NCBI RefSeq assembly: GCF_900100385.1
Contig: NZ_FNFC01000010.1
Location: forward strand, 62,001-126,000
From: Halovenus aranensis
GTDB lineage: Archaea; Halobacteriota; Halobacteria; Halobacteriales; Haloarculaceae
Direction: 5' to 3'
DNA length: 64,000 nt
Position numbers and translations under genes: made by a program. Below, piece by piece: positions 1 through 64,000 of the stretch. Position 1 is the first letter of the stretch, and each line of letters begins with the position of its first letter. Under the pieces are notes generated by a model. That model saw only the letters and a program-made list of their open reading frames with translations. It searched no databases and was not told the DNA's origin.

Positions 1-1
1 G

Positions 2-217
2 CGGGTCGTCGACGACGAGGAAGCGACCGTCCACAGCAGTTGGGAGCACGGAACTACTGCCTGGACACTCACAATTCACGACGTGACCAGCAACACGGTG
101 GTGTTCTGTCTCCGGACACCCGTCGACCGCGAGCGGTTCTACGGCGCGACCAACGGAGAGGCGGAGTCTGCACTCGACGCCCTCGGCGAGGATGCCTCCT
201 GGCAGCGGACGAACTGA
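2..217 (+). CDS. C-terminal part of an unrecognised protein (cut by window edge)
   Basis: An open frame enters from the left edge in phase 2 and stops with TGA at 215-217, giving the last 71 residues of a protein whose start lies outside the window. The visible part contains TVHSSWEHGTTAWTLTIHDV and ends DASWQRTN. I do not recognise the family. An archease is often found beside rtcB, so I considered it, but the ending does not look like archease. The gene lies 50 bp upstream of rtcB on the same strand and could share its transcript. Confidence 0.55.
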   Translation, partial: RVVDDEEATVHSSWEHGTTAWTLTIHDVTSNTVVFCLRTPVDRERFYGATNGEAESALDALGEDASWQRTN

Positions 218-267
218 GTCCGGCTCGCACGGAAGCATTCTTGAGCGTTCGACGCGGACGCTCCTGT

Positions 268-1728
268 ATGACCGAGAAAACGTTCGACGCCGGAGATTTC
301 ACCCTCGAACATGTCCGAGAACACGTCTGGGAGCTACCACAGGAGGGAGACATGCGCGTCCCCGCGCGCGTACTCGCAAACGAAGCGCTTCTCGAACAGA
401 TATCTGACGACAAGACACTCGAGCAACTCCGTAACACGACCCACCTGCCGGGCATCCAGGAGTACGCCATCTGCATGCCGGACGGCCACCAGGGGTACGG
501 GTTTCCTGTCGGCGGCGTCGCTGCCCTCGATGCCGAAGACGGCTGTATCAGTCCCGGAGCGGTCGGGTACGACATCAACTGCGGCGTCAGGATGGTGAAA
601 ACGAACCTGACGTACGACGACATTCAGGGAAACGAGGAAGAACTCCTCAACAGCCTGTTTGCGAACGTGCCGACCGGGCTCGGCGGCGGGGCGGTCGTCG
701 ACAACGCACCCGTCGAGGAGATTCTCGACCGGGGCGTCGAGTGGGCCGTCGAGGCAGGCTACGGTGTTGAGGCCGACCTCGCACACTGCGAAGACGAAGG
801 GGTTCGCCCCGAGGCCGACCCACAGACGGTCTCACAGAAGGCCAAAGACCGCGGACGCAACCAGGCAGGCAGTCTCGGCAGCGGCAACCACTTCCTCGAA
901 GTTCAGCGCGTGACTGACATCTACCGCGACGACGTGGCAGCGGAGTTTGGCCTCCGCGAGGACCAGATAGTCGTTCTCATCCACTGCGGTTCCCGCGGGC
1001 TCGGCCACCAGGTGTGTACCGACTACCTCCGTGATATCGAGCAGACCCACGAAGGCCTGCTCAACCAGCTTCCCAGCAAGGAACTCGCGGCGGCACCGGC
1101 CGGCTCACAGCTCGCCGAGGACTACTACGGCGCGATGTGTGCGGCCATCAACTTCGCGTGGACGAACCGCCAGCTCATCACCCACCAGACCAGACAGGTG
1201 TTCGAGCGCGTCTTTGACCGCTCCTGGGAGGAGATGGGAATGGAACTGCTGTACGACGTTTCACACAACATCGCCAAGAAGGAAGTCCACACTGTCGACG
1301 GCGAGGACAACGAGCTGTTCGTTCACCGGAAGGGGGCAACGCGTGCGTTCCCCGCCGGGCGACCGGAGCTTCCGCCGGCATACCGAGAGGTCGGCCAGCC
1401 GGTCATCATCCCCGGCAGCATGGGCGCAGGCAGCTACGTCCTCCGGGGCGGTGAACACTCGCTGGAGGAGACCTTCGGCTCGACCGCTCACGGTGCGGGC
1501 AGGCTGATGTCACGCACTCAGGCGAAAAACGAGTACTGGGGCGAAGACGTGATGGACGACCTGCGTGAGGACAATCAGATATACGTCAAGGCCGAAAGTG
1601 GTGCGACTGTCGCCGAAGAGGCCCCCGGCGTCTACAAAGATGTCGACGACGTCGTCTCGGTGTCGGACGCCCTCGGCATCGGTGATACGGTCGCCCGAAC
1701 GTACCCCGTCTGTAACATCAAAGGCTGA
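268..1728 (+). CDS. rtcB: RNA-splicing ligase RtcB
   Basis: 486 residues, close to the archaeal norm. RtcB joins RNA 2-prime,3-prime-cyclic phosphate or 3-prime phosphate ends to 5-prime OH ends with GTP and Mn2+, acting in tRNA exon ligation. All family blocks are visible: DGHQGYGFPVGGVAA (His74), GAVGYDINCGVRMVKTN (metal-ligand Cys105), QAGSLGSGNHFLEVQ, HCGSRGLGHQV, DVSHNIAK, GSMGAGSYVL and STAHGAGRLMSR, where His408 matches the guanylylated histidine. The frame is open upstream of 268, but the ATG at 268 begins MTEKTFDAGDF, which is the natural RtcB start, and residues before it show no family similarity. It converges with the pilin-like gene, 1 bp apart. No intein or insertion is seen. 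Confidence 0.97.
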   Translation: MTEKTFDAGDFTLEHVREHVWELPQEGDMRVPARVLANEALLEQISDDKTLEQLRNTTHLPGIQEYAICMPDGHQGYGFPVGGVAALDAEDGCISPGAVGYDINCGVRMVKTNLTYDDIQGNEEELLNSLFANVPTGLGGGAVVDNAPVEEILDRGVEWAVEAGYGVEADLAHCEDEGVRPEADPQTVSQKAKDRGRNQAGSLGSGNHFLEVQRVTDIYRDDVAAEFGLREDQIVVLIHCGSRGLGHQVCTDYLRDIEQTHEGLLNQLPSKELAAAPAGSQLAEDYYGAMCAAINFAWTNRQLITHQTRQVFERVFDRSWEEMGMELLYDVSHNIAKKEVHTVDGEDNELFVHRKGATRAFPAGRPELPPAYREVGQPVIIPGSMGAGSYVLRGGEHSLEETFGSTAHGAGRLMSRTQAKNEYWGEDVMDDLREDNQIYVKAESGATVAEEAPGVYKDVDDVVSVSDALGIGDTVARTYPVCNIKG

Positions 1729-1729
1729 C

Positions 1730-2236
1730 TCAGGATTCGGGCGCCTCGACTGGGCCGTCCTCGCCGTCGCCTTCGCTTGGCTCGTTCCAGCTTGCAAGGA
1801 GGACGCTCTCTGCTTCCTCGAACGGGTCGTCGTTCTCCTCGTTTCGCTGCCCTTCCGGATAGTAGCGAATCTCGATGTAGTCTTCTTCGTTGACCTCAGC
1901 GCCGTAGGCGTTTCCCGGGGCCAGACGCGTCGGGAGGTTGTTCGGTTCGACTGTCTCGTTGGGCGCGAGGCCTTCAATCTGTGCCCACGTCACCTCGCCC
2001 TGTGGCCCGGCGACGACGAGATTCCCGGCGCGCAAGCCGTCGCCGTCGTCGTAGAAGACGAGGAGGTGCTTGAGTTCCTCGGCGTACTCGAAGCTGAAGT
2101 CTGCACCGTACTCGTTGCTGTCGTCGTTGATAATTGTCACCGTCATTCCGACGGACGCAGTCGCGACGACAGTCATCACGACCAGAACGGCGACCCCGGT
2201 CCCCTCGGAGATGCCACGTGGTCCAATCGGACGCAT
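1730..2236 (-). CDS. Type IV pilin-like protein (archaeal pilin N-terminal domain)
   Basis: 168 residues. The N-terminus has a short basic leader, then RGISEGTGVAVLVVMTVVAT, which matches the haloarchaeal pilin pattern: a charged leader cut by prepilin peptidase PibD directly before a roughly 20-residue hydrophobic helix. The rest is a soluble, very acidic domain, with an FSFEYAEELKHLLVFYDDGD stretch typical of single-domain haloarchaeal pilins that carry the DUF1628-type N-terminus. It is probably displayed on the surface or built into a pilus. No pil biosynthesis genes are nearby, so it is an orphan. Assignment rests on the N-terminal signature; the exact pilus type is unknown. Confidence 0.75.
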   Translation of the reverse strand: MRPIGPRGISEGTGVAVLVVMTVVATASVGMTVTIINDDSNEYGADFSFEYAEELKHLLVFYDDGDGLRAGNLVVAGPQGEVTWAQIEGLAPNETVEPNNLPTRLAPGNAYGAEVNEEDYIEIRYYPEGQRNEENDDPFEEAESVLLASWNEPSEGDGEDGPVEAPES

Positions 2237-2279
2237 CAGTTTACGCTACTTGACGAGCGGGTAAATGTCGTTCGACTGG

Positions 2280-2414
2280 TCAGAGTAGGAAAAAAAGCCC
2301 GTAAGGGACCAAGAAGAGAAGCGCCGTCATCACGGCGAGGATAACCAGGTAGCCCGAGATGGTTCCCAGCGCAGTCGCGAACGATGGGTGGTCGAACGGT
2401 TCTGGGACGTTCAT
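2280..2414 (-). CDS. Small single-pass membrane protein (44 aa)
   Basis: ATG at 2412-2414 (minus strand) to TGA at 2280-2282 encodes 44 residues starting MNVPEPFDHPSFATALGTIS. From about residue 18 to the C-terminus (LVILAVMTALLFLVPYGLFF) the chain is almost entirely hydrophobic, so it is a tiny single-pass or hairpin membrane protein. It lies between the transducer gene and the pilin-like gene on the same strand. I know no function for it. The proline-rich acidic start followed by a clean hydrophobic helix argues for a real gene rather than chance. Confidence 0.6.
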   Translation of the reverse strand: MNVPEPFDHPSFATALGTISGYLVILAVMTALLFLVPYGLFFLL

Positions 2415-2453
2415 ACCGCGCATTCGTGGCGGAGTTGGAAAATAGTATCGCAG

Positions 2454-4712
2454 TCAGTTCGTCTGGAATCGGTCGAGCGTCTCGGACAACTGTGCCGCCT
2501 GCTCGGCGAGGTCGGTGACGTTCTCCGAGACCGAACTCATCGAGGCGGCCTGCTGTTCGGCGGTTGCCGCGGTGTTCTCGGCCTGTGTGGTCGTGCGCTC
2601 TGCGATTGAGGCCACCTCGTCGACCATGGCGACGACCCGTTCGGTCGAGGTTGCCTGCTCGTCGGCCGCCGCCGATATCTCGGCGATACCGTCGCTCGTC
2701 TCGGCGGCGTATTCGGCGACCTCTGAGAAGGCGGCCGCGGCGTTTTCGACTGATTCGGTGTGGTCGTCGACGTGCTGGCTCGCTGTCTGGACGGCCTCGG
2801 CCGACTCCCGTGTCTGGCCCCGAATCGCTTCGAGGCGGCGCTCGACCTCGTCGGCGGCTTCCTTCGCGTCTTCGGAGAGGGTTTTGACTTCGTTTGCGAC
2901 GACCGCGAACCCGTCTCCGCCGCCGCCGTCTGCGCTCGCCCTGGCGGCCTCGATATTCGCGTTCAGCGCCAGGATGCTCGTCTGCTCGGCGATGTCGGCC
3001 ATCCGGGCAATCAGGCCGTCGACCTGTTTGACCTGGTCTTCCAGTTGTGCAATCTCCTCGACGGCGCGCTGGGACTCTGACTGAATTGTCTCCATTCCCT
3101 CGATTGCGGCCTGTGCGTCCTCGCGTCCCTCTTGGCCCGTCTCGGCGGTCTCCTGTGCGACCGAGGCAACTTCGTCCGAGGAGGCCGCAATCTCTTCGAT
3201 GGTCGCCGAGAGGTCGTTCATCTCTGCGGTCACCGCCTGGAGCTCGTCGCTTTGCTCCATTGCGCCGCTCGAAATCTCTTGAACCGCCTGGCTCACGTCC
3301 TCGCTCGCGACGCGAATCTCCTCGCTGGAGGCGGTGACGTCCTCGCTCTCGGTCGCCACCTCGTCGGCGAAGGTCGTAATCTCCTGAATCGTCGCCGCGA
3401 ACTCCTCGAGCATCGCGTTGAAATCGCGTGCAATCGCCGCCATCGCCTCGTTGTCGTTGTTCGCGTCCATCCGAACGGTGAGGTCGCCGTCGGCTGCCTG
3501 GCGCATCACGTCGCTGTACCGGTCGGCAGAGGCCTCGATTTGCTCGTTTATCGCCTCGGCTTCCTCGCGGGCGCTGGCCGCTTTCTCGCGGGCTGTCTCG
3601 GCTCGTTCCCGTGCCTCGTTTGCCTCAGACAGGGCGTCCTCGGCCTGGGTAATCCGTTCCCGGAGCGAGTCACGCATGCTGGCGAAGCCGGCGTACAGTT
3701 CACCGATTTCGTCGGTCCGCGAGGTCTCGAACTCCACGGAGAGGTTCCCTTTCTCCATCTCGGTCGCGCGCTCGTTGAGCGCCGTAATCGAGTTGGTGAT
3801 AGAGCGTCCGCCGACGACGCCGACGACGATTAACACGCCGAACACCAGCGCGAGCATGACCACGAAGCTCTCGATGACGCTGTCTCTGATGGCGAACGCC
3901 TCCCCTTGGGGGCTGCTGGTGACGATTGTCAGCCCCGTGTCGCCGATGGGTTCGCTGCCGTGAATCTCGCCGCCAGTCTGGGTAACAGTCGCGTTTCCGT
4001 CACCCGACTGGTCGCGCTGAACGACTGCCGAGTCGACGCCCTCCTCTCCGAAGAGTGCATCGCCGTCCTGATTGGCGAGGATTGTCCGCGAGTCGGCTAT
4101 CGTCTGCCCGAACTCGGGGCCACCGGCGGCAGGCACCTCACCGATGAGTACGTGAGAGGGGTCGAGCAGGCGCTGGCGACCGAAACCGACGACTGTCTCG
4201 CCGGTCGCTGACGTGTACGTAGACGGCGTGGTGAACTCGCTTGACCTCGTGACGACCGTCTCGTTGACACGCTCGAAGATGTTCTCGCCGACCGCCTGGT
4301 CGGCCGAACTCGCAAGCACTTCGCCACTTTCCCTGTCGACGAGGTGAATCTGTGTGAAGTAGTCGGAGTCGTCACGCCCTCGCGTGAGCAAGTCGCTTCG
4401 CACCCGCTCGTTGTCGACATCCAGCCCTTCCTCCCCGGCAATCTGTTCCAGATTGTCGAACCGATTGCCCTGCCAGGCAGTGTAGATGTCGGCGTGGAGC
4501 CCTGCCGTCTCCTCGACCTGGGTCGTGACCTGTGAATCCAGTTCGTCTGCGATGCTTGTCTGGAAAAACAGTGCAATAACTCCGATGAGAAAGACGATAA
4601 GGAGGATTCCAACGATGAACTTTGCCAGCAGATTATCTGAGACGAGAGACGGAACGAAACGTCGTATCCCCGTATCCTGTTGGTTCGTATTCACTTCCGT
4701 CAGTTCTCCCAT
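2454..4712 (-). CDS. Methyl-accepting chemotaxis protein / haloarchaeal transducer (Htr type)
   Basis: 752 residues. Transmembrane helix 1 spans about residues 31-51 and helix 2 about 278-300, enclosing a roughly 225-residue extracellular domain of dCache-like size. A HAMP domain follows (about 300-355), then a helical stretch and a second HAMP-like unit (about 395-445), then the long coiled-coil signalling domain. The hairpin tip, which contacts CheW and CheA, reads MADIAEQTSILALNANIEAA and continues with FAVVANEVKTLSEDA. Glu/Gln-rich flanks are likely CheR/CheB methylation sites. The ligand cannot be read from sequence. It is divergent from livH of transporter cluster 1, so it may sense related nutrients (inference). 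Confidence 0.93.
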   Translation of the reverse strand: MGELTEVNTNQQDTGIRRFVPSLVSDNLLAKFIVGILLIVFLIGVIALFFQTSIADELDSQVTTQVEETAGLHADIYTAWQGNRFDNLEQIAGEEGLDVDNERVRSDLLTRGRDDSDYFTQIHLVDRESGEVLASSADQAVGENIFERVNETVVTRSSEFTTPSTYTSATGETVVGFGRQRLLDPSHVLIGEVPAAGGPEFGQTIADSRTILANQDGDALFGEEGVDSAVVQRDQSGDGNATVTQTGGEIHGSEPIGDTGLTIVTSSPQGEAFAIRDSVIESFVVMLALVFGVLIVVGVVGGRSITNSITALNERATEMEKGNLSVEFETSRTDEIGELYAGFASMRDSLRERITQAEDALSEANEARERAETAREKAASAREEAEAINEQIEASADRYSDVMRQAADGDLTVRMDANNDNEAMAAIARDFNAMLEEFAATIQEITTFADEVATESEDVTASSEEIRVASEDVSQAVQEISSGAMEQSDELQAVTAEMNDLSATIEEIAASSDEVASVAQETAETGQEGREDAQAAIEGMETIQSESQRAVEEIAQLEDQVKQVDGLIARMADIAEQTSILALNANIEAARASADGGGGDGFAVVANEVKTLSEDAKEAADEVERRLEAIRGQTRESAEAVQTASQHVDDHTESVENAAAAFSEVAEYAAETSDGIAEISAAADEQATSTERVVAMVDEVASIAERTTTQAENTAATAEQQAASMSSVSENVTDLAEQAAQLSETLDRFQTN

Positions 4713-4847
4713 GGACGGTAATGAGTAGCATATGACTTTAATTTAACCTGCATGTCCTTCAGGAAGCGAGGTGGTTGGAGTTGTTGAGTGATAATCCCAC
4801 ACAACAGCGTGAACTATTTACAGGATGAACATGATTTAGCAAACAGC

Positions 4848-6005
4848 ATGGCACGCTTTCAGTTGTTCTCCGAGGACTCTGAGACGCCAGTGGTCGATGC
4901 AATCCGGGGCCGGGTGCTGCTGACGCTCGCACTCGGAGTGGCCGTGATGTTGTTGCTCGACTTGCTCGCCGGCCTGGCGGGTATCGAGATCGCCGAATTT
5001 GGCGGCAGAACACTCGGGGGAGAAATAGAGCTCAGTACCGTCGGAAAGCGCATCTGGACGGGAACGATAGTTGGACTGATATTCGGGCTCGCTGGAATCG
5101 GACTTTCGATGACATACAGTATCCTCAACTTCGCGAACTTTTCACACGGCGACCTGTTCACCACGGGAGCGTTTACCGGGTGGGGGGTCGCGCTGCTGGT
5201 TGCCGGTTGGGGTGTCGGCGACGCAGGGTATCTGTTGCTCGCACGGTCTGGGACCGGTCCCAGTTCGACCGATATCGGGGCATCAATTATTGCCTCGCCA
5301 CTTGCGATACTCATCGGTGTCGTCGTCGCGGCGGTTGCGACGACAGGCGTTGCGCTGCTTGCCGACCGATTCGTGTACAGACCGATGCGCGACCGGGGCG
5401 GAATCCCGCTTCTCATCGCCTCGATTGGCGTTGCACTCGCGCTTCGGTCGACAGTCCAGTTCGTCTACGGTCCCCAAACACGGGGCGTCACCGGAACCGA
5501 GGGCATCGAGCGGACAGACTTCCTCGGCACGGGTCTCTCGGTCGACCTCCATCAGGTGACGCTACTCGTCGTCGCGCTGGGACTGATGATTGCGATGCAT
5601 CTCCTGTTGCAGCGGACAAAACTGGGGAAGGCGATGCGCGCGATGGCCGACAACAAGGACCTCGCGCTCGTCACCGGTATCCCGACAGAGCGTATCGTCC
5701 GCGCGACTTGGATACTCGGGGCCAGCCTCGCCGGTATCGCCGGCTTCCTGTACGTGCTCGAACGCGGGACGATGAACTACAACGTCGGCTGGTTCCTCCT
5801 GTTGTTCATCTTCGCGGGGGTTATCCTCGGTGGCATCGGCTCCATCTACGGGGCGATTGCCGGCGGCCTCGTCATCGGCTTCGTCCACGAGGTCTCGCTC
5901 ATCTGGATCTCCTCTGATTTCAACGCCGCTGCCGCGTTCCTGATTATGATTCTCGTCTTGCTGTACCGGCCCGAGGGCATCTTCGGAGGGGTGACAACTG
6001 CATGA
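4848..6005 (+). CDS. livH: HAAT-family ABC permease, LivH type (cluster 1)
   Basis: 385 residues from the ATG at 4848 (MARFQLFSEDSE). This start is preferred over the GTG at 4788 because the extra 20 residues are polar and unlike LivH. LivH is one of two membrane subunits of a hydrophobic amino acid uptake ABC transporter. The family N-terminal signature GLSMTYSILNFANFSHGDLF is present, as is the cytoplasmic coupling segment AMRAMADNKDLALVTGI before the ATPase-facing helices, and a GGIGSIYGAIAGGLVIGF block near the end. It opens the livHMGF operon and overlaps livM by 4 nt (ATGA). No binding-protein gene accompanies it. Confidence 0.93.
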   Translation: MARFQLFSEDSETPVVDAIRGRVLLTLALGVAVMLLLDLLAGLAGIEIAEFGGRTLGGEIELSTVGKRIWTGTIVGLIFGLAGIGLSMTYSILNFANFSHGDLFTTGAFTGWGVALLVAGWGVGDAGYLLLARSGTGPSSTDIGASIIASPLAILIGVVVAAVATTGVALLADRFVYRPMRDRGGIPLLIASIGVALALRSTVQFVYGPQTRGVTGTEGIERTDFLGTGLSVDLHQVTLLVVALGLMIAMHLLLQRTKLGKAMRAMADNKDLALVTGIPTERIVRATWILGASLAGIAGFLYVLERGTMNYNVGWFLLLFIFAGVILGGIGSIYGAIAGGLVIGFVHEVSLIWISSDFNAAAAFLIMILVLLYRPEGIFGGVTTA

Positions 6006-7342
6006 CAGCCAGCGAGGCGACACAACCGGGGCTGCGCGACCGGTTCATCGGCTGGATTGAGCAAAGCGACCGGCGCATCGTGCTCGCGACGGTCGCGTTC
6101 GTCTACGGCGTGTTCGCGATACTCGTCATCCTCGAACAGGGCCTGGGACTCGGGACCGTCAACTCGATTTTCGGTGCCTGGCGGACCATCACGTTCCTGT
6201 TTGCCGCGTACGCGTTGCTCACGCTGGCGCTGAACCTCCACTGGGGGTACACCGGGATGTTCAACATCGGCGTTGCGGGCTTTATGGCCGTCGGCGTCTA
6301 CACGATGGGACTGCTCAGTACATCGCCGGACGCCCTTTCGGGACAGGGGCTTGGCCTGCCGCTGCCGATTGGTATCCTCGGCGGGATGATTGCCGCTGCA
6401 CTCGTCGGGCTCGTCGCCGCGATTCCCGCCCTCCGGGTGAGCGCGGACTACTTGGCGATTGTTACGCTCGGGCTCTCTGAGATTATTCGCCTCTCGGCCG
6501 GCTCTCGGACGCTGTCGAACTGGACGACGAACACCTTCGGCGCCGGTACCGGCGGTGGGAGCGGGATGGACCTACCCGACCGGCCGACGGATTTCATCTT
6601 CAACAGCTCGATCGGTGAGTCCATCGCCGACGTGTTCACTGTCGATGTCCCCAGAATCGACATGCTGTTGTTCGAATTCGGCAACAGAGAGGTGACGCTG
6701 ATCAGTTCGTCGATTCTCAGTGACTTCGTCTGGACGTTCGTGATGTTGCTGGTGCTGGCCGGCGTCTACTGGATGGTCCGGCGCATCGGCTACTCGCCGT
6801 TCGGGCGGGTGCTGAAAGCTATCCGCGAAGACGAACTCGTTGCACAGTCACTCGGGAAAGACACCCGTCGTTTCAAAATCAAGGTGTTCATGCTCGGCTG
6901 TGCGCTGATGGGGCTGGCTGGGATACTCTGGCAGGGGAGTCAGGGCTTTGCCAATCCCAACTCTTACCGGCCAGTCGTCACGTTCTACGCCTTCATCGCG
7001 CTGATTATCGGCGGGTCCGGCTCGAACACCGGCAGCGTCGTCGGCTCGATTCTGTTCGTGGGACTGCTCTTCGAGGGGCCCCGACAGGTCGGTGCGATTA
7101 TCAGTGCCCGTCTCAACCTCGCGGACGCGCCCGGAACTTTCGACGGCGCAGTCGCGCCACTGGCACAACTCGACGTGACGCCGTTTCTCGCCTACGCGGT
7201 GGACAACATCGCGCCGCTGCAGTTCGTGTTGCTCGGCGTCGTGTTGATTATCATCATCCAGAAACGCCCCGACGGCGTCCTCGGTGACCGGACCGAGACT
7301 GCCGCCGCAATCGACCTGCACAAGGAGGAGACTAATGAGTGA
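6002..7342 (+). CDS. livM: HAAT-family ABC permease, LivM type (cluster 1)
   Basis: 446 residues. This is the second membrane subunit of transporter cluster 1. LivM hallmarks are ALNLHWGYTGMFNIGVAGFM after the first helices, PALRVSADYLAIVTLGLSEI, and the coupling segment FGRVLKAIREDELVAQSLGK. The C-terminus ends in a charged tail, EAAIDLHKEETNE-like. It overlaps livH by 4 nt and livG by 8 nt, so translation is likely coupled. About residues 180-235 form a longer extracellular loop (GAGTGGGSGMDLPDRP onward) than in clusters 2 and 3, which could matter for docking a binding protein. Confidence 0.93.
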   Translation: MTASEATQPGLRDRFIGWIEQSDRRIVLATVAFVYGVFAILVILEQGLGLGTVNSIFGAWRTITFLFAAYALLTLALNLHWGYTGMFNIGVAGFMAVGVYTMGLLSTSPDALSGQGLGLPLPIGILGGMIAAALVGLVAAIPALRVSADYLAIVTLGLSEIIRLSAGSRTLSNWTTNTFGAGTGGGSGMDLPDRPTDFIFNSSIGESIADVFTVDVPRIDMLLFEFGNREVTLISSSILSDFVWTFVMLLVLAGVYWMVRRIGYSPFGRVLKAIREDELVAQSLGKDTRRFKIKVFMLGCALMGLAGILWQGSQGFANPNSYRPVVTFYAFIALIIGGSGSNTGSVVGSILFVGLLFEGPRQVGAIISARLNLADAPGTFDGAVAPLAQLDVTPFLAYAVDNIAPLQFVLLGVVLIIIIQKRPDGVLGDRTETAAAIDLHKEETNE

Positions 7343-8153
7343 CGCAACCACGACCCCGCCGGCGGAGACCACCACGGAGACGGCCGCGACGCCGCTCCGG
7401 GTCGAAGGGCTAGAGAAACGGTTCGGTGGCATCGTTGCCGTCGACGACGCGAGCTTCGACGTGAAAGCCGGAACAGTAACTGGCCTTATCGGTCCCAACG
7501 GCGCCGGGAAGTCGACGACGTTCAACTGTATCACCGGCGCACTCACGCCGACCGACGGTGAGGTGTACTTTCAGGGTGAGAAGATAACCGGGATGCGCCC
7601 CGAGCAAATCGCCAACCGCGGACTCGTCCGCACCTTCCAGATTGCGCGGGCGCTCTCGGAGATGACTGTCCTAGAGAACCTGATGCTCGCGCCGAAAGCA
7701 CAGCAAGGCGAGAAGCTGTGGCGCTCGGTTGTGCCAGGTGCCCGCCAGGGCGTCGTTGACCAGGAAACTGAGCTACGCGAGCGTGTCTGGGAGACACTGG
7801 AATTTTTCGAAATCGACCATCTCGCCTACGAGAAGGCGGAGAATCTCTCTGGTGGGCAACAGAAGCTACTCGAGATGTCGCGGGCGATGATGACTGAACC
7901 CGAGATGCTGTTGCTCGACGAGCCGATGGCTGGTGTCAACCCGACACTCGAAGACAAACTCCTCGACCGCATTCACTCGCTGCGCGAGGACGGCTACACG
8001 TTCCTGCTCGTCGAACACGATATGGACGTCATCATGGAGGAATGTGAACGAGTCATCGTCATGCATCAGGGGTCGATTCTCGCCGACGGCAACCCCGACG
8101 AGATTCGTGACAACGAACAGGTCATCGAGGCGTATCTAGGTGAGGATATATGA
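7335..8153 (+). CDS. livG: HAAT-family ABC ATP-binding protein, LivG type (cluster 1)
   Basis: 272 residues from the ATG at 7335 (MSDATTTPPAETTTETAATP), a Thr-rich start before the ATPase domain; the open frame upstream overlaps livM and is not similar to LivG. Walker A is GPNGAGKST, the signature is LSGGQQKLLEMSRA, Walker B is MLLLDEPMAGVNP and the switch His lies in LLVEHDMDVIM. LivG powers uptake together with LivF. It overlaps livM by 8 nt and livF by 4 nt. Confidence 0.94.
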   Translation: MSDATTTPPAETTTETAATPLRVEGLEKRFGGIVAVDDASFDVKAGTVTGLIGPNGAGKSTTFNCITGALTPTDGEVYFQGEKITGMRPEQIANRGLVRTFQIARALSEMTVLENLMLAPKAQQGEKLWRSVVPGARQGVVDQETELRERVWETLEFFEIDHLAYEKAENLSGGQQKLLEMSRAMMTEPEMLLLDEPMAGVNPTLEDKLLDRIHSLREDGYTFLLVEHDMDVIMEECERVIVMHQGSILADGNPDEIRDNEQVIEAYLGEDI

Positions 8154-8956
8154 GCGAACAGGAGACACCGACGGAGCCGACAGGGGAGTCGACCGACGAA
8201 GAGCACGGAGACGTTTCGGCGAAGACCGACCCGCTCGCGGCAGCGCCCGAAGAGTCACTGCTGGAGGTGCGTGACCTCGACGCCGGGTACGGCGACCTCC
8301 AGATTCTCGAAGACGTCGACCTCGACGTCGGTGACGGCGAGTACGTCACGGTCGTCGGTCCCAACGGTGCGGGCAAATCGACCGTGATGAAATCTGTCTT
8401 CGGGCTGACGACGTACATGGGGGGGACGGTCGTCTTCGACGAGGAGGAAATTCACGGCCTGCGGCCCGAGGAGATTATCTACAAGGGAATCAGTTACGTC
8501 CCGCAAAACGACAACATCTTTCCGACGCTCTCGGTCCAGGAGAACCTGGAGATGGGTGCATACATTCTGGACGAGGTCCCACAGGACCGCCTTCAGGACG
8601 TGTACGACCGGTTCCCGATTCTCGAAGACCGGAAATCACAGAAAGCCGGCTCGATGTCTGGCGGCCAGCGCCAGATGGTCGCTATGGGGCGGGCGCTGAT
8701 GCTCGACCCGGACCTGCTGTTGCTCGACGAGCCCTCTGCTGGCCTCGCGCCGGACCTCGTCGAGGAGATGTTCGACCGCATCGACCGCATCAACGACGAC
8801 GGGACGGCGATACTGATGGTCGAGCAGAACGCGAAAGAGGCTCTGCGGCGGTGCGACCGGGGATACGTACTCGCACAGGGCCAGAACGGCTACGTCGACA
8901 CCGGCGACCGCCTGCTTGCAGACGAGGAGGTTCGTCAGCAGTTCCTTGGCGGCTGA
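8150..8956 (+). CDS. livF: HAAT-family ABC ATP-binding protein, LivF type (cluster 1)
   Basis: 268 residues. A low-complexity acidic leader of about 38 residues precedes the ATPase domain, which starts LLEVRDLDAGYGDLQIL. Walker A is GPNGAGKST, the signature is MSGGQRQMVAMGRA, Walker B is LLLLDEPSAGLAP, and ILMVEQNAKEALRRCDRGYV carries the LivF-type Gln-Asn in place of the usual switch His. It ends RQQFLGG, as is usual for LivF. It is the last gene of the livHMGF operon. The long leader is unusual for LivF, but the ATG at 8150 overlaps livG by 4 nt, which supports it. Confidence 0.94.
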   Translation: MSEQETPTEPTGESTDEEHGDVSAKTDPLAAAPEESLLEVRDLDAGYGDLQILEDVDLDVGDGEYVTVVGPNGAGKSTVMKSVFGLTTYMGGTVVFDEEEIHGLRPEEIIYKGISYVPQNDNIFPTLSVQENLEMGAYILDEVPQDRLQDVYDRFPILEDRKSQKAGSMSGGQRQMVAMGRALMLDPDLLLLDEPSAGLAPDLVEEMFDRIDRINDDGTAILMVEQNAKEALRRCDRGYVLAQGQNGYVDTGDRLLADEEVRQQFLGG

Positions 8957-9055
8957 CCGGCCGATTCTCTGCCGACACATAGCCGGTGGACCGCAACATG
9001 TGACTCTCCGCGGGCCGCCCGCCGACAGCAACACTCCAGTCCACGGCCCTCACAG

Positions 9056-10282
9056 CTACACGACCAGCGGTATCAGCAACACCCCCATGAGCGTCATCCG
9101 GCGCGAGCCAAAGCGCGCGGGAATCAGTCCGACAGCCGTGGCGACGCCGAACACGGCGAGTCCGACGACACCGGTAAGGGCGGCGACGAGTACACAGAGA
9201 AAGCCGAGCACGCCGACCGACAGCCGGACGTTGTCGACCGACCCGACGAGTTCGAGGTACCGATCGCCGACGACGAGGACGAGTACGAACGCCACGGCGG
9301 CGGCGATAGCGACGCTCCCGAGCAGTATCGGGAGGTTGTGAGGGACGCCGGTGTTCTCGACGGCGACTAACACCCCAGTCCGGGGACTGCCCAGTGCGAC
9401 GAGTGCAAACAGCGCGAAGACGCTGTTCGCCGTGCTGACGCCGCTTGTGGCGACGACGAACGCTCGTGGCCCGCGATGTGGGACCACGACCATCGCTGCA
9501 CCAGCCGCGATAGCCGCCGAGATGCCCGGCAGATAGCCGACGAGCGCGCCACAGAGCGTTCCAGCGAGACCGATACCGAAGACGAACCGCCGGGAAGCCG
9601 TCACCCGTGTGTCGGCCTGTGGCGGGACCCCCTCGCCACCCAGTGCCTCGATGAGAATCGGTGCGCCGAACAATCCGGCGAACAGGGGCACGAGCATGTC
9701 GCCGGCTGGCAACACGCCATCGACCGGAATATCGAGAGTGAAGACCCCGAGGGCCCCGCTGAGACAAAGCGACAGCGCGCCGCCGAGGCGCGCGAGGAGT
9801 GTCTGCTCGGTGACGACGAGCAGCAGTGCCACGATACCGAGGACGACCGAGAGGTTCGCGGCAATCGTCGGATAGAGCTGTTCCATCCCGAGGGTAATGG
9901 GGACCGCAAGCGGGACCGCGAAACCAACGGCGAGCGCGCTCCCGAGCGCTGAGAGCCGGAGTGCCTCGTGGCCCCTCCCTTCGAGAACGAGCTGGTGACC
10001 CGGCAGTGCGGTCGGTGCCATCGCCGGGTCCGGGACGCCAAGCGCCAGCGCGGGGACGATATCGAGAAAGGTGTGGGTTACCCCTGCCGCGAGCATCGCC
10101 GCGCCGACGTACAGTGGCTCTGCCGGGACAGCAGGGGCGATGCTGGCGAGAACGAGCGCGAAGTTGTTCGCGTGTAAACCGGGCACCAGACCGCTCACCG
10201 TGCCAAGCGAGATGCCGCCAAGGACGAACGCTAGCGCGGTAACCGTCGTCGCTGGCGCCACGCCGACTGTTCCGGGGTCCAT
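9056..10282 (-). CDS. TctA-like tripartite tricarboxylate transporter permease
   Basis: 408 residues, very hydrophobic, with about ten or more predicted helices. TctA family features are the N-terminal GTVSGLVPGLHANNFALVLA, the PTALPGHQLVLEGRGHEALR segment with its conserved PG/G-rich turn, and a repeat of the glycine-proline motif in GALVGYLPGISAAIAAGAAM. In bacteria TctA works with TctB and a TctC binding protein, but neither lies nearby, as is common for archaeal stand-alone members. It is divergent from the DUF operon at 10402, so the two DtxR-like palindromes at 10353-10402 lie in the shared intergenic region. Substrate unknown. Confidence 0.8.
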   Translation of the reverse strand: MDPGTVGVAPATTVTALAFVLGGISLGTVSGLVPGLHANNFALVLASIAPAVPAEPLYVGAAMLAAGVTHTFLDIVPALALGVPDPAMAPTALPGHQLVLEGRGHEALRLSALGSALAVGFAVPLAVPITLGMEQLYPTIAANLSVVLGIVALLLVVTEQTLLARLGGALSLCLSGALGVFTLDIPVDGVLPAGDMLVPLFAGLFGAPILIEALGGEGVPPQADTRVTASRRFVFGIGLAGTLCGALVGYLPGISAAIAAGAAMVVVPHRGPRAFVVATSGVSTANSVFALFALVALGSPRTGVLVAVENTGVPHNLPILLGSVAIAAAVAFVLVLVVGDRYLELVGSVDNVRLSVGVLGFLCVLVAALTGVVGLAVFGVATAVGLIPARFGSRRMTLMGVLLIPLVV

Positions 10283-10352
10283 CCCGCCGAACTGGCTCGT
10301 GGTCTGATTTAAATTATCGGTGAGCTACCAGTACCTGTCAGACCACTCTCGA

Positions 10353-10368
10353 TTTAGGCATACCTAAA
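10353..10368. promoter_or_regulatory. Palindromic metal-regulator-like operator 1
   Basis: TTTAGGCATACCTAAA is a near-perfect 16-bp inverted repeat (arms TTTAGG and CCTAAA). It resembles DtxR/IdeR/SirR-type iron or manganese boxes. It overlaps the 5-prime edge of the AT-rich TATA-like element of the gene at 10402. A second copy begins 34 bp further on. Confidence 0.65.
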
Positions 10369-10374
10369 ATATAA
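10366..10374 (+). promoter_or_regulatory. TATA-like box of the 10402 operon
   Basis: AAAATATAA is centred about 32 nt before the ATG at 10402. That spacing fits a transcript that is leaderless or nearly so, the common haloarchaeal arrangement. It sits between the two palindromes. Confidence 0.55.
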
Positions 10375-10386
10375 GCCGGTCCGCGT

Positions 10387-10402
10387 TTTAGGCTTGCCTA
10401 AA
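10387..10402. promoter_or_regulatory. Palindromic metal-regulator-like operator 2, overlapping the start codon
   Basis: TTTAGGCTTGCCTAAA repeats the arms of operator 1 exactly (TTTAGG and CCTAAA), 34 bp downstream. Its last base is the A of the ATG at 10402-10404, so a bound repressor would cover the probable transcription start. Confidence 0.65.
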
Positions 10403-10689
10403 TGATTGAAACGCCGCTCACCGACATCCGTTCGTACATCGAATCGCTGTCGAGCGACTCGGGAGAGTACTATCTCGTCTGTGCGCGGACGGGCGAACAG
10501 CCCGTGCCTGCTGCTGGCTGCCGGTTCGATTCGCGTGAACAGGCTCGGGCCGGCGCACGGGCGACCGAACAGTACAGGGCGCAGCTCCGACAGTACGACC
10601 CTCGGGTCGCCTGCCACGACATTATCGTCTGCCAGGCTCACGCCCCTCCTGAGCGAGCGACGGTCGTCCGACGGGGTGAACCAGCGTGA
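10402..10689 (+). CDS. Small haloarchaeal protein, DUF7552-like
   Basis: 95 residues, starting MIETPLTDIRSYIESLSS. It is acidic at the start and ends with a basic stretch, ERATVVRRGEPA. It contains YYLVCARTGEQPVPAAGCRF and a helical DSREQARAGARATEQYRAQL. From memory it resembles the haloarchaeal DUF7552 family of unknown function; I could not check this. There is no signal peptide, membrane helix or clear metal-binding cluster, though four Cys/His residues (C28, C40 and the CHD motif) are present. It overlaps the next gene by 4 nt (GTGA), so the pair is an operon, and its promoter carries two DtxR-like palindromes. Confidence 0.8.
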   Translation: MIETPLTDIRSYIESLSSDSGEYYLVCARTGEQPVPAAGCRFDSREQARAGARATEQYRAQLRQYDPRVACHDIIVCQAHAPPERATVVRRGEPA

Positions 10690-11474
10690 CGACGCCAGTC
10701 GAACAGGCGCTTGCCCGGGTCGAGGACGAACAGGACCATATTCGTGAGCTACGAAGCGGCTTCGACGTATTCGAGCGCGAGGTCCGCCAGCTCTCGGCGG
10801 TTTCGCCGCGGAGCCAACGGCAAGCTAGCCAGGCCGCTGCCGGCGGAACCGTCGCTGCGACACAGCCCCTTGGCGGGAACGCGGGCAAGCGCGACCGCTG
10901 TGCAAAAGTCCGTGACCTGTTTGCTGACCACGTGCAGGCACGCGTTCGCGTCGGGAACGAACCGCTACTGGAGACTGTCCGGGGCGAACTGGGCGACCGG
11001 GTCGCGCTGGCGCTCGCCCCGACCACTGACACCGGCTTCACCGAGACAGTCAAATCCGAACTACTGTCTGTGACCGAACAGCGACAGACCAAACTCGACG
11101 CGATGGAGCGCGCCCTCGATACCGAGGCTGCGTCGCTCCAACAGGCTATCGAGGCGATTCCAGAGGTCGAACACTCTCTCGAACCGACCCACGGGCCGCT
11201 GCTGACGCTTGGCTTTACCGAGCTTCAGGCGCGTCACAACGCGCTTCTGTCCTGTGAGCGCCGCTTGGAAGGGCTTGTGCAGTCGAGACAACAGCATCTC
11301 CACGCCGCGACAGGAGCCGACGCGGCAGTCGGCCTGACCCACCACTCGCTGGCCGAGTACCTCTATGACTCGCTTGCAACGCCACATCCTGTGCTATCGA
11401 CGCTCACAGAACTCACTGCGTACTGCCGAGAACAGAAACGGGCGGTCCGGGACCACCTCACCCGCCGAGTCTAG
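10686..11474 (+). CDS. Helical cytoplasmic protein, DUF7260-like
   Basis: 262 residues from a GTG overlapping the stop of the preceding gene. It begins MTTPVEQALARVEDEQDHIR and is predicted almost wholly helical, with long heptad-like stretches around residues 5-35, 130-160 and 185-205. From memory it belongs to the haloarchaeal DUF7260 group, whose role is unknown. It has no signal peptide or membrane span. Its translational coupling to the DUF7552-like gene and the metal-box promoter suggest that the pair acts together under metal control (inference). It converges with idi, the two stops overlapping by 3 nt. Confidence 0.8.
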   Translation: MTTPVEQALARVEDEQDHIRELRSGFDVFEREVRQLSAVSPRSQRQASQAAAGGTVAATQPLGGNAGKRDRCAKVRDLFADHVQARVRVGNEPLLETVRGELGDRVALALAPTTDTGFTETVKSELLSVTEQRQTKLDAMERALDTEAASLQQAIEAIPEVEHSLEPTHGPLLTLGFTELQARHNALLSCERRLEGLVQSRQQHLHAATGADAAVGLTHHSLAEYLYDSLATPHPVLSTLTELTAYCREQKRAVRDHLTRRV

Positions 11475-12040
11475 CGGTTCTCGAAGTCCCGTCGCATCGC
11501 AATCTCGAACCAGGGACAGAGGCGGAGCTGGCGATACCACCGGGGGTGGTGATAGAGGCGCTCGTAGGGAACCCACATGACGCCGCCGACCTCCTCGGGG
11601 TCGGGTTCGAGCCGAGTGTCGGTCAGCGTAGCCTGCAAGACGGCACAGACCTCGTGTTCGACGCCTTTGTCGTGGTAGTAGCGCTTGTACTCGAAGCGGT
11701 CGGTCACCTGCAGGTCGTCGTACTGGTCGGCTGTCACGCCGAGTTCCTCTTCGAGGCGCTCGGTCGCCGCCTCTGTCTGGCTCTGTCCGGCAACCGGGTG
11801 CGAGGCGACGGTGCCGTCCCAGTAGGTGTCCCAGAGGCGCTTGCCCGGGCTCCGCTGGGCGAGCAGAATGTGCCCGCCCTCGTCGAACAACAGCGTCGTG
11901 AACGCACGATGGCGAATCCCTTCGCCCGTGTGTGCGTCGAGTCGGTTGACTTGGCCTTGTTCGTTGTCGTCGGCGTCGACCGCGATAACGTCCTGCCGTG
12001 CGTTCTCGTGGGCGTTCTCGTCCCCTCGCGTGTCGCTCAT
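11471..12040 (-). CDS. idi: Isopentenyl-diphosphate delta-isomerase, type I (Nudix family)
   Basis: 189 residues from the ATG at 12040 (MSDTRGDENAHENARQDVIA). The enzyme interconverts IPP and DMAPP to feed archaeal lipid and carotenoid synthesis. Features are GIRHRAFTTLLFDEGGHILL, RLWDTYWDGTVASHPV, the Nudix-like helix AATERLEEELGV, FEYKRYY (Tyr118) and EHEVCAVLQA, where Glu130 matches the catalytic Glu116 of the Escherichia coli enzyme. The catalytic Cys67 of E. coli, in its VCGHP motif, aligns here with Ala79 (VASHP). Haloarchaeal homologues may share this change, so it need not mean loss of activity. Confidence 0.9.
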   Translation of the reverse strand: MSDTRGDENAHENARQDVIAVDADDNEQGQVNRLDAHTGEGIRHRAFTTLLFDEGGHILLAQRSPGKRLWDTYWDGTVASHPVAGQSQTEAATERLEEELGVTADQYDDLQVTDRFEYKRYYHDKGVEHEVCAVLQATLTDTRLEPDPEEVGGVMWVPYERLYHHPRWYRQLRLCPWFEIAMRRDFENR

Positions 12041-12123
12041 CAGTTCACCCCTAGTCCAGCCGCTTAAAAGTGTCTTCGGAACGGACCAGCACGAATTTGA
12101 GTCTGGCGGCAACAGATACGACT

Positions 12124-13080
12124 ATGACAACAGTTGACAGTCAACCGTCGTCTCCGGCGTCGTGGGCAACAGAGCCAGAGCAACGTTACGCTCGACGACA
12201 GAGCGCGCTCGCCGACCGCTACGACGTTGCTGTCGAATCACGGACCGTCGAGACCGACGCCGCCGGCCAGATACACTACCTGGTCGCTGGTGACCCCGAC
12301 GGCCAGCCTGTCGTCCTCTTACACGGCGTCTCCACGACAGCGGCTACCTGGCTGCCGATGGTTCCCGCGCTGACCGACGACTACCGCGTCTACATTCCCG
12401 ACCGGCCTGGCCGCGGGCTCTCGGCTGCACCGAGCTACCGCGGTCGCAATCTCCGCTGGTTCATGGTCGGCTATCTGGTCGAGTTGTTCGACGAACTCGG
12501 GCTGGACCAGGCACACGTCGTCGGGAACTCACTGGGTGGCCAGCAGGCATTTCTGCTCGCGCTCGACACTGACTGTGTTGACCGGCTCTGTCTGGTCGGC
12601 GCACCCGGCGGACTCTCTCGGGAGTTCGCACTCGCCTTTCGCCTGCTGACGGTGCGAGGGCTGAACCGACTGCTGTTTTGGCTCAACGGATTAGGCGACC
12701 CGTTTGAGACCGCCCAGCAACAGACCGAACAGACTCTGGTTGCCGACAATTCGGCAGTTTCGACGGAGTTTTACGAACTGCTCGCGGCGAGCAGCGAGAT
12801 GCCTGACCGCCAGCGGAGCCTGCGCTCGCTTCAGAGCGCACAGGGCTCGTTCGGCCGGATGCACGAGCTGTTCGATTTACGCGAGGAAGTCGTCGATATC
12901 GACCGTCCGACGGGTTTCGTCTGGGGCAGTGAAGACTCGTTTTGGGAGCCGGCGGTCGGTCGCCCTGTCGCCGAACAGATGGGTGCCGAGTTCCACGAAC
13001 TGACAGACCACGGCCACATGCCCTGGCTGGAGCCGGGCGAACAGACAGAGACAGCAGTGCGCTCGTTCCTCGACGGCTGA
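12124..13080 (+). CDS. Alpha/beta-fold hydrolase
   Basis: 318 residues from the ATG at 12124 (MTTVDSQPSS); an in-frame ATG 54 nt upstream would add an atypical leader. The alpha/beta hydrolase fold is clear: oxyanion segment VVLLHGVSTTAATW (residues 63-76), nucleophile elbow GNSLGGQ with Ser136, acid Asp271 in WGSEDSFW, and catalytic His298 in HGHMPWLEPGE. A lid region lies at about residues 165-245. It is close to esterases and epoxide hydrolase-like enzymes; the substrate cannot be told. It is divergent from idi and convergent with livM of cluster 2, 1 bp apart. Confidence 0.9.
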   Translation: MTTVDSQPSSPASWATEPEQRYARRQSALADRYDVAVESRTVETDAAGQIHYLVAGDPDGQPVVLLHGVSTTAATWLPMVPALTDDYRVYIPDRPGRGLSAAPSYRGRNLRWFMVGYLVELFDELGLDQAHVVGNSLGGQQAFLLALDTDCVDRLCLVGAPGGLSREFALAFRLLTVRGLNRLLFWLNGLGDPFETAQQQTEQTLVADNSAVSTEFYELLAASSEMPDRQRSLRSLQSAQGSFGRMHELFDLREEVVDIDRPTGFVWGSEDSFWEPAVGRPVAEQMGAEFHELTDHGHMPWLEPGEQTETAVRSFLDG

Positions 13081-13081
13081 G

Positions 13082-14419
13082 CTACTTGTCGCCGCCAAAC
13101 CGGGCCGCAATCTTCCGGGAGACGTGTTTCGAGACCGACTCCGTCCCCAGCCGAAGCCGTAGCGTCCCGAGCAGGCCGATGGGGACAAAGAGGACGAACA
13201 ACACGAAGATAATGCCCGCGTAGAACTCGCCGTGGCCGGTCATGAACGAGTCCATCGCTTTGCTGACTGTTAGCCCGCCGCTGATAGTCGCGTCGAGGAT
13301 ACTGTCCGGGATGTTCTGTTCGAGGAACGGCTGGAGGCCGCCGCCACTCCCCTCGCGGGCGAGGAACTCCTCGACCCATTCGAGGAAGAGATAGCCAAAC
13401 AGCGGACCGGCGAGTGTCTTCAGCCCGCCGATGATAGCCGCCACCAGCGCGAAGCCGGTCACGAGGAAGAAGAAACTGTTCTGCGGGTTGATGAACCCCT
13501 GGTAGCCGACGAGTAGGCCCCCGGCAATCGCGCCGAAGAAGGCACTCACCGCGAACGCACCCATCTTGAACCAGAAGGTGTTGTACCCGATTGCGCGGGC
13601 ACGCTCCTCGTTTTCGCTGATGGCAATCATCACGCGGCCAAACGGCGAGTGGATGATGCGCTGCATCGCCAGATAGCAGAGCAGGACGACTGCGCCGATA
13701 GCGAAATACGAGACGACGATAGCCGGACTCGTCTCGCTGAACATCGGTGCCAGGTCGAGCCCCAGCAGCGACGTATCCCCGAACGCTCCGAGTTCGACCT
13801 GCAGTGCGTCGACGAAGGGGACCCCAAGCTCCGGATTGAACGTCTCGACGGAGGAAGGGGTGCCGGGCGTCACGCCGTCTGCCGGGTCGCTCCCGCCAGG
13901 CGTGATGAAATCGAGGTTCTTAGAGGCGACGAACAGGATTTCGGACACCCCGAGGGTAATCATCGCGAAGTAAACTCCTGAGAGCCTGAACGAGATGAGT
14001 CCGACCAGCACGGCCGCGACGACGGCGACCAGCGCACCCAGCACCAGCAGCGTCATAAAGGGTAGTTCGGCGGGCAACAGCGGGAGTTGTCCGTTGTAGC
14101 CGAGGACGACGAAGTACGCGCCGATGCCGAAGAAGGCGGCGTGACCGAACGAGAGATAGCCGGTGTAGCCGCTGACGAAATCGAACGACATCGCGAACAG
14201 CCCGAGCCACAACACCGTCAGCATCGTCCGGGGGCGCAAGAGCAGTGTCTCTGCGAACAGCCCGAACTGCCCGACGAGGAAGTCGTAGGCGAACGGGTAG
14301 AGAACGAACAGCGCCACCACGGCGATATGCACCGTGTGGTCGCGCAGATACTGGCCGACCCAGGCGGGCAACAGACCCGAACCAGACGTATCCTCGGTGC
14401 TCGCTGTCTCGGTACTCAT
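13082..14419 (-). CDS. livM: HAAT-family ABC permease, LivM type (cluster 2)
   Basis: 445 residues and the last gene of the livK-G-F-H-M operon. Signature segments are SFDFVSGYTGYLSFGHAAFF, LISFRLSGVYFAMITLGVSE, and the coupling loop FGRVMIAISENEERARAIGY. An inserted extracellular loop at about residues 165-205 (DFITPGGSDPADGVTPGTPS) lies between helices. The C-terminal tail RLGTESVSKHVSRKIAARFG is basic and probably cytoplasmic. It overlaps livH by 4 nt. It is the second membrane subunit for the transporter served by the binding protein at 16952-18409. Confidence 0.93.
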   Translation of the reverse strand: MSTETASTEDTSGSGLLPAWVGQYLRDHTVHIAVVALFVLYPFAYDFLVGQFGLFAETLLLRPRTMLTVLWLGLFAMSFDFVSGYTGYLSFGHAAFFGIGAYFVVLGYNGQLPLLPAELPFMTLLVLGALVAVVAAVLVGLISFRLSGVYFAMITLGVSEILFVASKNLDFITPGGSDPADGVTPGTPSSVETFNPELGVPFVDALQVELGAFGDTSLLGLDLAPMFSETSPAIVVSYFAIGAVVLLCYLAMQRIIHSPFGRVMIAISENEERARAIGYNTFWFKMGAFAVSAFFGAIAGGLLVGYQGFINPQNSFFFLVTGFALVAAIIGGLKTLAGPLFGYLFLEWVEEFLAREGSGGGLQPFLEQNIPDSILDATISGGLTVSKAMDSFMTGHGEFYAGIIFVLFVLFVPIGLLGTLRLRLGTESVSKHVSRKIAARFGGDK

Positions 14420-15477
14420 CCGTGATCACCCTGTCCTTCGACGCCGAACAGGCCACGTGGTTGGAGAATGAGCATCACAACCAGGATGGCGAAGATGAGC
14501 AACTGGTCGATATCGGTGAAGGTGACCACCTCGACTCGGAACGCCCAGGTCGCCAGCGCGTCGAGCATCCCGACGAGCAGCGAGGCCACGACAGTCCCCT
14601 TGAACGAGCCCAGGCCGCCGACGATGACGATGACAAACGCCGGCAGGAGGACGCCGAGTGCGAGCGGGACGTTCACCCGCCAGAGCGGCGACCACATCAA
14701 CATCACGCCGGCGGCCCCGGCGAGGCCGGACCCGATAGCGAAGACGACTGTGAAGGTGCGATTGATGTTGATGCCGAGTGCCCGTGCCATCTCGTCGTCT
14801 TCGACGCCGGCACGCACAAACAGGCCGTAGCGGGTCTCGTTGAGGAAATACCAGATGCCAGCTACCGTGAGTATACCCAACAGAATCTGGAATGGGTGGA
14901 GGCCACCGATACTGACACCGAGGAGGTTGAACGTGCCGTCGAGACTCTCCGGGATGGTCTCGTCGCGCGGAATCGACCAGTCGATTGCCTCCCGGCCGCT
15001 GTTTACGTTGTAGTAGTCGACGAGCATGCGCATGAGTTCCTCCATCGTAATCGAGACGCCGAACGTGAGCAATATCATGTATATCGGCGGATACTCGTAG
15101 AGTCGCCTGATGAGTGCGACCTCGAAGACCACACCGAGCACGGCGAGCAGGACGAACACACCCACCAGTATCAGCAGGAACGTCGCGACAGAGCCGACCA
15201 GCCCCATCGAGCCGACACCGAGAGCCAGCACTGCTGTGCCGGCGATGTAGGCACCGTACATCGTGAACGCGCCGTGTGCGAAGTTGATAACATCCATCAG
15301 GCCGAAGATGAGTGTCAGCCCGCTCGCAATCATCAGATAGAGACTCGCTTTCGCCAGCCCCTCAACGAAGACACTCGCAAACTCCGTCGGGGAGGTGAAC
15401 AGGTCGACGACCTCACCGACAGAGAGCGGCACGCCGGCCGCGAGCGCCGGGTCGAGTGCTGCTGTGAGTCCAGTCAT
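14416..15477 (-). CDS. livH: HAAT-family ABC permease, LivH type (cluster 2)
   Basis: 353 residues. The first about 45 residues are a long periplasm-side or amphipathic leader, then the LivH core starts SLYLMIASGLTLIFGLMDVI and NFAHGAFTMYGAY. The coupling segment VRAGVEDDEMARALGINI is present, as is GGLGSFKGTVVASLLVGM near the end. It overlaps livM and livF by 4 nt on either side, so all are probably co-transcribed and co-translated. Confidence 0.93.
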   Translation of the reverse strand: MTGLTAALDPALAAGVPLSVGEVVDLFTSPTEFASVFVEGLAKASLYLMIASGLTLIFGLMDVINFAHGAFTMYGAYIAGTAVLALGVGSMGLVGSVATFLLILVGVFVLLAVLGVVFEVALIRRLYEYPPIYMILLTFGVSITMEELMRMLVDYYNVNSGREAIDWSIPRDETIPESLDGTFNLLGVSIGGLHPFQILLGILTVAGIWYFLNETRYGLFVRAGVEDDEMARALGININRTFTVVFAIGSGLAGAAGVMLMWSPLWRVNVPLALGVLLPAFVIVIVGGLGSFKGTVVASLLVGMLDALATWAFRVEVVTFTDIDQLLIFAILVVMLILQPRGLFGVEGQGDHG

Positions 15478-16172
15478 GCCGAGAGATACCTCCTGAGTCG
15501 TTCGTCGTCGACACTGACCTCACTCGTCTTGCCCGAGTCGACGATTGTGCCGTGGTCCATCACGTAGAATCTATCCGCGAGGTCGAGCGCGAGCCCGAGT
15601 TTCTGCTCGACGAGCAAGATTGGGAGTGACTCCGAGGCTGCGAGCAGTGCTTCGCCGACGTCGGTGACGATTTTCGGAGCGAGCCCCTCGCTTGGCTCGT
15701 CGACGAGCAACAGGTCGTTGCCGCCGACGAGGCCACGCGCGATGGCGAGCATCTGTTGTTGCCCGCCCGAGAGGTCGCCGGCCCGCTGGTCGGCTCGCTC
15801 GCCTAGAATCGGGAACGTCTCGTAGGCCAACTCCAGGGCCTCGGCCTCGCTCGCGTCGCCGGGCACCGACGCCCTGACGTTCTCCTCGACGCTGAGTCGG
15901 CTGAACATCCGGCGGTCCTCTGGAATCCAGCCGATGCCGGCGTCGGCAACCTCGTAGGTGTCTTTACCGACGAGTTCCTCGCCTTTGAACTGTATCGAGC
16001 CCTGACGCGGCGGCGTCAACTGGAGAATCGAACGGAACGTCGTCGTCTTGCCGACGCCGTTCCGGCCGAGCAACGCGACGACCTCGCCTTCCTCGACAGA
16101 GAGGTCGACGCCTTGGAGGATGTGGCTCTGGCCGTAGTAGGTGTGTACGTCGTCGAGTTCGAGCAGCGTCAT
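15474..16172 (-). CDS. livF: HAAT-family ABC ATP-binding protein, LivF type (cluster 2)
   Basis: 232 residues from the ATG at 16172 (MTLLELDDVHTYYGQSHILQ); the open frame continues upstream but there overlaps livG. Walker A is GRNGVGKTT, the signature is LSGGQQQMLAIARG, Walker B is LLLVDEPSEGLAP and the end of the core is ILLVEQKLGLALDLADRFYV, with Gln in the LivF-type switch position. The GRNGVGKT variant and YYGQSHIL start resemble LivF/UrtE relatives that serve amides or aromatic acids, but substrate assignment is not possible. Confidence 0.93.
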   Translation of the reverse strand: MTLLELDDVHTYYGQSHILQGVDLSVEEGEVVALLGRNGVGKTTTFRSILQLTPPRQGSIQFKGEELVGKDTYEVADAGIGWIPEDRRMFSRLSVEENVRASVPGDASEAEALELAYETFPILGERADQRAGDLSGGQQQMLAIARGLVGGNDLLLVDEPSEGLAPKIVTDVGEALLAASESLPILLVEQKLGLALDLADRFYVMDHGTIVDSGKTSEVSVDDERLRRYLSA

Positions 16173-16948
16173 GCGACCCCCTCCGAGCGCTGCAGGTCGC
16201 CTGGTTCGTAGCCGCCGAGATAGGCGTCCTGAACCTCGGGATTCCCGCGAATCGCGTCCGGCTCGCCGTCGGCGATAATTTCGCCCTGATTGAGGACGAC
16301 AATCCGGTCGGAGACGTCCATCACGAGGTCCATGTTGTGTTCGACGAGTAACACGGCGTGGTCGGTGGCCACGTCTTCGATAATTTGGCGAATCGAGTCC
16401 ACGTCTTCGGTGGAGACGCCGGCGTTTGGTTCGTCGAGCAACAGCACGTCGGGGTCGCCCGCGAGTGCGATACCGACCTCGAGCTGTCGTTTCTCGCCGT
16501 GGCTGAGGTTTTCGGCGGGCTGGCTCGCTTTCTCGTCGAGTCCGACCCGTTCGAGAATCTCGTGGGCGCGTTCGTAGTGGTCGTCGAAGGCGTTGACGTT
16601 GCGCCAGAACCGCCAGGAGTCGTCGCTGTGTGCCTGCTGGGCGATGCGGACGTTCTCCAGGACGGAACTCGTCGGAAAAACATTCGTTATCTGGTACGAG
16701 CGGTGGACGCCGAGCTGTGCGGTTTCGTAGGTTGTGTCGTCGGTCACGTCGGCCCACCCATCTGCGCCGCCGAGTTCGATGCTGCCCTCGCTGGGTTCGA
16801 GCGCGCCAGTCAGGAGGTTGAAAAACGTCGTCTTGCCGGCCCCGTTGGGACCGATGAGCGACGTGAGTCTATCGTCGAGTTCGAAGTCGACACTGTCGAC
16901 GGCCGTGAGGCCACCAAAGCGTTTCGTGAGCGCCGTCGTGCGGAGCAT
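16169..16948 (-). CDS. livG: HAAT-family ABC ATP-binding protein, LivG type (cluster 2)
   Basis: 259 residues. Walker A is GPNGAGKTT, the signature is LSHGEKRQLEVGIA (an LSHG rather than LSGG variant seen in part of the LivG/UrtD group), Walker B is VLLLDEPNAGVST and the switch His lies in VLLVEHNMDLVMDVSDRIVV. It sits 3 bp after the binding-protein gene and overlaps livF by 4 nt. The LSHG variant differs from LivG of clusters 1 and 3, so this cluster belongs to a different subfamily. Confidence 0.93.
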   Translation of the reverse strand: MLRTTALTKRFGGLTAVDSVDFELDDRLTSLIGPNGAGKTTFFNLLTGALEPSEGSIELGGADGWADVTDDTTYETAQLGVHRSYQITNVFPTSSVLENVRIAQQAHSDDSWRFWRNVNAFDDHYERAHEILERVGLDEKASQPAENLSHGEKRQLEVGIALAGDPDVLLLDEPNAGVSTEDVDSIRQIIEDVATDHAVLLVEHNMDLVMDVSDRIVVLNQGEIIADGEPDAIRGNPEVQDAYLGGYEPGDLQRSEGVA

Positions 16949-16951
16949 CGC

Positions 16952-18409
16952 TTAGGAGAGGTCGCAGCTCATCTCGCTTGCTGGAATCGTCACTTCGTCA
17001 GCCGACACTCGCTCGATGGGGTCTCCGGGCATAATCGCGGCCGGCCAGTTCTCCTGGCTGTCGGGCGTGACCGTCACCGGCGCGACGGTCATCTCCGAGC
17101 GTGCCTGATTGTTGTACTCCTGGAAGGTGTAGCCGTTCTCGCCTTTCGGCGTGTCCGTGACCGTCATGCCGCTCATCCCCTCGACGATTGCGTCGGCACT
17201 GACCTCGCCTTGTTCGTTCATCGCCTGTACGACCGCTGAGGCGGCGGTGAACGCACCGCTGGTGAACAGGTCCGGCACGACGCCGTAGGTACCCGCGTGT
17301 GACTCCACGAACTGGTCGTTGATCGGGTTGTCGTACTGGTTCCAGTGGTATCTGGTCGTGAACGGCCCGAAGTCCGCCGCCTGAAGTGCCTCGTTGCTGA
17401 AGTCGTCGAGCGTACTCTGGAGCGCATTGCCGACGACGCCGAGGGTGAGCCGCGAGGCGAACCCGCCGAACAGCTGGAAGTCGTAGTCGCCGTCGAGAAA
17501 CGCCGAGAAGAAGCCGGAGAGTCCTGCGGCGGTGAAGCCGCCGACGATACCCTCTGCTCCTGCGCTTTCGGCCTCGTCGAGCAGCCCGACCCACTCGGGC
17601 TGGTCGAGGTCCTCTGGGACGGCACGCTCGTCGGCGATGGTGACGCCGCGGTTTTCGAGTACCGTCCGGTAGTTGTTCACCACGGACTGACCGAAGGCGT
17701 CGTCGGCACCGAACAGCGCAATCTGGTCGACGTCGGTCTGGTCGGCGATGTAGACGCCGCCGCTCCGGGCGTCCATCGCGGTGTTCTCGTTTGCCCGAAA
17801 CACCAGGTCTCGGCAGGTCCCTTCGCCCGCGGTAATCTCCGCCGAAGCCGCTGGTCCGGCGATAAACGGCACCTCTGCCTGGTCGACGACGCCGTTGATG
17901 ACCGAGATTGCGCCGCCGGAGTTCCCGACGCCGTACAGCATGTCGACATCGTCCTGTGTCACCAGCTCCGACGCCAGTGTCTGTGCCTGTGTCGGCGCAA
18001 ACTGCGTGTCACGGGCGCGGATTTCGATGTCGATGTCGTTGACTGCGTAGCTGTAATCGCCCTCGTCGATGGCGTCGGCCGGCAGCGGGTCGTTGCCAGC
18101 TTTGTGTGCCAGCCCGCTGTAGAAGCCGGCAGACCCCTGTGCGCCATAAACCGCTAGCTGTCCGGAAAAGTCCTGCAGGACGCCGATACGGAGCGTTCCA
18201 GACAGGTCCTGGTTCGTGCTGTCTCCGCCGTCGCTGCCGTCGCTGCCGTCACTGCCGTCTTCACCATCACTGCCGTCGCTGCCGTCGCTGCCGTCTTCAC
18301 CATCACTGCCGTCGTCGCCGTCGCCCCCTGAACACCCTGCAAGTGCAATTGTGCCCGATGCGCCGAGTGCGCCGAGTACGCGGCGGCGCGAGAGTTTGTC
18401 AAAATCCAT
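16952..18409 (-). CDS. livK: HAAT substrate-binding lipoprotein, LivK-like (cluster 2)
   Basis: 485 residues. The N-terminus has a Tat-type lipoprotein signal: twin Arg in KLSRRRVLGALGASG, then lipobox LAGC at about residues 23-26. A low-complexity Gly-Ser-Asp-Glu linker of about 40 residues follows, then the type I periplasmic-binding fold (LRIGVLQDFSGQLAVYGAQG onward) to the C-terminus. It captures substrate outside the cell and delivers it to the LivHM pair. It is the first gene of its operon, with a TATA-like CTTTATG about 26-30 nt before the ATG (minus strand, near 18440). Substrate unknown; the neighbouring acyl-CoA ligase makes an organic acid plausible (inference). Confidence 0.93.
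   Translation of the reverse strand: MDFDKLSRRRVLGALGASGTIALAGCSGGDGDDGSDGEDGSDGSDGSDGEDGSDGSDGSDGGDSTNQDLSGTLRIGVLQDFSGQLAVYGAQGSAGFYSGLAHKAGNDPLPADAIDEGDYSYAVNDIDIEIRARDTQFAPTQAQTLASELVTQDDVDMLYGVGNSGGAISVINGVVDQAEVPFIAGPAASAEITAGEGTCRDLVFRANENTAMDARSGGVYIADQTDVDQIALFGADDAFGQSVVNNYRTVLENRGVTIADERAVPEDLDQPEWVGLLDEAESAGAEGIVGGFTAAGLSGFFSAFLDGDYDFQLFGGFASRLTLGVVGNALQSTLDDFSNEALQAADFGPFTTRYHWNQYDNPINDQFVESHAGTYGVVPDLFTSGAFTAASAVVQAMNEQGEVSADAIVEGMSGMTVTDTPKGENGYTFQEYNNQARSEMTVAPVTVTPDSQENWPAAIMPGDPIERVSADEVTIPASEMSCDLS
18225..18318. repeat. Short tandem repeat encoding the Gly-Ser-Asp linker of LivK (cluster 2)
   Basis: A 9-bp unit (ccgtcgctg and variants) is repeated through the stretch and is arranged in a 36-bp higher-order unit: the same 27-bp string starts at 18252 and again at 18288. 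Unit lengths are multiples of three, so copy-number change keeps the frame and only alters linker length. Confidence 0.75.
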
Positions 18410-18728
18410 GCAAGTTAGTCACACGTCTGCATACATAAAGTATAGAGTTCATATGTTAACCTCGCCGCCGAAACCCGGTCCCGTCGGTTGGACGTCGATA
18501 ATGAGACCAACACGAGTGGGAGAGAGTTGAGGATGTAGCGCACGACAGCTCTGCTATAGGCGACCAGAAGCCGGCTGTCGGGTCTGGCGTCCCCCTGCGT
18601 GTACTAGAGCGCCGGAGTGCCCGCCGCGTTGTCTCCGGTTTGTCGACACGACAATCTCGAAATGCGGCTGGCACTCGACGGTGAACCGGTCACACGAGTA
18701 CAGGCACCGCCAGCAGAGTGCGCGTAAG
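18410..18728. other. Intergenic region with cluster-2 promoter; no gene seen
   Basis: 319 bp between livK and the HTH_10 regulator gene, both on the minus strand. The end near 18410-18460 is AT-rich and holds the probable livK promoter. The rest is GC-rich; a 72-codon minus-strand frame (18456-18674) has arginine-rich, non-haloarchaeal composition and is not called. I see no RNA gene or clear repeat. Confidence 0.6.
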
Positions 18729-19469
18729 CTACCTCCCGACTGTCTCGTCGAGTCCGTCGGTCTCTGACTCGGCGAACAGCTCGAAAGTCTGGACGACGTG
18801 CCGGGCGACTTTCTGCTGGCCGCGCCGGAGGTTCTTCGAGAACGCGGGCGCAGAGATGCCGAACTGCTCGGCGAGTTCGTTCAGCGTCGTCTCCCGCGGT
18901 GACTCGAAGTATCCCTCCTCGACGGCGGCGGTCAGTGCCTCGCGCTCGACATCCGTGAGGTCGCGACAGGCCTCGACGAGTTCGAGGCCGGCGTTGACGT
19001 TCTGGACGGTCTCTTGGACCAGCGGGCCGCCCAGTTGGTCGCGAGACATCACGTTGAACTCGTTGTTGCGTCCGAGCTCAGAGAGCGCGGTGTCGGCGAC
19101 GGTACCCGAGTCGAAGCCGACGTGCCACAGCTCGGAGCCGTCCTCGATGTAGAACGGGCCGGTAATGAACCCGTCGTGGCCCCGAATCCGGGCCATCGCG
19201 TCGGTCTCGTGTATCACCGTCTGAATCTGTGCGGTGTCGTCCCAGCGCTTGCGAAGCTGATACTCGTGCATGTTCGGGTGTGCGCGGAGCGCCTCGACGC
19301 CGTTATCGAGGGCCGACCGACTCGCTCCCTGGACCAACATCCGCGTCTCGAGCTCTCGCTGAGACGCGTCGAACTCCCACTGCACCGCCGAGAACGACAC
19401 GTCGTAATCGAGTGTCGTGTCGATAAACGGGCAGTCGTGTTGCTCCATCTCCATCGAGATATCTATCAC
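18729..19469 (-). CDS. HTH_10 family (bacterio-opsin activator-like) transcription regulator
   Basis: 246 residues. The C-terminus holds the HTH_10 domain found across haloarchaeal regulators: LTDVEREALTAAVEEGYFES, then a turn and ELAEQFGISAPAFSKNLRRG with the recognition helix at about residues 205-225. The N-terminal about 170 residues are a sensor-like region without a family I can name. The start may be the ATG at 19469 or an in-frame ATG at 19454. It is divergent from the acyl-CoA ligase gene across 74 bp and upstream of LivK cluster 2, so it probably controls one or both (inference from position). Confidence 0.88.
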   Translation of the reverse strand: MIDISMEMEQHDCPFIDTTLDYDVSFSAVQWEFDASQRELETRMLVQGASRSALDNGVEALRAHPNMHEYQLRKRWDDTAQIQTVIHETDAMARIRGHDGFITGPFYIEDGSELWHVGFDSGTVADTALSELGRNNEFNVMSRDQLGGPLVQETVQNVNAGLELVEACRDLTDVEREALTAAVEEGYFESPRETTLNELAEQFGISAPAFSKNLRRGQQKVARHVVQTFELFAESETDGLDETVGR

Positions 19470-19504
19470 GTGCTGGGCCTCCTCCCGTACTGTTCAGCCA
19501 CCTG

Positions 19505-19513
19505 TAATATTAA
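19505..19513 (+). promoter_or_regulatory. TATA-like box of the acyl-CoA ligase gene
   Basis: AATATTAAA is centred about 35 nt before the ATG at 19544, which gives a transcript with a leader of only a few nt. This supports 19544 rather than the in-frame ATG at 19514 as the translation start. Confidence 0.45.
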
Positions 19514-19543
19514 ATGCTTGCTCCGACAAGCCCACAAGCGCCT

Positions 19544-21142
19544 ATGACCGTTCACCAACACAGCCCCCGTCCCTACCAGTGGGTCGGGTCGCTGAGCGAG
19601 AAGCGCGCGGCCCTTACACCCGACCAAACCGCACTGGTCGACGCCGACACCGGCGCGTCGTTCACATACGCCGACCTCGACGCCCAGGCGAACCGGACCG
19701 CCCGCCTCCTCGACGAGTTCGGTGTCGAAGCCGGTGACCGGGTCGCTGTCGTCTCGCGTAATCGGCCAGCACTGGTCGACTGTTACTTCGCGACGGCCAA
19801 ACGCGGCGCGGCGCTTGCACCGCTGTCTCACCGTCTCTCCCCCAGAGAACTCGCGCTCATGCTCGACGACATCGACCCGACGGTGCTACTCGTCGAGGCG
19901 CCCTTCGCTGATGACCTTCTCGACGCGCTCACTCACGAAGAATTCACCCGGGACCTCCCGTCGCTGGTCGGTCTCACCGACCCAGACCACGAGTTCGGGT
20001 CTGCGCCCGACGGTGCCCAGTGGCACAACTACGAAGACACACTTCCGACCGACGATTCGCCGGTCGAAACCGTCGAGGTAGGGCTGTCGGACCCGCATCT
20101 GTTCTTACACACCGGCGGCTCGACCGGCCTCCCGAAACAGGTCGTCCAGACACACGGCTCGATTGCCTGGAACGCCTTTAATACGATTATGTCGTGGGGA
20201 CTGCGCCCAGACGACGTGACGCCGATGTTGTTTCCCTTCTTTCACACCGGCGGCTGGAACGTCCTCACAATCCCCCTGTTTCACCTGGGCGGGACCGTCA
20301 TCATTTCTCGCGATGTCGAACCCGGACAGGTGCTCTCACTAGTCGACGACCACGAGGCGACCGTGTTGGTTTCGGTGCCGGCAGTGTTGCGGTTCATGGT
20401 CGACGACGAGGACTGGGAGGCGACCGACCTCTCTTCGCTCCGACTGGTCAAAAGCGGCGGCGGCCCCTGTCGTGACGCAATCATCGAAGCCTGGAACGAG
20501 CGGGGTCTCTCGCTGTCCCAGGGGTACGGACTGACCGAGTGTGGGCCAAACAACTTCGCCATGCCCGAAGACGCCCCGGCCGAGAAGACCGCGAGCATCG
20601 GCAAACCCTGCACGTACGTCGACGCTCGCGTGGTCGACGACGACGGCGACCCGCTCCCTGCCGGCGAGGTGGGCGAACTCGAACTGGCGAGTCCACACGC
20701 GGCCGACCGCTACTGGAACAACGAAAAAGCGACGCGCGAAACGTTCGGTCCCCCAGACGAGCGGGCGTGGGTCTCGACGGGCGACTTGGCCCGCGTCGAC
20801 GACGACGGCTACTACTACATCGAGGGCCGCAAGAAGAACATGTTCGTCTCCGGCGGCGAGAACGTCTATCCACCCGAAGTCGAGGACGTCATCGCCGGCC
20901 ACCCGAGCGTCGAGGAGGTCGTCGTCGTGCCGGTCGCCGACGACCGGTGGGGGGAGGTCGGCAAGGCGGTCGTCGAGGGTGACGACTCGCTCACACTCGA
21001 GGAACTCGACGGCTATCTCGACGGGAAACTGGCGCGGTTCAAACGCCCTCGGCATCTGGCATTCGTCGACTCGATGCCGACGAGCGGCCCCTCGAAAATC
21101 GACCGGCAGGCAATCGAATCGGAGTTCGGCGACTCCCAGTGA
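19544..21142 (+). CDS. AMP-forming acyl-CoA synthetase
   Basis: 532 residues from the ATG at 19544 (MTVHQHSPRPYQWVGSLSEK). ANL superfamily motifs are complete: P-loop LHTGGSTGLPKQVVQTHG, A5 YGLTECGPNN, A7 STGDLARVDDDGYYYIEGR, A8 KKNMFVSGGENVYPPEVE and the C-terminal catalytic lysine in PTSGPSKIDR. The enzyme activates a carboxylic acid to acyl-AMP and then acyl-CoA. The acid may be fatty or aromatic; sequence does not decide. It is divergent from the HTH_10 regulator and 1.1 kb from LivK cluster 2, so a route of uptake followed by CoA activation is attractive but unproven. Confidence 0.93.
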   Translation: MTVHQHSPRPYQWVGSLSEKRAALTPDQTALVDADTGASFTYADLDAQANRTARLLDEFGVEAGDRVAVVSRNRPALVDCYFATAKRGAALAPLSHRLSPRELALMLDDIDPTVLLVEAPFADDLLDALTHEEFTRDLPSLVGLTDPDHEFGSAPDGAQWHNYEDTLPTDDSPVETVEVGLSDPHLFLHTGGSTGLPKQVVQTHGSIAWNAFNTIMSWGLRPDDVTPMLFPFFHTGGWNVLTIPLFHLGGTVIISRDVEPGQVLSLVDDHEATVLVSVPAVLRFMVDDEDWEATDLSSLRLVKSGGGPCRDAIIEAWNERGLSLSQGYGLTECGPNNFAMPEDAPAEKTASIGKPCTYVDARVVDDDGDPLPAGEVGELELASPHAADRYWNNEKATRETFGPPDERAWVSTGDLARVDDDGYYYIEGRKKNMFVSGGENVYPPEVEDVIAGHPSVEEVVVVPVADDRWGEVGKAVVEGDDSLTLEELDGYLDGKLARFKRPRHLAFVDSMPTSGPSKIDRQAIESEFGDSQ

Positions 21143-21172
21143 CCGTCCCCCAGTGTTCGAGTGCGGCCGCCG

Positions 21173-21709
21173 TTACCAGCTAATCTCGAAGGCCGCCTGC
21201 TCGTCGTCTCTCGGTTCGGCCGACGATATCTCGGTGGTACTGGAGTCCGCGAGCGAGCGGACGCCACCTTTGAAGACGCCCTCGAAGTTCGCGACCGGAT
21301 ACGGCGTGTGTTCGACAATCCCGACACGACCGGCCGAGTCACTGATTTTCTCGTAGCGGTAGCTCCCCGCGTACGACCCTGAGGGCTGACGGTGTGCCTG
21401 CTTGTCGGCCTCGACGAGGAAGTTCAAACCGTCCGAAACCGACCGCACCTGCTCGGGCCACGGGACGTTTTTGGCCTGTTCGGCACCTGCCTCCGTGAGC
21501 GTCTGTTCTCCGACCTCGGCCTCGACCTGGTGCATCGCCTCTGCGTAGCTGTGTGCATCGTACCACCCCTCTTCCTCGATGGCCGATATTTCGAGGCCGT
21601 TGTTCGCGAAAATGTCACGCGTCTTTCTCTCGAAAACTGATGACACTTTCCCGGTACTTTCGACGAACGCCAGGATGTAACGCCCGATTATCTGTGTTTC
21701 TTTCTCCAT
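21173..21709 (-). CDS. Unrecognised haloarchaeal protein, possible sensor-like domain
   Basis: 178 residues from MEKETQIIGRYILAFVESTG, with no signal peptide or membrane helix. The middle (GWYDAHSYAEAMHQVEAEVG, then TLTEAGAEQAKNVPWP) loosely recalls the alpha-helical layout of V4R/heme-NO-binding-like sensor folds, in which a polyketide- or vinyl-binding cup is formed, but I would not assign the family. It is acidic, with a C-terminal tail of about 25 residues. It converges with the acyl-CoA ligase and stands alone. Its upstream side is the most AT-rich stretch I noticed in the window, which may mean a strong promoter or acquired DNA. Confidence 0.7.
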   Translation of the reverse strand: MEKETQIIGRYILAFVESTGKVSSVFERKTRDIFANNGLEISAIEEEGWYDAHSYAEAMHQVEAEVGEQTLTEAGAEQAKNVPWPEQVRSVSDGLNFLVEADKQAHRQPSGSYAGSYRYEKISDSAGRVGIVEHTPYPVANFEGVFKGGVRSLADSSTTEISSAEPRDDEQAAFEISW

Positions 21710-21967
21710 GGCTGGGTATTCATCGACTGGTACAACAATAAAATTTTTGAAAATATTGCAGCATTGTATGCCATGGCTTTATATTGTTTTTATACCAATC
21801 GCTGCGCCTACTTAAGCAATATTTCTGCTAATACTCGCTCTATTTTACTGGCGTTGACCACATCATGTATACGCAAGAATATGTTCTGGGACGGTGTTCC
21901 TGTCATATTTATCTAAAGTGCGGGCGGGGTGTCACGGGTCTCTGCGATGGCGGGGCTGGGTCGGGTC
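21710..21967. other. AT-rich intergenic stretch
   Basis: 258 bp with long A/T runs (for example aataaaatttttgaaaatat near 21740), strikingly unlike the GC-rich surroundings. It contains the promoter of the 21173-21709 gene on the minus strand and lies beyond the trkA stop. No convincing coding frame, tRNA or terminal repeat is seen. Confidence 0.6.
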
Positions 21968-22621
21968 TCAGCCCCGCATCAAGTTCATCACTTCTTCGAC
22001 GACATCGGGCTCGACGGCGACGACGTACTGACGACCGGGGGTCAGGGTCGTCTCCGGGCGGGCGATGCGACTTCCGTCGTCGTCCGAGACGACGAGCGTC
22101 CCGTCGGGGAACCGCACCTCAGAGAGGTTTTTGCCGGCCGCCGGCGCACCCTCGGCGACACGGACGAGCAGGATGTCGAGCGTGCCCGTCACGTCTGAGA
22201 GCGTCTGTACGTCGCTGCCGACGATTTCGTTCGCTGCTAGCCGTGCGCCGGCGCGTTCTGGGAACAACACCGCGTCGACAAATCGAGTGTAGGCATCGCC
22301 GACGTCGCGCTCGATTCGTGCGACCGTCCGGACCTGTGATGCGAGTTCCGAGCCGGCCAGACAGACCGCGAGGTTGACGCCGGTTTCACCGGTGAGGCCC
22401 GCGATAACGTCCGCGCGGTCGATGCCTGCCTGTTCGAGTATGCCGGGGTCGGTCGCGTCGCCGTGGATGACCGTCACCATCCACTCGTCGGCGAGGTCGT
22501 CCACTGTGTTCTCGTCACGCTCGATAACTGTCACGTCGTGGCCGCGGTCGACGAGTATCTCGGCTGTCTGGAAGCCGACGCGCCCGCCGCCCGCGATGAT
22601 AACGTCGTAATCGTTGGTCAT
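21968..22621 (-). CDS. trkA: TrkA family K+ uptake regulatory subunit (RCK_N + RCK_C)
   Basis: 217 residues. Residues 1-125 are a Rossmann-type RCK_N domain with the NAD(P)/nucleotide loop IIAGGGRVGFQTAEIL and acid VIERDEN; residues about 135-217 are RCK_C, with IVGSDVQTLSDVTGTLDILL. Such proteins bind the cytoplasmic face of TrkH-type K+ transporters and gate them by nucleotide. K+ is the main compatible solute in haloarchaea. It follows the APC permease gene by 4 bp and is probably co-transcribed, so it may instead regulate that permease. Confidence 0.88.
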   Translation of the reverse strand: MTNDYDVIIAGGGRVGFQTAEILVDRGHDVTVIERDENTVDDLADEWMVTVIHGDATDPGILEQAGIDRADVIAGLTGETGVNLAVCLAGSELASQVRTVARIERDVGDAYTRFVDAVLFPERAGARLAANEIVGSDVQTLSDVTGTLDILLVRVAEGAPAAGKNLSEVRFPDGTLVVSDDDGSRIARPETTLTPGRQYVVAVEPDVVEEVMNLMRG

Positions 22622-22625
22622 GTGT

Positions 22626-24071
22626 TCAGTCTTCAGTTTGTGGGCTCATTTCGGTATCGGTCGGTGCCGTCTCTGTTGGCGTCTGGAACCGGTTCAGTGC
22701 GACGTAGGCGACACCGCCAAGCAGTATCCACCCCACGCTGAGTGCCAGCGCGAGCGGGTCCGTGCGGAGCAGGTACTCGACGAGCACGCCGGCCAGCACG
22801 AGGTTGAGGGCGATGCCGATGAGCGGTGGTGCCGGGTAAAACGGCATCTTGTAGGGGCGGTTCATCGCCGGCCGCTCCCGGCGGAGTCGGATGACGGCGA
22901 CGTTGACGATGATAAACGACAGCAGGAAAAACAGGCTCGACATGTTGCCGGCGCTTTTGGTCGGTAGCGCCACCGAACCGAGCATCACCACGGCACTCGC
23001 CAGAATGGCGACGAAGGGCGTCCCGTAGCGGTGGTGAATCTGGCCGAACGAGGGCAGCAACTGCCCCTCTCGGCCCATCGAGAACGCCACCCGCGAGGAG
23101 GCGATGACCACGGCGTTCAGCGCGGTCAGCGTCGAGAACACCGCGCCGAAGACGATGAGCGCACCACCGTTCTGGATAATCGGCAGCGGTTCCGGCATGA
23201 ACTCGGTCGCGGCCGTTGCGATGCCCGCCTCGCCGGCGTCGGCAAGCCCCTCCGCGCCGAGGGTGCCGACGGCGACGACAACGACGGCCAGATAGACCAC
23301 GATGGTCGCCCCGAGGCTGAGGAAAATCGCCTTCGGAATGTTCTCGCGCGGATTCTCGACTTCTTCGGTGACGGTCGTGATGAGGTCGTACCCCTCGAAG
23401 GCGATGAAGGTCAGCCCCATCGCCGGCAGTATCGCGGTCGCACCGCTGCCTTCGGGAAACAGCGGCTGAAACTCCGCCCCTGAGAACTTCGCGGATGTGA
23501 GCCCGAAGGCGACGAACACCAGCAGGATACTGACCTTGATGATGGTGAATATGGTCTCGACGCTCCCACTGGCGGCCGTCGAGACGGCGTTGAGTCCGAC
23601 CAGCCCGAGTACCGCCACGAACGCGAGCAGGAAGGCCGGTGGGACCGCCACGTCGACCAACGGCAACACGATCGCACCCACTTCGTCGGGCGCGGGAACC
23701 ACGCCGTAGACGTGCAGGAGTTCGAGGAAGTTCGGCGCGAACCCCAGCGCGTACAGCGCTCCTGCAATCATGTAGGCGAACCACAGCATCCATCCCATGA
23801 TAAACGAGGAGAGGTCGTCGAATATCTCGCGGACGAAGGCGTATCCGCCGCCGCTTTTCGGAATCGACGCCGCGAGCTCGGCGTACGAGAGGCCGGTAAA
23901 CGCCGTGACGACACCGTTCAACGCGAAGACCAAAATTGCGGCCGGGCCGGCGAGCTCTGCGGCCAGCCCGGTCAACACGAAGATACCCGCCCCAATCATC
24001 GCCCCCATGCCAATCATCGTCGCGTCGAGCAACCCCAGCTCGGCCTGTGGAGACCTGTTCTTGTTGCTCAT
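22626..24071 (-). CDS. APC family amino acid permease
   Basis: 481 residues with about 12 predicted helices. APC hallmarks are LGLLDATMIGMGAMIGAGIF (helix 1 with the substrate-binding G-x-G turn), PAAILVFALNGVVTAFTGLS and YAELAASIPKSGGGYAFVRE, plus FEGYDLITTVTEEVENPREN (helix 6 region) with IPKAI. It is a secondary transporter for amino acids or polyamines. TrkA directly downstream (4 bp) suggests nucleotide-linked control, a known pairing in archaeal APC operons as far as I recall. Confidence 0.9.
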   Translation of the reverse strand: MSNKNRSPQAELGLLDATMIGMGAMIGAGIFVLTGLAAELAGPAAILVFALNGVVTAFTGLSYAELAASIPKSGGGYAFVREIFDDLSSFIMGWMLWFAYMIAGALYALGFAPNFLELLHVYGVVPAPDEVGAIVLPLVDVAVPPAFLLAFVAVLGLVGLNAVSTAASGSVETIFTIIKVSILLVFVAFGLTSAKFSGAEFQPLFPEGSGATAILPAMGLTFIAFEGYDLITTVTEEVENPRENIPKAIFLSLGATIVVYLAVVVVAVGTLGAEGLADAGEAGIATAATEFMPEPLPIIQNGGALIVFGAVFSTLTALNAVVIASSRVAFSMGREGQLLPSFGQIHHRYGTPFVAILASAVVMLGSVALPTKSAGNMSSLFFLLSFIIVNVAVIRLRRERPAMNRPYKMPFYPAPPLIGIALNLVLAGVLVEYLLRTDPLALALSVGWILLGGVAYVALNRFQTPTETAPTDTEMSPQTED

Positions 24072-24145
24072 CGATTCTCACCTGCGTCTCTCATCTCTCT
24101 CGCACATTCACCGGACTGAGCCGACGCCACTTCAGTTCCCGGGGA

Positions 24146-24191
24146 CATTCCTTACGCTTGGGAATGACATACCCCTCGGTGGGAGGGGTAT
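24146..24191. other. Two adjacent hairpins in the APC permease upstream region
   Basis: A perfect 9-bp stem (ATACCCCTC at 24169-24177, GAGGGGTAT at 24183-24191) encloses a 5-nt loop. Just beside it, CATTCC (24146-24151) and GGAATG (24161-24166) form a weaker 6-bp stem. On the minus strand they come after the stop of the amphi-Trp gene and before the permease start, so they could end the first transcript or act in the leader of the second. There is no T-run after the stem on either strand. Confidence 0.55.
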
Positions 24192-24237
24192 CTGACGGTC
24201 GGTCGTTCCGTGACTGGGGCGACACGACTGCGGCGAG

Positions 24238-24888
24238 CTACGACGACACATCTTCGATTGGTGCGCCCGATGCGTTCGTCTTCACGCTCTGGAGGCCCTG
24301 TTTTGCCTTCTGTTTCGAGGAATAGCCCTGGCCGCCGTCGGCGATGATGTTACCGTTGGTATGGACGAGTCGCCAGCGCCAGGCACCGCCTTCGTCTTCG
24401 TATAACTCGAAGGTCGCGTCGCTTCCGCCGCCGTCCTCGTCGTCTTCGTCTTTCGAGAGGTCGACGACCCGGCCGCCCGGTGCGTTCTCGACGACGCTTT
24501 CAAGTCCCTGCGTGGCCTTCTGTTTCGAGGCGTACCCTTCACCGCTGTCGGCGATGACGTTGCCGTTGTCGTGTCGGAGCCGCCAGCGCCACTGTTCGGC
24601 GTTGTCCTCGTAGCGCTCGAAGGTCGCCTTGCTCGCGCTCGCGTCGGTGTCGAGGTCGTCGTCGCCTTCCTCCCATTCGAGTTCGATTTCGAGGCTGAGG
24701 TCTCCATCCTCGCGCTCGATTTCGACTTCCATTTCCGATGTCTCGGGCGGGTCGACGGTAACCGTCTGCTCGGCGTCGGCTGGGACGGGTTCGCCGCGGC
24801 CCAGTCTGTTTGCAAGCCGTCGGAAGTAGGTGGCAATCGCTTTCCGTCCTCTGGTCCGCCTGGATTCGTGTACGGTTTCTTCTGGCAT
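24238..24888 (-). CDS. Amphi-Trp + tandem DUF1508/YegP (HVO_2922-type) protein
   Basis: 216 residues from the ATG at 24888 (MPEETVHESRRTRG). Residues about 45-75 (VEIEREDGDLSLEIELEWEE) match the amphi-Trp motif, alternating acids and hydrophobics that end in a Trp. Two YegP/DUF1508 repeats follow: FERYEDNAEQWRWRLRHDNG (about 90-150) and FELYEDEGGAWRWRLVHTNG (about 165-214), each closing with a YASKQKA or YSSKQKA segment. Cytoplasmic, acidic. The role of YegP repeats is not known. Fusion of both parts is worth note. It follows the RND exporter by 51 bp on the same strand. Confidence 0.85.
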   Translation of the reverse strand: MPEETVHESRRTRGRKAIATYFRRLANRLGRGEPVPADAEQTVTVDPPETSEMEVEIEREDGDLSLEIELEWEEGDDDLDTDASASKATFERYEDNAEQWRWRLRHDNGNVIADSGEGYASKQKATQGLESVVENAPGGRVVDLSKDEDDEDGGGSDATFELYEDEGGAWRWRLVHTNGNIIADGGQGYSSKQKAKQGLQSVKTNASGAPIEDVSS

Positions 24889-24939
24889 GCGTTCACAAAT
24901 CACTCGGCATCCACATTAGCCTACCGCCGACCGTGCGGG

Positions 24940-27900
24940 TCACTCCTCGGATGCCCGTGCTGTCACGTCGAGCGCGGTGTCGCCGCCGACTGTCGTCTCG
25001 TCGTCTGTCATCGAAACCGTCCCCTCGAAGGTCGCGTCGCCGGTCACTGCGTCCGGAATCCGACCGGTGAACCGGACTCGCGCGACAGTCTGTGTCTTGC
25101 TGTCCCACTGTGCCTTTACCGTGCCGTCGGTCGCGGTCACCTTCAGCGGTTCCGGTCCGAACGTCTCGACGGCGGTGACCTCGCCCGGTGGCTCCTCTCT
25201 CAGCGAGGTGAGGCCGGACTCCAGCGGGACCGTCACCGTTGCCGTGTACGACGACCCCGGTTCGAGCGCGGGTGGGTCGACCGTCCGTGTCGGCGCTGCT
25301 GGCCGCGTACCCATGCTCGGACGCCACTCGCCGTCCGGTGCATCCTCGTTCGCTGGGTCGTACTCTGTGACTGTTGTCGCCGGCCCGTCGTCTGTGGTCG
25401 TGTCACGGCTCTGTGAGTCGGTATCGTCCGATTCGACGCTCTCGTCTGGACCGAAATACCGCGTCCAGAGCACGAGCAAGCTCGGCAGGACGAACACGCT
25501 GGCGAGGAAGGCGTAGACGATAGTCAGCCCGGTGATGATACCGAAGTCCTGCAGGGGCGGCAGGATAGCGAGCGCGAGCACGCCGAAGCCGCCGGCCGTC
25601 GTCGCGGCACTGCCGAGCAACGCCCCGCCGGTTCCGGTGACAGCGCGGTCGAGTGACTCCCACACGCCGTTGCCCCGGCTGAGTTCGAGCCGGTACCGCT
25701 CGCTCATGTGGATGCTGTAGGCGACACCCAGCCCGATTGTGAGGCTGGTAATCGTCCCTGTCATCACGTTGAACGGAATGCCGAGCAGATACATCGACCC
25801 GAGAATCCACGCCACAGAGAGCAAGATTGGCGTGAGCGTGACTGCACCGAGGGTCGCGCTCCCGTGGACGAACCGATAGGCGACCATCAGGAACGCGAAG
25901 ACGGTCACCATCGTAATCAGGAGGCTCTCGATGACGGTGTTGAACAGCTCTTCTTCGACGATGTTGAACACGACCAGCTGGCCGGTCGCGAGCGAGGGTC
26001 TATCCGACCGGTCGAGGGTTTCGGCAATCTCGCGGGTCGCATCGGCCGCCTGGCCGGCCGTCGCGTCACCGTCCATCGAGATGACCATCCGCGTGGACTC
26101 GTACTCGCCGTCTTCCCGGTAGATAACGTCGCTGGCGCGGTCTGGTGCCGTCTCGAAGAGAGCGTCGTAGACCGCCGTGAGGTTCTGGTCGGGGACGCTG
26201 TCACCGTCGGTATCTGCGGCGGCGAACGTGGCCGCGAAACTCTCGTTTTCGGCTGCGACAGCCCGCATGGTTCGAAGCGGACTCTGGATGTTCGGCTCCC
26301 CCGACAGCGTCGCGACGATTTCCTGTTCGCTCGCGCGCTCGGTCGCCGTCTGGATGTCGGTTAGCGTCGTCGCGGACGTAATCTCTCCGTCGAGCAGTAT
26401 CTGTGTCGTCGTGTCCTGCCTGATGAAGCGGTCGTTGACGAACTGCAGGTTCGACTTGACAGTGTACTCACCGGGGGCAAACGGCTCCGGAAGGTCTTCG
26501 GTCCACCCCGGCGGGTCCTCGGCGATGAAGTCCTCCTGCTGGAAGGTGGTGTCGACCTGTGCCGCGCCGTAGGCGCCCCCTGCGGTGATGAGCAGGGCCA
26601 GCAGCACGACGACGACCGGCATCCGTTTCGCCATGGTCCGTCCCCCAGAGAGGACGCGGGTGAAGAGCCCACCGCCGGTCCCGAACGCCCGCCTGCGGCG
26701 GTCCCAGCCCCGCGCTTCGAGGAACGAGTCGATGCCGACTTTCGCCGCCGGGACGAACGTGGCGAAAATCAACAGCGTCGACGCGATACCAAAGGCCGAG
26801 ACGACGCCGAACTCCTGGATTGGGCTGACCGGGCTGACGAGATTCGAGAGGAACCCGAGCACCGCCGTCACCGTCACCCAGACCAGCGCCGCACCGAGCC
26901 CGAGCAACACCGTGTGCATGGCTGTGCGGGTGTGCTGGTCGCTGTCGGTGCGCTCTTCGCGGTGTCGCATGAAGACGTGAATCGCGTAGTCGATTGATAA
27001 TCCGACCAGTAACACCGGCACCGCAATCATAATCTGGTTGAACGAGATACCGGTCCAGCCCATGAATCCAAACGTCCAGACGAGCACGAGCGCGATGCCG
27101 AACAGGCCGAGCACGATATCCAGCGGGTCGCGGTAGGCAATCGAGAGCACCACGACGACGAACAACAGCGCGAGCGGAAGCACGATAGCCATCGAGTCGG
27201 CCATCGAGCGGTTGATTTCGTCGCTGATGATGCCTGCGCCGAAGGTCAGGCCGCTGTCACCGAACCGTTCCTCGACGGCGTCGGCGATGGCGAGTTGGCC
27301 GTCGACGATTGGCTCCGGCGCCGACCCCTGGACAATCTCCTCCTCGGGCGCCTGCGTGACAAACAGCTGGCGGGCGTCGGCCTCGGTTGCCCCGCGCTCG
27401 AAGTCTTTTGGCACGAAGACGAGCGCGTCCCGCGGTGCGTCCTCGCCGAGTACCGCCCCGAGAACCTCGTCGATTTCGTCGTCATTCATCCCTTCGATGG
27501 CCGCAATCTGCTCGTCGAGTGTCGGGTCGAGCGATTCGAGGGCGGTGGCCTCTGCTTCGAGACTCGCACCGCGCTCTTCGAGCGTGGCGAACTCCTCGCC
27601 GAGAACCTCGGTCTGGATAGCGCTGTAGACCGATTTGAGTTCGCCTTCGAGCTGTCTGACCTGCTTGTCGCGCTCGTCTTCGCTTATCTGTCCGGCCGTG
27701 AACCGTTGCTCGACAGCGGCGAGTTCGCCCTGTAGGTCTCTGACCTGGCTTCGCAACTGTTCGTAGGCAGCGGTAGAGTCTGCATCCAGCGGTGCCGTCG
27801 TGCGCTCGCCAACGGCGGCGAGTTCACTTGTCAGCCGCTCGGCCTCTGTCTCGTAGGTCTCTCTGTCGATGTCGCCCCGGTCGAGGGATGCGTTGAGCGA

Positions 27901-28407
27901 GAGGAACTCGCCTTCGAGTGCGCGCGTCTCGTTGAGTCCGTCGCTGAGGGCACCTGCGGTCTCAGTTAGCTCGGCCCGGCGCTGTTCGAGTTCAGCCCGG
28001 CGCTGCTCTAGCGCACTGGCACGGCGTTGCTTGATTGCCGTGGTCGCGACGACATTCGAGAGGTCGCCGAAGGTCTCCTCGGTCGCGAGTGTGTCGTTTA
28101 TCTCCGGAGTGTTCCGGATATCCTGCTGCAGTTCGAGCGTTTCGAGAAAGGAGTCCCGCGTCAACACGTCGTTACCGCGCACCACGACCTGCACTGTCGT
28201 CGTCTGCTGGCCGCCGTCCTCGAAGTTCGCCTCGATGTAATCGAGCGCTTCGCTCTCTTCGGACTCGAACTGGAACTGGTCGAGGCCCGAGCTGTCGTCG
28301 AGAAACGCCATCCCAGCGCCCATCCCGACGCTCAACAACAGCATCACGGCGACGACGAGCCCGCTCCGTTCGGTTATCAGCGACACGACCCGGTCCGCCA
28401 GCGTCAT
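24940..28407 (-). CDS. RND superfamily exporter (MMPL/HAE3-like) with coiled-coil insert and C-terminal beta domain
   Basis: 1155 residues with the two-fold RND layout: about 12 membrane helices, each half with helix 1, a large outer loop and five further helices (for example LLVGLSIDYAIHVFMRHREE in half one and SLTIGLGVAYSIHMSERYR in half two). Loop 1 carries a long heptad-rich insert at about residues 130-290 (EQRRAELEQRRAELTETAG). After the last helix a soluble tail of about 150 residues has a Ser/Asp linker and then an Ig-like or cohesin-like beta domain with TVTVPLESGLTSL. The permease probably exports lipids or other lipophilic compounds using the ion gradient. A 12-bp palindrome lies 84 bp upstream of its start. 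Confidence 0.9.
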   Translation of the reverse strand: MTLADRVVSLITERSGLVVAVMLLLSVGMGAGMAFLDDSSGLDQFQFESEESEALDYIEANFEDGGQQTTTVQVVVRGNDVLTRDSFLETLELQQDIRNTPEINDTLATEETFGDLSNVVATTAIKQRRASALEQRRAELEQRRAELTETAGALSDGLNETRALEGEFLSLNASLDRGDIDRETYETEAERLTSELAAVGERTTAPLDADSTAAYEQLRSQVRDLQGELAAVEQRFTAGQISEDERDKQVRQLEGELKSVYSAIQTEVLGEEFATLEERGASLEAEATALESLDPTLDEQIAAIEGMNDDEIDEVLGAVLGEDAPRDALVFVPKDFERGATEADARQLFVTQAPEEEIVQGSAPEPIVDGQLAIADAVEERFGDSGLTFGAGIISDEINRSMADSMAIVLPLALLFVVVVLSIAYRDPLDIVLGLFGIALVLVWTFGFMGWTGISFNQIMIAVPVLLVGLSIDYAIHVFMRHREERTDSDQHTRTAMHTVLLGLGAALVWVTVTAVLGFLSNLVSPVSPIQEFGVVSAFGIASTLLIFATFVPAAKVGIDSFLEARGWDRRRRAFGTGGGLFTRVLSGGRTMAKRMPVVVVLLALLITAGGAYGAAQVDTTFQQEDFIAEDPPGWTEDLPEPFAPGEYTVKSNLQFVNDRFIRQDTTTQILLDGEITSATTLTDIQTATERASEQEIVATLSGEPNIQSPLRTMRAVAAENESFAATFAAADTDGDSVPDQNLTAVYDALFETAPDRASDVIYREDGEYESTRMVISMDGDATAGQAADATREIAETLDRSDRPSLATGQLVVFNIVEEELFNTVIESLLITMVTVFAFLMVAYRFVHGSATLGAVTLTPILLSVAWILGSMYLLGIPFNVMTGTITSLTIGLGVAYSIHMSERYRLELSRGNGVWESLDRAVTGTGGALLGSAATTAGGFGVLALAILPPLQDFGIITGLTIVYAFLASVFVLPSLLVLWTRYFGPDESVESDDTDSQSRDTTTDDGPATTVTEYDPANEDAPDGEWRPSMGTRPAAPTRTVDPPALEPGSSYTATVTVPLESGLTSLREEPPGEVTAVETFGPEPLKVTATDGTVKAQWDSKTQTVARVRFTGRIPDAVTGDATFEGTVSMTDDETTVGGDTALDVTARASEE

Positions 28408-28490
28408 CGGTACGGTCCCTCCGTAACCGGCGGTCGATACGGCAGCGTCATCTTAGTTGAGTGGTTCGTCCGCACGGTGTTAAACGTTTT

Positions 28491-28502
28491 GTACTACAGT
28501 AC
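28491..28502. promoter_or_regulatory. Palindrome GTACTACAGTAC between the RND exporter and VOC genes
   Basis: Arms GTACT and AGTAC flank a 2-nt centre in an AT-rich part of the divergent intergenic region. It lies 84 bp before the exporter ATG and 88 bp before the VOC gene. Its size and symmetry fit a TetR/MarR-type operator; no regulator gene of that kind is adjacent. Confidence 0.4.
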
Positions 28503-28589
28503 TAACAACGCCTGTCGATACAACATTCCCCGGCCAGTCACATCGCGAGTCACGGGAGCTATTAACGGGCCGCGGGCCGTTTCTCGGGT

Positions 28590-29426
28590 ATGGGAATTAC
28601 AGTTGACCACCTGCCGTTTGCGTGTGGGGAACTGGAGGCGACAGCCGCGGAGTTCGAGCGACTGGGGCTGGCTCCTGAGTACGGCGGAGTGCACGACAAC
28701 GGCTGTACGCACATGTCCGTGCTCGGGTTTGAGGACCGCTCGTATATCGAACTCATCGGCGAGCGCGACCGGGGCGACCACGACTTCTGGCCCGAACACA
28801 TCCGGGCCGACGCCGGGCCGGCGGCCTGGTGTGTTCGTGTCCCGGACATCGTCGACGAGTGTCACCGATATCTCGACAGCGGCGTCCCGGTTTCGGGACC
28901 GCTGTATGGCTCCCGCGAACGCGAGGACGGGACGCTCGTCGAGTGGGACCGCGCGGAGTTCGGCACACCGAAGAGGCGACTCCTGTTTCCCTTCGGCATC
29001 GAAGACCGTACGCCGCTGCCCTATCGGGTGTCGCCGTCACCCAGCGTTGCCAACGGCCCGCTGACCGGCATCGGCGAGGTTGTTCTCCTCGGCGAGGACC
29101 CCAACGCAGTTATCGAGGCGCTCGGGGCGCGCTATCGCTGGCCCGAACCGGTCACCGCTGTCGTCGACGGGTTCGGAACGGTCGCGTCGGTGCCGGGCGT
29201 GCCCGTCGCCGCGGTCGGCCCCGAAACAGACTGGCTCGCAGACAGACTCGCGCAGTTCCCACCCGGCCCGTGTGCCTGCCTGCTGGCGACCGCAGACCTC
29301 GATGCCGCGCGGGCGACCCATCCGCTGGGAGAGACACGCGAGTGGCCCGGGGGACACGTTGCCTTCTTCGAGAGCGAGCGCTTCGGACAGCGATTGGGGG
29401 TCGTCGAACGAACCGGCAACCCGTGA
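28590..29426 (+). CDS. VOC family protein (Glyoxalase_3-like)
   Basis: 278 residues from MGITVDHLPFACGELEATAA. The first half has the beta-alpha-beta-beta-beta layout of the vicinal oxygen chelate fold: VDHLPFACGEL, SVLGFEDRSYIELIG with metal-candidate His7 and Glu54, and a long middle containing VSPSPSVANGPLTGIGEVVL. The second half is a poorly conserved repeat of the fold. Substrate unknown; members act as dioxygenases, isomerases or resistance proteins. TATA-like CTATTAACG lies about 28 nt upstream, fitting a leaderless mRNA. It converges with livF of cluster 3, 10 bp apart. Confidence 0.82.
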   Translation: MGITVDHLPFACGELEATAAEFERLGLAPEYGGVHDNGCTHMSVLGFEDRSYIELIGERDRGDHDFWPEHIRADAGPAAWCVRVPDIVDECHRYLDSGVPVSGPLYGSREREDGTLVEWDRAEFGTPKRRLLFPFGIEDRTPLPYRVSPSPSVANGPLTGIGEVVLLGEDPNAVIEALGARYRWPEPVTAVVDGFGTVASVPGVPVAAVGPETDWLADRLAQFPPGPCACLLATADLDAARATHPLGETREWPGGHVAFFESERFGQRLGVVERTGNP

Positions 29427-29436
29427 GTCTCGGCTG

Positions 29437-30141
29437 CTAGCCGCCCAGGAACTGCCTGCGAACCTCGGGGTCGTTCAGCAGCGTGTCGCCGTCGTCGGCG
29501 TACCGGTTCTCGCCCTGTGCGAGCACGTAGCCGCGGTCACAGCGCCGGAGTGCCGTCTTGGCGTTTTGCTCGACCATGAGAACCGTGACACCGAGGTCGT
29601 TGATGGCGTCGATGTGGTCGAACATCCGCTCGACCAAATCCGGCGCGAGTCCGGCCGAGGGTTCGTCGAGTAACAGCAACCGCGGCTCGGGAATCAGCGC
29701 CCGGGCCATCGCGAGCATCTGCTGTTGGCCTCCCGAGAGGTTGCCGGCCCGCTGGTCGAGTCGCTCCTCGAGCACGGGGAACTGTTCGACGACCGCGGCT
29801 TTGCGGTCGTCGGGGAGCCCGCCAAGCTGGTACCCGCCGACCGCGAGGTTCTCCTCGACGGTCAGTGACGGGAAGACGTTTGCAGTCTGTGGGACGTAGC
29901 CGATACCACGCTCGACGATTCCCGTCGGGTCGAGGTCTGTCAGTTCTGTGCCGTCGAACGTGATGGTCCCGCCCATTCGGGTCGCAATCCCGACGATGCT
30001 TTTCATCGCGGTCGATTTCCCCGCGCCGTTGGGGCCGACGAGCGCGACGTACTCGCCGTCATCGACGTCGATATCGACGCCGTGTAACACCTGCATGTCG
30101 CCATATCCCGCGTCGAGGGCTGTCACCTCAAGCAGGCTCAT
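29437..30141 (-). CDS. livF: HAAT-family ABC ATP-binding protein, LivF type (cluster 3)
   Basis: 234 residues from the ATG at 30141 (MSLLEVTALDAGYGDMQVLH). A GTG at 30198 would add 19 residues and cut the gap to livG from 69 to 12 bp, so either start is possible; the ATG fits the LivF domain edge. Walker A is GPNGAGKST, the signature is LSGGQQQMLAMARA, Walker B is LLLLDEPSAGLAP and VLMVEQNAKTALRRCDRGYV carries the LivF-type Gln-Asn. It ends RRQFLGG, almost the same as LivF of cluster 1, so the two are close relatives. Confidence 0.93.
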   Translation of the reverse strand: MSLLEVTALDAGYGDMQVLHGVDIDVDDGEYVALVGPNGAGKSTAMKSIVGIATRMGGTITFDGTELTDLDPTGIVERGIGYVPQTANVFPSLTVEENLAVGGYQLGGLPDDRKAAVVEQFPVLEERLDQRAGNLSGGQQQMLAMARALIPEPRLLLLDEPSAGLAPDLVERMFDHIDAINDLGVTVLMVEQNAKTALRRCDRGYVLAQGENRYADDGDTLLNDPEVRRQFLGG

Positions 30142-30210
30142 GACGCTCGCCTCCGTTGGCGCCGTCGGCCGTCCGATTCGGCTGTCTGTCCCGGCCACGC
30201 CGGGTCTGTG

Positions 30211-30966
30211 TCATCCGCCAAGATATGCATCGATTACCTCCTCGTTGTCCATAATCTCGGCTGGCGTCCCGGTCGCGAGCACCTGCCCGTCGGCGAGTAC
30301 CACCAGCCGGTCGACCAGTTCAGTCAGCGTCTCCAGTTCGTGCTCGATGATGAGCAGCGTGAGGCCGTCGTCGTTGAGCGCCTCGATGTGGTCGACGATT
30401 TCGTTCGTCAGCGACGGGTTGACGCCGGCGAAAGGCTCGTCGAGCAACAGCATCTTCGGGTCGAGCATCAGCGCCCGCGCGAGTTCGAGCAGCTTCCGTT
30501 GCCCTCCCGAGAGGTTGCCGGCGAACTCCTCGACCATCGTTTCGAGGTCGAACGTCTCCAGTAGCTCCATCGCGCGCTCGCGAGCCGCCTGTTCGCGCTC
30601 TCGGCTCGCTCCTGTCTGTCCGACCGCGTGCCAGGCGCGCTCTCCGGGGTGGTCGGGGGCTGGCAAGAGCATGTTCTCCTCGACGGTCATCGTCGGGAGC
30701 TCGCGGGTCTGCTGGAACGTCCGGACGAGACCGCGCCGTGCCAGCCCGTGTGGCGGCACCGTCGTCACGTCTTCGCCGTCGAAGGTGACCGTCCCCGCGT
30801 CGCTGTCGATGACACCGGAGATGCAGTTGAACGTCGTCGTCTTGCCCGCGCCGTTCGGGCCGATGAGCCCGACGATTTCGCCTGCCTCCACGTCGAATGT
30901 GGTCCCGTCGACGGCGACCAAGTTCCCGAACGAGCGCTCGAGGCCGTCGACATCGAGTAGCGTCAC
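30211..30966 (-). CDS. livG: HAAT-family ABC ATP-binding protein, LivG type (cluster 3)
   Basis: 251 residues. Walker A is GPNGAGKTT, the signature is LSGGQRKLLELARA, Walker B is MLLLDEPFAGVNP and the switch His lies in LLIIEHELETLTELVDRLVV. It overlaps livM by 4 nt. It couples ATP hydrolysis to uptake through the LivHM pair. The LSGG signature and LDEPFAGVNP are closer to LivG of cluster 1 than of cluster 2. Confidence 0.93.
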   Translation of the reverse strand: MTLLDVDGLERSFGNLVAVDGTTFDVEAGEIVGLIGPNGAGKTTTFNCISGVIDSDAGTVTFDGEDVTTVPPHGLARRGLVRTFQQTRELPTMTVEENMLLPAPDHPGERAWHAVGQTGASREREQAARERAMELLETFDLETMVEEFAGNLSGGQRKLLELARALMLDPKMLLLDEPFAGVNPSLTNEIVDHIEALNDDGLTLLIIEHELETLTELVDRLVVLADGQVLATGTPAEIMDNEEVIDAYLGG

Positions 30967-32012
30967 GAGTCCACCCCCAGTCTATCGGCGTTCCCCCAGA
31001 TGCCTTCGGGCCGGTACTTGATGATTATCATCAGCAGGAGGCCGATGAGCATCAGCCGGATAGAGGCGAACTGGTCTTGGGTGACAAACGGGATGGAGTC
31101 GTTGAAAAACCGCGTCAGGAGCTGGAAGCTCATGATAACCGCGAGGCCACCGAGAACGCCACGGTCACTCCCCGCGCCGCCGATGAGCATCCCGACCCAG
31201 ACGATGACCGTCATATCGATGGTGAAAAACGTGTCCGAGGCGGCGCCGTTGTAGAAGACCAGCAACGCGCCGGCCAACCCGGCGACTGCCGCGCCGTAGA
31301 CGAATACCACGAGCTTGTACCGGAACACGCGCTTGCCAAGCGTCTCAGTCACCTGTTCGTCGGCCCGAATCGCGCGGAGAACCCGGCCGTACGGCGATGC
31401 CGACAGCCGACGGAAGAGGCCGTAAAACAACAGCGCGAACGCCCCGAAGACGAGCACTGTCGAGACGAGCTCGGCGTTGCCTCCTGCGTCGGTCGTGCCG
31501 GCGACCGGCTGTGGAACGTTCTGGAGTCCGTTGGTGCCGCCGGTGATGTCCCGGAACGTGATAATCGAGCCGTGGACGATTTCGGCGACTGCCAGCGTGA
31601 CGATTGCGAGGAAATCGTCCCGGAGCCTGAGCGTCGAGACCCCGAGCAAAACACCGAGCGCCATCGCGGCAAGCACCCCGGCGGCCAGCCCGACCGGCCA
31701 CGGGAGGCCGAGGCCCACGCCCTGGAACGGGTCTTCGGCGGTCAGCACTGCGGCTGTGTATCCGCCCACCGCGAAGAAGGCGACTGGGCCGAAGTTGACC
31801 AACCCGGCGTGTCCGAACTGGAGATTCAGCCCGACCAGGACCATCGCGTACAGCACGAAGAGCACGCCGACCTCGAAGAAGACGAGCGACCCGCTCGGAG
31901 CCTGCACGAACAGCGGACTCGCGAGAAAGAGCAACGCGGCCCCGACCGCGATTAGCCCCGCGTGGACCGCGTCGCCGGGCAGGTCCTCGATGCGACTCGT
32001 CAGGTCGGTCAC
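30963..32012 (-). CDS. livM: HAAT-family ABC permease, LivM type (cluster 3)
   Basis: 349 residues, the shortest of the three LivM proteins. Signatures are GLNLQFGHAGLVNFGPVAFF, STLRLRDDFLAIVTLAVAEI and the coupling loop YGRVLRAIRADEQVTETLGK. It overlaps livG and livH by 4 nt each. The N-terminal extension seen in clusters 1 and 2 is missing, so it keeps a minimal LivM form. Confidence 0.93.
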   Translation of the reverse strand: MTDLTSRIEDLPGDAVHAGLIAVGAALLFLASPLFVQAPSGSLVFFEVGVLFVLYAMVLVGLNLQFGHAGLVNFGPVAFFAVGGYTAAVLTAEDPFQGVGLGLPWPVGLAAGVLAAMALGVLLGVSTLRLRDDFLAIVTLAVAEIVHGSIITFRDITGGTNGLQNVPQPVAGTTDAGGNAELVSTVLVFGAFALLFYGLFRRLSASPYGRVLRAIRADEQVTETLGKRVFRYKLVVFVYGAAVAGLAGALLVFYNGAASDTFFTIDMTVIVWVGMLIGGAGSDRGVLGGLAVIMSFQLLTRFFNDSIPFVTQDQFASIRLMLIGLLLMIIIKYRPEGIWGNADRLGVDS

Positions 32013-32893
32013 GACGTTCTCACCTCCGTGTTGACGATGCCGCCGGGACGAATCAGCAAGACGACGATGAGCACGACGAAGGCCATCGTCGCGTTCAGCT
32101 CAGTCAGTCCGGAGGGGAGGAACTCGACGGAGACGGTGATACCGATGCCGAGCAGATACGCCCCCACGACAGCGCCGTACGGGCTGCCCGCGCCACCGAG
32201 GATGGCGGCGGTGATGATGAGCAACAGCTGCCCGAATCCCGTCGTCGGGTTCGCCCCCTGTGAGAGCGCGAGCATGACGCCGGCGACGCCGGCCAGGCCA
32301 GACGCCGCGAGCCAGACGGCATTTCGTATCCGTCTGGTGTCGATGCCCGAGACGAGTGCGAGGTCCTCGTTGTCCGAGGTCGCCCGCATCGCGATGCCGA
32401 GCATCGTCCGGCTGAGAAACAGGTGCATGACGACGACCGCCGCGAGCGCGAGCCCGATGATGAGCAGCTGCTGGCTCGTGACGAAAAAGCCCAGGTCGTC
32501 GAAGCGATAGGTCGCAACGTCGAGCCGGACCCGCCGGCTGCTCGGGCCGGCGATGACACGCATCCCGTTTCGCAACACGAACCCGAGTCCGATAGACATC
32601 ATGAGCAACGGGACCGCCCCCGTCTCGTTCATCGGCTCGAAGGTGATGCGAGCGATACCCCAACCGACGACCGCGGTGGCGACCAGCGCGACGAGAATCC
32701 CCACGGGAAGCGGGAGACCGGCGACGACGACCGCGAGATACCCCGCGAACGCGCCGATTGTGATGAATTCGCCGTGAGCGAAATTTATCATGTTCACGAG
32801 CCCGTATACCAGCGTGAACCCGACGGCGCCGAGCGCGATATACGAGCCGATAACGAGACCAAAGATAACCTCCTGTGCAAGTGGTATCTCCAT
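32009..32893 (-). CDS. livH: HAAT-family ABC permease, LivH type (cluster 3)
   Basis: 294 residues, the classical LivH size. It begins with VIGSYIALGAVGFTLVYGLV, NMINFAHGEFITIGAFAGYL, and the coupling segment AMRATSDNEDLALVSGIDTR. Near the end is GGAGSPYGAVVGAYLLGIGI. It overlaps livM by 4 nt and follows livK by 15 bp, giving the order livK-H-M-G-F typical of bacterial liv operons. Confidence 0.93.
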   Translation of the reverse strand: MEIPLAQEVIFGLVIGSYIALGAVGFTLVYGLVNMINFAHGEFITIGAFAGYLAVVVAGLPLPVGILVALVATAVVGWGIARITFEPMNETGAVPLLMMSIGLGFVLRNGMRVIAGPSSRRVRLDVATYRFDDLGFFVTSQQLLIIGLALAAVVVMHLFLSRTMLGIAMRATSDNEDLALVSGIDTRRIRNAVWLAASGLAGVAGVMLALSQGANPTTGFGQLLLIITAAILGGAGSPYGAVVGAYLLGIGITVSVEFLPSGLTELNATMAFVVLIVVLLIRPGGIVNTEVRTS

Positions 32894-32908
32894 ATATTGG
32901 CCGACTCG

Positions 32909-34270
32909 TCAGTACTCGTCTATCTCCTCTTTGAGCTCGTCTGCTGGAATGGTAAACTCGGTCTCGAAGCCACCGGGTGTGATTCGTTCGACAACGACGT
33001 CACCCCAGACGTTTCCGTGTTCGGTGAAGTCGGTGTCGGTGACGGCACCCTCGTAGTTGATTTCTTCGCCGTTGTCGAGGGCGTCTTTCCCCTCGGCGAA
33101 GGTCGTGACGGTCGTCCCCTCGGGCCGGGAGATGTCGCCGATGCTCTGTTGGACTGCCTCGGGAGAGGTGTCTCCGGCGTGATGGACCGCAAGTGCGAGG
33201 ACGTTCGTCGCATCGTAGGCGGCGACTGCCCACGTGTGGAGGTCCTCGTCGCTGGTCTCTTGATAGCTGGACTGGAACTGGTCGTAGTTCGGCCCCTGGG
33301 TACTGCCCGCGGCTATCCAGGCTCCCTCGGCCGTCTCGCCGACCTCGTCGATGAGGGCAGTATCTCGGAGGCCATCTTCCATCAGAAGCTGCCCGCCGTA
33401 GCCGCCGTCGCTCCAGTTTTGGATGATGGTGATGGCGTCTTCGAGTGCAAACGAGAGCGCCCACGCGTCGAAGTCGCTCTCGAACAGTTCGTTGAGTTGG
33501 CTCTGATACGACGCCTGCCCTTCCTGTGCGGTGACAGTCTTGACGATTTCGCCGCCGAGTTGTTCGTACCAGTCGGTAAACTGCTCGGTCCACCCCTGCT
33601 CGCCGGCACTCGTCGCGCTGAGAATTGCCATTTTCTCGATGCCTGCCTCGTCGAGCATCCCGCGGGCCGCGCCGGAAGTGTGAACGGTGTCGCCGATGAC
33701 CGTCCGCCAGAGCCACTCGTCGTCACCCATGTCGTCGGTTCCCTTGTCGCCGCCCCGCGTGTCGAGAAACGTCGACCCCGGCCACGGCGTCACAATCGGG
33801 ACCTCCTGGTCTTGCAGGAAATCCCATAGCGGCTCGATTTCGCTCGAAAACAGACCGTTGATGGCCGCAACGTCGCCGCTGTTGACGAACTGTCTGACTG
33901 TCTCCCGGGCCTGCTGTGTCTCGACTGCCGTGTCCTGGCGGTCTACGGTGAGTTCGGCGTCGAGCGGACCGCCCGCGTCGTTAATCTCCTGTACTGCCAG
34001 GTCGGTCGCCGCCGATGCCGCCGGCTGCAGGAAGTCCCACGTGCCGGTCAACGACGCTGGCTGCCCGAAGGTGACGCTGTCGGGACTCGACCCGCCGTCG
34101 GTCGTCCCGCCGTCGCTATCGTCGCCGCCGTCACCGTCATCGCCGTCTTCCGTACCGATACAGCCGGCGAGGCCGGTCGCCAGTACGCCTGTCCCCGTCG
34201 CTTTCAAGAACGTGCGTCTGTCAGCCCAACTGTCCCTACTAGACGTACGATTCTCGTTCATATATCTCAT
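32909..34270 (-). CDS. livK: HAAT substrate-binding lipoprotein, LivK-like (cluster 3)
   Basis: 453 residues from the ATG at 34270. Tat-type lipoprotein signal: ADRRTFLKATGTGVLATG then lipobox LAGC. A Gly-Asp-Ser linker follows, and the type I binding fold begins SVTFGQPASLTGTWDFLQPA and runs to the C-terminus. Binds the substrate of cluster 3 on the outer membrane face. TATA-like GCTTTATTG (minus strand) is centred 26 nt upstream of this ATG, so the mRNA is probably leaderless from it; the in-frame ATG at 34261 would then be internal. Confidence 0.92.
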   Translation of the reverse strand: MRYMNENRTSSRDSWADRRTFLKATGTGVLATGLAGCIGTEDGDDGDGGDDSDGGTTDGGSSPDSVTFGQPASLTGTWDFLQPAASAATDLAVQEINDAGGPLDAELTVDRQDTAVETQQARETVRQFVNSGDVAAINGLFSSEIEPLWDFLQDQEVPIVTPWPGSTFLDTRGGDKGTDDMGDDEWLWRTVIGDTVHTSGAARGMLDEAGIEKMAILSATSAGEQGWTEQFTDWYEQLGGEIVKTVTAQEGQASYQSQLNELFESDFDAWALSFALEDAITIIQNWSDGGYGGQLLMEDGLRDTALIDEVGETAEGAWIAAGSTQGPNYDQFQSSYQETSDEDLHTWAVAAYDATNVLALAVHHAGDTSPEAVQQSIGDISRPEGTTVTTFAEGKDALDNGEEINYEGAVTDTDFTEHGNVWGDVVVERITPGGFETEFTIPADELKEEIDEY

Positions 34271-34291
34271 GCCTTCGTATACCAAGGAACT

Positions 34292-34300
34292 CAATAAAGC
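34292..34300 (-). promoter_or_regulatory. TATA-like box of the livK cluster-3 operon
   Basis: Reading the minus strand, GCTTTATTG is centred 26 nt before the A of the ATG at 34270, the spacing expected for a leaderless archaeal transcript. Confidence 0.5.
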
Positions 34301-34471
34301 TACCGGCCAGATTGGTCGATACCCCGTGAATTCCGGTACTCTGATTGTGACTCTCCTGGCGTACCACAGCGCTCGCGTGGTGGGTCTCGTCGTGCGGGTA
34401 TTTTTGCTGACGACCGTCTGCCGCCGCCACGGATAGTATACGACGGCGGAACCGACTCGCGGTCTTTCCTC

Positions 34472-35245
34472 TCAGTCCGGCGTCTCCGCGATGTCGGGCA
34501 CGCCGCGGGCAGTGACCGTCTCGCCGACGATGTACGACGAGGCAGGACTTGCCAGAAAGCGCGTGATATCGGCAATTTCCTCGCTGGTACCCATCTGTCG
34601 GTCGACTTCCTCCCGGTCGACGTCCTCGGCCGTGACACCCATCTGCGCCTCGACGCCCGGCGTCGCCACGAACCCCGGGGCGATGCAGTTCACTCGGACA
34701 CCCTCGTCCGCCCACTCGTAGGCGAGCGTGCTCGTGAGGTTGATGACACCCGCCTTCGCCGCGCCGTAGTGGCTCATGTAGGGTGCGCCCTGCTGGCCGG
34801 CGACGCTCGCGAGATTGACGACCGTGCCGCCGCCGTCGGCGAGCGCCTCGCCGGCCGCCTGCGTGCAGTGGTAGGTGCCATGGAGGTTGATGTCGACGAT
34901 GGTCTTCCAGCCGTTCTCGCTGATGTCCTCGAAGCCGGCCATGAAGCTCGCACCGGCGTTGTTGACGAGACAGTCGACGCCGCCGAACTCCGCGACGGTC
35001 GCCTCGACCAGCGCCTCGACGGCCGCCGGGTCGGTCACGTCACATTCGACGGCGAGTGCCCCGCCCGCGGTGTCGGCAAGACCTTCGGCGACAGGGTCGA
35101 CGTTTCCCTGCTCGCGCGAACAGACGACGACGTTCGCGCCGTCGCGGGCAAACTGCTCGGCAATCGCCTCCCCGATACCGCTCGATGCGCCGGTGACGAT
35201 GGCTGTCTGGTCGCCGACGCTGAACCGTGTGTCTGGTGCTGACAT
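34472..35245 (-). CDS. Short-chain dehydrogenase/reductase
   Basis: 257 residues from the ATG at 35245 (MSAPDTRFSVGDQTAIVTGA). Classical SDR: cofactor loop TGASSGIGEA (residues 18-27), NNAG at 95-98, and catalytic Ser147, Tyr160 and Lys164 in VASVAGQQG and YGAAK. The acidic or basic residue after strand 2 (VVCSREQGN, with Arg44) suggests NADP(H) preference. The C-terminus has the GETVTARGVPD ending seen in FabG-like proteins. Substrate unknown. It lies upstream of the livK cluster-3 operon on the same strand, 201 bp away. Confidence 0.92.
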   Translation of the reverse strand: MSAPDTRFSVGDQTAIVTGASSGIGEAIAEQFARDGANVVVCSREQGNVDPVAEGLADTAGGALAVECDVTDPAAVEALVEATVAEFGGVDCLVNNAGASFMAGFEDISENGWKTIVDINLHGTYHCTQAAGEALADGGGTVVNLASVAGQQGAPYMSHYGAAKAGVINLTSTLAYEWADEGVRVNCIAPGFVATPGVEAQMGVTAEDVDREEVDRQMGTSEEIADITRFLASPASSYIVGETVTARGVPDIAETPD

Positions 35246-35341
35246 ACGACGATTGTGTGCCCCGGTCGTGATAAGCGTCACCGCTCAAATCCGGGTCGAA
35301 CCAGGTGGAAGATTTTTGACGGTCTCCCTCCACGTTGGGAC

Positions 35342-36301
35342 ATGGACCACGAGACGGCAGGCACGCTGTCGAGTCGAATTCTCGACGCAATCGGCGAGGC
35401 AGTCATCGCAGACCGGACGTTTCTCGAAACGACGATGGCTGGCATCCTGGCGAAGGGACACGTCCTGCTCGAAGACGTGCCCGGCACCGGAAAGACGCTG
35501 ACCGCCCGGAGCTTCGCGCGGGCGCTCGGGCTCTCCTTCCAGCGGATTCAGTTCACGCCGGACCTGCTGCCGGCGGATATCACGGGGTCGAACATCTACC
35601 GTGAGGGGACCGGCGAGTTCGAGTTCTCGCCGGGGCCGATTTTCGCCAACGTCGTCCTCGCGGACGAAATCAACCGTGCGCCGCCAAAGACCCAGGCCGC
35701 CCTGCTCGAAGCGATGGGCGAACACCAGGTGACTGTCGACGGCCAGACCCACGACCTGCCCGACCCCTTTTTCGTTATCGCCACTCAGAACCCGGTCGAG
35801 CAGGAGGGCACATTCGGCCTGCCGGAGGCCCAGCGCGACCGCTTCATGATTAAGACCTCTGTCGGCTACCCCGCCGCCGAAGGCGAGCGTCGCATCCTCG
35901 ACCGGCGGGCCGAACGAACCTCACAGACGCCGTCGGTCACGCAGGTCGTCGACGGCGAGCAGATTCCGGCACTCCAGAGCGTCCCGGAAAAGGTGTCGGT
36001 CGACCCGCGTCTGCGAGATTACATGGTCGAACTCGCACGCCGGACCCGCAGGGACGAGCGCGTCGACGTCGGGGTCTCGCCGCGTGGCACACAGCGCCTG
36101 TTCGAGGCCTCACGAGCGCGGGCGACACTCGCCGGTCGTGATTTTGTCGTCCCAGAGGACGTGAAACGGATGGTCGCGCCGGTGTTCACCCACCGTCTCG
36201 TGTTGACCGCCGAGGCGGACGTGCGGGAGACGACCCGGGAGGCGGTACTCGAAGACATCCTCCGACAGGTCGAGGTGCCTGCTGTCCAGCCCGGCCGGTG
36301 A
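35342..36301 (+). CDS. MoxR family AAA+ ATPase
   Basis: 319 residues from the ATG at 35342 (MDHETAGTLSSRIL). AAA+ motifs are Walker A EDVPGTGKT, then FQRIQFTPDLLPADITGSNI, Walker B VVLADEINRAPPKTQ, sensor 1 FFVIATQNPVEQEGT and the Arg-finger/lid region FGLPEAQRDRFMIK. MoxR proteins are chaperone-like ATPases that work with DUF58 and VWA partners, often in envelope assembly. Here it converges with the DUF7519-DUF58-DUF7269-transglutaminase operon, 10 bp apart, so it is encoded on the opposite strand from its presumed partners. Confidence 0.94.
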   Translation: MDHETAGTLSSRILDAIGEAVIADRTFLETTMAGILAKGHVLLEDVPGTGKTLTARSFARALGLSFQRIQFTPDLLPADITGSNIYREGTGEFEFSPGPIFANVVLADEINRAPPKTQAALLEAMGEHQVTVDGQTHDLPDPFFVIATQNPVEQEGTFGLPEAQRDRFMIKTSVGYPAAEGERRILDRRAERTSQTPSVTQVVDGEQIPALQSVPEKVSVDPRLRDYMVELARRTRRDERVDVGVSPRGTQRLFEASRARATLAGRDFVVPEDVKRMVAPVFTHRLVLTAEADVRETTREAVLEDILRQVEVPAVQPGR

Positions 36302-36311
36302 CCGAGACAGG

Positions 36312-37910
36312 TCACCGCAGTGCAATCACGAACGACCCGAGACCGACGGCGAGCGCGACGAGTGCGACCGACTCGGTCGCCGAGGCCACCGAGAGAACGG
36401 TTTCGGCCTGGGCGTACAGCGCCCACGCGGCAGCCACGCCACAGAGTCCGACGCCGAGGGTCGCGCCGGTATGGAGTAACTCTGTCTCGCGGGTCGCCGT
36501 CGTCGTTCCGACCTCCCTGCCGAGTGTCGCCCCGAACTGTCCCGCGTCCCAGACGATGAGGCTGGCGACGACACCGCCGAAAACGACAGGGGTGCGTGCC
36601 CCGACGGTTCCGGCTGCGATGACAGCCAGAAACAGGCCGGTGCTGGCGAGTGCGAACCCCGGGGCCGTCTCGGGGAGATAGCCGAACGTGAGCGCCAGCC
36701 GGAGGAGGACGATGAAACACAGCGTGGCCGTCACGAGGACGAACGCAAGCAGGACCACGAACAGCTCCTCGCCGTAGGTGGCGGCGGCCTCTGTCGCCAT
36801 CCGTTCGACGTCGCTCTGGGTCGCCTGTGGCAGGGACTCGAAGACCAGCTCCAGTACCGTCTCGTAGACCGTCTCGGCGACGGTCACGGCGACTACTGTG
36901 ATGACGACGCCGCCAGCAGCAGGGCCAACACCCCGACCAAGGGGTTGGTCGGCACGGTTTGCGAGCCAGCGCGTGACGAGCGCTATCGCGGCCGACCCGA
37001 GAGCGAGCGCTGCGACGGCGAGCAAGAACAGGCGAAGGACCCGACTTCTCGCAACGCCAGTGAGCAGGTCGTAGGCCGCCGGTCCGACCAGCGACGCGAG
37101 TTCCTCGGTCGACAGTGTGAGTTCGAGCCCCAGGGCCGCCAGATGAAAGACGATGACGACGGCCGCGAGCTGGCTCAGCCGTGAAATCAGGGCACTCTCG
37201 CGGCGTTTGGCGGCCGAACTCCCGTCGAGTTCGGCGACGGGAAGGACCACGACCGCTCCCAAGACGCCTGTCACGGCGAGCGCGACGGTGAACAGGAAAC
37301 CGGCGAAGGCGAACACCGGCGAGCCGGCAGCGGTCACCCACTCCCAGAGGAGGCCGGCGATGTCGCCACCAAGCGCGTTCGGTCCGTCCTGGCTGACTAC
37401 AAGCGTCTGGCCGACGACAGCGACACAGAACAGCCCGGGTACGAGCGCGGTCAGAAAGGTCGTCTGCCCGTACTGCCTGAGAACGGCCGGCGTGACGCGC
37501 GTCCGAGCGCCGAGTGAGATACCCAGAACCGCCAGGACGACCCCGAGAACGACACCGACGTGACCGGCGATGCGCAGTGCCGTCGTCGAGAACAGCGCCA
37601 CCTCGGGGACGGGGAACAGCCGCGACGCCAGCAACAGCGCCGCGAGGGCACCGCTCCCGAACAGGCCGATTGCGACCGGGAGTGCGAGGAGGCTCACGAG
37701 CGGACGCGCGACGGGTTCGAGGCGGTCCCGGGCGAGCAGCCAACAGCTCAGGCCGAACAGGACCGCGCCGACGACACCCAGCGCCACCGGCCAGGCGATA
37801 TCGTCTAGCTCCCACAGTAACACCAGCACGGTCAACGCCGTGAGTCCGACTGCGAGCGCGGCGCTGAGGCGGGTCGGCTGGCGGTCGCGGTCGTTCGCTT
37901 GTCCAGTCAT
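36312..37910 (-). CDS. Polytopic membrane protein, DUF7519-like
   Basis: 532 residues from the ATG at 37910 (MTGQANDRDRQPTRLSAALA). It is very hydrophobic, with at least twelve predicted helices and a short cytoplasmic N-terminus. From memory it fits the haloarchaeal DUF7519 family that accompanies DUF58 genes. It overlaps the DUF58 gene by 4 nt and is the last gene of the four-gene minus-strand operon. No catalytic motif is seen; it may be a membrane platform for the MoxR-DUF58-transglutaminase system (inference). Confidence 0.78.
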   Translation of the reverse strand: MTGQANDRDRQPTRLSAALAVGLTALTVLVLLWELDDIAWPVALGVVGAVLFGLSCWLLARDRLEPVARPLVSLLALPVAIGLFGSGALAALLLASRLFPVPEVALFSTTALRIAGHVGVVLGVVLAVLGISLGARTRVTPAVLRQYGQTTFLTALVPGLFCVAVVGQTLVVSQDGPNALGGDIAGLLWEWVTAAGSPVFAFAGFLFTVALAVTGVLGAVVVLPVAELDGSSAAKRRESALISRLSQLAAVVIVFHLAALGLELTLSTEELASLVGPAAYDLLTGVARSRVLRLFLLAVAALALGSAAIALVTRWLANRADQPLGRGVGPAAGGVVITVVAVTVAETVYETVLELVFESLPQATQSDVERMATEAAATYGEELFVVLLAFVLVTATLCFIVLLRLALTFGYLPETAPGFALASTGLFLAVIAAGTVGARTPVVFGGVVASLIVWDAGQFGATLGREVGTTTATRETELLHTGATLGVGLCGVAAAWALYAQAETVLSVASATESVALVALAVGLGSFVIALR

Positions 37911-39271
37911 CGGTGTGTCACGAGGTCCGGAAGCGCGTCGCGAAGTGCGATTTCGAAGGGCTGTTCTGGCGACCAGTCGACCGTCGACGCCTCTGTGCGC
38001 CCGAGCGCCCGTAGTCGGAGGTGACGGGCGACGTTCGTGAGCCGCTGGCCGACTGCGCGCGTGCCGACCGGGTCGGGACTGACGACGACCAGTTCGCGCT
38101 CGCCACCCAGACTGTGACAGAGACCGACCGGCCAGTTGTCGACCAGCGGCGAGCAGACCACGACACGGGCGTCGGACGGAATCTCTGCAAGCAGGCCCGG
38201 CGTCTCGCCCCCGTCGGCCCTGATAGCCGTCTCGGGAGCCCTGTCGGCCCACGATAGCGGCGTCTCCGGCCCGGCACGCGGCGGCTCGCGGACGCCTCGG
38301 TCGGGCTGTGTGTCGGCGCGTGTCACGGCCGCAAACGCCGTTTCCGGTGCAGTCTGTGTTCCCGGACCGGCCCAGACGATGCCCGACGGGTTGGGGGTGA
38401 CGCCCTCGATATCTCCCGTGAGCCCGACGACGGCGACGCGTACCTCGATACCGGCGTCGGTGAGTGTCTCGTAGAGCCGCTCCGCGGCGTACCGTGACCG
38501 AGCGACGGCAGTCGGATATCCCGCGGCAGGTGTGACGCGGTTGACCGGCCGTGCGTCGACGACGAGTACCGTTCGGCTGGTCTTTTGCTCGCGGTACTGC
38601 ACCGTGATGAAATCGCCGGTTTTGGCGACGTGGTGCCAGTCGATGCGGTTCACCGGGTCACCCTGCCTGTACTGTCGGGTCGAGTGAAACTCCAGTCCGC
38701 TGCCGCCGCTGTCGGCCGTGACCGGTCCCGTGTGTGGCGTCGTCTGTGTCTGTTTTGGCCCTGCTTCGAGCGGCGAGACAGCGACCAGTTCGTCGTCGCC
38801 GTCGGCGTCGAGTTCCGTCGTCTGACGGACGCTCCCAGCCAGCGAGCGCAGTCGGGCGACCGGCCGGTCGAAGGTGTAGGTCCCCTGTCTGGCGACGACG
38901 GTGTAGCGACACGTCTGGCACTCACCCGGCGAGAGGGAGGCACACAGCCGTGCCGTCCCTTCGGTCACGACGAGTTCGTCCGGGACACCGTCGACGACGC
39001 GCACGTCTGGGAGTACCTGCCCGCCCTCGTTTTCGACGGTGAGGGTCACGTCGACCGGGCTGCCGGGGGCTGGCATCGCCGACTCGACGCGTCGCTCGAC
39101 GCGCAGCGTCCGGTCGTCGGGCAACGTCGAGACGGTTCCGTAAATCACGTACGCAAGCGGAACCAGCGCCGCGGCGAGCAGGGCTCCGTTTGCGTACAAT
39201 AGCCCGACTGCCACGAGCGCGAGCGTCGCGAGCAGGCCGACTGTCCACCGCGGAACTCGGCTGTAGCTCAT
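37907..39271 (-). CDS. DUF58 domain-containing protein
   Basis: 454 residues. Two membrane helices sit at the N-terminus (about 10-45), followed by an extracellular-type beta region with a CASLSPGECQTCRY segment and then the DUF58 core, whose landmark is LEFHSTRQYRQGDPVNRIDW with HHVAKTGDFITVQY. C-terminally a VWA-like fold begins TVLVVDARPVNR with an Asp in the usual place. DUF58 proteins are partners of MoxR ATPases in envelope biogenesis. It overlaps the DUF7269-like gene and the DUF7519-like gene by 4 nt each. Confidence 0.92.
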   Translation of the reverse strand: MSYSRVPRWTVGLLATLALVAVGLLYANGALLAAALVPLAYVIYGTVSTLPDDRTLRVERRVESAMPAPGSPVDVTLTVENEGGQVLPDVRVVDGVPDELVVTEGTARLCASLSPGECQTCRYTVVARQGTYTFDRPVARLRSLAGSVRQTTELDADGDDELVAVSPLEAGPKQTQTTPHTGPVTADSGGSGLEFHSTRQYRQGDPVNRIDWHHVAKTGDFITVQYREQKTSRTVLVVDARPVNRVTPAAGYPTAVARSRYAAERLYETLTDAGIEVRVAVVGLTGDIEGVTPNPSGIVWAGPGTQTAPETAFAAVTRADTQPDRGVREPPRAGPETPLSWADRAPETAIRADGGETPGLLAEIPSDARVVVCSPLVDNWPVGLCHSLGGERELVVVSPDPVGTRAVGQRLTNVARHLRLRALGRTEASTVDWSPEQPFEIALRDALPDLVTHR

Positions 39272-39879
39272 CGGTAGGTCACCTCCTCGATGGCGGCGAC
39301 GGTCCGGCGGATGCGGCGTTCACGCTCCCGCGTCGGGACGAGCCAGCGGCGCACTCGCGCTATCGGCGGGGCCTGACTCTCGCCGAGGACGTAGGCCGCC
39401 ACGGGGTCGTCCGTCCACTGGCCACGGTCGACCGCGGCCGTTGCCTTTGCTTCCGAGACGGCCATCCGCTCTGCGTACGCGCTCACGGCGACCTCGTACA
39501 GGTACGCCCGCACGTCACGAAACGCCGCCCCTCCTTCCTCGATTGCCTGCTCTGTGTCGCTGTCGAGTGTGCCGCCGGTGAGCGCGCCCGGACTGACCGT
39601 TGCCTGCTCTGGCGGCGCTGTCGTGACTCGGTCGAACCGCGCGTCGACACTCGACGGTGTCGTCCCCTCGGACGACGACCGCGCGGTAACTGCCAGTGCC
39701 GCGAAGACGAGCGCGCCGGCGGCCAGCCCAATCCGCGTCCTCTCGATACCTGCGACCGCGTCTACGGCCGCCGATAGCGGGCCGAATCCGAGCAAGAGTC
39801 CCGGCGCGACTAACAGCCCCGTCCCGACAACCGTCGCTACCGTCCCCACGGCTCCAAAAAGCGCGGTCCGCGGGCGCAT
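39268..39879 (-). CDS. Membrane protein, DUF7269-like
   Basis: 203 residues. Two N-terminal helices (about 7-32 and 48-65) anchor it, followed by a soluble cytoplasmic domain with TEQAIEEGGAAFRDVRAYLY and a very basic tail, VRRWLVPTRERERRIRRTV. From memory this is the haloarchaeal DUF7269 family, linked to DUF58 and transglutaminase genes. It overlaps DUF58 by 4 nt and abuts the transglutaminase gene with no gap. Confidence 0.78.
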   Translation of the reverse strand: MRPRTALFGAVGTVATVVGTGLLVAPGLLLGFGPLSAAVDAVAGIERTRIGLAAGALVFAALAVTARSSSEGTTPSSVDARFDRVTTAPPEQATVSPGALTGGTLDSDTEQAIEEGGAAFRDVRAYLYEVAVSAYAERMAVSEAKATAAVDRGQWTDDPVAAYVLGESQAPPIARVRRWLVPTRERERRIRRTVAAIEEVTYR

Positions 39880-42600
39880 CTATTCGGTCCCCCCGTCGCC
39901 GTCCGGCTGGCCAGGGTGTACCGTCTCAGGCGAGTGACCGTCCTGTCCGCCGTCGGTCGAGACGCTCTCGGGTGCTTGGGTCGTCGGCTCGCCGAGTCGG
40001 TCGAGTGCGCGTTCGGCCCTGTCGAGGTGGGCTTTTGGCGGCTGTGACCCGTACTCGACCGCCCGGAAGGCCGTCAACAGTGCCTGGACTGCCTCGGCGG
40101 GGTGGCCGTCCTCCTCGACCGCGTGGACGGCCAACTCACGCGGCGTGTACGCGCCGGGGTCTTCGACGCTGAGGCGCGTGAGAAACTCTGCCCATGCCCG
40201 TTGAATGCCGCCTGAGATGTCGACCCGCTCGCTCTCGGCCGCGGTACCGACGGCCCCAGCGCGGCCCCGCTTTGTCGCCAGCCAGGCGACAAATGCCGCT
40301 TTGAGTTCGCCGAGGCTGACTCGCCCACGGACCGCGTCGCGCAGGTATGCCGCCGTCTGCTTGAGTCGGGGCGGGACGGCAGCGACCAGCGCCGTGCCGC
40401 GTCGCACGCCCCACAGGAGCGCAAGCGGTGTTGCGACCAGCGCCCGCTCGGCGGCCTGTGTAATGGCCGCGGCGGTTCTCCGGGCCGAAAGGTCTCGACG
40501 ATAGACGAGCACTGCCGGCACCGAGACAACGACCGCGAGGCCGCCGCCGACGAGGGCGGCATTCCGGAGGAGTCCGTCGACGGTCGCGCTGTCGGTCAGT
40601 CCGTACCTGCTGGCTTCCACGGTCGCGGACGGGCCAATAGAGAGCCGAATATCGGCAGTCCCGTCAGGCCCCGTCGTGGCGACCTGTTCGCCGTCGACCA
40701 TGACCGGCGCACCCGCGACAGGGTCGTCGCCGGCGGTGACTGTCGCCGTCGCGGGCGCAAACGGGAGTGGCACTGCACCCGTCGACACGGTGAGGTCGAG
40801 ACCCGGAATCGTGACCGTCCTCTGCCCGGAGATAGAGCCACGCTCGGCGGCCAGTGTCGCGTTCCCCGGTGAGTCTGGAAGCGTGACCGTCGCCCGTCCG
40901 CTGGCGTCTGTCGTCCCGACCGGCGCGCCGTCGAGGGTAACTGTCGCGTCTGGAATCGCAACACCGCCGACAGTGACGCTTACGCTGACGTTCTGGGCGG
41001 GTCGGATATCGCCCGCCAGACTGAGACTCGCGTCTCGCTCGACGGCGACTGTCGTATTCGATTCCGGGCCGGGCAATGAGGTTCCGTTGGTGATGTTCTG
41101 GACCCGGGAGAGGGCGTCACCGGCGGCGTTACTGAACAGCCGGCCGGTGGCAAGCGGTGCGGTCGAGACGCTTCGAGCGGTCAGGTTCCCATCGTCACTG
41201 ACATCCAGAATGCTGGCACTGATTCGGAGCTCCTCGGTGTCGGGGACGGTGAACGTCACCGCTCCGTCCTCGTCTGTGGTGCCGATTCGCTCGCCGTTGA
41301 CCGTTACCACGATGTCTGAGACGAACTCGCCGTTGTTCGTCACTTCGACGCTCACAGGCAGGCCGGGGACCGCCGTCCGGTTCAGCGAGATATCGAACTG
41401 ACCGTCGCTCTCGTCGTCCTCGGGGTCGTCTGGCTCTGTCTCCTGGGTCACGCTGCCTGGCTCGAAGGTCTCGCCGGGACTGCCCGGTTCTTCGAGGTCG
41501 ACGTCCTCGCCGAGTTCCTCTTCGAGGACGTCGGACTGACTGTCGAGGCGGCTACCACCCGGCGTCGGGTCGAATTTCACCCAGCCGACATCGGGGAAGT
41601 AGGCCTCGACCCAGGCGTGGGCGTTCATCCCGCGGACCTCGTAGCTGTTCTCGCCCACCGGCTGTCCCGTCGAGTAGCCGACTACGTACCGGGCCGGGAT
41701 GTCCTGTGAGCGCAGCATCGTCGTCATCGCCGTGGCGAAGTACTCGCAGTAGCCCGCCTCCATCTCGAAAATGAAGGTATCGGCGATGTTGCCGCTCTGT
41801 TCGTCTGCCTGGAGCGAGTACTCCTTCTGGGACCGGAGCCACTGCTGTATCGTCGTCGCCGTGTCGTACGGCGTTTCGTCGTCGGTCGTCAACTCCTCGG
41901 TGAACCGTTCGACCCGCTCGGGCGTGTCTCCGGGCAGTTGAGTGTATCGCTCGGCCAGTTCCGCGGGGTAGTCCTCGCCAGCGGCCCGGAGTACGTTCAC
42001 GTCGTTGACCTGGGAGCGACTCACGCCGGTGATTGTCGTTCCGGCGTCGACGGCCTCCGTGGCGCGGATAGCACCGCCGTCGGTGACCTCCAGCCCGTCG
42101 ACGCCCTCGATGCGCCGGGGCTGCCAGACTGTCGGAATCGCCGTCGCGGGCTGTTCGAGTGTGAGGTCGAACTCGACGGTGCCGTTGGTCAACCCGGCGG
42201 GAGAGAGCGGCGGTTCGTACGCTGTCGACTCTGTGGTGCGCTCCCAGCCGCCGCCGGTGTAGGTGTCGTATGACCCGGTCCGCCAGTACGCCGGCTCGGA
42301 ACTCTCTACCTCGAAGTGGACCGCCGTATCGTTCGACGCGAAGGTGTCCCTGTCGAGGCCGGTATCGCCGCCGACGCCGGTTTCGTCGCCGGGATTGAGC
42401 GCGCCGAAGCCGCCGTCGCCGGCACCGCTGCCTTTGAACGGCTCGCCGGGCAGGATGCTGTCGATGGGTGTGCCAGCGATGTCGCCTGCGGCGAGCCCGG
42501 GGGCGAGCAAGGCGGCGAGGACGGCCGTCAGCACGCATCCCGCGACGAGGGCGATACGTGCCCGGCTTCGGGTCGTTTCCGGTGTGTCGTCGGTGGGCAT
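39880..42600 (-). CDS. Secreted transglutaminase-like protein with C-terminal DUF4129 region
   Basis: 906 residues. One N-terminal helix at about 17-38 anchors an extracellular part. The transglutaminase-like domain (about 205-350) keeps the papain-type triad: Cys285 in EAGYCEYFATAM, His328 in MNAHAWVEAYF and Asp344 in WVKFDPTPGG. Three Ig-like or carboxypeptidase-regulatory-like modules follow (about 400-690, each with a pattern like GTTDEDGAVTF). A second helix (NAALVGGGLAVVVSVPAVLV, about 705-725) leads to a cytoplasmic C-terminus with a DUF4129-type segment (PRELAVHAVEEDGHPAEAVQ). The usual multi-helix DUF3488 N-terminus is missing. First gene of the operon with DUF58. Confidence 0.9.
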   Translation of the reverse strand: MPTDDTPETTRSRARIALVAGCVLTAVLAALLAPGLAAGDIAGTPIDSILPGEPFKGSGAGDGGFGALNPGDETGVGGDTGLDRDTFASNDTAVHFEVESSEPAYWRTGSYDTYTGGGWERTTESTAYEPPLSPAGLTNGTVEFDLTLEQPATAIPTVWQPRRIEGVDGLEVTDGGAIRATEAVDAGTTITGVSRSQVNDVNVLRAAGEDYPAELAERYTQLPGDTPERVERFTEELTTDDETPYDTATTIQQWLRSQKEYSLQADEQSGNIADTFIFEMEAGYCEYFATAMTTMLRSQDIPARYVVGYSTGQPVGENSYEVRGMNAHAWVEAYFPDVGWVKFDPTPGGSRLDSQSDVLEEELGEDVDLEEPGSPGETFEPGSVTQETEPDDPEDDESDGQFDISLNRTAVPGLPVSVEVTNNGEFVSDIVVTVNGERIGTTDEDGAVTFTVPDTEELRISASILDVSDDGNLTARSVSTAPLATGRLFSNAAGDALSRVQNITNGTSLPGPESNTTVAVERDASLSLAGDIRPAQNVSVSVTVGGVAIPDATVTLDGAPVGTTDASGRATVTLPDSPGNATLAAERGSISGQRTVTIPGLDLTVSTGAVPLPFAPATATVTAGDDPVAGAPVMVDGEQVATTGPDGTADIRLSIGPSATVEASRYGLTDSATVDGLLRNAALVGGGLAVVVSVPAVLVYRRDLSARRTAAAITQAAERALVATPLALLWGVRRGTALVAAVPPRLKQTAAYLRDAVRGRVSLGELKAAFVAWLATKRGRAGAVGTAAESERVDISGGIQRAWAEFLTRLSVEDPGAYTPRELAVHAVEEDGHPAEAVQALLTAFRAVEYGSQPPKAHLDRAERALDRLGEPTTQAPESVSTDGGQDGHSPETVHPGQPDGDGGTE

Positions 42601-42749
42601 GTTCCTCCGGTCTGCGGACAGGTGTTACCTGTATCTCTCGGCTCGGATGTCTATAACGGTGACGTTCACTTCGGTGACCATTTCACCGGTTCGTGCTGCC
42701 GGTGGCGGCGTGGTTCTCTGCCGATACGGCTCTGTCTTGTGGTTTGTAA

Positions 42750-42767
42750 AATACAGCACTTTGTATT
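42750..42767. promoter_or_regulatory. Inverted repeat upstream of the ABC-2 exporter operon
   Basis: AATACA (42750-42755) and TGTATT (42762-42767) are perfect arms around a 6-nt centre in an AT-rich segment 62-79 bp before the ATG at 42829. Possible operator for the winged-helix regulator encoded by the last gene of the same operon. Confidence 0.4.
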
Positions 42768-42828
42768 ACTATGTAAACTCGGTGGCAAAGTATTTGTTAG
42801 CGCAAATGGACGTAGCAAACACCAATAC

Positions 42829-43731
42829 ATGGCATCGAATTCAGAACACGGGCAGACAGAAGCACTTGGAGACGGTCCGACGGCAGGTCAGTGGGTCACA
42901 CAGACGAAGGCGTTCGCGCTCCGGAACCTTCGCGCGATGCTGCGCACGAAAGCGACGATTATCTGGGGATTTGGCTTCCCCGCCTTCTGGTATTTCCTGA
43001 CGAGTCTCGTCTTTCTCCCCGACGCCGAGGAGGTCGGCGGGGCGGCGACGCTCGCGGACGTGAAGGGGTCGACGGCGGTCTCGCTCGGCCTCTTTGGTGT
43101 CCTCACGGTGACGCTGGTCGCCTTTGCGGGTGGACTCAGCGCCGACCTGACGGCGAAACGGTACCGGAAACTCCGGTCGCTGCCGGTCGCCCCCAGCGCG
43201 GATTTCGCGGGGCGGTATCTCGCTGGCGTCGCGGTCGCGGCCGTCGCGTACGTGCTGGTGTTACTCGTTGGCCTGGTCGACGGGGCCGCCTACACGCTCC
43301 GGGGACCGGGGTCGATTCCGGTCGTCGTCGGCTCCTTTCTTCTGTTCTCGCTCGTCGGGGTCTCCGTCGCGGTACTGGTGACCCGACTGGTCGAGGACTC
43401 CGAACTGGTCGTCGGCATCACGAACGCTATTTTGCTGGTCAGTTTCTTCCTCACCGGCTACAACGGCACGTCGCCGGCGCTGCTCCCCGAGGAGAGTCAC
43501 TGGCTCGTCAACGTCGCGCCGAACTCGCTGGCGACACGTCTCCAGACCTGGCATCTGACCGAGATTCCCGCGACGACACCTGCGGGCGTCGAACAGGCCG
43601 GACTCACGCCGCCGGCGCTTCCGGTGGGCCTCGGGTTCGTCGCGCTGCTTACGACGTGGGCGCTCGTGTTCGGCGGTGCCGCCGCGTATCTGATGGACAG
43701 AGCCGTCTACAGCGGCGAGGGGGGTGAGTGA
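42829..43731 (+). CDS. ABC-2 type transporter permease
   Basis: 300 residues from the ATG at 42829 (MASNSEHGQTEALG). About six helices: one after FALRNLRAMLRTKATIIWGF, then others through PVGLGFVALLTTWALVFGGA. The ABC-2 pattern is seen in LSADLTAKRYRKLRSLPVAP, the cytoplasmic elbow between helices 2 and 3. It forms the membrane part of an exporter or NatB-like efflux pump with the ATPase encoded next; the two genes overlap by 3 nt. It is divergent from the transglutaminase gene. Confidence 0.88.
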   Translation: MASNSEHGQTEALGDGPTAGQWVTQTKAFALRNLRAMLRTKATIIWGFGFPAFWYFLTSLVFLPDAEEVGGAATLADVKGSTAVSLGLFGVLTVTLVAFAGGLSADLTAKRYRKLRSLPVAPSADFAGRYLAGVAVAAVAYVLVLLVGLVDGAAYTLRGPGSIPVVVGSFLLFSLVGVSVAVLVTRLVEDSELVVGITNAILLVSFFLTGYNGTSPALLPEESHWLVNVAPNSLATRLQTWHLTEIPATTPAGVEQAGLTPPALPVGLGFVALLTTWALVFGGAAAYLMDRAVYSGEGGE

Positions 43732-44603
43732 CCGTGACGACCCCAGCTGTCAGCGTCCGCGGACTCCGGAAAGATTTCGGGAACGGCGACGTGCTCGCCG
43801 GCGTCGACCTCGACGTGCCCGACGGCGAGATTACGCTTCTCATGGGACCAAACGGCGTCGGGAAGACCATCCTGCTGTCGTGTATCGCGGGCGGGTTACA
43901 TCCCGACGACGGCGAGGTCACCGTCTTCGGTGCCTCGCCGGGCGCGGCCGCCGAGTCGCTGAGTTTCATGCTCCAGGACGCGATGCTCGTCGACGAACTG
44001 ACCGGCCGCGAGAACGTCGCCTTTTTCCGGGACCTCCATCCCCACTCGACCGACGAGGTCGAGGCGATTCTGGAGACCCTCGACTTCGAGACCGAGGCCC
44101 TGGAGATGGAGGTGGGCGACTACTCGGGCGGAATGAAACGAAAGCTCGAACTCGCCATCTCGCTGAGCGTCGACGTGTCGCTGTATCTGCTCGACGAGCC
44201 GACCGCGGCCCTCGATATGACCACCGTCGAGCAACTCCACTCGCTGCTCGCCGACCGCCGCGAGGCCGGCGAGACGATTCTGGTCTCCAGTCACTTGCCC
44301 GCCGACGCCGAACTCGCGGACACTATCGCCGTCGTCACCGACGATGGTGTCACTGCTGTCGACTCGCCCGAGGCGTTACTGGCGGCGGTGCCGCCTGTGG
44401 TGCTCGCCGAGGGGCCGGCAGACATCGCCGACGCCGTCCGAGACGGTCGGCTGTTCGAGGGCGAGATTCACCGCCGTGGCTTCCTGCGCGAGGGCGTCGA
44501 CCCCGAACGGGTGACCGGTGACGAGGGAACCGCCGTCCAGGTCCGAGAGCCGACCTACACCGATATGTTCAATTACTACGTCCATCTCAGGGGCACACGA
44601 TGA
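43728..44603 (+). CDS. ABC transporter ATP-binding protein
   Basis: 291 residues from the GTG at 43728; a GTG at 43734 is an alternative. Walker A is GPNGVGKTI, the signature is YSGGMKRKLELAIS, Walker B is LYLLDEPTAALDM and the switch His is in LVSSHLPADAELADT. The last about 70 residues form the C-terminal domain often found on exporter ATPases. It partners the ABC-2 permease just upstream and the membrane protein just downstream (3-4 nt overlaps on both sides). The substrate is unknown. Confidence 0.93.
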   Translation: MTVTTPAVSVRGLRKDFGNGDVLAGVDLDVPDGEITLLMGPNGVGKTILLSCIAGGLHPDDGEVTVFGASPGAAAESLSFMLQDAMLVDELTGRENVAFFRDLHPHSTDEVEAILETLDFETEALEMEVGDYSGGMKRKLELAISLSVDVSLYLLDEPTAALDMTTVEQLHSLLADRREAGETILVSSHLPADAELADTIAVVTDDGVTAVDSPEALLAAVPPVVLAEGPADIADAVRDGRLFEGEIHRRGFLREGVDPERVTGDEGTAVQVREPTYTDMFNYYVHLRGTR

Positions 44604-45220
44604 GCGGGGACACCGAAATCGACCCCGAACTGCTCCGGGAGGAGGTGGCCCAGATAAAGGACGCGATGGGCCTCCAAGAACGCTATCCCGGCCAGTTCCA
44701 GCTCTGGCTGGTTTTCGGGGTTGCGGTCTTGCTCGCTTCGACTGCCTCACAGCTCATCGCGCTCCGTGAGCTGTCGGGCTCGCTACACGCCGTCGCGTGG
44801 TGGGTGCCGCTGGGCGGGGCCTGGCTCTATCAGTGGTGGAAAACAGACGACGTCGAGGCTACGAACCCCGACGCGAAACCCAGACTCGGTGTGCTCTGGC
44901 TGTCGGTATTTGGGCTGTACGTGGTCTTTCTGTTCACGCTCGACCCGGCGCTCGACACGCTATCGGCCGAGGCCGCCCAGATTCTGCTGTTTAGCCTCAT
45001 CGTCGGACTCATCGGCGTCGCGTATCTCGTCGTCGGTGAGGCACTGCGGGCCTACTACATCCGACGACGCGACCGGTGGGCCTTCTACGTCGGCGGCATG
45101 TGGATGTTGGCGCTCGCAGCGGTGATGCCAAACGTCGACGCTCTGGAGACGTGGGGGTACGCGACCTTCGGCGTCATCTATGCGGTTCACGCCGGCGTGT
45201 CCTATCTCGTACTCAAGTAA
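44600..45220 (+). CDS. Membrane protein of the ABC-2 exporter operon
   Basis: 206 residues with a cytoplasmic acidic N-terminus (MSGDTEIDPELLREEVAQIK) and five predicted helices (about 34-54, 62-80, 97-116, 125-147, 158-172 and a last stretch to the C-terminus). No family is recognised. It overlaps the ATPase gene (ATGA) and precedes the regulator gene by 2 bp, so it belongs to the same transcript and may be an accessory or second membrane subunit. Confidence 0.82.
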   Translation: MSGDTEIDPELLREEVAQIKDAMGLQERYPGQFQLWLVFGVAVLLASTASQLIALRELSGSLHAVAWWVPLGGAWLYQWWKTDDVEATNPDAKPRLGVLWLSVFGLYVVFLFTLDPALDTLSAEAAQILLFSLIVGLIGVAYLVVGEALRAYYIRRRDRWAFYVGGMWMLALAAVMPNVDALETWGYATFGVIYAVHAGVSYLVLK

Positions 45221-45222
45221 GC

Positions 45223-45510
45223 ATGGAGTTCGACAAGCTCGTCCACCAGCCGACGCGACTGCAAATATTCGCGTATCTCTACCGCCACGGCCGCTCGCCG
45301 TTTACCGAACTCGTCACCGCTCTCGACGTGACCGAGGGGAACCTGTCCAGTCACCTCCAGACGATGGAGTCCGAGAGAGCCGTCGTGGTCGAAAAGGAGT
45401 TCGTCGACCGGAAACCACAGACGACATACGAGCTCACCGACGAGGGGAACGAACTGTTCGAGGACCACGTCGAAACTCTGGAGACACTCATCGACGGTCT
45501 CGACGGCTGA
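45223..45510 (+). CDS. Winged-helix transcription regulator (HTH_34/MarR-ArsR-like)
   Basis: 95 residues, starting MEFDKLVHQPTRLQIFAYLY. The winged-helix domain fills the protein: helix 2-3 in FTELVTALDVTEGNLSSHLQ (recognition helix about residues 37-50) and the wing VVVEKEFVDRKPQTTYELTD. It ends in a short dimer helix. It is the last gene of the exporter operon, so it may regulate it in a feedback loop; the inverted repeat at 42750-42767 is a candidate site. Confidence 0.9.
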   Translation: MEFDKLVHQPTRLQIFAYLYRHGRSPFTELVTALDVTEGNLSSHLQTMESERAVVVEKEFVDRKPQTTYELTDEGNELFEDHVETLETLIDGLDG

Positions 45511-45528
45511 ACCCTCTCTGTGACTGAT

Positions 45529-46905
45529 TCAGGCGAACACGTACACTGAGCCCGCTGGCTCGCCCGATGGCACGTTCCGCCCTGGTGCCCCGACGACGGC
45601 CGTTTCGCTGTCGGCCGAGACCGCAACAGCCTCGCCGAATGCGTCGCTGGCGTTGCCCTCGGCGGGCGAGAGTGCGGCCTGCTGTTGCCAGCTCTCACCG
45701 ACCCGCGAGAACAGGAACGCCGCGCCGGTCACGCCGCGCACGTCGCTGCCGAGCGTGGCACCGACGACAGCGGTCTCTCCGCCGTCGGAGACGGTCACTG
45801 CCCCACCGAAGAAATCGCCCGGCTCACCGTTGCTGGCGGTGAGTTTTGTCTGCTGTTGCCAGTCGTCTCCGCCTCGTGTGAACACGTAGGCAGCGCCTGC
45901 GTTCTGGCCGTTTGGCTCTTCCTCGCGGCGGGCTCCGACGACGGCGGTCGTGCCGTCACCCGATACCGCGACGCTGTAACCTAGTTCGTCGCCCGTGTCG
46001 CCGTCGTCGGCGAGAAGCGCGGTCTGCTGTTGCCACTCACCGTCAGCCCGCGCGAACACGTACGCTGACCCGCGTAGCGGGGACTCCTGGCTGCCGTCGC
46101 CGGGACAGCCGACTACCGCGTTTTTGCCATCGCCCGAGAGTGCGACTGACCTGCCGAAGTTCTCCGCTGTGTCGCCGTCGGCTGGGGCGAGTCTCGCCTG
46201 CTGTTGCCAGCTACCATCGACACGCGAGAACACATACGCTGAGCCGCCTTCCGTGCCGTTCGGGTCGTCGTCCAGGCTGGCACCGACGACGGCTGTCGTC
46301 CCGTCGTTCGAAACCGCAGCCGACGCGCCGAACCGGTCGTTTTCGTCGCCGTCGTCGGGAACGAGTGCGGTCTGTCGTTCCCACCCCTCCTCTGTCTGTG
46401 TGAACACGTAGGCCGCTCCCGCGTTCTGCCCGTTGCGGTCGCTTCCAGTGGCTCCAGCGACGACACTCGTGCCGTCTGCCGATAGTGAAACGGCGTCGCC
46501 GAGTTCGTCATTCTCCTCACCGTCGCCGGCGACGAGCCTGGCCTGCTGTTGCCAGCCGCCCTCGTCGCGCGAGAACACAGACAGCGAGCCAGCGTCGCTC
46601 CCGTCTCCGGTATCGTCGCCGACCGCTCCGACGACAGCAGTCGTCCCGTCCGCAGACACGGCGACCTCGTGGCCGAAGAAATCTTCCTCCTCGTCGTCGG
46701 GGCTGAGCTTTGCCTGCTGTTGTAACGGCTGGACCAACGTCGGCCCGTCACCGTCGTCAGTGCCGTTCGCTGTCTTCGCCGTGTCCTCGCCGTCGACGCC
46801 GGTCTCACCGTTGGCCTCGGTCTCGTCGTCGTCGCGACATCCAGCGAGCGAAGCAATCGAGATTGTGCCGGCTGTTGCGAGCAACTGTCGTCGAGTCCGC
46901 TGCAT
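45529..46905 (-). CDS. FG-GAP-repeat lipoprotein (seven repeats)
   Basis: 458 residues. A Tat-type lipoprotein signal (RTRRQLLATAGTISIASLAG then Cys22 or so) precedes an acidic linker. Seven nearly identical repeats of about 54 residues follow, each like WQQQARL...GD, then FGxxVAVSADGTTAVVGA, then AYVF. Seven such units suggest a closed seven-bladed propeller of the FG-GAP (PF14312) type. It sits on the outer membrane face and probably binds a ligand or partner; no enzyme motif is present. The repeats are still similar at the protein level, which may allow recombination among them. It converges with the wHTH gene, 18 bp apart. Confidence 0.88.
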   Translation of the reverse strand: MQRTRRQLLATAGTISIASLAGCRDDDETEANGETGVDGEDTAKTANGTDDGDGPTLVQPLQQQAKLSPDDEEEDFFGHEVAVSADGTTAVVGAVGDDTGDGSDAGSLSVFSRDEGGWQQQARLVAGDGEENDELGDAVSLSADGTSVVAGATGSDRNGQNAGAAYVFTQTEEGWERQTALVPDDGDENDRFGASAAVSNDGTTAVVGASLDDDPNGTEGGSAYVFSRVDGSWQQQARLAPADGDTAENFGRSVALSGDGKNAVVGCPGDGSQESPLRGSAYVFARADGEWQQQTALLADDGDTGDELGYSVAVSGDGTTAVVGARREEEPNGQNAGAAYVFTRGGDDWQQQTKLTASNGEPGDFFGGAVTVSDGGETAVVGATLGSDVRGVTGAAFLFSRVGESWQQQAALSPAEGNASDAFGEAVAVSADSETAVVGAPGRNVPSGEPAGSVYVFA

Positions 46906-47052
46906 ACCGGCGACTCGAGATGACCGCTGAAACCCTTACCGCATTCGTTCACAGGAACGACGGCTTCGTCGTCGTGCGGTCACACCGGGTGACGAGACCG
47001 CCACGCACTGACTCACGGAGGGATTTAGAGGCTTGAACCCGAAGGGTGGCGC

Positions 47053-47673
47053 ATGGAGTCGCACCTGCGCGCCGGCGTCGCGGTCTACAACGCCGGCCAG
47101 TACCACGCGGCCCACGACGCCTGGGAGGACCACTGGCTCGACCTCGAACAGGGGACCGACGACGAGCAGTTCCTCCACGGGCTCATCCAGTTCACCGCTG
47201 CTGTCCACCACGCCCGTACTCGCAACTGGAGCGGAGCAACCGGGCTGGCGAGCAGTGCCCGCGACTATCTCGGGGCTGTTCCGGCAACCTACCGCGGGCT
47301 CGACGTGGCCGACGCGAGACGCTTTCTCGCCGCCCTCGCAACGGACCCCGAACGCATAGAGCGCGGCCAGCCGCCGGCACTGACCATCGACGGAGACGCT
47401 ATCGCGCTTGCAGACCTGGCCTTCGAGCCGACGACAGTCGCCGCCGAAGTCCTTGCCGAGGAACACGACTACGACACGGGAGTCATCGAGCAGGCGGCCA
47501 CGTTCGCGCGGGCGGACCTCGACGACGGACAGACGGCCAGCCCGTTCGTGACGCTGTTGTTCGATTTCACGAGAACACCCACACAGCGCCCCATCATCGC
47601 TCAGCGACTCTCGGAACACACACAAAAGCGGGCACAGCGTGCAGACGACGTCGCTGGACTGTTCGACGCGTAG
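47053..47673 (+). CDS. DUF309 domain-containing protein
   Basis: 206 residues from MESHLRAGVAVYNAGQYHAA. The DUF309 motif is clear: YNAGQYHAAHDAWEDHWLDL (residues 12-31), then LHGLIQFTAAVHHARTRNWS. The His-Glu-Trp residues of this motif are the family signature; the function is unknown, though a metal-binding or hydrolase role is often guessed. The C-terminal half is less conserved. It abuts the convergent histidine kinase gene with no gap. Confidence 0.88.
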   Translation: MESHLRAGVAVYNAGQYHAAHDAWEDHWLDLEQGTDDEQFLHGLIQFTAAVHHARTRNWSGATGLASSARDYLGAVPATYRGLDVADARRFLAALATDPERIERGQPPALTIDGDAIALADLAFEPTTVAAEVLAEEHDYDTGVIEQAATFARADLDDGQTASPFVTLLFDFTRTPTQRPIIAQRLSEHTQKRAQRADDVAGLFDA

Positions 47674-49338
47674 TCAGGTGTCGACGGCGACATCGCGGAT
47701 TTCGAACCGTGCGCCGCCGCTCTCGCTCTCGGTGACAAGAAGCGACCAGCCGTGGTCTTCGACCACCCGCCTGACGACTGCGAGTCCGAGACCGGTCCCG
47801 TGTGCGAGGTTGGTTGTCCCGCTCGTGAGGACGGCCTCGCGGTCGCTGGGCGGGATGCCGGAGCCGTCGTCCTCGATGAAAAACCCCTCCTCGAAGGAGC
47901 CAACGGTGACGGTGACGCCGTTGCCGGTGTGCTCGACAGCGTTGCGAAGGAGATTCGCGAGTAGCTGGTGGAGGCGGTCGGTGTCGGCACGCACCGTCGC
48001 CTCTGTGTCGACGACGAGTTCCGTGTTCGGCGTTCGGATGTGTTGCCAGCACTCGGTCACGAGGCGGTCCAGCCTGACGGGTTCGACCATGACCTCGGCG
48101 CTCCCCTCACGCGCCAGCGCGAGTGTGTCGTCGATGAGACGGCTCATCCGCTGAATCGACCGTTCCATGTGTTCGAAATGCTCTGCGTCGCCGGTGTCTC
48201 TGGCGAGCGAGAGCCGCGCTTCGAGGACACTCAGCGGGTTTCGCATCTCGTGGCTCAGTCGGCTGGCGAACTGGTCGAGCCGCTCGTTTTGTGCCTCGAG
48301 CTTGCGCGCCCGGCGCTGTAGCTCTTTCTGGCGCTCTATTCGCTCGATTGCGGCTTCGGCCGAGTCGGCGAGTAACTCGATAATCTGGCGGTCGGTCTCG
48401 TCGAAGGCGTCTCGCTCCCGTGTTGCCGCCTGGAATATCCCCCACTTCCCGAGTGGCACACTGATAACCGACTGATAGTCGGAACTCGCCGCCCGGTACT
48501 TGGTCTGGTTCAGGTCGTCGACGACGACGGTCTCGCCCCGGTCGTAGGACTCGACTGCGAGACTCCCCGACTGGTCCAGTGGCGTCTCCGTATAGAAATC
48601 TTCGAGGTTCATCGTCGAGCCGACTGCCCGCGTCTTCAGTACATCACCCACCCGCTCGTCGAGCGTACAGATAGCGATGTCGAGGACTTGCTCGACGGTT
48701 TCGACGAACAGGTCGTAGATATCGTCTTTCTCGGTGGTGAGTTTCATTGCCGTCGAAACGGCGTGGACGGCCTCTATCTGCTCGTTTTGCCGTTCGAGCG
48801 CTGCGGTCCGCTGTTCGAGTGTGGTCTCTCGTTGAATGCGCTCGATTGTCGTCGCCAGCGGCGCAACGAGTAACTCGACCAGCCTGCGGTCTTCCTGGTC
48901 GAAAGCCCCCGTCTGTTCGCCGATTGCCTGGAACGCCCCCCAGCCGCCGACTGGAACTGTGAGCACGCTCTTGACTTGCCCATCGTTCTGTGCCGCCTCT
49001 CTCATCTCTGTAATGTCGTTGTCGATGCGAGATTCGTCTGCGGAGAACGCCGCTCCCACGATTCCCTCGTCGATACCGAGTGGCCTGTCACCGGGTTCGA
49101 GGTCGTCGGCCCGCTCGACGGCGACCACCTCGAACATCTCGCTCTCGCGGTCTGCCTTGGCGATGAGACAGCCGTCGAACCCCAGAATCTCGGTCGCCGT
49201 CGATACCGTTTGGCAGGCACTTTCCTCGATGCTGTCGGACGCATACAGGGCCGTGGTTGCTCGGTGAAGCTGTTCGAGGCGCTCGCTGTCGAGCTGTGAG
49301 TCGACACGCTCTGATTCGGCCTGCTCGTTTCGCTCCAT
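47674..49338 (-). CDS. Sensor histidine kinase with two GAF domains
   Basis: 554 residues, no membrane helix. GAF 1 covers about residues 25-165 (LGFDGCLIAKADRESEMFEV) and GAF 2 about 195-340 (DIAICTLDERVGDVLKT). A coiled linker leads to the H box LSHEMRNPLSVLEARLSL with His363. The HATPase domain has N box LLANLLRNAVEHTGNG, G1 FFIEDDGSGIPP and G2 HGTGLGLAVVRRVVEDHG. It senses a cytoplasmic signal, possibly redox or small-molecule, and passes phosphate to an unknown receiver; no response regulator is adjacent. It is divergent from topA. Confidence 0.93.
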   Translation of the reverse strand: MERNEQAESERVDSQLDSERLEQLHRATTALYASDSIEESACQTVSTATEILGFDGCLIAKADRESEMFEVVAVERADDLEPGDRPLGIDEGIVGAAFSADESRIDNDITEMREAAQNDGQVKSVLTVPVGGWGAFQAIGEQTGAFDQEDRRLVELLVAPLATTIERIQRETTLEQRTAALERQNEQIEAVHAVSTAMKLTTEKDDIYDLFVETVEQVLDIAICTLDERVGDVLKTRAVGSTMNLEDFYTETPLDQSGSLAVESYDRGETVVVDDLNQTKYRAASSDYQSVISVPLGKWGIFQAATRERDAFDETDRQIIELLADSAEAAIERIERQKELQRRARKLEAQNERLDQFASRLSHEMRNPLSVLEARLSLARDTGDAEHFEHMERSIQRMSRLIDDTLALAREGSAEVMVEPVRLDRLVTECWQHIRTPNTELVVDTEATVRADTDRLHQLLANLLRNAVEHTGNGVTVTVGSFEEGFFIEDDGSGIPPSDREAVLTSGTTNLAHGTGLGLAVVRRVVEDHGWSLLVTESESGGARFEIRDVAVDT

Positions 49339-49550
49339 CTATCGTACCACCAGTCTGTTTGCGGCGCCGTACAGGCTATCTAGTCAGGAAGCCCATAAAG
49401 GTATTATCACGTACCATTCCATCGACATTCTAGCTGAGTTGTCGACAGCCGGCGGTCGTCGCGCCGTGATATGCCTGTGATACTGTCAGGTGGTTTCTCG
49501 AAAGTCTTTAGGAGGCAACCCGGCCTAACACCGATAACGAGGTGGCCCCC

Positions 49551-52031
49551 GTGAGAGTTATTATCACCGAGAAAGACAACGCTGCGCGCCGAATCGCGGA
49601 CATTCTGAGCGACGGAACTGCCGACGCCGAGAGGCGAAACGGCGTGAACGTGTATCGCTGGGGCGGCACCCGTGTCGTCGGCCTCTCTGGTCACGTCGTC
49701 GGGCTGGATTTCCCGCCAGAGTACGAGAACTGGCGGGACGTCGAGCCGGTCGAACTCATCGACGCCGAGGTGGTCACCGAGCCGACACAGGAGAACATCG
49801 TCCGCACGCTGTCGGAGCTGGCCGCCGAGGCCGACGAGGTCGTCATCGCGACTGACTACGACCGCGAGGGCGAACTCATCGGGAAAGAGGCATACGAACT
49901 CGTTCGCGAGGTGTTCGACGGCCCAATCGAGCGCGTCCGGTTCTCCTCGATTACCGACCGCGAGGTCCACGAGGCGTTCGACAACCCCGACGACCTGGAT
50001 TTCGACCTCGCGGCCGCCGGCGAGGCCCGGCAGGTCATCGACCTCATCTGGGGGGCCGCACTCACCCGGTTTCTCTCGCTTTCCGCTCGCCAGCTCGGCA
50101 ACGACTTCATCTCTGTCGGCCGGGTCCAGTCGCCGACGCTGAAGCTCATCGTCGACCGCGAGCGCGAAATCGAGGCCTTCGACCCCGAAACGTACTGGGA
50201 GCTGTTCGCCGACCTGACCAAAGACGGCGATACCTTCGAGGCACAGTATTTCTACGACGACGACGGCAGCGAGGCCGAACGGGTCTGGGACGAGGAAGTC
50301 GCGACGACCGTCAACGAGACAGTCGAGAGCGCCGATACCGCGACCGTCACCAGTGTTTCCCGTCGAACACGGACGGACTCGCCACCCGACCCGTTCAATA
50401 CGACGGCTTTCATCAGCGCTGCGGGTTCGCTGGGATACTCCGCACAGCGGGCGATGTCCATCGCGGAGGACCTCTATACGGCCGGCTATGTCACCTACCC
50501 GCGGACCGACAACACGGTCTACCCGGACGACCTCGACCCCGAAGCGTTGCTCGATTCGTTTGTCGGGACCGACGAGTTCGGCGACGACGCGGAGTCGCTG
50601 CTCGCTCTGGAGGACATCGAACCGACCGAAGGCGACGAGGAGACCACAGACCACCCGCCGATTCATCCGACCGGCGAGTTGCCGGCGTGGGGCGACCTTG
50701 AGGAGGACGAGTGGAACGTCTACGAACTCATCGTCCGGCGGTTTTTCGCCACGGTGGCAGAGGCCGCGACCTGGGAGCATCTCCGCGTCGTCGCCGAGGC
50801 CGACGGGCACACGCTCAAGGCAAACGGCAAACGTCTCGTCGAGGAGGGGTATCACGCGGTCTATCCGTACAGTAGCGCCAGCGAAAACGTCGTTCCGGAC
50901 CTCGAAGAGGGGGAAACGCTCGCTATCGCGGATGTCGACCTCGCCGAGAAAGAGACCCAACCGCCCCGGCGGTACGGCCAGTCTCGGCTCATCAAGCAGA
51001 TGGAGAAGATGGGTATCGGGACGAAGGCGACCCGTCACCACATCATCGAGAAACTCTACGACCGGGGGTACATCGAGGACGACCCGCCCCAGCCGACGAA
51101 ACTGGCCGAGGCAGTCGTCGACGCCGCCGAGGCGTTTGCCGACCTCGTCGTCAGCGAGGAGATGACCGCCCAGCTCGAACGCGACATGACCGCTATCGCC
51201 GAGGGCGAGGCGACCTACGAGGAAGTGACCGAGGAGTCGAGAGAGATGCTCCGGCGGGTGTTCGCGGAACTGCGCGAGTCACAGGAGGAAATCGGCGACC
51301 ACCTCCAGGAGTCGCTCAAGGCCGACCGTCGGCTGGGACCGTGTCCGGAGTGTGGCGACGAACTGCTGGTCCGGCGCAGCCGTCAGGGGTCGTATTTCGT
51401 CGGCTGTGACGGCTTCCCTGACTGTCGGTTCACGCTGCCGCTGCCAAGCACCGGCGAGCCGCTCGTGCTCGAGGAGCACTGTGAGGACCACGACACCAAC
51501 CACGTGAAGATGCTCGCGGGCCGGGACACGTTCGTCCACGGCTGTCCCCGGTGTGCCGCCGCCGAGGCCGACGAGAGCGAGGACCGCATCCTTGGAGCCT
51601 GTCCCGAGTGTGGAGGGGAACACGACGGCGAACTCGCCATCAAACAGCTCCGCTCTGGCTCGCGGCTCGCGGGCTGTACCCGCTATCCGGATTGTGAGTA
51701 CTCGCTGCCCCTGCCCCGCCGGGGCGACATCGAAATCACCGACGAGTACTGCGAGGAGCACGACCTCCCCGAACTCGTGGTCCAGGACGGCGACGAGCCC
51801 TGGGAGCTTGGGTGTCCGGTCTGTAACTACCAGGAGTACCAGGCCCGCCAGGCAATCGACGACCTCGAAGACCTGAACGGCGTCGGCCCGGCGACCGCCG
51901 AGAAACTCGCCGACGCCGGCGTCGATTCGCCGGAAGACCTCACAGATGTCGACCCCGACGACCTCGCCCAGCGGACCCAGGGCGTCACCGCCGAGACGGT
52001 CCGCGAGTGGCAGGCTGAGCTTGCCGGCTAG
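49551..52031 (+). CDS. topA: DNA topoisomerase I (type IA)
   Basis: 826 residues from the GTG at 49551 (MRVIITEKDNAARRIADILS), which matches the usual archaeal TopA start; a GTG 9 nt earlier is an alternative. The Toprim domain has ATDYDREGELIG, and the active-site Tyr lies in GYVTYPRTDNTVYP. Further core motifs are SVGRVQSPTLKLIVDRERE and LIKQMEKMGIGTKATRH. The C-terminus holds four Cys-rich zinc-ribbon-like units (for example CPECGDELLVRRSRQGSYF) and finally a helix-hairpin-helix (LEDLNGVGPATAEKLADAGV). The enzyme relaxes negative supercoils. It lies upstream of aspS on the same strand, 70 bp apart. Confidence 0.97.
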   Translation: MRVIITEKDNAARRIADILSDGTADAERRNGVNVYRWGGTRVVGLSGHVVGLDFPPEYENWRDVEPVELIDAEVVTEPTQENIVRTLSELAAEADEVVIATDYDREGELIGKEAYELVREVFDGPIERVRFSSITDREVHEAFDNPDDLDFDLAAAGEARQVIDLIWGAALTRFLSLSARQLGNDFISVGRVQSPTLKLIVDREREIEAFDPETYWELFADLTKDGDTFEAQYFYDDDGSEAERVWDEEVATTVNETVESADTATVTSVSRRTRTDSPPDPFNTTAFISAAGSLGYSAQRAMSIAEDLYTAGYVTYPRTDNTVYPDDLDPEALLDSFVGTDEFGDDAESLLALEDIEPTEGDEETTDHPPIHPTGELPAWGDLEEDEWNVYELIVRRFFATVAEAATWEHLRVVAEADGHTLKANGKRLVEEGYHAVYPYSSASENVVPDLEEGETLAIADVDLAEKETQPPRRYGQSRLIKQMEKMGIGTKATRHHIIEKLYDRGYIEDDPPQPTKLAEAVVDAAEAFADLVVSEEMTAQLERDMTAIAEGEATYEEVTEESREMLRRVFAELRESQEEIGDHLQESLKADRRLGPCPECGDELLVRRSRQGSYFVGCDGFPDCRFTLPLPSTGEPLVLEEHCEDHDTNHVKMLAGRDTFVHGCPRCAAAEADESEDRILGACPECGGEHDGELAIKQLRSGSRLAGCTRYPDCEYSLPLPRRGDIEITDEYCEEHDLPELVVQDGDEPWELGCPVCNYQEYQARQAIDDLEDLNGVGPATAEKLADAGVDSPEDLTDVDPDDLAQRTQGVTAETVREWQAELAG

Positions 52032-52101
52032 GTCTCGTCACCGACAGCACACCCCAACAGTGAAAGACTGTTCTTAAGTAACGGCACTTTGAACGAAGAG
52101 T

Positions 52102-53406
52102 ATGGACGAACGCACGTACACGGCAGACGCCGAGCCGGGCGACGAGGCGACCGTCGCCGGGTGGGTCCACGAGATTCGAGACCTCGGTGGCATCGCATTC
52201 CTCATTCTCCGAGACACGACCGGGAAGATTCAGGTCAAATTCGAGAAAGACGAGATGGACGACGACCTCGTCGAGACCGGGCTGGGTGTCCACCGCGAAA
52301 GCGTCATCAGGGTGGCCGGTGCAGTCGAGGAAGAAGAACGCGCCCCGACGGGCGTCGAAATCGTCCCCGAGAGCGTCGAGGTCGTCGCCGAAGCCGACCC
52401 CGAACTGCCCCTCGACCCCTCCGGAAAGGTCGACGCCGAACTCCCGACCCGGCTGGACAACCGCACGCTCGACCTCCGGAAAGACGAGGTCAAAGCCATC
52501 TTCGAGATTCGCGCAGAGTTGCTGCGCTCGGTGCGCGAGGCGTTCCGCGGGCTTGGCTGTACGGAGATTAACACGCCGAAAATCGTCGCCACGGGAACCG
52601 AAGGCGGCACCGAGCTGTTCCCGATTACCTACTTCGGACAGGAGGCGTTCATGAACCAGAGCCCACAGCTGTTCAAACAGCTGATGGTCGGCTCCGGGCT
52701 GGAGCGGGTCTTCGAAATCGGCCCCATCTTCCGCGCCGAGGAACACAACACGCCGCGACACCTCAACGAGGCGACCTCCATCGACTTCGAGTCGGCCTTC
52801 TTCGACGAGTCCGACGCCATGGACGCCTGCGAGACGGTCGTTCGCGCGGCCTACGAGGGCGTCGCCGAGAACTGCGCCACGGAGCTTGAGACGCTCGGGC
52901 TGGCCGAAACCTTCGAGGTGCCCGAGGAGAGCTTCCCGCGCCTGAGCTACGAGGAGGCAATCGAGCGCATCAACGCCACGGGCGAACTCGACGAACAGCT
53001 CGTCTGGGGCGACGACCTGCCGACCGAGGGCGAGCGCGCGCTCGGCGAGGAGATGGGACAGCACTACTTCATCACCGAGTGGCCAAGCGAAATCAAGCCC
53101 TTCTACATCAAGGACAAAGAGGACGACGAGCAGCTCTCGACCGGCTTCGACCTGATGCACCCCTCGATGGAGCTCGTCTCGGGCGGCCAGCGTGAACACC
53201 GCTACGAACACCTCGTCGCCGGCTTCGAACAGCAGGGACTCGACCCCGAGGCCTTCGAGTACTACACGAAGATGTTCCGATATGGTATGCCACCCCACGC
53301 CGGCTGGGGACTCGGCGGCGAGCGCCTCGTGATGACGATGCTCGGACTGGACAACATCCGCGAGGCCGTGCTGTTCCCGCGAGACAGGCAACGGCTGAGT
53401 CCGTAG
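52102..53406 (+). CDS. aspS: Aspartyl-tRNA synthetase, probably non-discriminating
   Basis: 434 residues, the archaeal size. N-terminal OB-fold anticodon-binding domain (1-105: [20 protein letters not shown]), then the class II core with motif 2 [20 protein letters not shown] and motif 3 [20 protein letters not shown]. Charges tRNA with Asp. His23 stands where discriminating archaeal AspRS, such as the Thermococcus enzyme, has Trp26; His at this position is a known mark of enzymes that also mischarge tRNA-Asn, which GatCAB then amidates. Ends [11 protein letters not shown] similar FPRDRQRLS coding string recurs 66 bp downstream. Confidence 0.96.
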
Positions 53407-53439
53407 GCGAAACCGTCCCTGTCGAGCGGAGTGGCGGTG

Positions 53440-53466
53440 TTCCCGCGAGACCGCCAGCGGCTCTCA
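53440..53466 (+). repeat. Short second copy of the aspS 3-prime end
   Basis: These 27 bp encode FPRDRQRLS in the same sense as aspS codons at 53374-53400, 66 bp upstream. The 14 bp at 53438-53451 are identical to 53372-53385, while later codons differ only at synonymous positions (agg/cgc, caa/cag, ctg/ctc, agt/tca). The copy lies after the aspS stop, with no start codon or continuing gene. Confidence 0.7.
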
Positions 53467-53565
53467 TCGTGGACCGCCGGCGGTTTTGCTGTCCGACATT
53501 CTGACGGTCAAACGGCGGTTTGACCGTTCGTCTGTTCTTTTTGAGTGTCACCCGTCGTTGCCAAT

Positions 53566-54108
53566 ATGAACCGTCGTACGTTCCTCGCTTGCTTGGGAGG
53601 TGGGTCGACCGTCGCACTGGCCGGATGTCTCGACGACACGGGGGCTACTGATGCGGACGAGCCGCCCGAGATTCCGCCACAGTCGTGTCCACCGGCCGAG
53701 ACCGACCGCGCGAGTTCTGTCTGCTCGCACACCGTCGAGACGGAGACGGTGTACCTCGACCCGTCGCCGTCAGCAGCCACTCTCGACGCTGGAACTCCGA
53801 CAGAGGAGATAACGGTGACCCTGCACAACCAGTCCGCGACGGCGCTCTCGTTCAACCCGCACAGTTGGCGACTCTGGCACAATCCCGACTCCTCGTGGAC
53901 CGCTCTCGACCAGGAACGCTCCGGCAACGGTCACGTGACCGTTCCACCAGAGTCGACACACTCGTGGTCGTTCATGGAAACAGTCGACTCGGTCCGAACC
54001 GAGCCAGCGCTCGACCCTGGCGTGTACGCCGCAGAACTCGGTGTTCCCGACCCCGAAGCCGACGGGGACTGGATTGCCTGTTTTGCGCTCGTCCGACTCA
54101 CTACTTGA
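53566..54108 (+). CDS. Tat-exported lipoprotein, unknown function
   Basis: 180 residues from the ATG at 53566. The N-terminus NRRTFLACLGGGSTVALAGC has twin Arg and a lipobox Cys. The mature part is acidic and beta-rich; VTLHNQSATALSFNPHSWRL and WIACFALVRL recall the DUF-type Ig-like lipoproteins of haloarchaea. Two Cys (PQSCPPAETDRASSVCSHTV) may pair. Function unknown. Confidence 0.85.
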   Translation: MNRRTFLACLGGGSTVALAGCLDDTGATDADEPPEIPPQSCPPAETDRASSVCSHTVETETVYLDPSPSAATLDAGTPTEEITVTLHNQSATALSFNPHSWRLWHNPDSSWTALDQERSGNGHVTVPPESTHSWSFMETVDSVRTEPALDPGVYAAELGVPDPEADGDWIACFALVRLTT

Positions 54109-54138
54109 TGTCGTCTTCGTGTCGACAGAATAAACCTG

Positions 54139-54645
54139 CTAGTCCACTTCACCAATGGCACGCTCTCGCAGGCGACCGGTCATCTGGAGGCCGTGGTGGT
54201 CGGTCCGGCGGATGACCCGCTTTGCCTGTGTCGTCGAGAAGTACTTGTCCTCCAGTGACGCGCGGACGACGATACCGAAGGTGCCGGTGACGGTCGCCCC
54301 GAGGCCGTCCGCGACGGCCCGGAGCCGGCGGTCATCAGAGACGAGCGCGCGCTTTTCGCCGCGGTCTCGGGACGCCAGCAGGCCGGCGACCAGATGTACG
54401 TCGCTCGTCCCTCTGTTCGCATCGAGCAGATTGGCGGCGTCGTCGAGATACTCCTCGGCTGGGGGTGTCGTGTCGACCGCGTGCTCGGCGAGAAACCGGT
54501 CGAGATTCGTCGCGGCGGGCTCGACTGTCACCTGGTCGACGACCGCCTGGGGGACAGCGAGGTCGCCGTCGACGACGCCGAGCAGGTCGAGGTCGCCGAC
54601 CTGTCCGAGGTCGTACAGCGGCGTCGCGTCGACGTAGACGCGCAT
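54139..54645 (-). CDS. PIN-like toxin, DUF3368 family
   Basis: 168 residues from the ATG at 54645 (MRVYVDATPLYDLGQVGDLD). The layout fits DUF3368: first acid in YVDATPLYDL (Asp6), then VPQAVVDQV, the acidic/basic core RGEKRALVSDDRRLRAVADG (second acids near residues 100-105) and ATVTGTFGIVVRASLEDKYF. DUF3368 proteins are PIN-domain RNases, often paired with a UPF0175 antitoxin; here the antitoxin gene lies 2 bp upstream. It would cut RNA when freed from its partner. Confidence 0.85.
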   Translation of the reverse strand: MRVYVDATPLYDLGQVGDLDLLGVVDGDLAVPQAVVDQVTVEPAATNLDRFLAEHAVDTTPPAEEYLDDAANLLDANRGTSDVHLVAGLLASRDRGEKRALVSDDRRLRAVADGLGATVTGTFGIVVRASLEDKYFSTTQAKRVIRRTDHHGLQMTGRLRERAIGEVD

Positions 54646-54647
54646 GG

Positions 54648-54950
54648 TCACAGCTCCCGGGCGCGCTCTGCGTCGAAGGACAGCTCTGTCTCGTCGAGTT
54701 GGGTCGTGAGCCCGCGGTCGTGGGCGATTTCGAGCCACTCGGCAATCGAGACGCCCGCCAGCCGCGCGGCCTGGTTGACCGACACGTCGTCGCTCTGGTA
54801 GCGCTCGACGGCGTGCCTGGTACGGAGGGTTTCGATACCTTCACGAAGCGCCTGCCGCATAGTCGTGCTCCTGTCCTGTTCGAGCAACGCGGCGACTTCG
54901 TCCAGCTCCGCCTTCTCGTCGTCGCCAATCCGGACGCTTACTGTCGGCAT
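54648..54950 (-). CDS. UPF0175 antitoxin with N-terminal ribbon-helix-helix-like segment
   Basis: 100 residues from the ATG at 54950 (MPTVSVRIGDDEKAELDEVA). Residues 1-45 look like an RHH DNA-binding segment; residues 48-85 (ERYQSDDVSVNQAARLAGVS) are the UPF0175 helix-turn-helix. It is expected to bind the DUF3368 toxin and repress the operon. An in-frame ATG 27 nt upstream would add a non-conserved leader. The pair is compact, with 2 bp between stop and toxin start. Confidence 0.87.
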   Translation of the reverse strand: MPTVSVRIGDDEKAELDEVAALLEQDRSTTMRQALREGIETLRTRHAVERYQSDDVSVNQAARLAGVSIAEWLEIAHDRGLTTQLDETELSFDAERAREL

Positions 54951-55034
54951 GTACTGGCTTATTCCGACATATTCCACTTGAAGATGCGGGAAGCGTCGCT
55001 GTCGGCTTGATTCGACCGGCAGAAGACGAGACCG

Positions 55035-55208
55035 CTACTCGGACTGCATCTCTTCGAACTGGTCGAGGAGCTGCTCCGTGGACTCTCCACTCTCGTACTC
55101 GACGCTACCGCGGTACTCGTTGCGCTCGTCGTCGAAGCTGGCATCTACCTCACTGCTCATGCGCTCACGACGCTCGTGCTCCTCGTTGTCATATGCTCCC
55201 ATTGACAT
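55035..55208 (-). CDS. Small acidic protein, DUF5786-like
   Basis: 57 residues from the ATG at 55208 (MSMGAYDNEEHERRERMSSE); the second ATG at 55202 is an alternative. It is highly charged, lacks Cys and membrane helices, and ends STEQLLDQFEEMQSE. From memory it fits haloarchaeal DUF5786, of unknown role. A TATA-like CTTATACC (minus strand, 55232-55239) is about 28 nt before the start, so the mRNA is probably leaderless; an inverted repeat surrounds this promoter. Confidence 0.75.
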   Translation of the reverse strand: MSMGAYDNEEHERRERMSSEVDASFDDERNEYRGSVEYESGESTEQLLDQFEEMQSE

Positions 55209-55210
55209 CG

Positions 55211-55238
55211 TATACCACACACACTCTTAGGTGGTATA
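55211..55238. promoter_or_regulatory. Inverted repeat over the DUF5786-like gene promoter
   Basis: TATACCAC (55211-55218) and GTGGTATA (55231-55238) are perfect 8-bp arms with a 12-nt spacer. The distal arm overlaps the TATA-like element and the near arm lies 3 bp before the start codon, so it may be an operator or mRNA hairpin. Confidence 0.5.
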
Positions 55239-55327
55239 AGTTATCAATGTAACGGTTATTTGGTACCGAATGACATGATACGGCCGACGGGGTACACGTA
55301 TCGGATGGATACCATGAACAGTCGGCG

Positions 55328-58300
55328 TTACACCCAGTAGCCGAGGACGTGAACGCCCGCAACAACAGCAGTCCCACCGACGAGCGCGGCCCGCCGGGAG
55401 CCGACGAAGACGGCGGGACTGCTTCCCTCGCTTTCCCCTTCACTGTCGTCGTCCGGTGGTTCATCGTCACGGTCCTGGCTCTCCGTGTCGTCGTCTTCGT
55501 CTGTTTGGCCGCCGTCTGCCTGGGTCTCGTTGTTGGCACCGGCTTCGACGACCAACTCCCGGGTCACCGTGTCGTCTGGCGTCTGGATGCGGAGGGTGTA
55601 GGTTCCCGGCTCGCTGTCGATAGCCGTCCCGAACTGCACCGTCTCGTTCCCTCCCGGCGGCAGGGACACCGAGACGTTGTCGACTTCTGTGCCGTCGACG
55701 GCAAGCGTCACCGGGCCGTCTCCGGCGACCGTTCCCGTGTTGTTGACGACGGCAGTCGGGCTGATTGTGGCGCCCTGCTCGACTGTCGTGGTCACGTTGA
55801 CACGCCGGAGGTCGAACACCGCGGCGGGTTCCTCGATACGTACCTCGACGGTCCGTTGGTCGTCGGGTGTTCGGACCGTAAGCGTGTAGTTCCCCGGCCC
55901 CAGCCCCACGAGTTCGTCAGCGAAGGTGTAGGTCACGTCTTGGCCGGCCAGCAGGCGCGGCGTGCGCTCGCCGATGACCTCCCCGTCACGGAGTAACTCG
56001 ACAGTCTCGGTGCCGTTGATAGTACCCGTATTCCGGACAGTCGTCTCGAAGGCAAGACCTGCGGTGCCGTTGCCGACCGTCGGTGTTGCAGTGATATCTG
56101 TCACCTCGACGGTCGTCTCGGCCTCCTCGACGACGAGCACTCGTCCCTCCGTGTCGTCCGGAGTCTGGACTTCGAGGGTGTACTCGCCGGGACCGATGCT
56201 GTCCATCGCCTCCTCGAAATGCAGTCGCTTGCTCTCGCCGGGGACCAGCGACAGCGACTCCCTCGCGACGACATCGCCGTCGAGGAGTAACTCGACTGTC
56301 TTGTTATCGGTGAGGACACCGGTGTTGACGACAACTGTCGACATCTGTGCGACGGTTCCGTTGGTCGTTACCACCGAATCGGTCATCAGACTCTCGATTT
56401 GGAACTCACCGCCCACGTTACCGCGGTCGACGACTGCAAGCTCTCGCTCGTCGAGTTTCTGGTCGGCCGCCCAGAACTGAATCGAGACGTCTGCGCCCGC
56501 CTCTAGCATCGACAGGTCCGTCTGGACGGAGAACGTCCCGTCACTCGCGACGCTGATGTCCGAAATCTCGACTCGCCGCGACGACTCTCTGATGTCGATG
56601 ACCATCTCGACCGGACGTGGCCCTCCCGGGAAGAGATTTGTCTCTCCGGAAATCGTCGCGGTGGCGTTGGGGACCACCAGTCGTCCGTCCTGTGTCGTTC
56701 GGTCGTATCGCAAAAACCGGTCTTCGATATCGAACGTCGACGTGCGCGTCACGTTCGCCTCTCCCGGCGTGAGGTAGGGGTAGTAGTTTGCGTGTCGCCC
56801 CTGATACGACGGCGCAAACGGGTCCGGGAGCGTATCTCCTTCGGTGCGTCCGAACCTGTATCGCTCGTCTGGCGGACGGACGTACGTCATCCGCACCTCG
56901 TACTTGTCGCCTCCCTCCGGCTGTGGGTCGAATGGCTCGAGTACACGCGTATCCACGAGCACGTAGAACCGCTCCATCTGGAGCGGGTTCTCGTATCCCG
57001 GGACGAGACCGATGCTCACGTCATCTAGCGACGCATCGAACAGGTCGACCGACGTTTCCGCCCTGTTTCGTCCCGGATTCTTGTGGACGAGTTCGAGCTC
57101 TATCCCCTCCGGACGGTCGAGCAACTTCTTGAACTCACGGGGTTTGATGAGCTCCCCGCCCGAGCCAAAGCGGCCCGAACCGAGCGCGTCGAGCAACGCC
57201 CCGTACATGCCAGTCGCTTCGGCCTCGATGAGCAGTCGGTCGCCGTTCGTGAGCGTCCCGCCCTCTATACCCCTGCTTGCGAGCCCTTCCATCCCACCGG
57301 GCTGTAGGTCTTGGGCACTGCCGGACTCGAAATCGACCGACTGCTCGTCCGCGTTCCCCGGGGGCAGACGGTAGGTCGTCACGTTCTCCAGGGAGGGTCG
57401 TGTCAGGGTGAGCGTCCCACGGTCGAGCGGGTATCGGGCGTCCGGGAACCCTTCCTCTGTGACGACGAGGGAGTCTCCGCCGCCGATAACCATGCTGATG
57501 TTGCTGCCCGGCTGGAGCGGCCGTATCTGTGTGCCGGCGTTGACGGCGTCCCGGTAGCCCGACAGCGTCGTCGCAATCTGCTCGCGGTCTTCGTTTTGGA
57601 ACAGCAAGTCGCTGAACACAGAGGAGTCCGGTGGCTCGGTATCGGGGCCGAGGTCGTGGGCGTAGCTGGTCACGTCACCGCTGGTTGGGATATAGACCTC
57701 GTCGGACGGCCGGTCTGTGCCGACGAGCCGCGTATTGATAGTAAACGTCGCCGACCCGCTGACGTGGAGAATATCGAACGGTGCCGAGGTCTGCTCGCCG
57801 TTGGCCGACCGGTCGCCGCCGACGATGATGTACGCCTCGTCGAGTTCGTTGACCGAGACACTGACCGTGACGAAATCGCCGGCAGTTCCGACGTAGTCAC
57901 CGTCTCCCACCGAACTCGCAGTCCCCTCGAAGTTGGCGTTCTCGGGGTTGTACTCGGTTCCAACCTCGAATGCGCCTTCGACACGCGTCGTCTCGACGTT
58001 GCCGAACACGTCGGTCATCACGAGTTTCAGGCTGTGTGTCCCGCCGGCGAGTGCGTCGGTACTGGACGGGTCGACTTCCAGCCGCTGGTCTGTCCCCTGC
58101 GGGACCGTCTGTTCGAGGACGGTGTTGCCGTTCGGACCCTGATACTGCAGTGTTACGCTCTGGATGTTCGTCCCGACGGCCGTGTAATCGATAAACAGCG
58201 TCTCGTCGACATCGACGAACTCGGGGGTAACCTTGTCGATTGACGGTCCCTCCTCGATGACTGCGGTGGCCGCGAAGGCGTCTTCGAGCGTGTCCGTATC

Positions 58301-59785
58301 GGTGCCGCCGAACTCGTCTTCGACAAAGAGCGTCACGTCGTACTGCCCCTCTCTGTAGGCCGCCAGCGCGTCCTGGTCGATGGTGTACTCCTCTTTCTTG
58401 CCGGGGTCGACAGCCCTGTCGAGCACGGTCGCGCCGCTGGGGCCTGTGACACGAAGCCGCGCCTCCTTCAGGTTTACCCCCGCGGCGGTGTAGGTGACGT
58501 TTACGCTGTCGTCGACATCGAGCCGGTCGGGCGAGACGCCTTCGACCGTCGGACCGGCTTCGAGTGTCGCGTTCGGGACGTTAATCGACGCCGCGTCGAT
58601 GTCAGTCAGCGCCGTCACGTTGACCGGGAGTGACTCGGGGTCGTAGGTGAACGTCAGCTCTGCCTGGCTGTTCGGCGACAGGAACACCTCCTGTGTCTCG
58701 ACTTGCTCGCCGTCGACTTCGAAGGCGACGGTCTGGTCGGTGCCTGCCGGGTCCTGGTTTGTGATGACAGTGGTGACGGTGACAGTCTCGTCGGCGTAGC
58801 TCCCCGCAATCGAGCTGACCTCGACAGTCCCGACCTGCATCGAATCTGAGTCGAGTTCGGTCTGGACACGCGCGGTCAGCGGGACCGACTCGGGGTCGTA
58901 TGTAAACGTCAGGTCGGTCGTCTCTCCCGGTGCAAGCGAGACGTTCTGTCGGTCGATTTCCTGGCCGTCGACGTCGAAGACGACAGGCTGTTGGGCCGCA
59001 ATCGACTCGTCGTTACGGACTGTTGTATCGACGGTCACTGTCCCGTTCCGGCGGACGGCATCGAGTGCCGTGACAGTGAACTGTGCCGCCTTCAGTACCG
59101 TGAGCGTCCCGCTAACGGTTTCCTCGGGCGTTTTGACGGTGTAGCTGTAGGTCCCGGGGCTCAAACCCGGCTGGACGTTCGAGAAGGCGAGGTCTGTCGA
59201 GCCCTCGGCGGGGATTGTGACGCCGCTTTTACTCGCGTACGTCGTGCCGTCGACGAGTAGTGTCACGTCTTCTGTTCCGTCGAGCGTGCCGACGTTCCGG
59301 ACAGTCGTGCTGAGGTTGAACGAGTTGCCGCTGACGATTGTCTTGCTGGTCGGCTCGAGGCTCTCGATTGCGAAATACGACCACCGGACTGTGACGACCG
59401 TCGAGTCGGCGTCGTTGGCGCTGCTCACTTTCGGCGTGATAGTACGCTCGTAGTCGGGGGCAGGACTCGCCTCAGGAACCGGGACGTTCTCCCAGGTCAG
59501 CGTCACTGTTGTCGAGTTCCCGGCGTCGAGCGCGACTGTCGTCGAGTTCAGGGTGTTACCGTTTCCGTCCGTGAGTGTTATCTCCTGCTCGTCGCTGGCG
59601 TTGCCCTCGTTTGTCACGGTCACGTCGACAGCGAGGTCGCTGTTGCCGTCGACGGCATCGCTCGTGTTCATCGTGACCGTGAAGTCGGCTTCGCTGTCTG
59701 CGAGGGCGGGTGCGCTCCCGGCGAAGACGAGGACTGTCGTCAGGGCGAGCGCGAACGCCGCGATAGCGCGAATGGTCGGTGTCAT
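55328..59785 (-). CDS. Giant secreted surface protein with CARDB-like repeats
   Basis: 1485 residues. A Sec signal peptide ends near residue 29 (FAGSAPALADSEADF). N-terminal CARDB/Ig-like modules cover about residues 30-600. A middle region (about 640-1000, from TASSVGDGDYVGTAGDFVTV) looks like the BGTF/DUF7827 surface domain of haloarchaeal S-layer-like proteins. Three more CARDB-like modules follow at about 1130-1420 (for example TTVRNTGTINGTETVELLRD). A Gln/Asp/Glu linker and a C-terminal membrane helix (AALVGGTAVVAGVHVLGYWV) hold it at the cell surface. No enzyme motif is seen; it is likely an adhesin or envelope component. No PGF-CTERM motif is present. Confidence 0.88.
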   Translation of the reverse strand: MTPTIRAIAAFALALTTVLVFAGSAPALADSEADFTVTMNTSDAVDGNSDLAVDVTVTNEGNASDEQEITLTDGNGNTLNSTTVALDAGNSTTVTLTWENVPVPEASPAPDYERTITPKVSSANDADSTVVTVRWSYFAIESLEPTSKTIVSGNSFNLSTTVRNVGTLDGTEDVTLLVDGTTYASKSGVTIPAEGSTDLAFSNVQPGLSPGTYSYTVKTPEETVSGTLTVLKAAQFTVTALDAVRRNGTVTVDTTVRNDESIAAQQPVVFDVDGQEIDRQNVSLAPGETTDLTFTYDPESVPLTARVQTELDSDSMQVGTVEVSSIAGSYADETVTVTTVITNQDPAGTDQTVAFEVDGEQVETQEVFLSPNSQAELTFTYDPESLPVNVTALTDIDAASINVPNATLEAGPTVEGVSPDRLDVDDSVNVTYTAAGVNLKEARLRVTGPSGATVLDRAVDPGKKEEYTIDQDALAAYREGQYDVTLFVEDEFGGTDTDTLEDAFAATAVIEEGPSIDKVTPEFVDVDETLFIDYTAVGTNIQSVTLQYQGPNGNTVLEQTVPQGTDQRLEVDPSSTDALAGGTHSLKLVMTDVFGNVETTRVEGAFEVGTEYNPENANFEGTASSVGDGDYVGTAGDFVTVSVSVNELDEAYIIVGGDRSANGEQTSAPFDILHVSGSATFTINTRLVGTDRPSDEVYIPTSGDVTSYAHDLGPDTEPPDSSVFSDLLFQNEDREQIATTLSGYRDAVNAGTQIRPLQPGSNISMVIGGGDSLVVTEEGFPDARYPLDRGTLTLTRPSLENVTTYRLPPGNADEQSVDFESGSAQDLQPGGMEGLASRGIEGGTLTNGDRLLIEAEATGMYGALLDALGSGRFGSGGELIKPREFKKLLDRPEGIELELVHKNPGRNRAETSVDLFDASLDDVSIGLVPGYENPLQMERFYVLVDTRVLEPFDPQPEGGDKYEVRMTYVRPPDERYRFGRTEGDTLPDPFAPSYQGRHANYYPYLTPGEANVTRTSTFDIEDRFLRYDRTTQDGRLVVPNATATISGETNLFPGGPRPVEMVIDIRESSRRVEISDISVASDGTFSVQTDLSMLEAGADVSIQFWAADQKLDERELAVVDRGNVGGEFQIESLMTDSVVTTNGTVAQMSTVVVNTGVLTDNKTVELLLDGDVVARESLSLVPGESKRLHFEEAMDSIGPGEYTLEVQTPDDTEGRVLVVEEAETTVEVTDITATPTVGNGTAGLAFETTVRNTGTINGTETVELLRDGEVIGERTPRLLAGQDVTYTFADELVGLGPGNYTLTVRTPDDQRTVEVRIEEPAAVFDLRRVNVTTTVEQGATISPTAVVNNTGTVAGDGPVTLAVDGTEVDNVSVSLPPGGNETVQFGTAIDSEPGTYTLRIQTPDDTVTRELVVEAGANNETQADGGQTDEDDDTESQDRDDEPPDDDSEGESEGSSPAVFVGSRRAALVGGTAVVAGVHVLGYWV

Positions 59786-59908
59786 ACGGGTATGGAGGGT
59801 TGTCTGCCCAGTCTTCGTCGGGTACGCGTATTAACACTGTGGCTGTATTCTCAACATTGACAACAACACGCGGGGAAACGCTGTAGTGACGACGGCCAAA
59901 GAGAAGAT

Positions 59909-60370
59909 ATGCGAATCAGCGTTATCGGCGGCTCGACGGCCACTGACACACAGTACGAACAGGCCCGAACGGTCGGCAGACTGCTCGGCGAGGCCGGCCA
60001 CGAGGTCGTCTGTGGCGGCCTATCTGGCGTCATGGAGGCTGTCTGTCGCGGTGCCTGTGCGGCCGGCGGACACACTATCGGCATCCTGCCCGGCGAGGAC
60101 CACACCACGGCGAACGCACACGTCGAGACGGCCATCGCAACCGGAATGGGAAACGCCCGGAACGCGCTTGTCGTGTTGAACGGCGACGCCGCCATCGCTG
60201 TCGACGGCAACACCGGCACGCTCTCGGAACTCGCGCTGGCGGTTGACTACGGTCGACCCGTGGCGGCGCTCGACTCCCCGCGGGTCGAGGGTATCTCTGG
60301 AATCGACTACGTAGACACCCCTGCACAGGCAGTCGACTCCGTTATTGAGGCCCTCGACGGAGGACACTGA
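59909..60370 (+). CDS. TIGR00725 family Rossmann-fold protein (LOG/DprA-like)
   Basis: 153 residues from MRISVIGGSTATDTQYEQAR. The Rossmann-like fold has VIGGSTA, then VVCGGLSGVMEAVCRGACAA and IGILPGEDHTTANAHVETAI, and GNTGTLSELALAVDYGRPVA near the end; these match the TIGR00725/LOG group of nucleotide-binding proteins, some of which are phosphoribohydrolases. The PGGxGTxxE signature of true LOG enzymes is changed here to GNTGTLSE. Function in archaea unknown. Confidence 0.88.
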   Translation: MRISVIGGSTATDTQYEQARTVGRLLGEAGHEVVCGGLSGVMEAVCRGACAAGGHTIGILPGEDHTTANAHVETAIATGMGNARNALVVLNGDAAIAVDGNTGTLSELALAVDYGRPVAALDSPRVEGISGIDYVDTPAQAVDSVIEALDGGH

Positions 60371-60404
60371 AACGCTGATACGGACCGGGCCAGTAGCGTC
60401 GCCT

Positions 60405-60818
60405 ATGACCGGAGGGACGTACACGCTACTCGTCGCGGTGGCCGAGACTGCGACCATCGAGGTCGGCGCACTTGGAGTCCACGACTTCGAGGCGGGCTGG
60501 TACGCCTACGTCGGGAGCGCGCTCGGCAGCGGCGGCTTCAGCCGGGTTGACCGCCACCGCGAACTCGCCGCCGGCGAGCGCGACGTGCGACACTGGCATA
60601 TCGACTATCTGCTCGGGCACGACGAGGCGACGCTGGCGTCGGTCGTCCGAACGGCGGGCGTCGACGCCGAGTGTGCGATAGCCGGCGCTCTCGACGGCGA
60701 GCCGGTGCCTGCGTTTGGCTGTTCGGACTGTGGCTGTGACTCGCATCTGTTCTACAGCCCGGACCGCGACACACTCCACGCGACAGTCGAGGCCGCACAC
60801 GACACGCAGTCTACCTGA
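60405..60818 (+). CDS. GIY-YIG-type DUF123 protein
   Basis: 137 residues from the ATG at 60405 (MTGGTYTLLVAVAETATIEV). DUF123 features are GTYTLLV, EAGWYAYVGSALGSGGFSRV (a GIY-YIG-like two-strand start), HWHIDYLL, and a Cys-rich end FGCSDCGCDSHLFYS that could hold a metal. In archaea it is found alone or fused to endonuclease III-type enzymes. It follows TIGR00725 by 34 bp and is probably a nuclease or nucleic-acid-binding protein. Confidence 0.87.
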   Translation: MTGGTYTLLVAVAETATIEVGALGVHDFEAGWYAYVGSALGSGGFSRVDRHRELAAGERDVRHWHIDYLLGHDEATLASVVRTAGVDAECAIAGALDGEPVPAFGCSDCGCDSHLFYSPDRDTLHATVEAAHDTQST

Positions 60819-60873
60819 TACCGTGGCCCGCTCGAACGGTGCTGTTTACTACCCCGGCCGTCGAAGGCGACGT

Positions 60874-61299
60874 ATGACCGTCCTCATCGCCTACGACGGC
60901 TCGGACCCGGCACAGGCCGCAGTCGAGTACGCAGTCAGCGAACACCCCGAGGAGGACCTGGTCCTCCTGCACACTGTCGAGGCCGCGAGCGGGTCGCTCG
61001 ATGCGACAGTCAACATGATTCAGAAGGCGCTGAAAGACCAGCGCGAGGAGGTCGAAGCGGACTTCATCGACGAGGTGACCGACCTGCTCGCCGACAGAGA
61101 CGTCGAGTACACCACTGAGGTGAGCGTCGGCGACCCGGCTCACGAGGTCGTCGACTACGCCGAGGAACACGATATCGACCACATCGTCGTCGGCAATCAC
61201 GGCCGCGAGGGAGCCAGCCGCATCTTCCTCGGCAACTCTGCCGAGGCAATCGTCCGGCGCTCGCCTGTCACCGTGACTGTCGTCCGCGACGAAGAGTGA
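60874..61299 (+). CDS. Universal stress protein
   Basis: 141 residues from the ATG at 60874 (MTVLIAYDGSDPAQAAVEYA). UspA fold with nucleotide loop VVGNHGREGASRIFLGNSAE (residues about 108-127), the G-x2-G-x9-G pattern of ATP-binding members, and IVRRSPVTVTVVR at the end. It may help the cell survive stress through ATP-linked signalling. The middle insert (NMIQKALKDQREEVEADFID) is predicted helical. It abuts the convergent oxidoreductase gene with no gap. Confidence 0.93.
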   Translation: MTVLIAYDGSDPAQAAVEYAVSEHPEEDLVLLHTVEAASGSLDATVNMIQKALKDQREEVEADFIDEVTDLLADRDVEYTTEVSVGDPAHEVVDYAEEHDIDHIVVGNHGREGASRIFLGNSAEAIVRRSPVTVTVVRDEE

Positions 61300-62337
61300 C
61301 TACTGGGCGTTGACGATTCGCTCGCCGACATCGAGACCGTTCGCCAGCGCCGCGTGGACGCGGGCCTCGCCGGCGACCCAGTCGCCCAGACAGTACAGCC
61401 CCTCTCGCTGTGCCGAGTCGAGTGGCCCTGTCTCGACACCCTCTTCGGGAAGCGCGTATCGCCATCCCTGGTGGTCGCTCCAGGTCGGCGACCGCAGTCG
61501 CTCGTCGCCGACGATGTCGGCCGCGTAGTCTGCCAGTTTTGCCACGTTCTCCGCGGGGTCGTCGTCGTAGTGGGCCGTCGACCACGGCCCACTCGCCTGG
61601 ACGACTAGCAGTGACTCGCCGTCGGGGACGTGGCCGGCCTTGCACTCCTCGCGGGAAATCCAGCCCACGTCGTGGTCTTTGCCGGGGTTGACGAGCCCGT
61701 AGTAGGGAACGTCGAGTTCGAACTCGTAGCGGAGGACGGCGGTCCAGATACTGCGGTACTCGACGGCCTCGACGGCCGCGACGAGGGCCTCCCGAGCCGA
61801 GGAGTCCCAGTCGGCCTCCCGGAGCAACGCGGCGGTCTGTGGGGCTGGCGGATTCATCACGAGCACGTCGAACGGTCCCCACTCGGTCCCGTCGGTGCCG
61901 ACCGCCGTCCAGGTGCCGGCCTCGCGCCGGAGCGACTCGACCCGCGTACGTCGGTGAACGGTGGCGTCCGTCCGGCCGAACAGCCGTTTGGCTATCTGGG
62001 TGAGTCCCTGCCGGTAGGTCCACTTCCTGTCGTCGGCGTCCCGGCCGGGTGCGACGGTTCCGTCCTCATCGAAGGTGTAAATGGGCTCGGGGATGTCGAC
62101 CAGTCCCTCGGTGTCGAGCTGTTCGGTCAGCAACTCCACGACGCGCTCGTCGTCGTCTTTGACGTAGTTCGCGCCGTAATCGTAGGTCACCCCCTCGTGG
62201 CGACGGGTGGCCGCGCGGCCACAGAGGCCACCCGACTTTTCGAGCACTGTTACGTCGGCGTCTGGAAGCGCCTCGTCGAGGACGAACGCCGCCGCGGCGC
62301 TCCCAGCGCCGGCGCCGACGATGCCGATAGCAGTCAT
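61300..62337 (-). CDS. NAD(P)/FAD-dependent oxidoreductase (renalase-like)
   Basis: 345 residues from the ATG at 62337 (MTAIGIVGAGAGSAAAAFVL); an ATG 3 nt earlier would add one Met. The FAD-binding beta-alpha-beta loop is GIVGAGAGSAAAAF, then an acid in TVLEKSGGLCGRAATRR. The substrate and second dinucleotide regions follow, ending LYCLGDWVAGEARVHAALAN with a GD motif that contacts FAD. The sequence type resembles renalase and amine-oxidase-like proteins (NAD(P)-binding Rossmann superfamily). Substrate unknown. It lies downstream of the SDR gene on the same strand. Confidence 0.87.
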   Translation of the reverse strand: MTAIGIVGAGAGSAAAAFVLDEALPDADVTVLEKSGGLCGRAATRRHEGVTYDYGANYVKDDDERVVELLTEQLDTEGLVDIPEPIYTFDEDGTVAPGRDADDRKWTYRQGLTQIAKRLFGRTDATVHRRTRVESLRREAGTWTAVGTDGTEWGPFDVLVMNPPAPQTAALLREADWDSSAREALVAAVEAVEYRSIWTAVLRYEFELDVPYYGLVNPGKDHDVGWISREECKAGHVPDGESLLVVQASGPWSTAHYDDDPAENVAKLADYAADIVGDERLRSPTWSDHQGWRYALPEEGVETGPLDSAQREGLYCLGDWVAGEARVHAALANGLDVGERIVNAQ

Positions 62338-62379
62338 CATCTCGCACTTGGAGTGGAGGGGCATAAACCCCACCCGTAG

Positions 62380-63144
62380 TCACTTCACGAGGTAGCCGCC
62401 GTCGACGACGAGCGTGTGGCCGTGGATGTAGCGGCCGCCGTCGCTCGCCAGCAACGTCGCCGCCGGCGCAACGTCTTCGGGCTGACCGACGAAAGACGTG
62501 AGCACGCCGTCGAGCAGTTGCTGTTCGTCTTGTTCTGTCTCGACTGGTGTCATTCCAGACTCGACCGGCCCGGGACAGATGGCGTTGACCGCGATTCCAT
62601 CGGGGCCGTAATCGAGTGCCATCTGGCGCGTGAGTCCCGCGACCGCGCCTTTCGAGGCGACGTAGGCCGCCTTCTCGGTGTCGTCGCCCCCGCGGAGGCC
62701 GCGCTGGGAGGCGATGTTGATGATGCGGCCGCTGTCGCTGTCGCGGATGTGGGGCACTGCGTGTTTCGAACACCGCATGACACCCTTGACGTTGACATCC
62801 TGAACGCGGTCCCACTCGTTTTCTGTCACCTCCTCGACGGAGCCGTCGCTCGTGACGCCGGCGCTGTTTACCAGGATGTCGAGGCCGCCGTACTCGTCGA
62901 GCGCCCGTTCGAGGGTCGCCTCGACGGAGTCCTCGTCGGTCACATCCGTCTGTTCGAAGACGGCGGTCCCGCCGTCGTCCTCGATGACTGCGAGAGTCGT
63001 CTTCTCGTCGTCTGGGACGCGCGAGGTCTCTCTGATGTCCGCGAGTACGAGGTTTGCACCCTCTCGTGCGAATTCGATGGCAATCGCCCGGCCGATGCCG
63101 CTCGATGCGCCGGTGACGACCGCGGTCCTGCCGTCGAGTTTCAT
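62380..63144 (-). CDS. Short-chain dehydrogenase/reductase (FabG-like)
   Basis: 254 residues from the ATG at 63144 (MKLDGRTAVVTGASSGIGRA). SDR motifs are TGASSGIG, LVNSAGVT, and catalytic Ser146, Tyr161 and Lys165 in INIASQRGL and YVASK. Asp36 after strand 2 (VLADIRE) suggests NAD(H). The end YIHGHTLVVDGGYL is the usual FabG finish. It overlaps the epimerase gene by 4 nt (stop and start share TCA/CAT), so both are in one operon, probably in sugar metabolism (inference from the pairing). Confidence 0.92.
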   Translation of the reverse strand: MKLDGRTAVVTGASSGIGRAIAIEFAREGANLVLADIRETSRVPDDEKTTLAVIEDDGGTAVFEQTDVTDEDSVEATLERALDEYGGLDILVNSAGVTSDGSVEEVTENEWDRVQDVNVKGVMRCSKHAVPHIRDSDSGRIINIASQRGLRGGDDTEKAAYVASKGAVAGLTRQMALDYGPDGIAVNAICPGPVESGMTPVETEQDEQQLLDGVLTSFVGQPEDVAPAATLLASDGGRYIHGHTLVVDGGYLVK

Positions 63145-64000
63145 CTGTCGGCCTCCAGTGGCGACGCGACGCTCTCGGTCTCGGCCGTGTGCCAGGAGTG
63201 ACGCGGCTCCCAGCCGAGGTCGCGTTTTGCCTTGGCAGTCGAAAAGGCCGCGCGGTCGCCCTCGATATCGCACTCAGGGGCGCGGTCGCCCCACGCCGCC
63301 GCGACCGCCTCGGCAGTCGGCTCGTCGACGTAGTTGTCTTCGGCGACCGCGATGTAGGATTCGTGGCCGGTCGTCTCGGCTGCGAGCGCCCGCCCGACCA
63401 GTCGAGCCACGTCCCGCACGTCGACGTACGACCAGAGGCTTCCCGACGGCGTCGGGTTCTCGATATCGAAGCCTTCTCTGATGGCCGCCGTTTCGTACTC
63501 GCCGGGTACCTGAATCCAGGAGGGCTGGAGCGACGTGACCGAGACGCCGTACGTTCGGACCGTGCGCTCGGCGACGAGTTCGCCGACGACCTTCGAGGTG
63601 CCGTATGCGTCCTCGGGCCGCTGTGGATGTGTCTCGTCGACTGGGAGCGACGCCAGGGGACGAGCTTCCTCGCCGGCGGTGACGCCGTAAGTCGCCTCGC
63701 TCGAACTCCAGACCACGTCTGCCCCGACCTCGCCAGCGGCGGTCAGGACGTTGTACGTACTGGTGACGTTGTGGACGAACGTCTCCGTCCCGGCGCGGTG
63801 GCCGGCCCCCGGCACTGCCGCGAGGTGGACAACACCATCCGGCTCCACGTCGTGGATAATCTCCCAGATTGGGCCCTGCTCTGTGAGGTCTGCCGCGAGA
63901 TATTCGACGCCTTCCGGCGACTCACCGTGGGGTTCGTGGCGGTCGACGCCGAGTACGTCGTACTCGTCTGCCAGTTCCGCGACGGTCCACCGGCCGAGGG
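63141..64000 (-). CDS. NAD-dependent epimerase/dehydratase (N-terminus outside the window)
   Basis: About 286 residues visible; the start and the GxxGxxG loop lie beyond position 64000. The frame stays open to the edge, with WTVAELADEYDVLGVDRHEP showing the first strands. Extended SDR motifs are HLAAVPGAG, SSSEATYG with the catalytic Ser/Thr, and AYGTSKVVGE with Tyr and Lys of the active site. Late on it has SWIQVPGEYETAAIREGFDI and SYVDVRDVARLVGRAL. It probably acts on a nucleotide sugar. Joined with the SDR gene by a 4-nt overlap. Confidence 0.9.
   Translation of the reverse strand, partial: LGRWTVAELADEYDVLGVDRHEPHGESPEGVEYLAADLTEQGPIWEIIHDVEPDGVVHLAAVPGAGHRAGTETFVHNVTSTYNVLTAAGEVGADVVWSSSEATYGVTAGEEARPLASLPVDETHPQRPEDAYGTSKVVGELVAERTVRTYGVSVTSLQPSWIQVPGEYETAAIREGFDIENPTPSGSLWSYVDVRDVARLVGRALAAETTGHESYIAVAEDNYVDEPTAEAVAAAWGDRAPECDIEGDRAAFSTAKAKRDLGWEPRHSWHTAETESVASPLEADR

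Follow-up and report, generated by a model that had tools for sequence, protein, structure and literature searches.

The DUF7552-DUF7260 operon and its promoter

The stretch of Halovenus aranensis DNA analyzed in this study (64,000 nucleotides, referred to as the window) contains an operon of two genes encoding a DUF7552 and a DUF7260 protein. Two palindromic boxes and a TATA-like element are located upstream of the first gene. The features of the locus and their positions within the window are:

9056-10282, reverse strand: TctA-family gene (Pfam), a divergent neighbor that is probably outside the unit
10353-10368, no strand: box 1, TTTAGGCATACCTAAA, at -49 from the ATG with its right arm over the BRE/TATA region
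10366-10374, forward strand: TATA-like element of the DUF7552 promoter, AAAATATAA, with the core ATATAA at 10369-10374
10387-10402, no strand: box 2, TTTAGGCTTGCCTAAA, spanning the predicted transcription start and ending on the A of the ATG
10402-10689, forward strand: gene for the DUF7552 protein, 95 aa (Pfam PF24422, 121.4 bits, cut-off 27)
10686-11474, forward strand: gene for the DUF7260 protein, 262 aa (Pfam PF23921, 197.3 bits, cut-off 27)

A preliminary description of this DNA had proposed a DUF7552-like protein of 95 aa and a DUF7260-like protein of 262 aa encoded with a 4-nt overlap, and both assignments are confirmed by the open reading frames and the Pfam scores: the GTG start codon of the DUF7260 gene overlaps the stop codon of the DUF7552 gene by four nucleotides (GTGA). 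The flanking region contains two Liv-type branched-chain amino-acid ABC transporter clusters on opposite strands (4788-8956 and 13082-16757, identified from the open reading frame translations only).

The two palindromes reported in the same description are exact copies of TTTAGG-N4-CCTAAA that lie 34 bp apart (10353-10368 and 10387-10402), and the final base of box 2 is the A of the DUF7552 ATG (10402). No further box with up to two mismatches was found elsewhere in the 64-kb window; 0.17 boxes are expected at this threshold and two or more were seen in 2 out of 100 shuffles. The TATA-like stretch had been placed between the palindromes; the stretch itself was recovered but it is not wholly between them, as AAAATATAA and box 1 share the three A residues at the end of the box. 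Archaeal transcription starts approximately 26 bp downstream of the TATA element, and based on this spacing the position of the element predicts a transcription start at approximately 10398-10402. From this predicted start the mRNA of the operon should be leaderless or nearly so. The proposed leaderless design agrees with this layout, which is conserved at orthologous promoters (see below).

Distribution of the boxes

The 3.29-Mb genome contains 13 exact boxes, compared with a single copy of the reversed pattern and approximately 0.04 copies predicted from base composition; with up to one mismatch the numbers are 18 for the box and five for the reversed pattern. Across the class the box is present in 115 out of 116 genomes, mostly in 2 to 20 copies, and the reversed controls are nearly always 0 or 1. 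Pairs of boxes with a distance of 30 to 37 bp also occur at other promoters. On a metagenome-assembled contig of the Chloroflexi (L136:4659-5645), paired boxes 34 bp apart are located directly before a gene for a ZnuA-type metal-binding protein, indicating that this type of box is not confined to the archaea.

Within the same genome, boxes are found at an operon encoding an FAD oxidoreductase, a FecCD permease and an ABC ATPase, and at the second part of this FecCD cluster, which encodes a substrate-binding protein, an oxidoreductase and a DUF7552-DUF7551 fusion. The fusion gene (contig C24, L048:12468-13385) is the last gene of this box-bearing iron-transport cluster and the first gene of the window operon therefore has a paralogue in an iron-transport operon that carries the same box. 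Three boxes are located at the gene for a Peripla_BP_2 iron-binding (substrate-binding) protein (contig C7), and a box with one mismatch is found at ferritin/DUF7547. A further box lies 82 nt before the start of a 136-aa DtxR-family gene that is located opposite a NifU-domain gene (contig C21).

Other boxed genes are not plainly related to iron and encode a glycosyltransferase, an N-acetyltransferase, a histidine kinase and a halocyanin-like protein. The last of these is a DUF5059 protein of 827 aa whose C-terminus is plastocyanin-like, and its gene is preceded by two boxes 37 bp apart (contig C42, L050:6827-9365); at another locus (L112), a DUF5059 gene that also has paired boxes is a neighbor of a DUF7260 gene. 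A box lies at the start of the gene for the PAS histidine kinase (contig C55, L051:6849-8103); the N-terminus of this kinase is weakly DUF7551-like (31.7 bits in Pfam, below the cut-off), and the protein may act as a sensor in the response to iron. The boxes on contig C28 (L049:7999-8042 and L049:12738-12785) precede a gene of the aminoglycoside N-acetyltransferase family and a gene for a dolichyl-phosphate hexose transferase.

The regulator that recognizes the boxes might be a DtxR-family protein responding to manganese or zinc instead of iron: IdeR and MntR are members of a single family, a SirR-type gene lies beside a ZnuABC-like transporter in the same genome, and the paired boxes on the Chloroflexi contig precede a ZnuA-type gene. 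However, even when one mismatch is allowed, no box is located at the ZnuABC-like genes of the same genome, and the boxes are found at the FecCD-type iron transporters and (with one mismatch) at ferritin, which makes a response to manganese or zinc quite improbable.

A total of 40 loci were chosen based on protein similarity to DUF7552 or DUF7260, blind to the presence of boxes, and 7.5 kb around each gene was scanned. The absence of boxes from orthologous promoters had been set beforehand as a refutation of the proposed control. An exact box was found within 7.5 kb in 36 out of 40 close-orthologue loci and was absent from four, compared with 0 out of 20 loci of distant DUF7260 paralogues. The close-orthologue loci contain 52 boxes, and 0.76 would be predicted from how densely boxes occur in genomes of this family; the corresponding Poisson value (4e-75) overstates independence because the loci are related by descent, and the comparison with the paralogues stands without it. 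A second, distant DUF7260 paralogue in the genome of the window (G000:C26:70531-71250) is located on a contig without any exact box. A chance origin of the boxes was rejected based on the shuffles, the reversed-pattern controls and the distant-paralogue control.

The organization of the promoter is also shared among orthologues. The -49/-15 geometry, in which the last A of box 2 is the A of the ATG, is found in the window, in a genome of a second genus of the Haloarculaceae (L105) and in Natronorubrum thiooxidans (L141), and the boxes of Halovenus salina are located at -50 and -15, again with an overlap of the start codon. Box 2 is kept at -15 in L092, L093, L105, and L141, with a degenerate box 1 in L093, and the orthologous promoters have an A/T-rich element downstream of box 1. 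The nearest orthologue genome, which belongs to the same genus, has the same promoter and gene as the window.

Genes next to the orthologues encode substrate-binding proteins, OxA/OxB-like oxidoreductases, FecCD, an ABC ATPase, DtxR-family proteins and ferritin. The DtxR-family gene is located downstream of the DUF7260 gene and on the same strand in 6 out of 30 loci that contain DUF7260. In the genomes of three Haloferax species, paired boxes are followed by a DUF7260 gene, by a DtxR-family gene that directly adjoins or overlaps it, and then by a further box and ferritin.

These data also bear on the possibility that an unrelated repressor uses the palindromes and that their resemblance to a DtxR box is due to chance. 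The box precedes a DtxR-family gene as well as iron transporter genes, its core matches the IdeR consensus, and the orthologue loci carry 52 boxes where 0.76 are expected, all of which argue against an unrelated repressor and render it very improbable. The similarity of the arms to DtxR/IdeR/SirR boxes that had been noted earlier is borne out, as the core corresponds to the first 14 bp of the IdeR box and boxes are found at iron genes and at a DtxR-family gene.

The preliminary description further suggested that the divergent TctA-family gene shares the control region, an arrangement that would be compatible with control of the DUF7552 operon by the same boxes. The distance from box 1 to the start codon of TctA is 70 bp, and two other genomes of the same genus share this arrangement. 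However, TctA is present in 57 out of 57 genomes of the family that were searched, yet boxes were identified at only 2 out of 30 TctA loci examined (each scanned whole), and both of these (the window and the locus from the same genus) adjoin the DUF7552 operon. The TctA gene also possesses a separate TATA-like element close to its start, ATTTAAAT, which is well away from the boxes. With 28 out of 30 orthologue loci lacking boxes, shared control of TctA is unlikely.

Proposed control and role of the operon

The IdeR-like arms, the boxes at iron and DtxR-family genes and the boxes at orthologous promoters support control by a regulator of the DtxR type. The DUF7552-DUF7260 operon is, with high probability, an iron-starvation operon within the haloarchaeal DtxR-family (Idr/TroR/SirR) regulon and, judging from the iron genes that carry the same boxes, is very probably switched on when iron is scarce. 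The suggestion of a separate, undescribed metal-responsive system is not supported, as the operon appears to be part of the haloarchaeal iron regulon, with paralogues and orthologues of its genes located within iron-transport operons.

Repression by a metal-loaded DtxR-family protein is the best reading of the promoter because the boxes are positioned over the BRE/TATA region and the start site and resemble the IdeR box. When iron is sufficient, the metal-loaded protein would bind both boxes. The bound repressor would cover the BRE/TATA region and the start site and could thereby block TBP/TFB and RNA polymerase, and occupation of either box should be enough to stop initiation. At low iron the repressor would lose its metal, which would free the leaderless promoter and derepress the operon; binding, the identity of the metal and the direction of the response are inferences here.

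The genome encodes four DtxR-family proteins with an Fe_dep_repress domain, on contigs C21, C22, C24, and C42. Candidates for the regulator are the 136-aa protein encoded by the boxed gene on contig C21 and its paralogue on contig C42. The C21 protein is a good candidate, or alternatively a co-target, because a box precedes its own gene and its orthologues adjoin DUF7260 elsewhere.

Both proteins of the operon look cytosolic. Sequence searches of the PDB with both alignments identified no relative of DUF7552 or DUF7260 with a solved structure, and Pfam searches at E values up to 10 returned just the DUFs themselves and scattered weak matches. The AlphaFold2 model of DUF7260 (pLDDT 86) predicts an all-helical bundle and has no Foldseek match at E ≤ 0.001; the best VIA match (Z = 9.4, to spectrin-like and designed bundles) is within the background for helical proteins and gives no usable indication of function. 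The model of the DUF7552-DUF7551 paralogue (AlphaFold2, pLDDT 88) likewise has no Foldseek match at E ≤ 0.001. The DUF7551 part of this model weakly resembles H-NOX, V4R, and Bet3/TRAPP chains in VIA (Z of 5-7, maximum 7.1), a weak but consistent hint that DUF7551 may be a ligand-binding domain, which is treated here only as a lead.

Because genes for their orthologues are found in operons for iron ABC transporters or beside DtxR-family and ferritin genes, the DUF7552 and DUF7260 proteins may be accessory factors in the acquisition of iron or in its regulation. These gene neighborhoods would fit a role in the handling of imported iron or in tuning the response of the DtxR-family regulators. 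A more specific and rather doubtful proposal is that DUF7552, DUF7551, and DUF7260 form a cytosolic iron-response module that works with the neighboring DtxR-family regulator or the incoming iron-chelate, for example, by ligand sensing through DUF7551; the window operon would then represent a pared-down form of this module that stands alone and is tightly controlled by two boxes.

The analysis places three families of unknown function (DUF7552, DUF7551, and DUF7260) in the haloarchaeal iron response, at the strength given above, and provides a searchable promoter signature of two boxes approximately 34 bp apart around a TATA element. DtxR-family control of haloarchaeal iron genes is already known (PMC11349517) and the box motif itself may well have been published. 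Text searches of a limited literature collection for the names DUF7552, DUF7551, and DUF7260 and for the motif returned nothing archaeal, and the regulon membership of the three families appears to be unreported in the literature searched. Haloferax volcanii, a genetic model, encodes both DUF7260 and DUF7552 and thus lends itself to direct tests of whether these proteins act in the uptake of iron or in DtxR-family control.

Comparison with known systems

The actinobacterial DtxR/IdeR box has a 19-bp consensus, TTAGGTTAGSCTAACCTAA, with four CCTAA repeats, and in IdeR-repressed genes it is located over the start site or the core promoter (PMC10317159). Both window boxes contain the core TTAGG-N4-CCTAA, which corresponds to the first 14 bp of this consensus, and they also overlap the core promoter or the start site. 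Unlike the IdeR box, the window boxes lack the second, overlapping CCTAA pair (in box 1 the CCTAA is followed by AATAT), so that only the 14-bp core and not the full 19-bp box with four repeats is found in either of them. A further difference is that the window has two separate boxes, 34 bp apart, that bracket the TATA element.

Among operons for ABC transporters of the iron(III)-siderophore type (e.g., Haloferax mediterranei E6P09_02475-02485), the box-bearing iron-transport genes find a counterpart in the combination of permease, ATPase, substrate-binding proteins and NAD(P)/FAD oxidoreductase. In many genomes DUF7552-DUF7551 and DUF7260 are encoded inside or adjoining such operons, whereas the DUF pair of the window stands alone, without transporter genes, and its DUF7552 protein has no DUF7551 part.

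Another close parallel is the network of DtxR-family regulators of iron homeostasis described for Halobacterium salinarum (Idr1, Idr2, and SirR) and Haloferax volcanii (Idr, SirR, and TroR) (PMC11349517). Boxes of the window type mark the kinds of genes that belong to such a network, namely iron ABC transporters, ferritin and a DtxR-family gene, and in Haloferax the paired boxes precede a DUF7260 gene that is followed by a DtxR-family gene.
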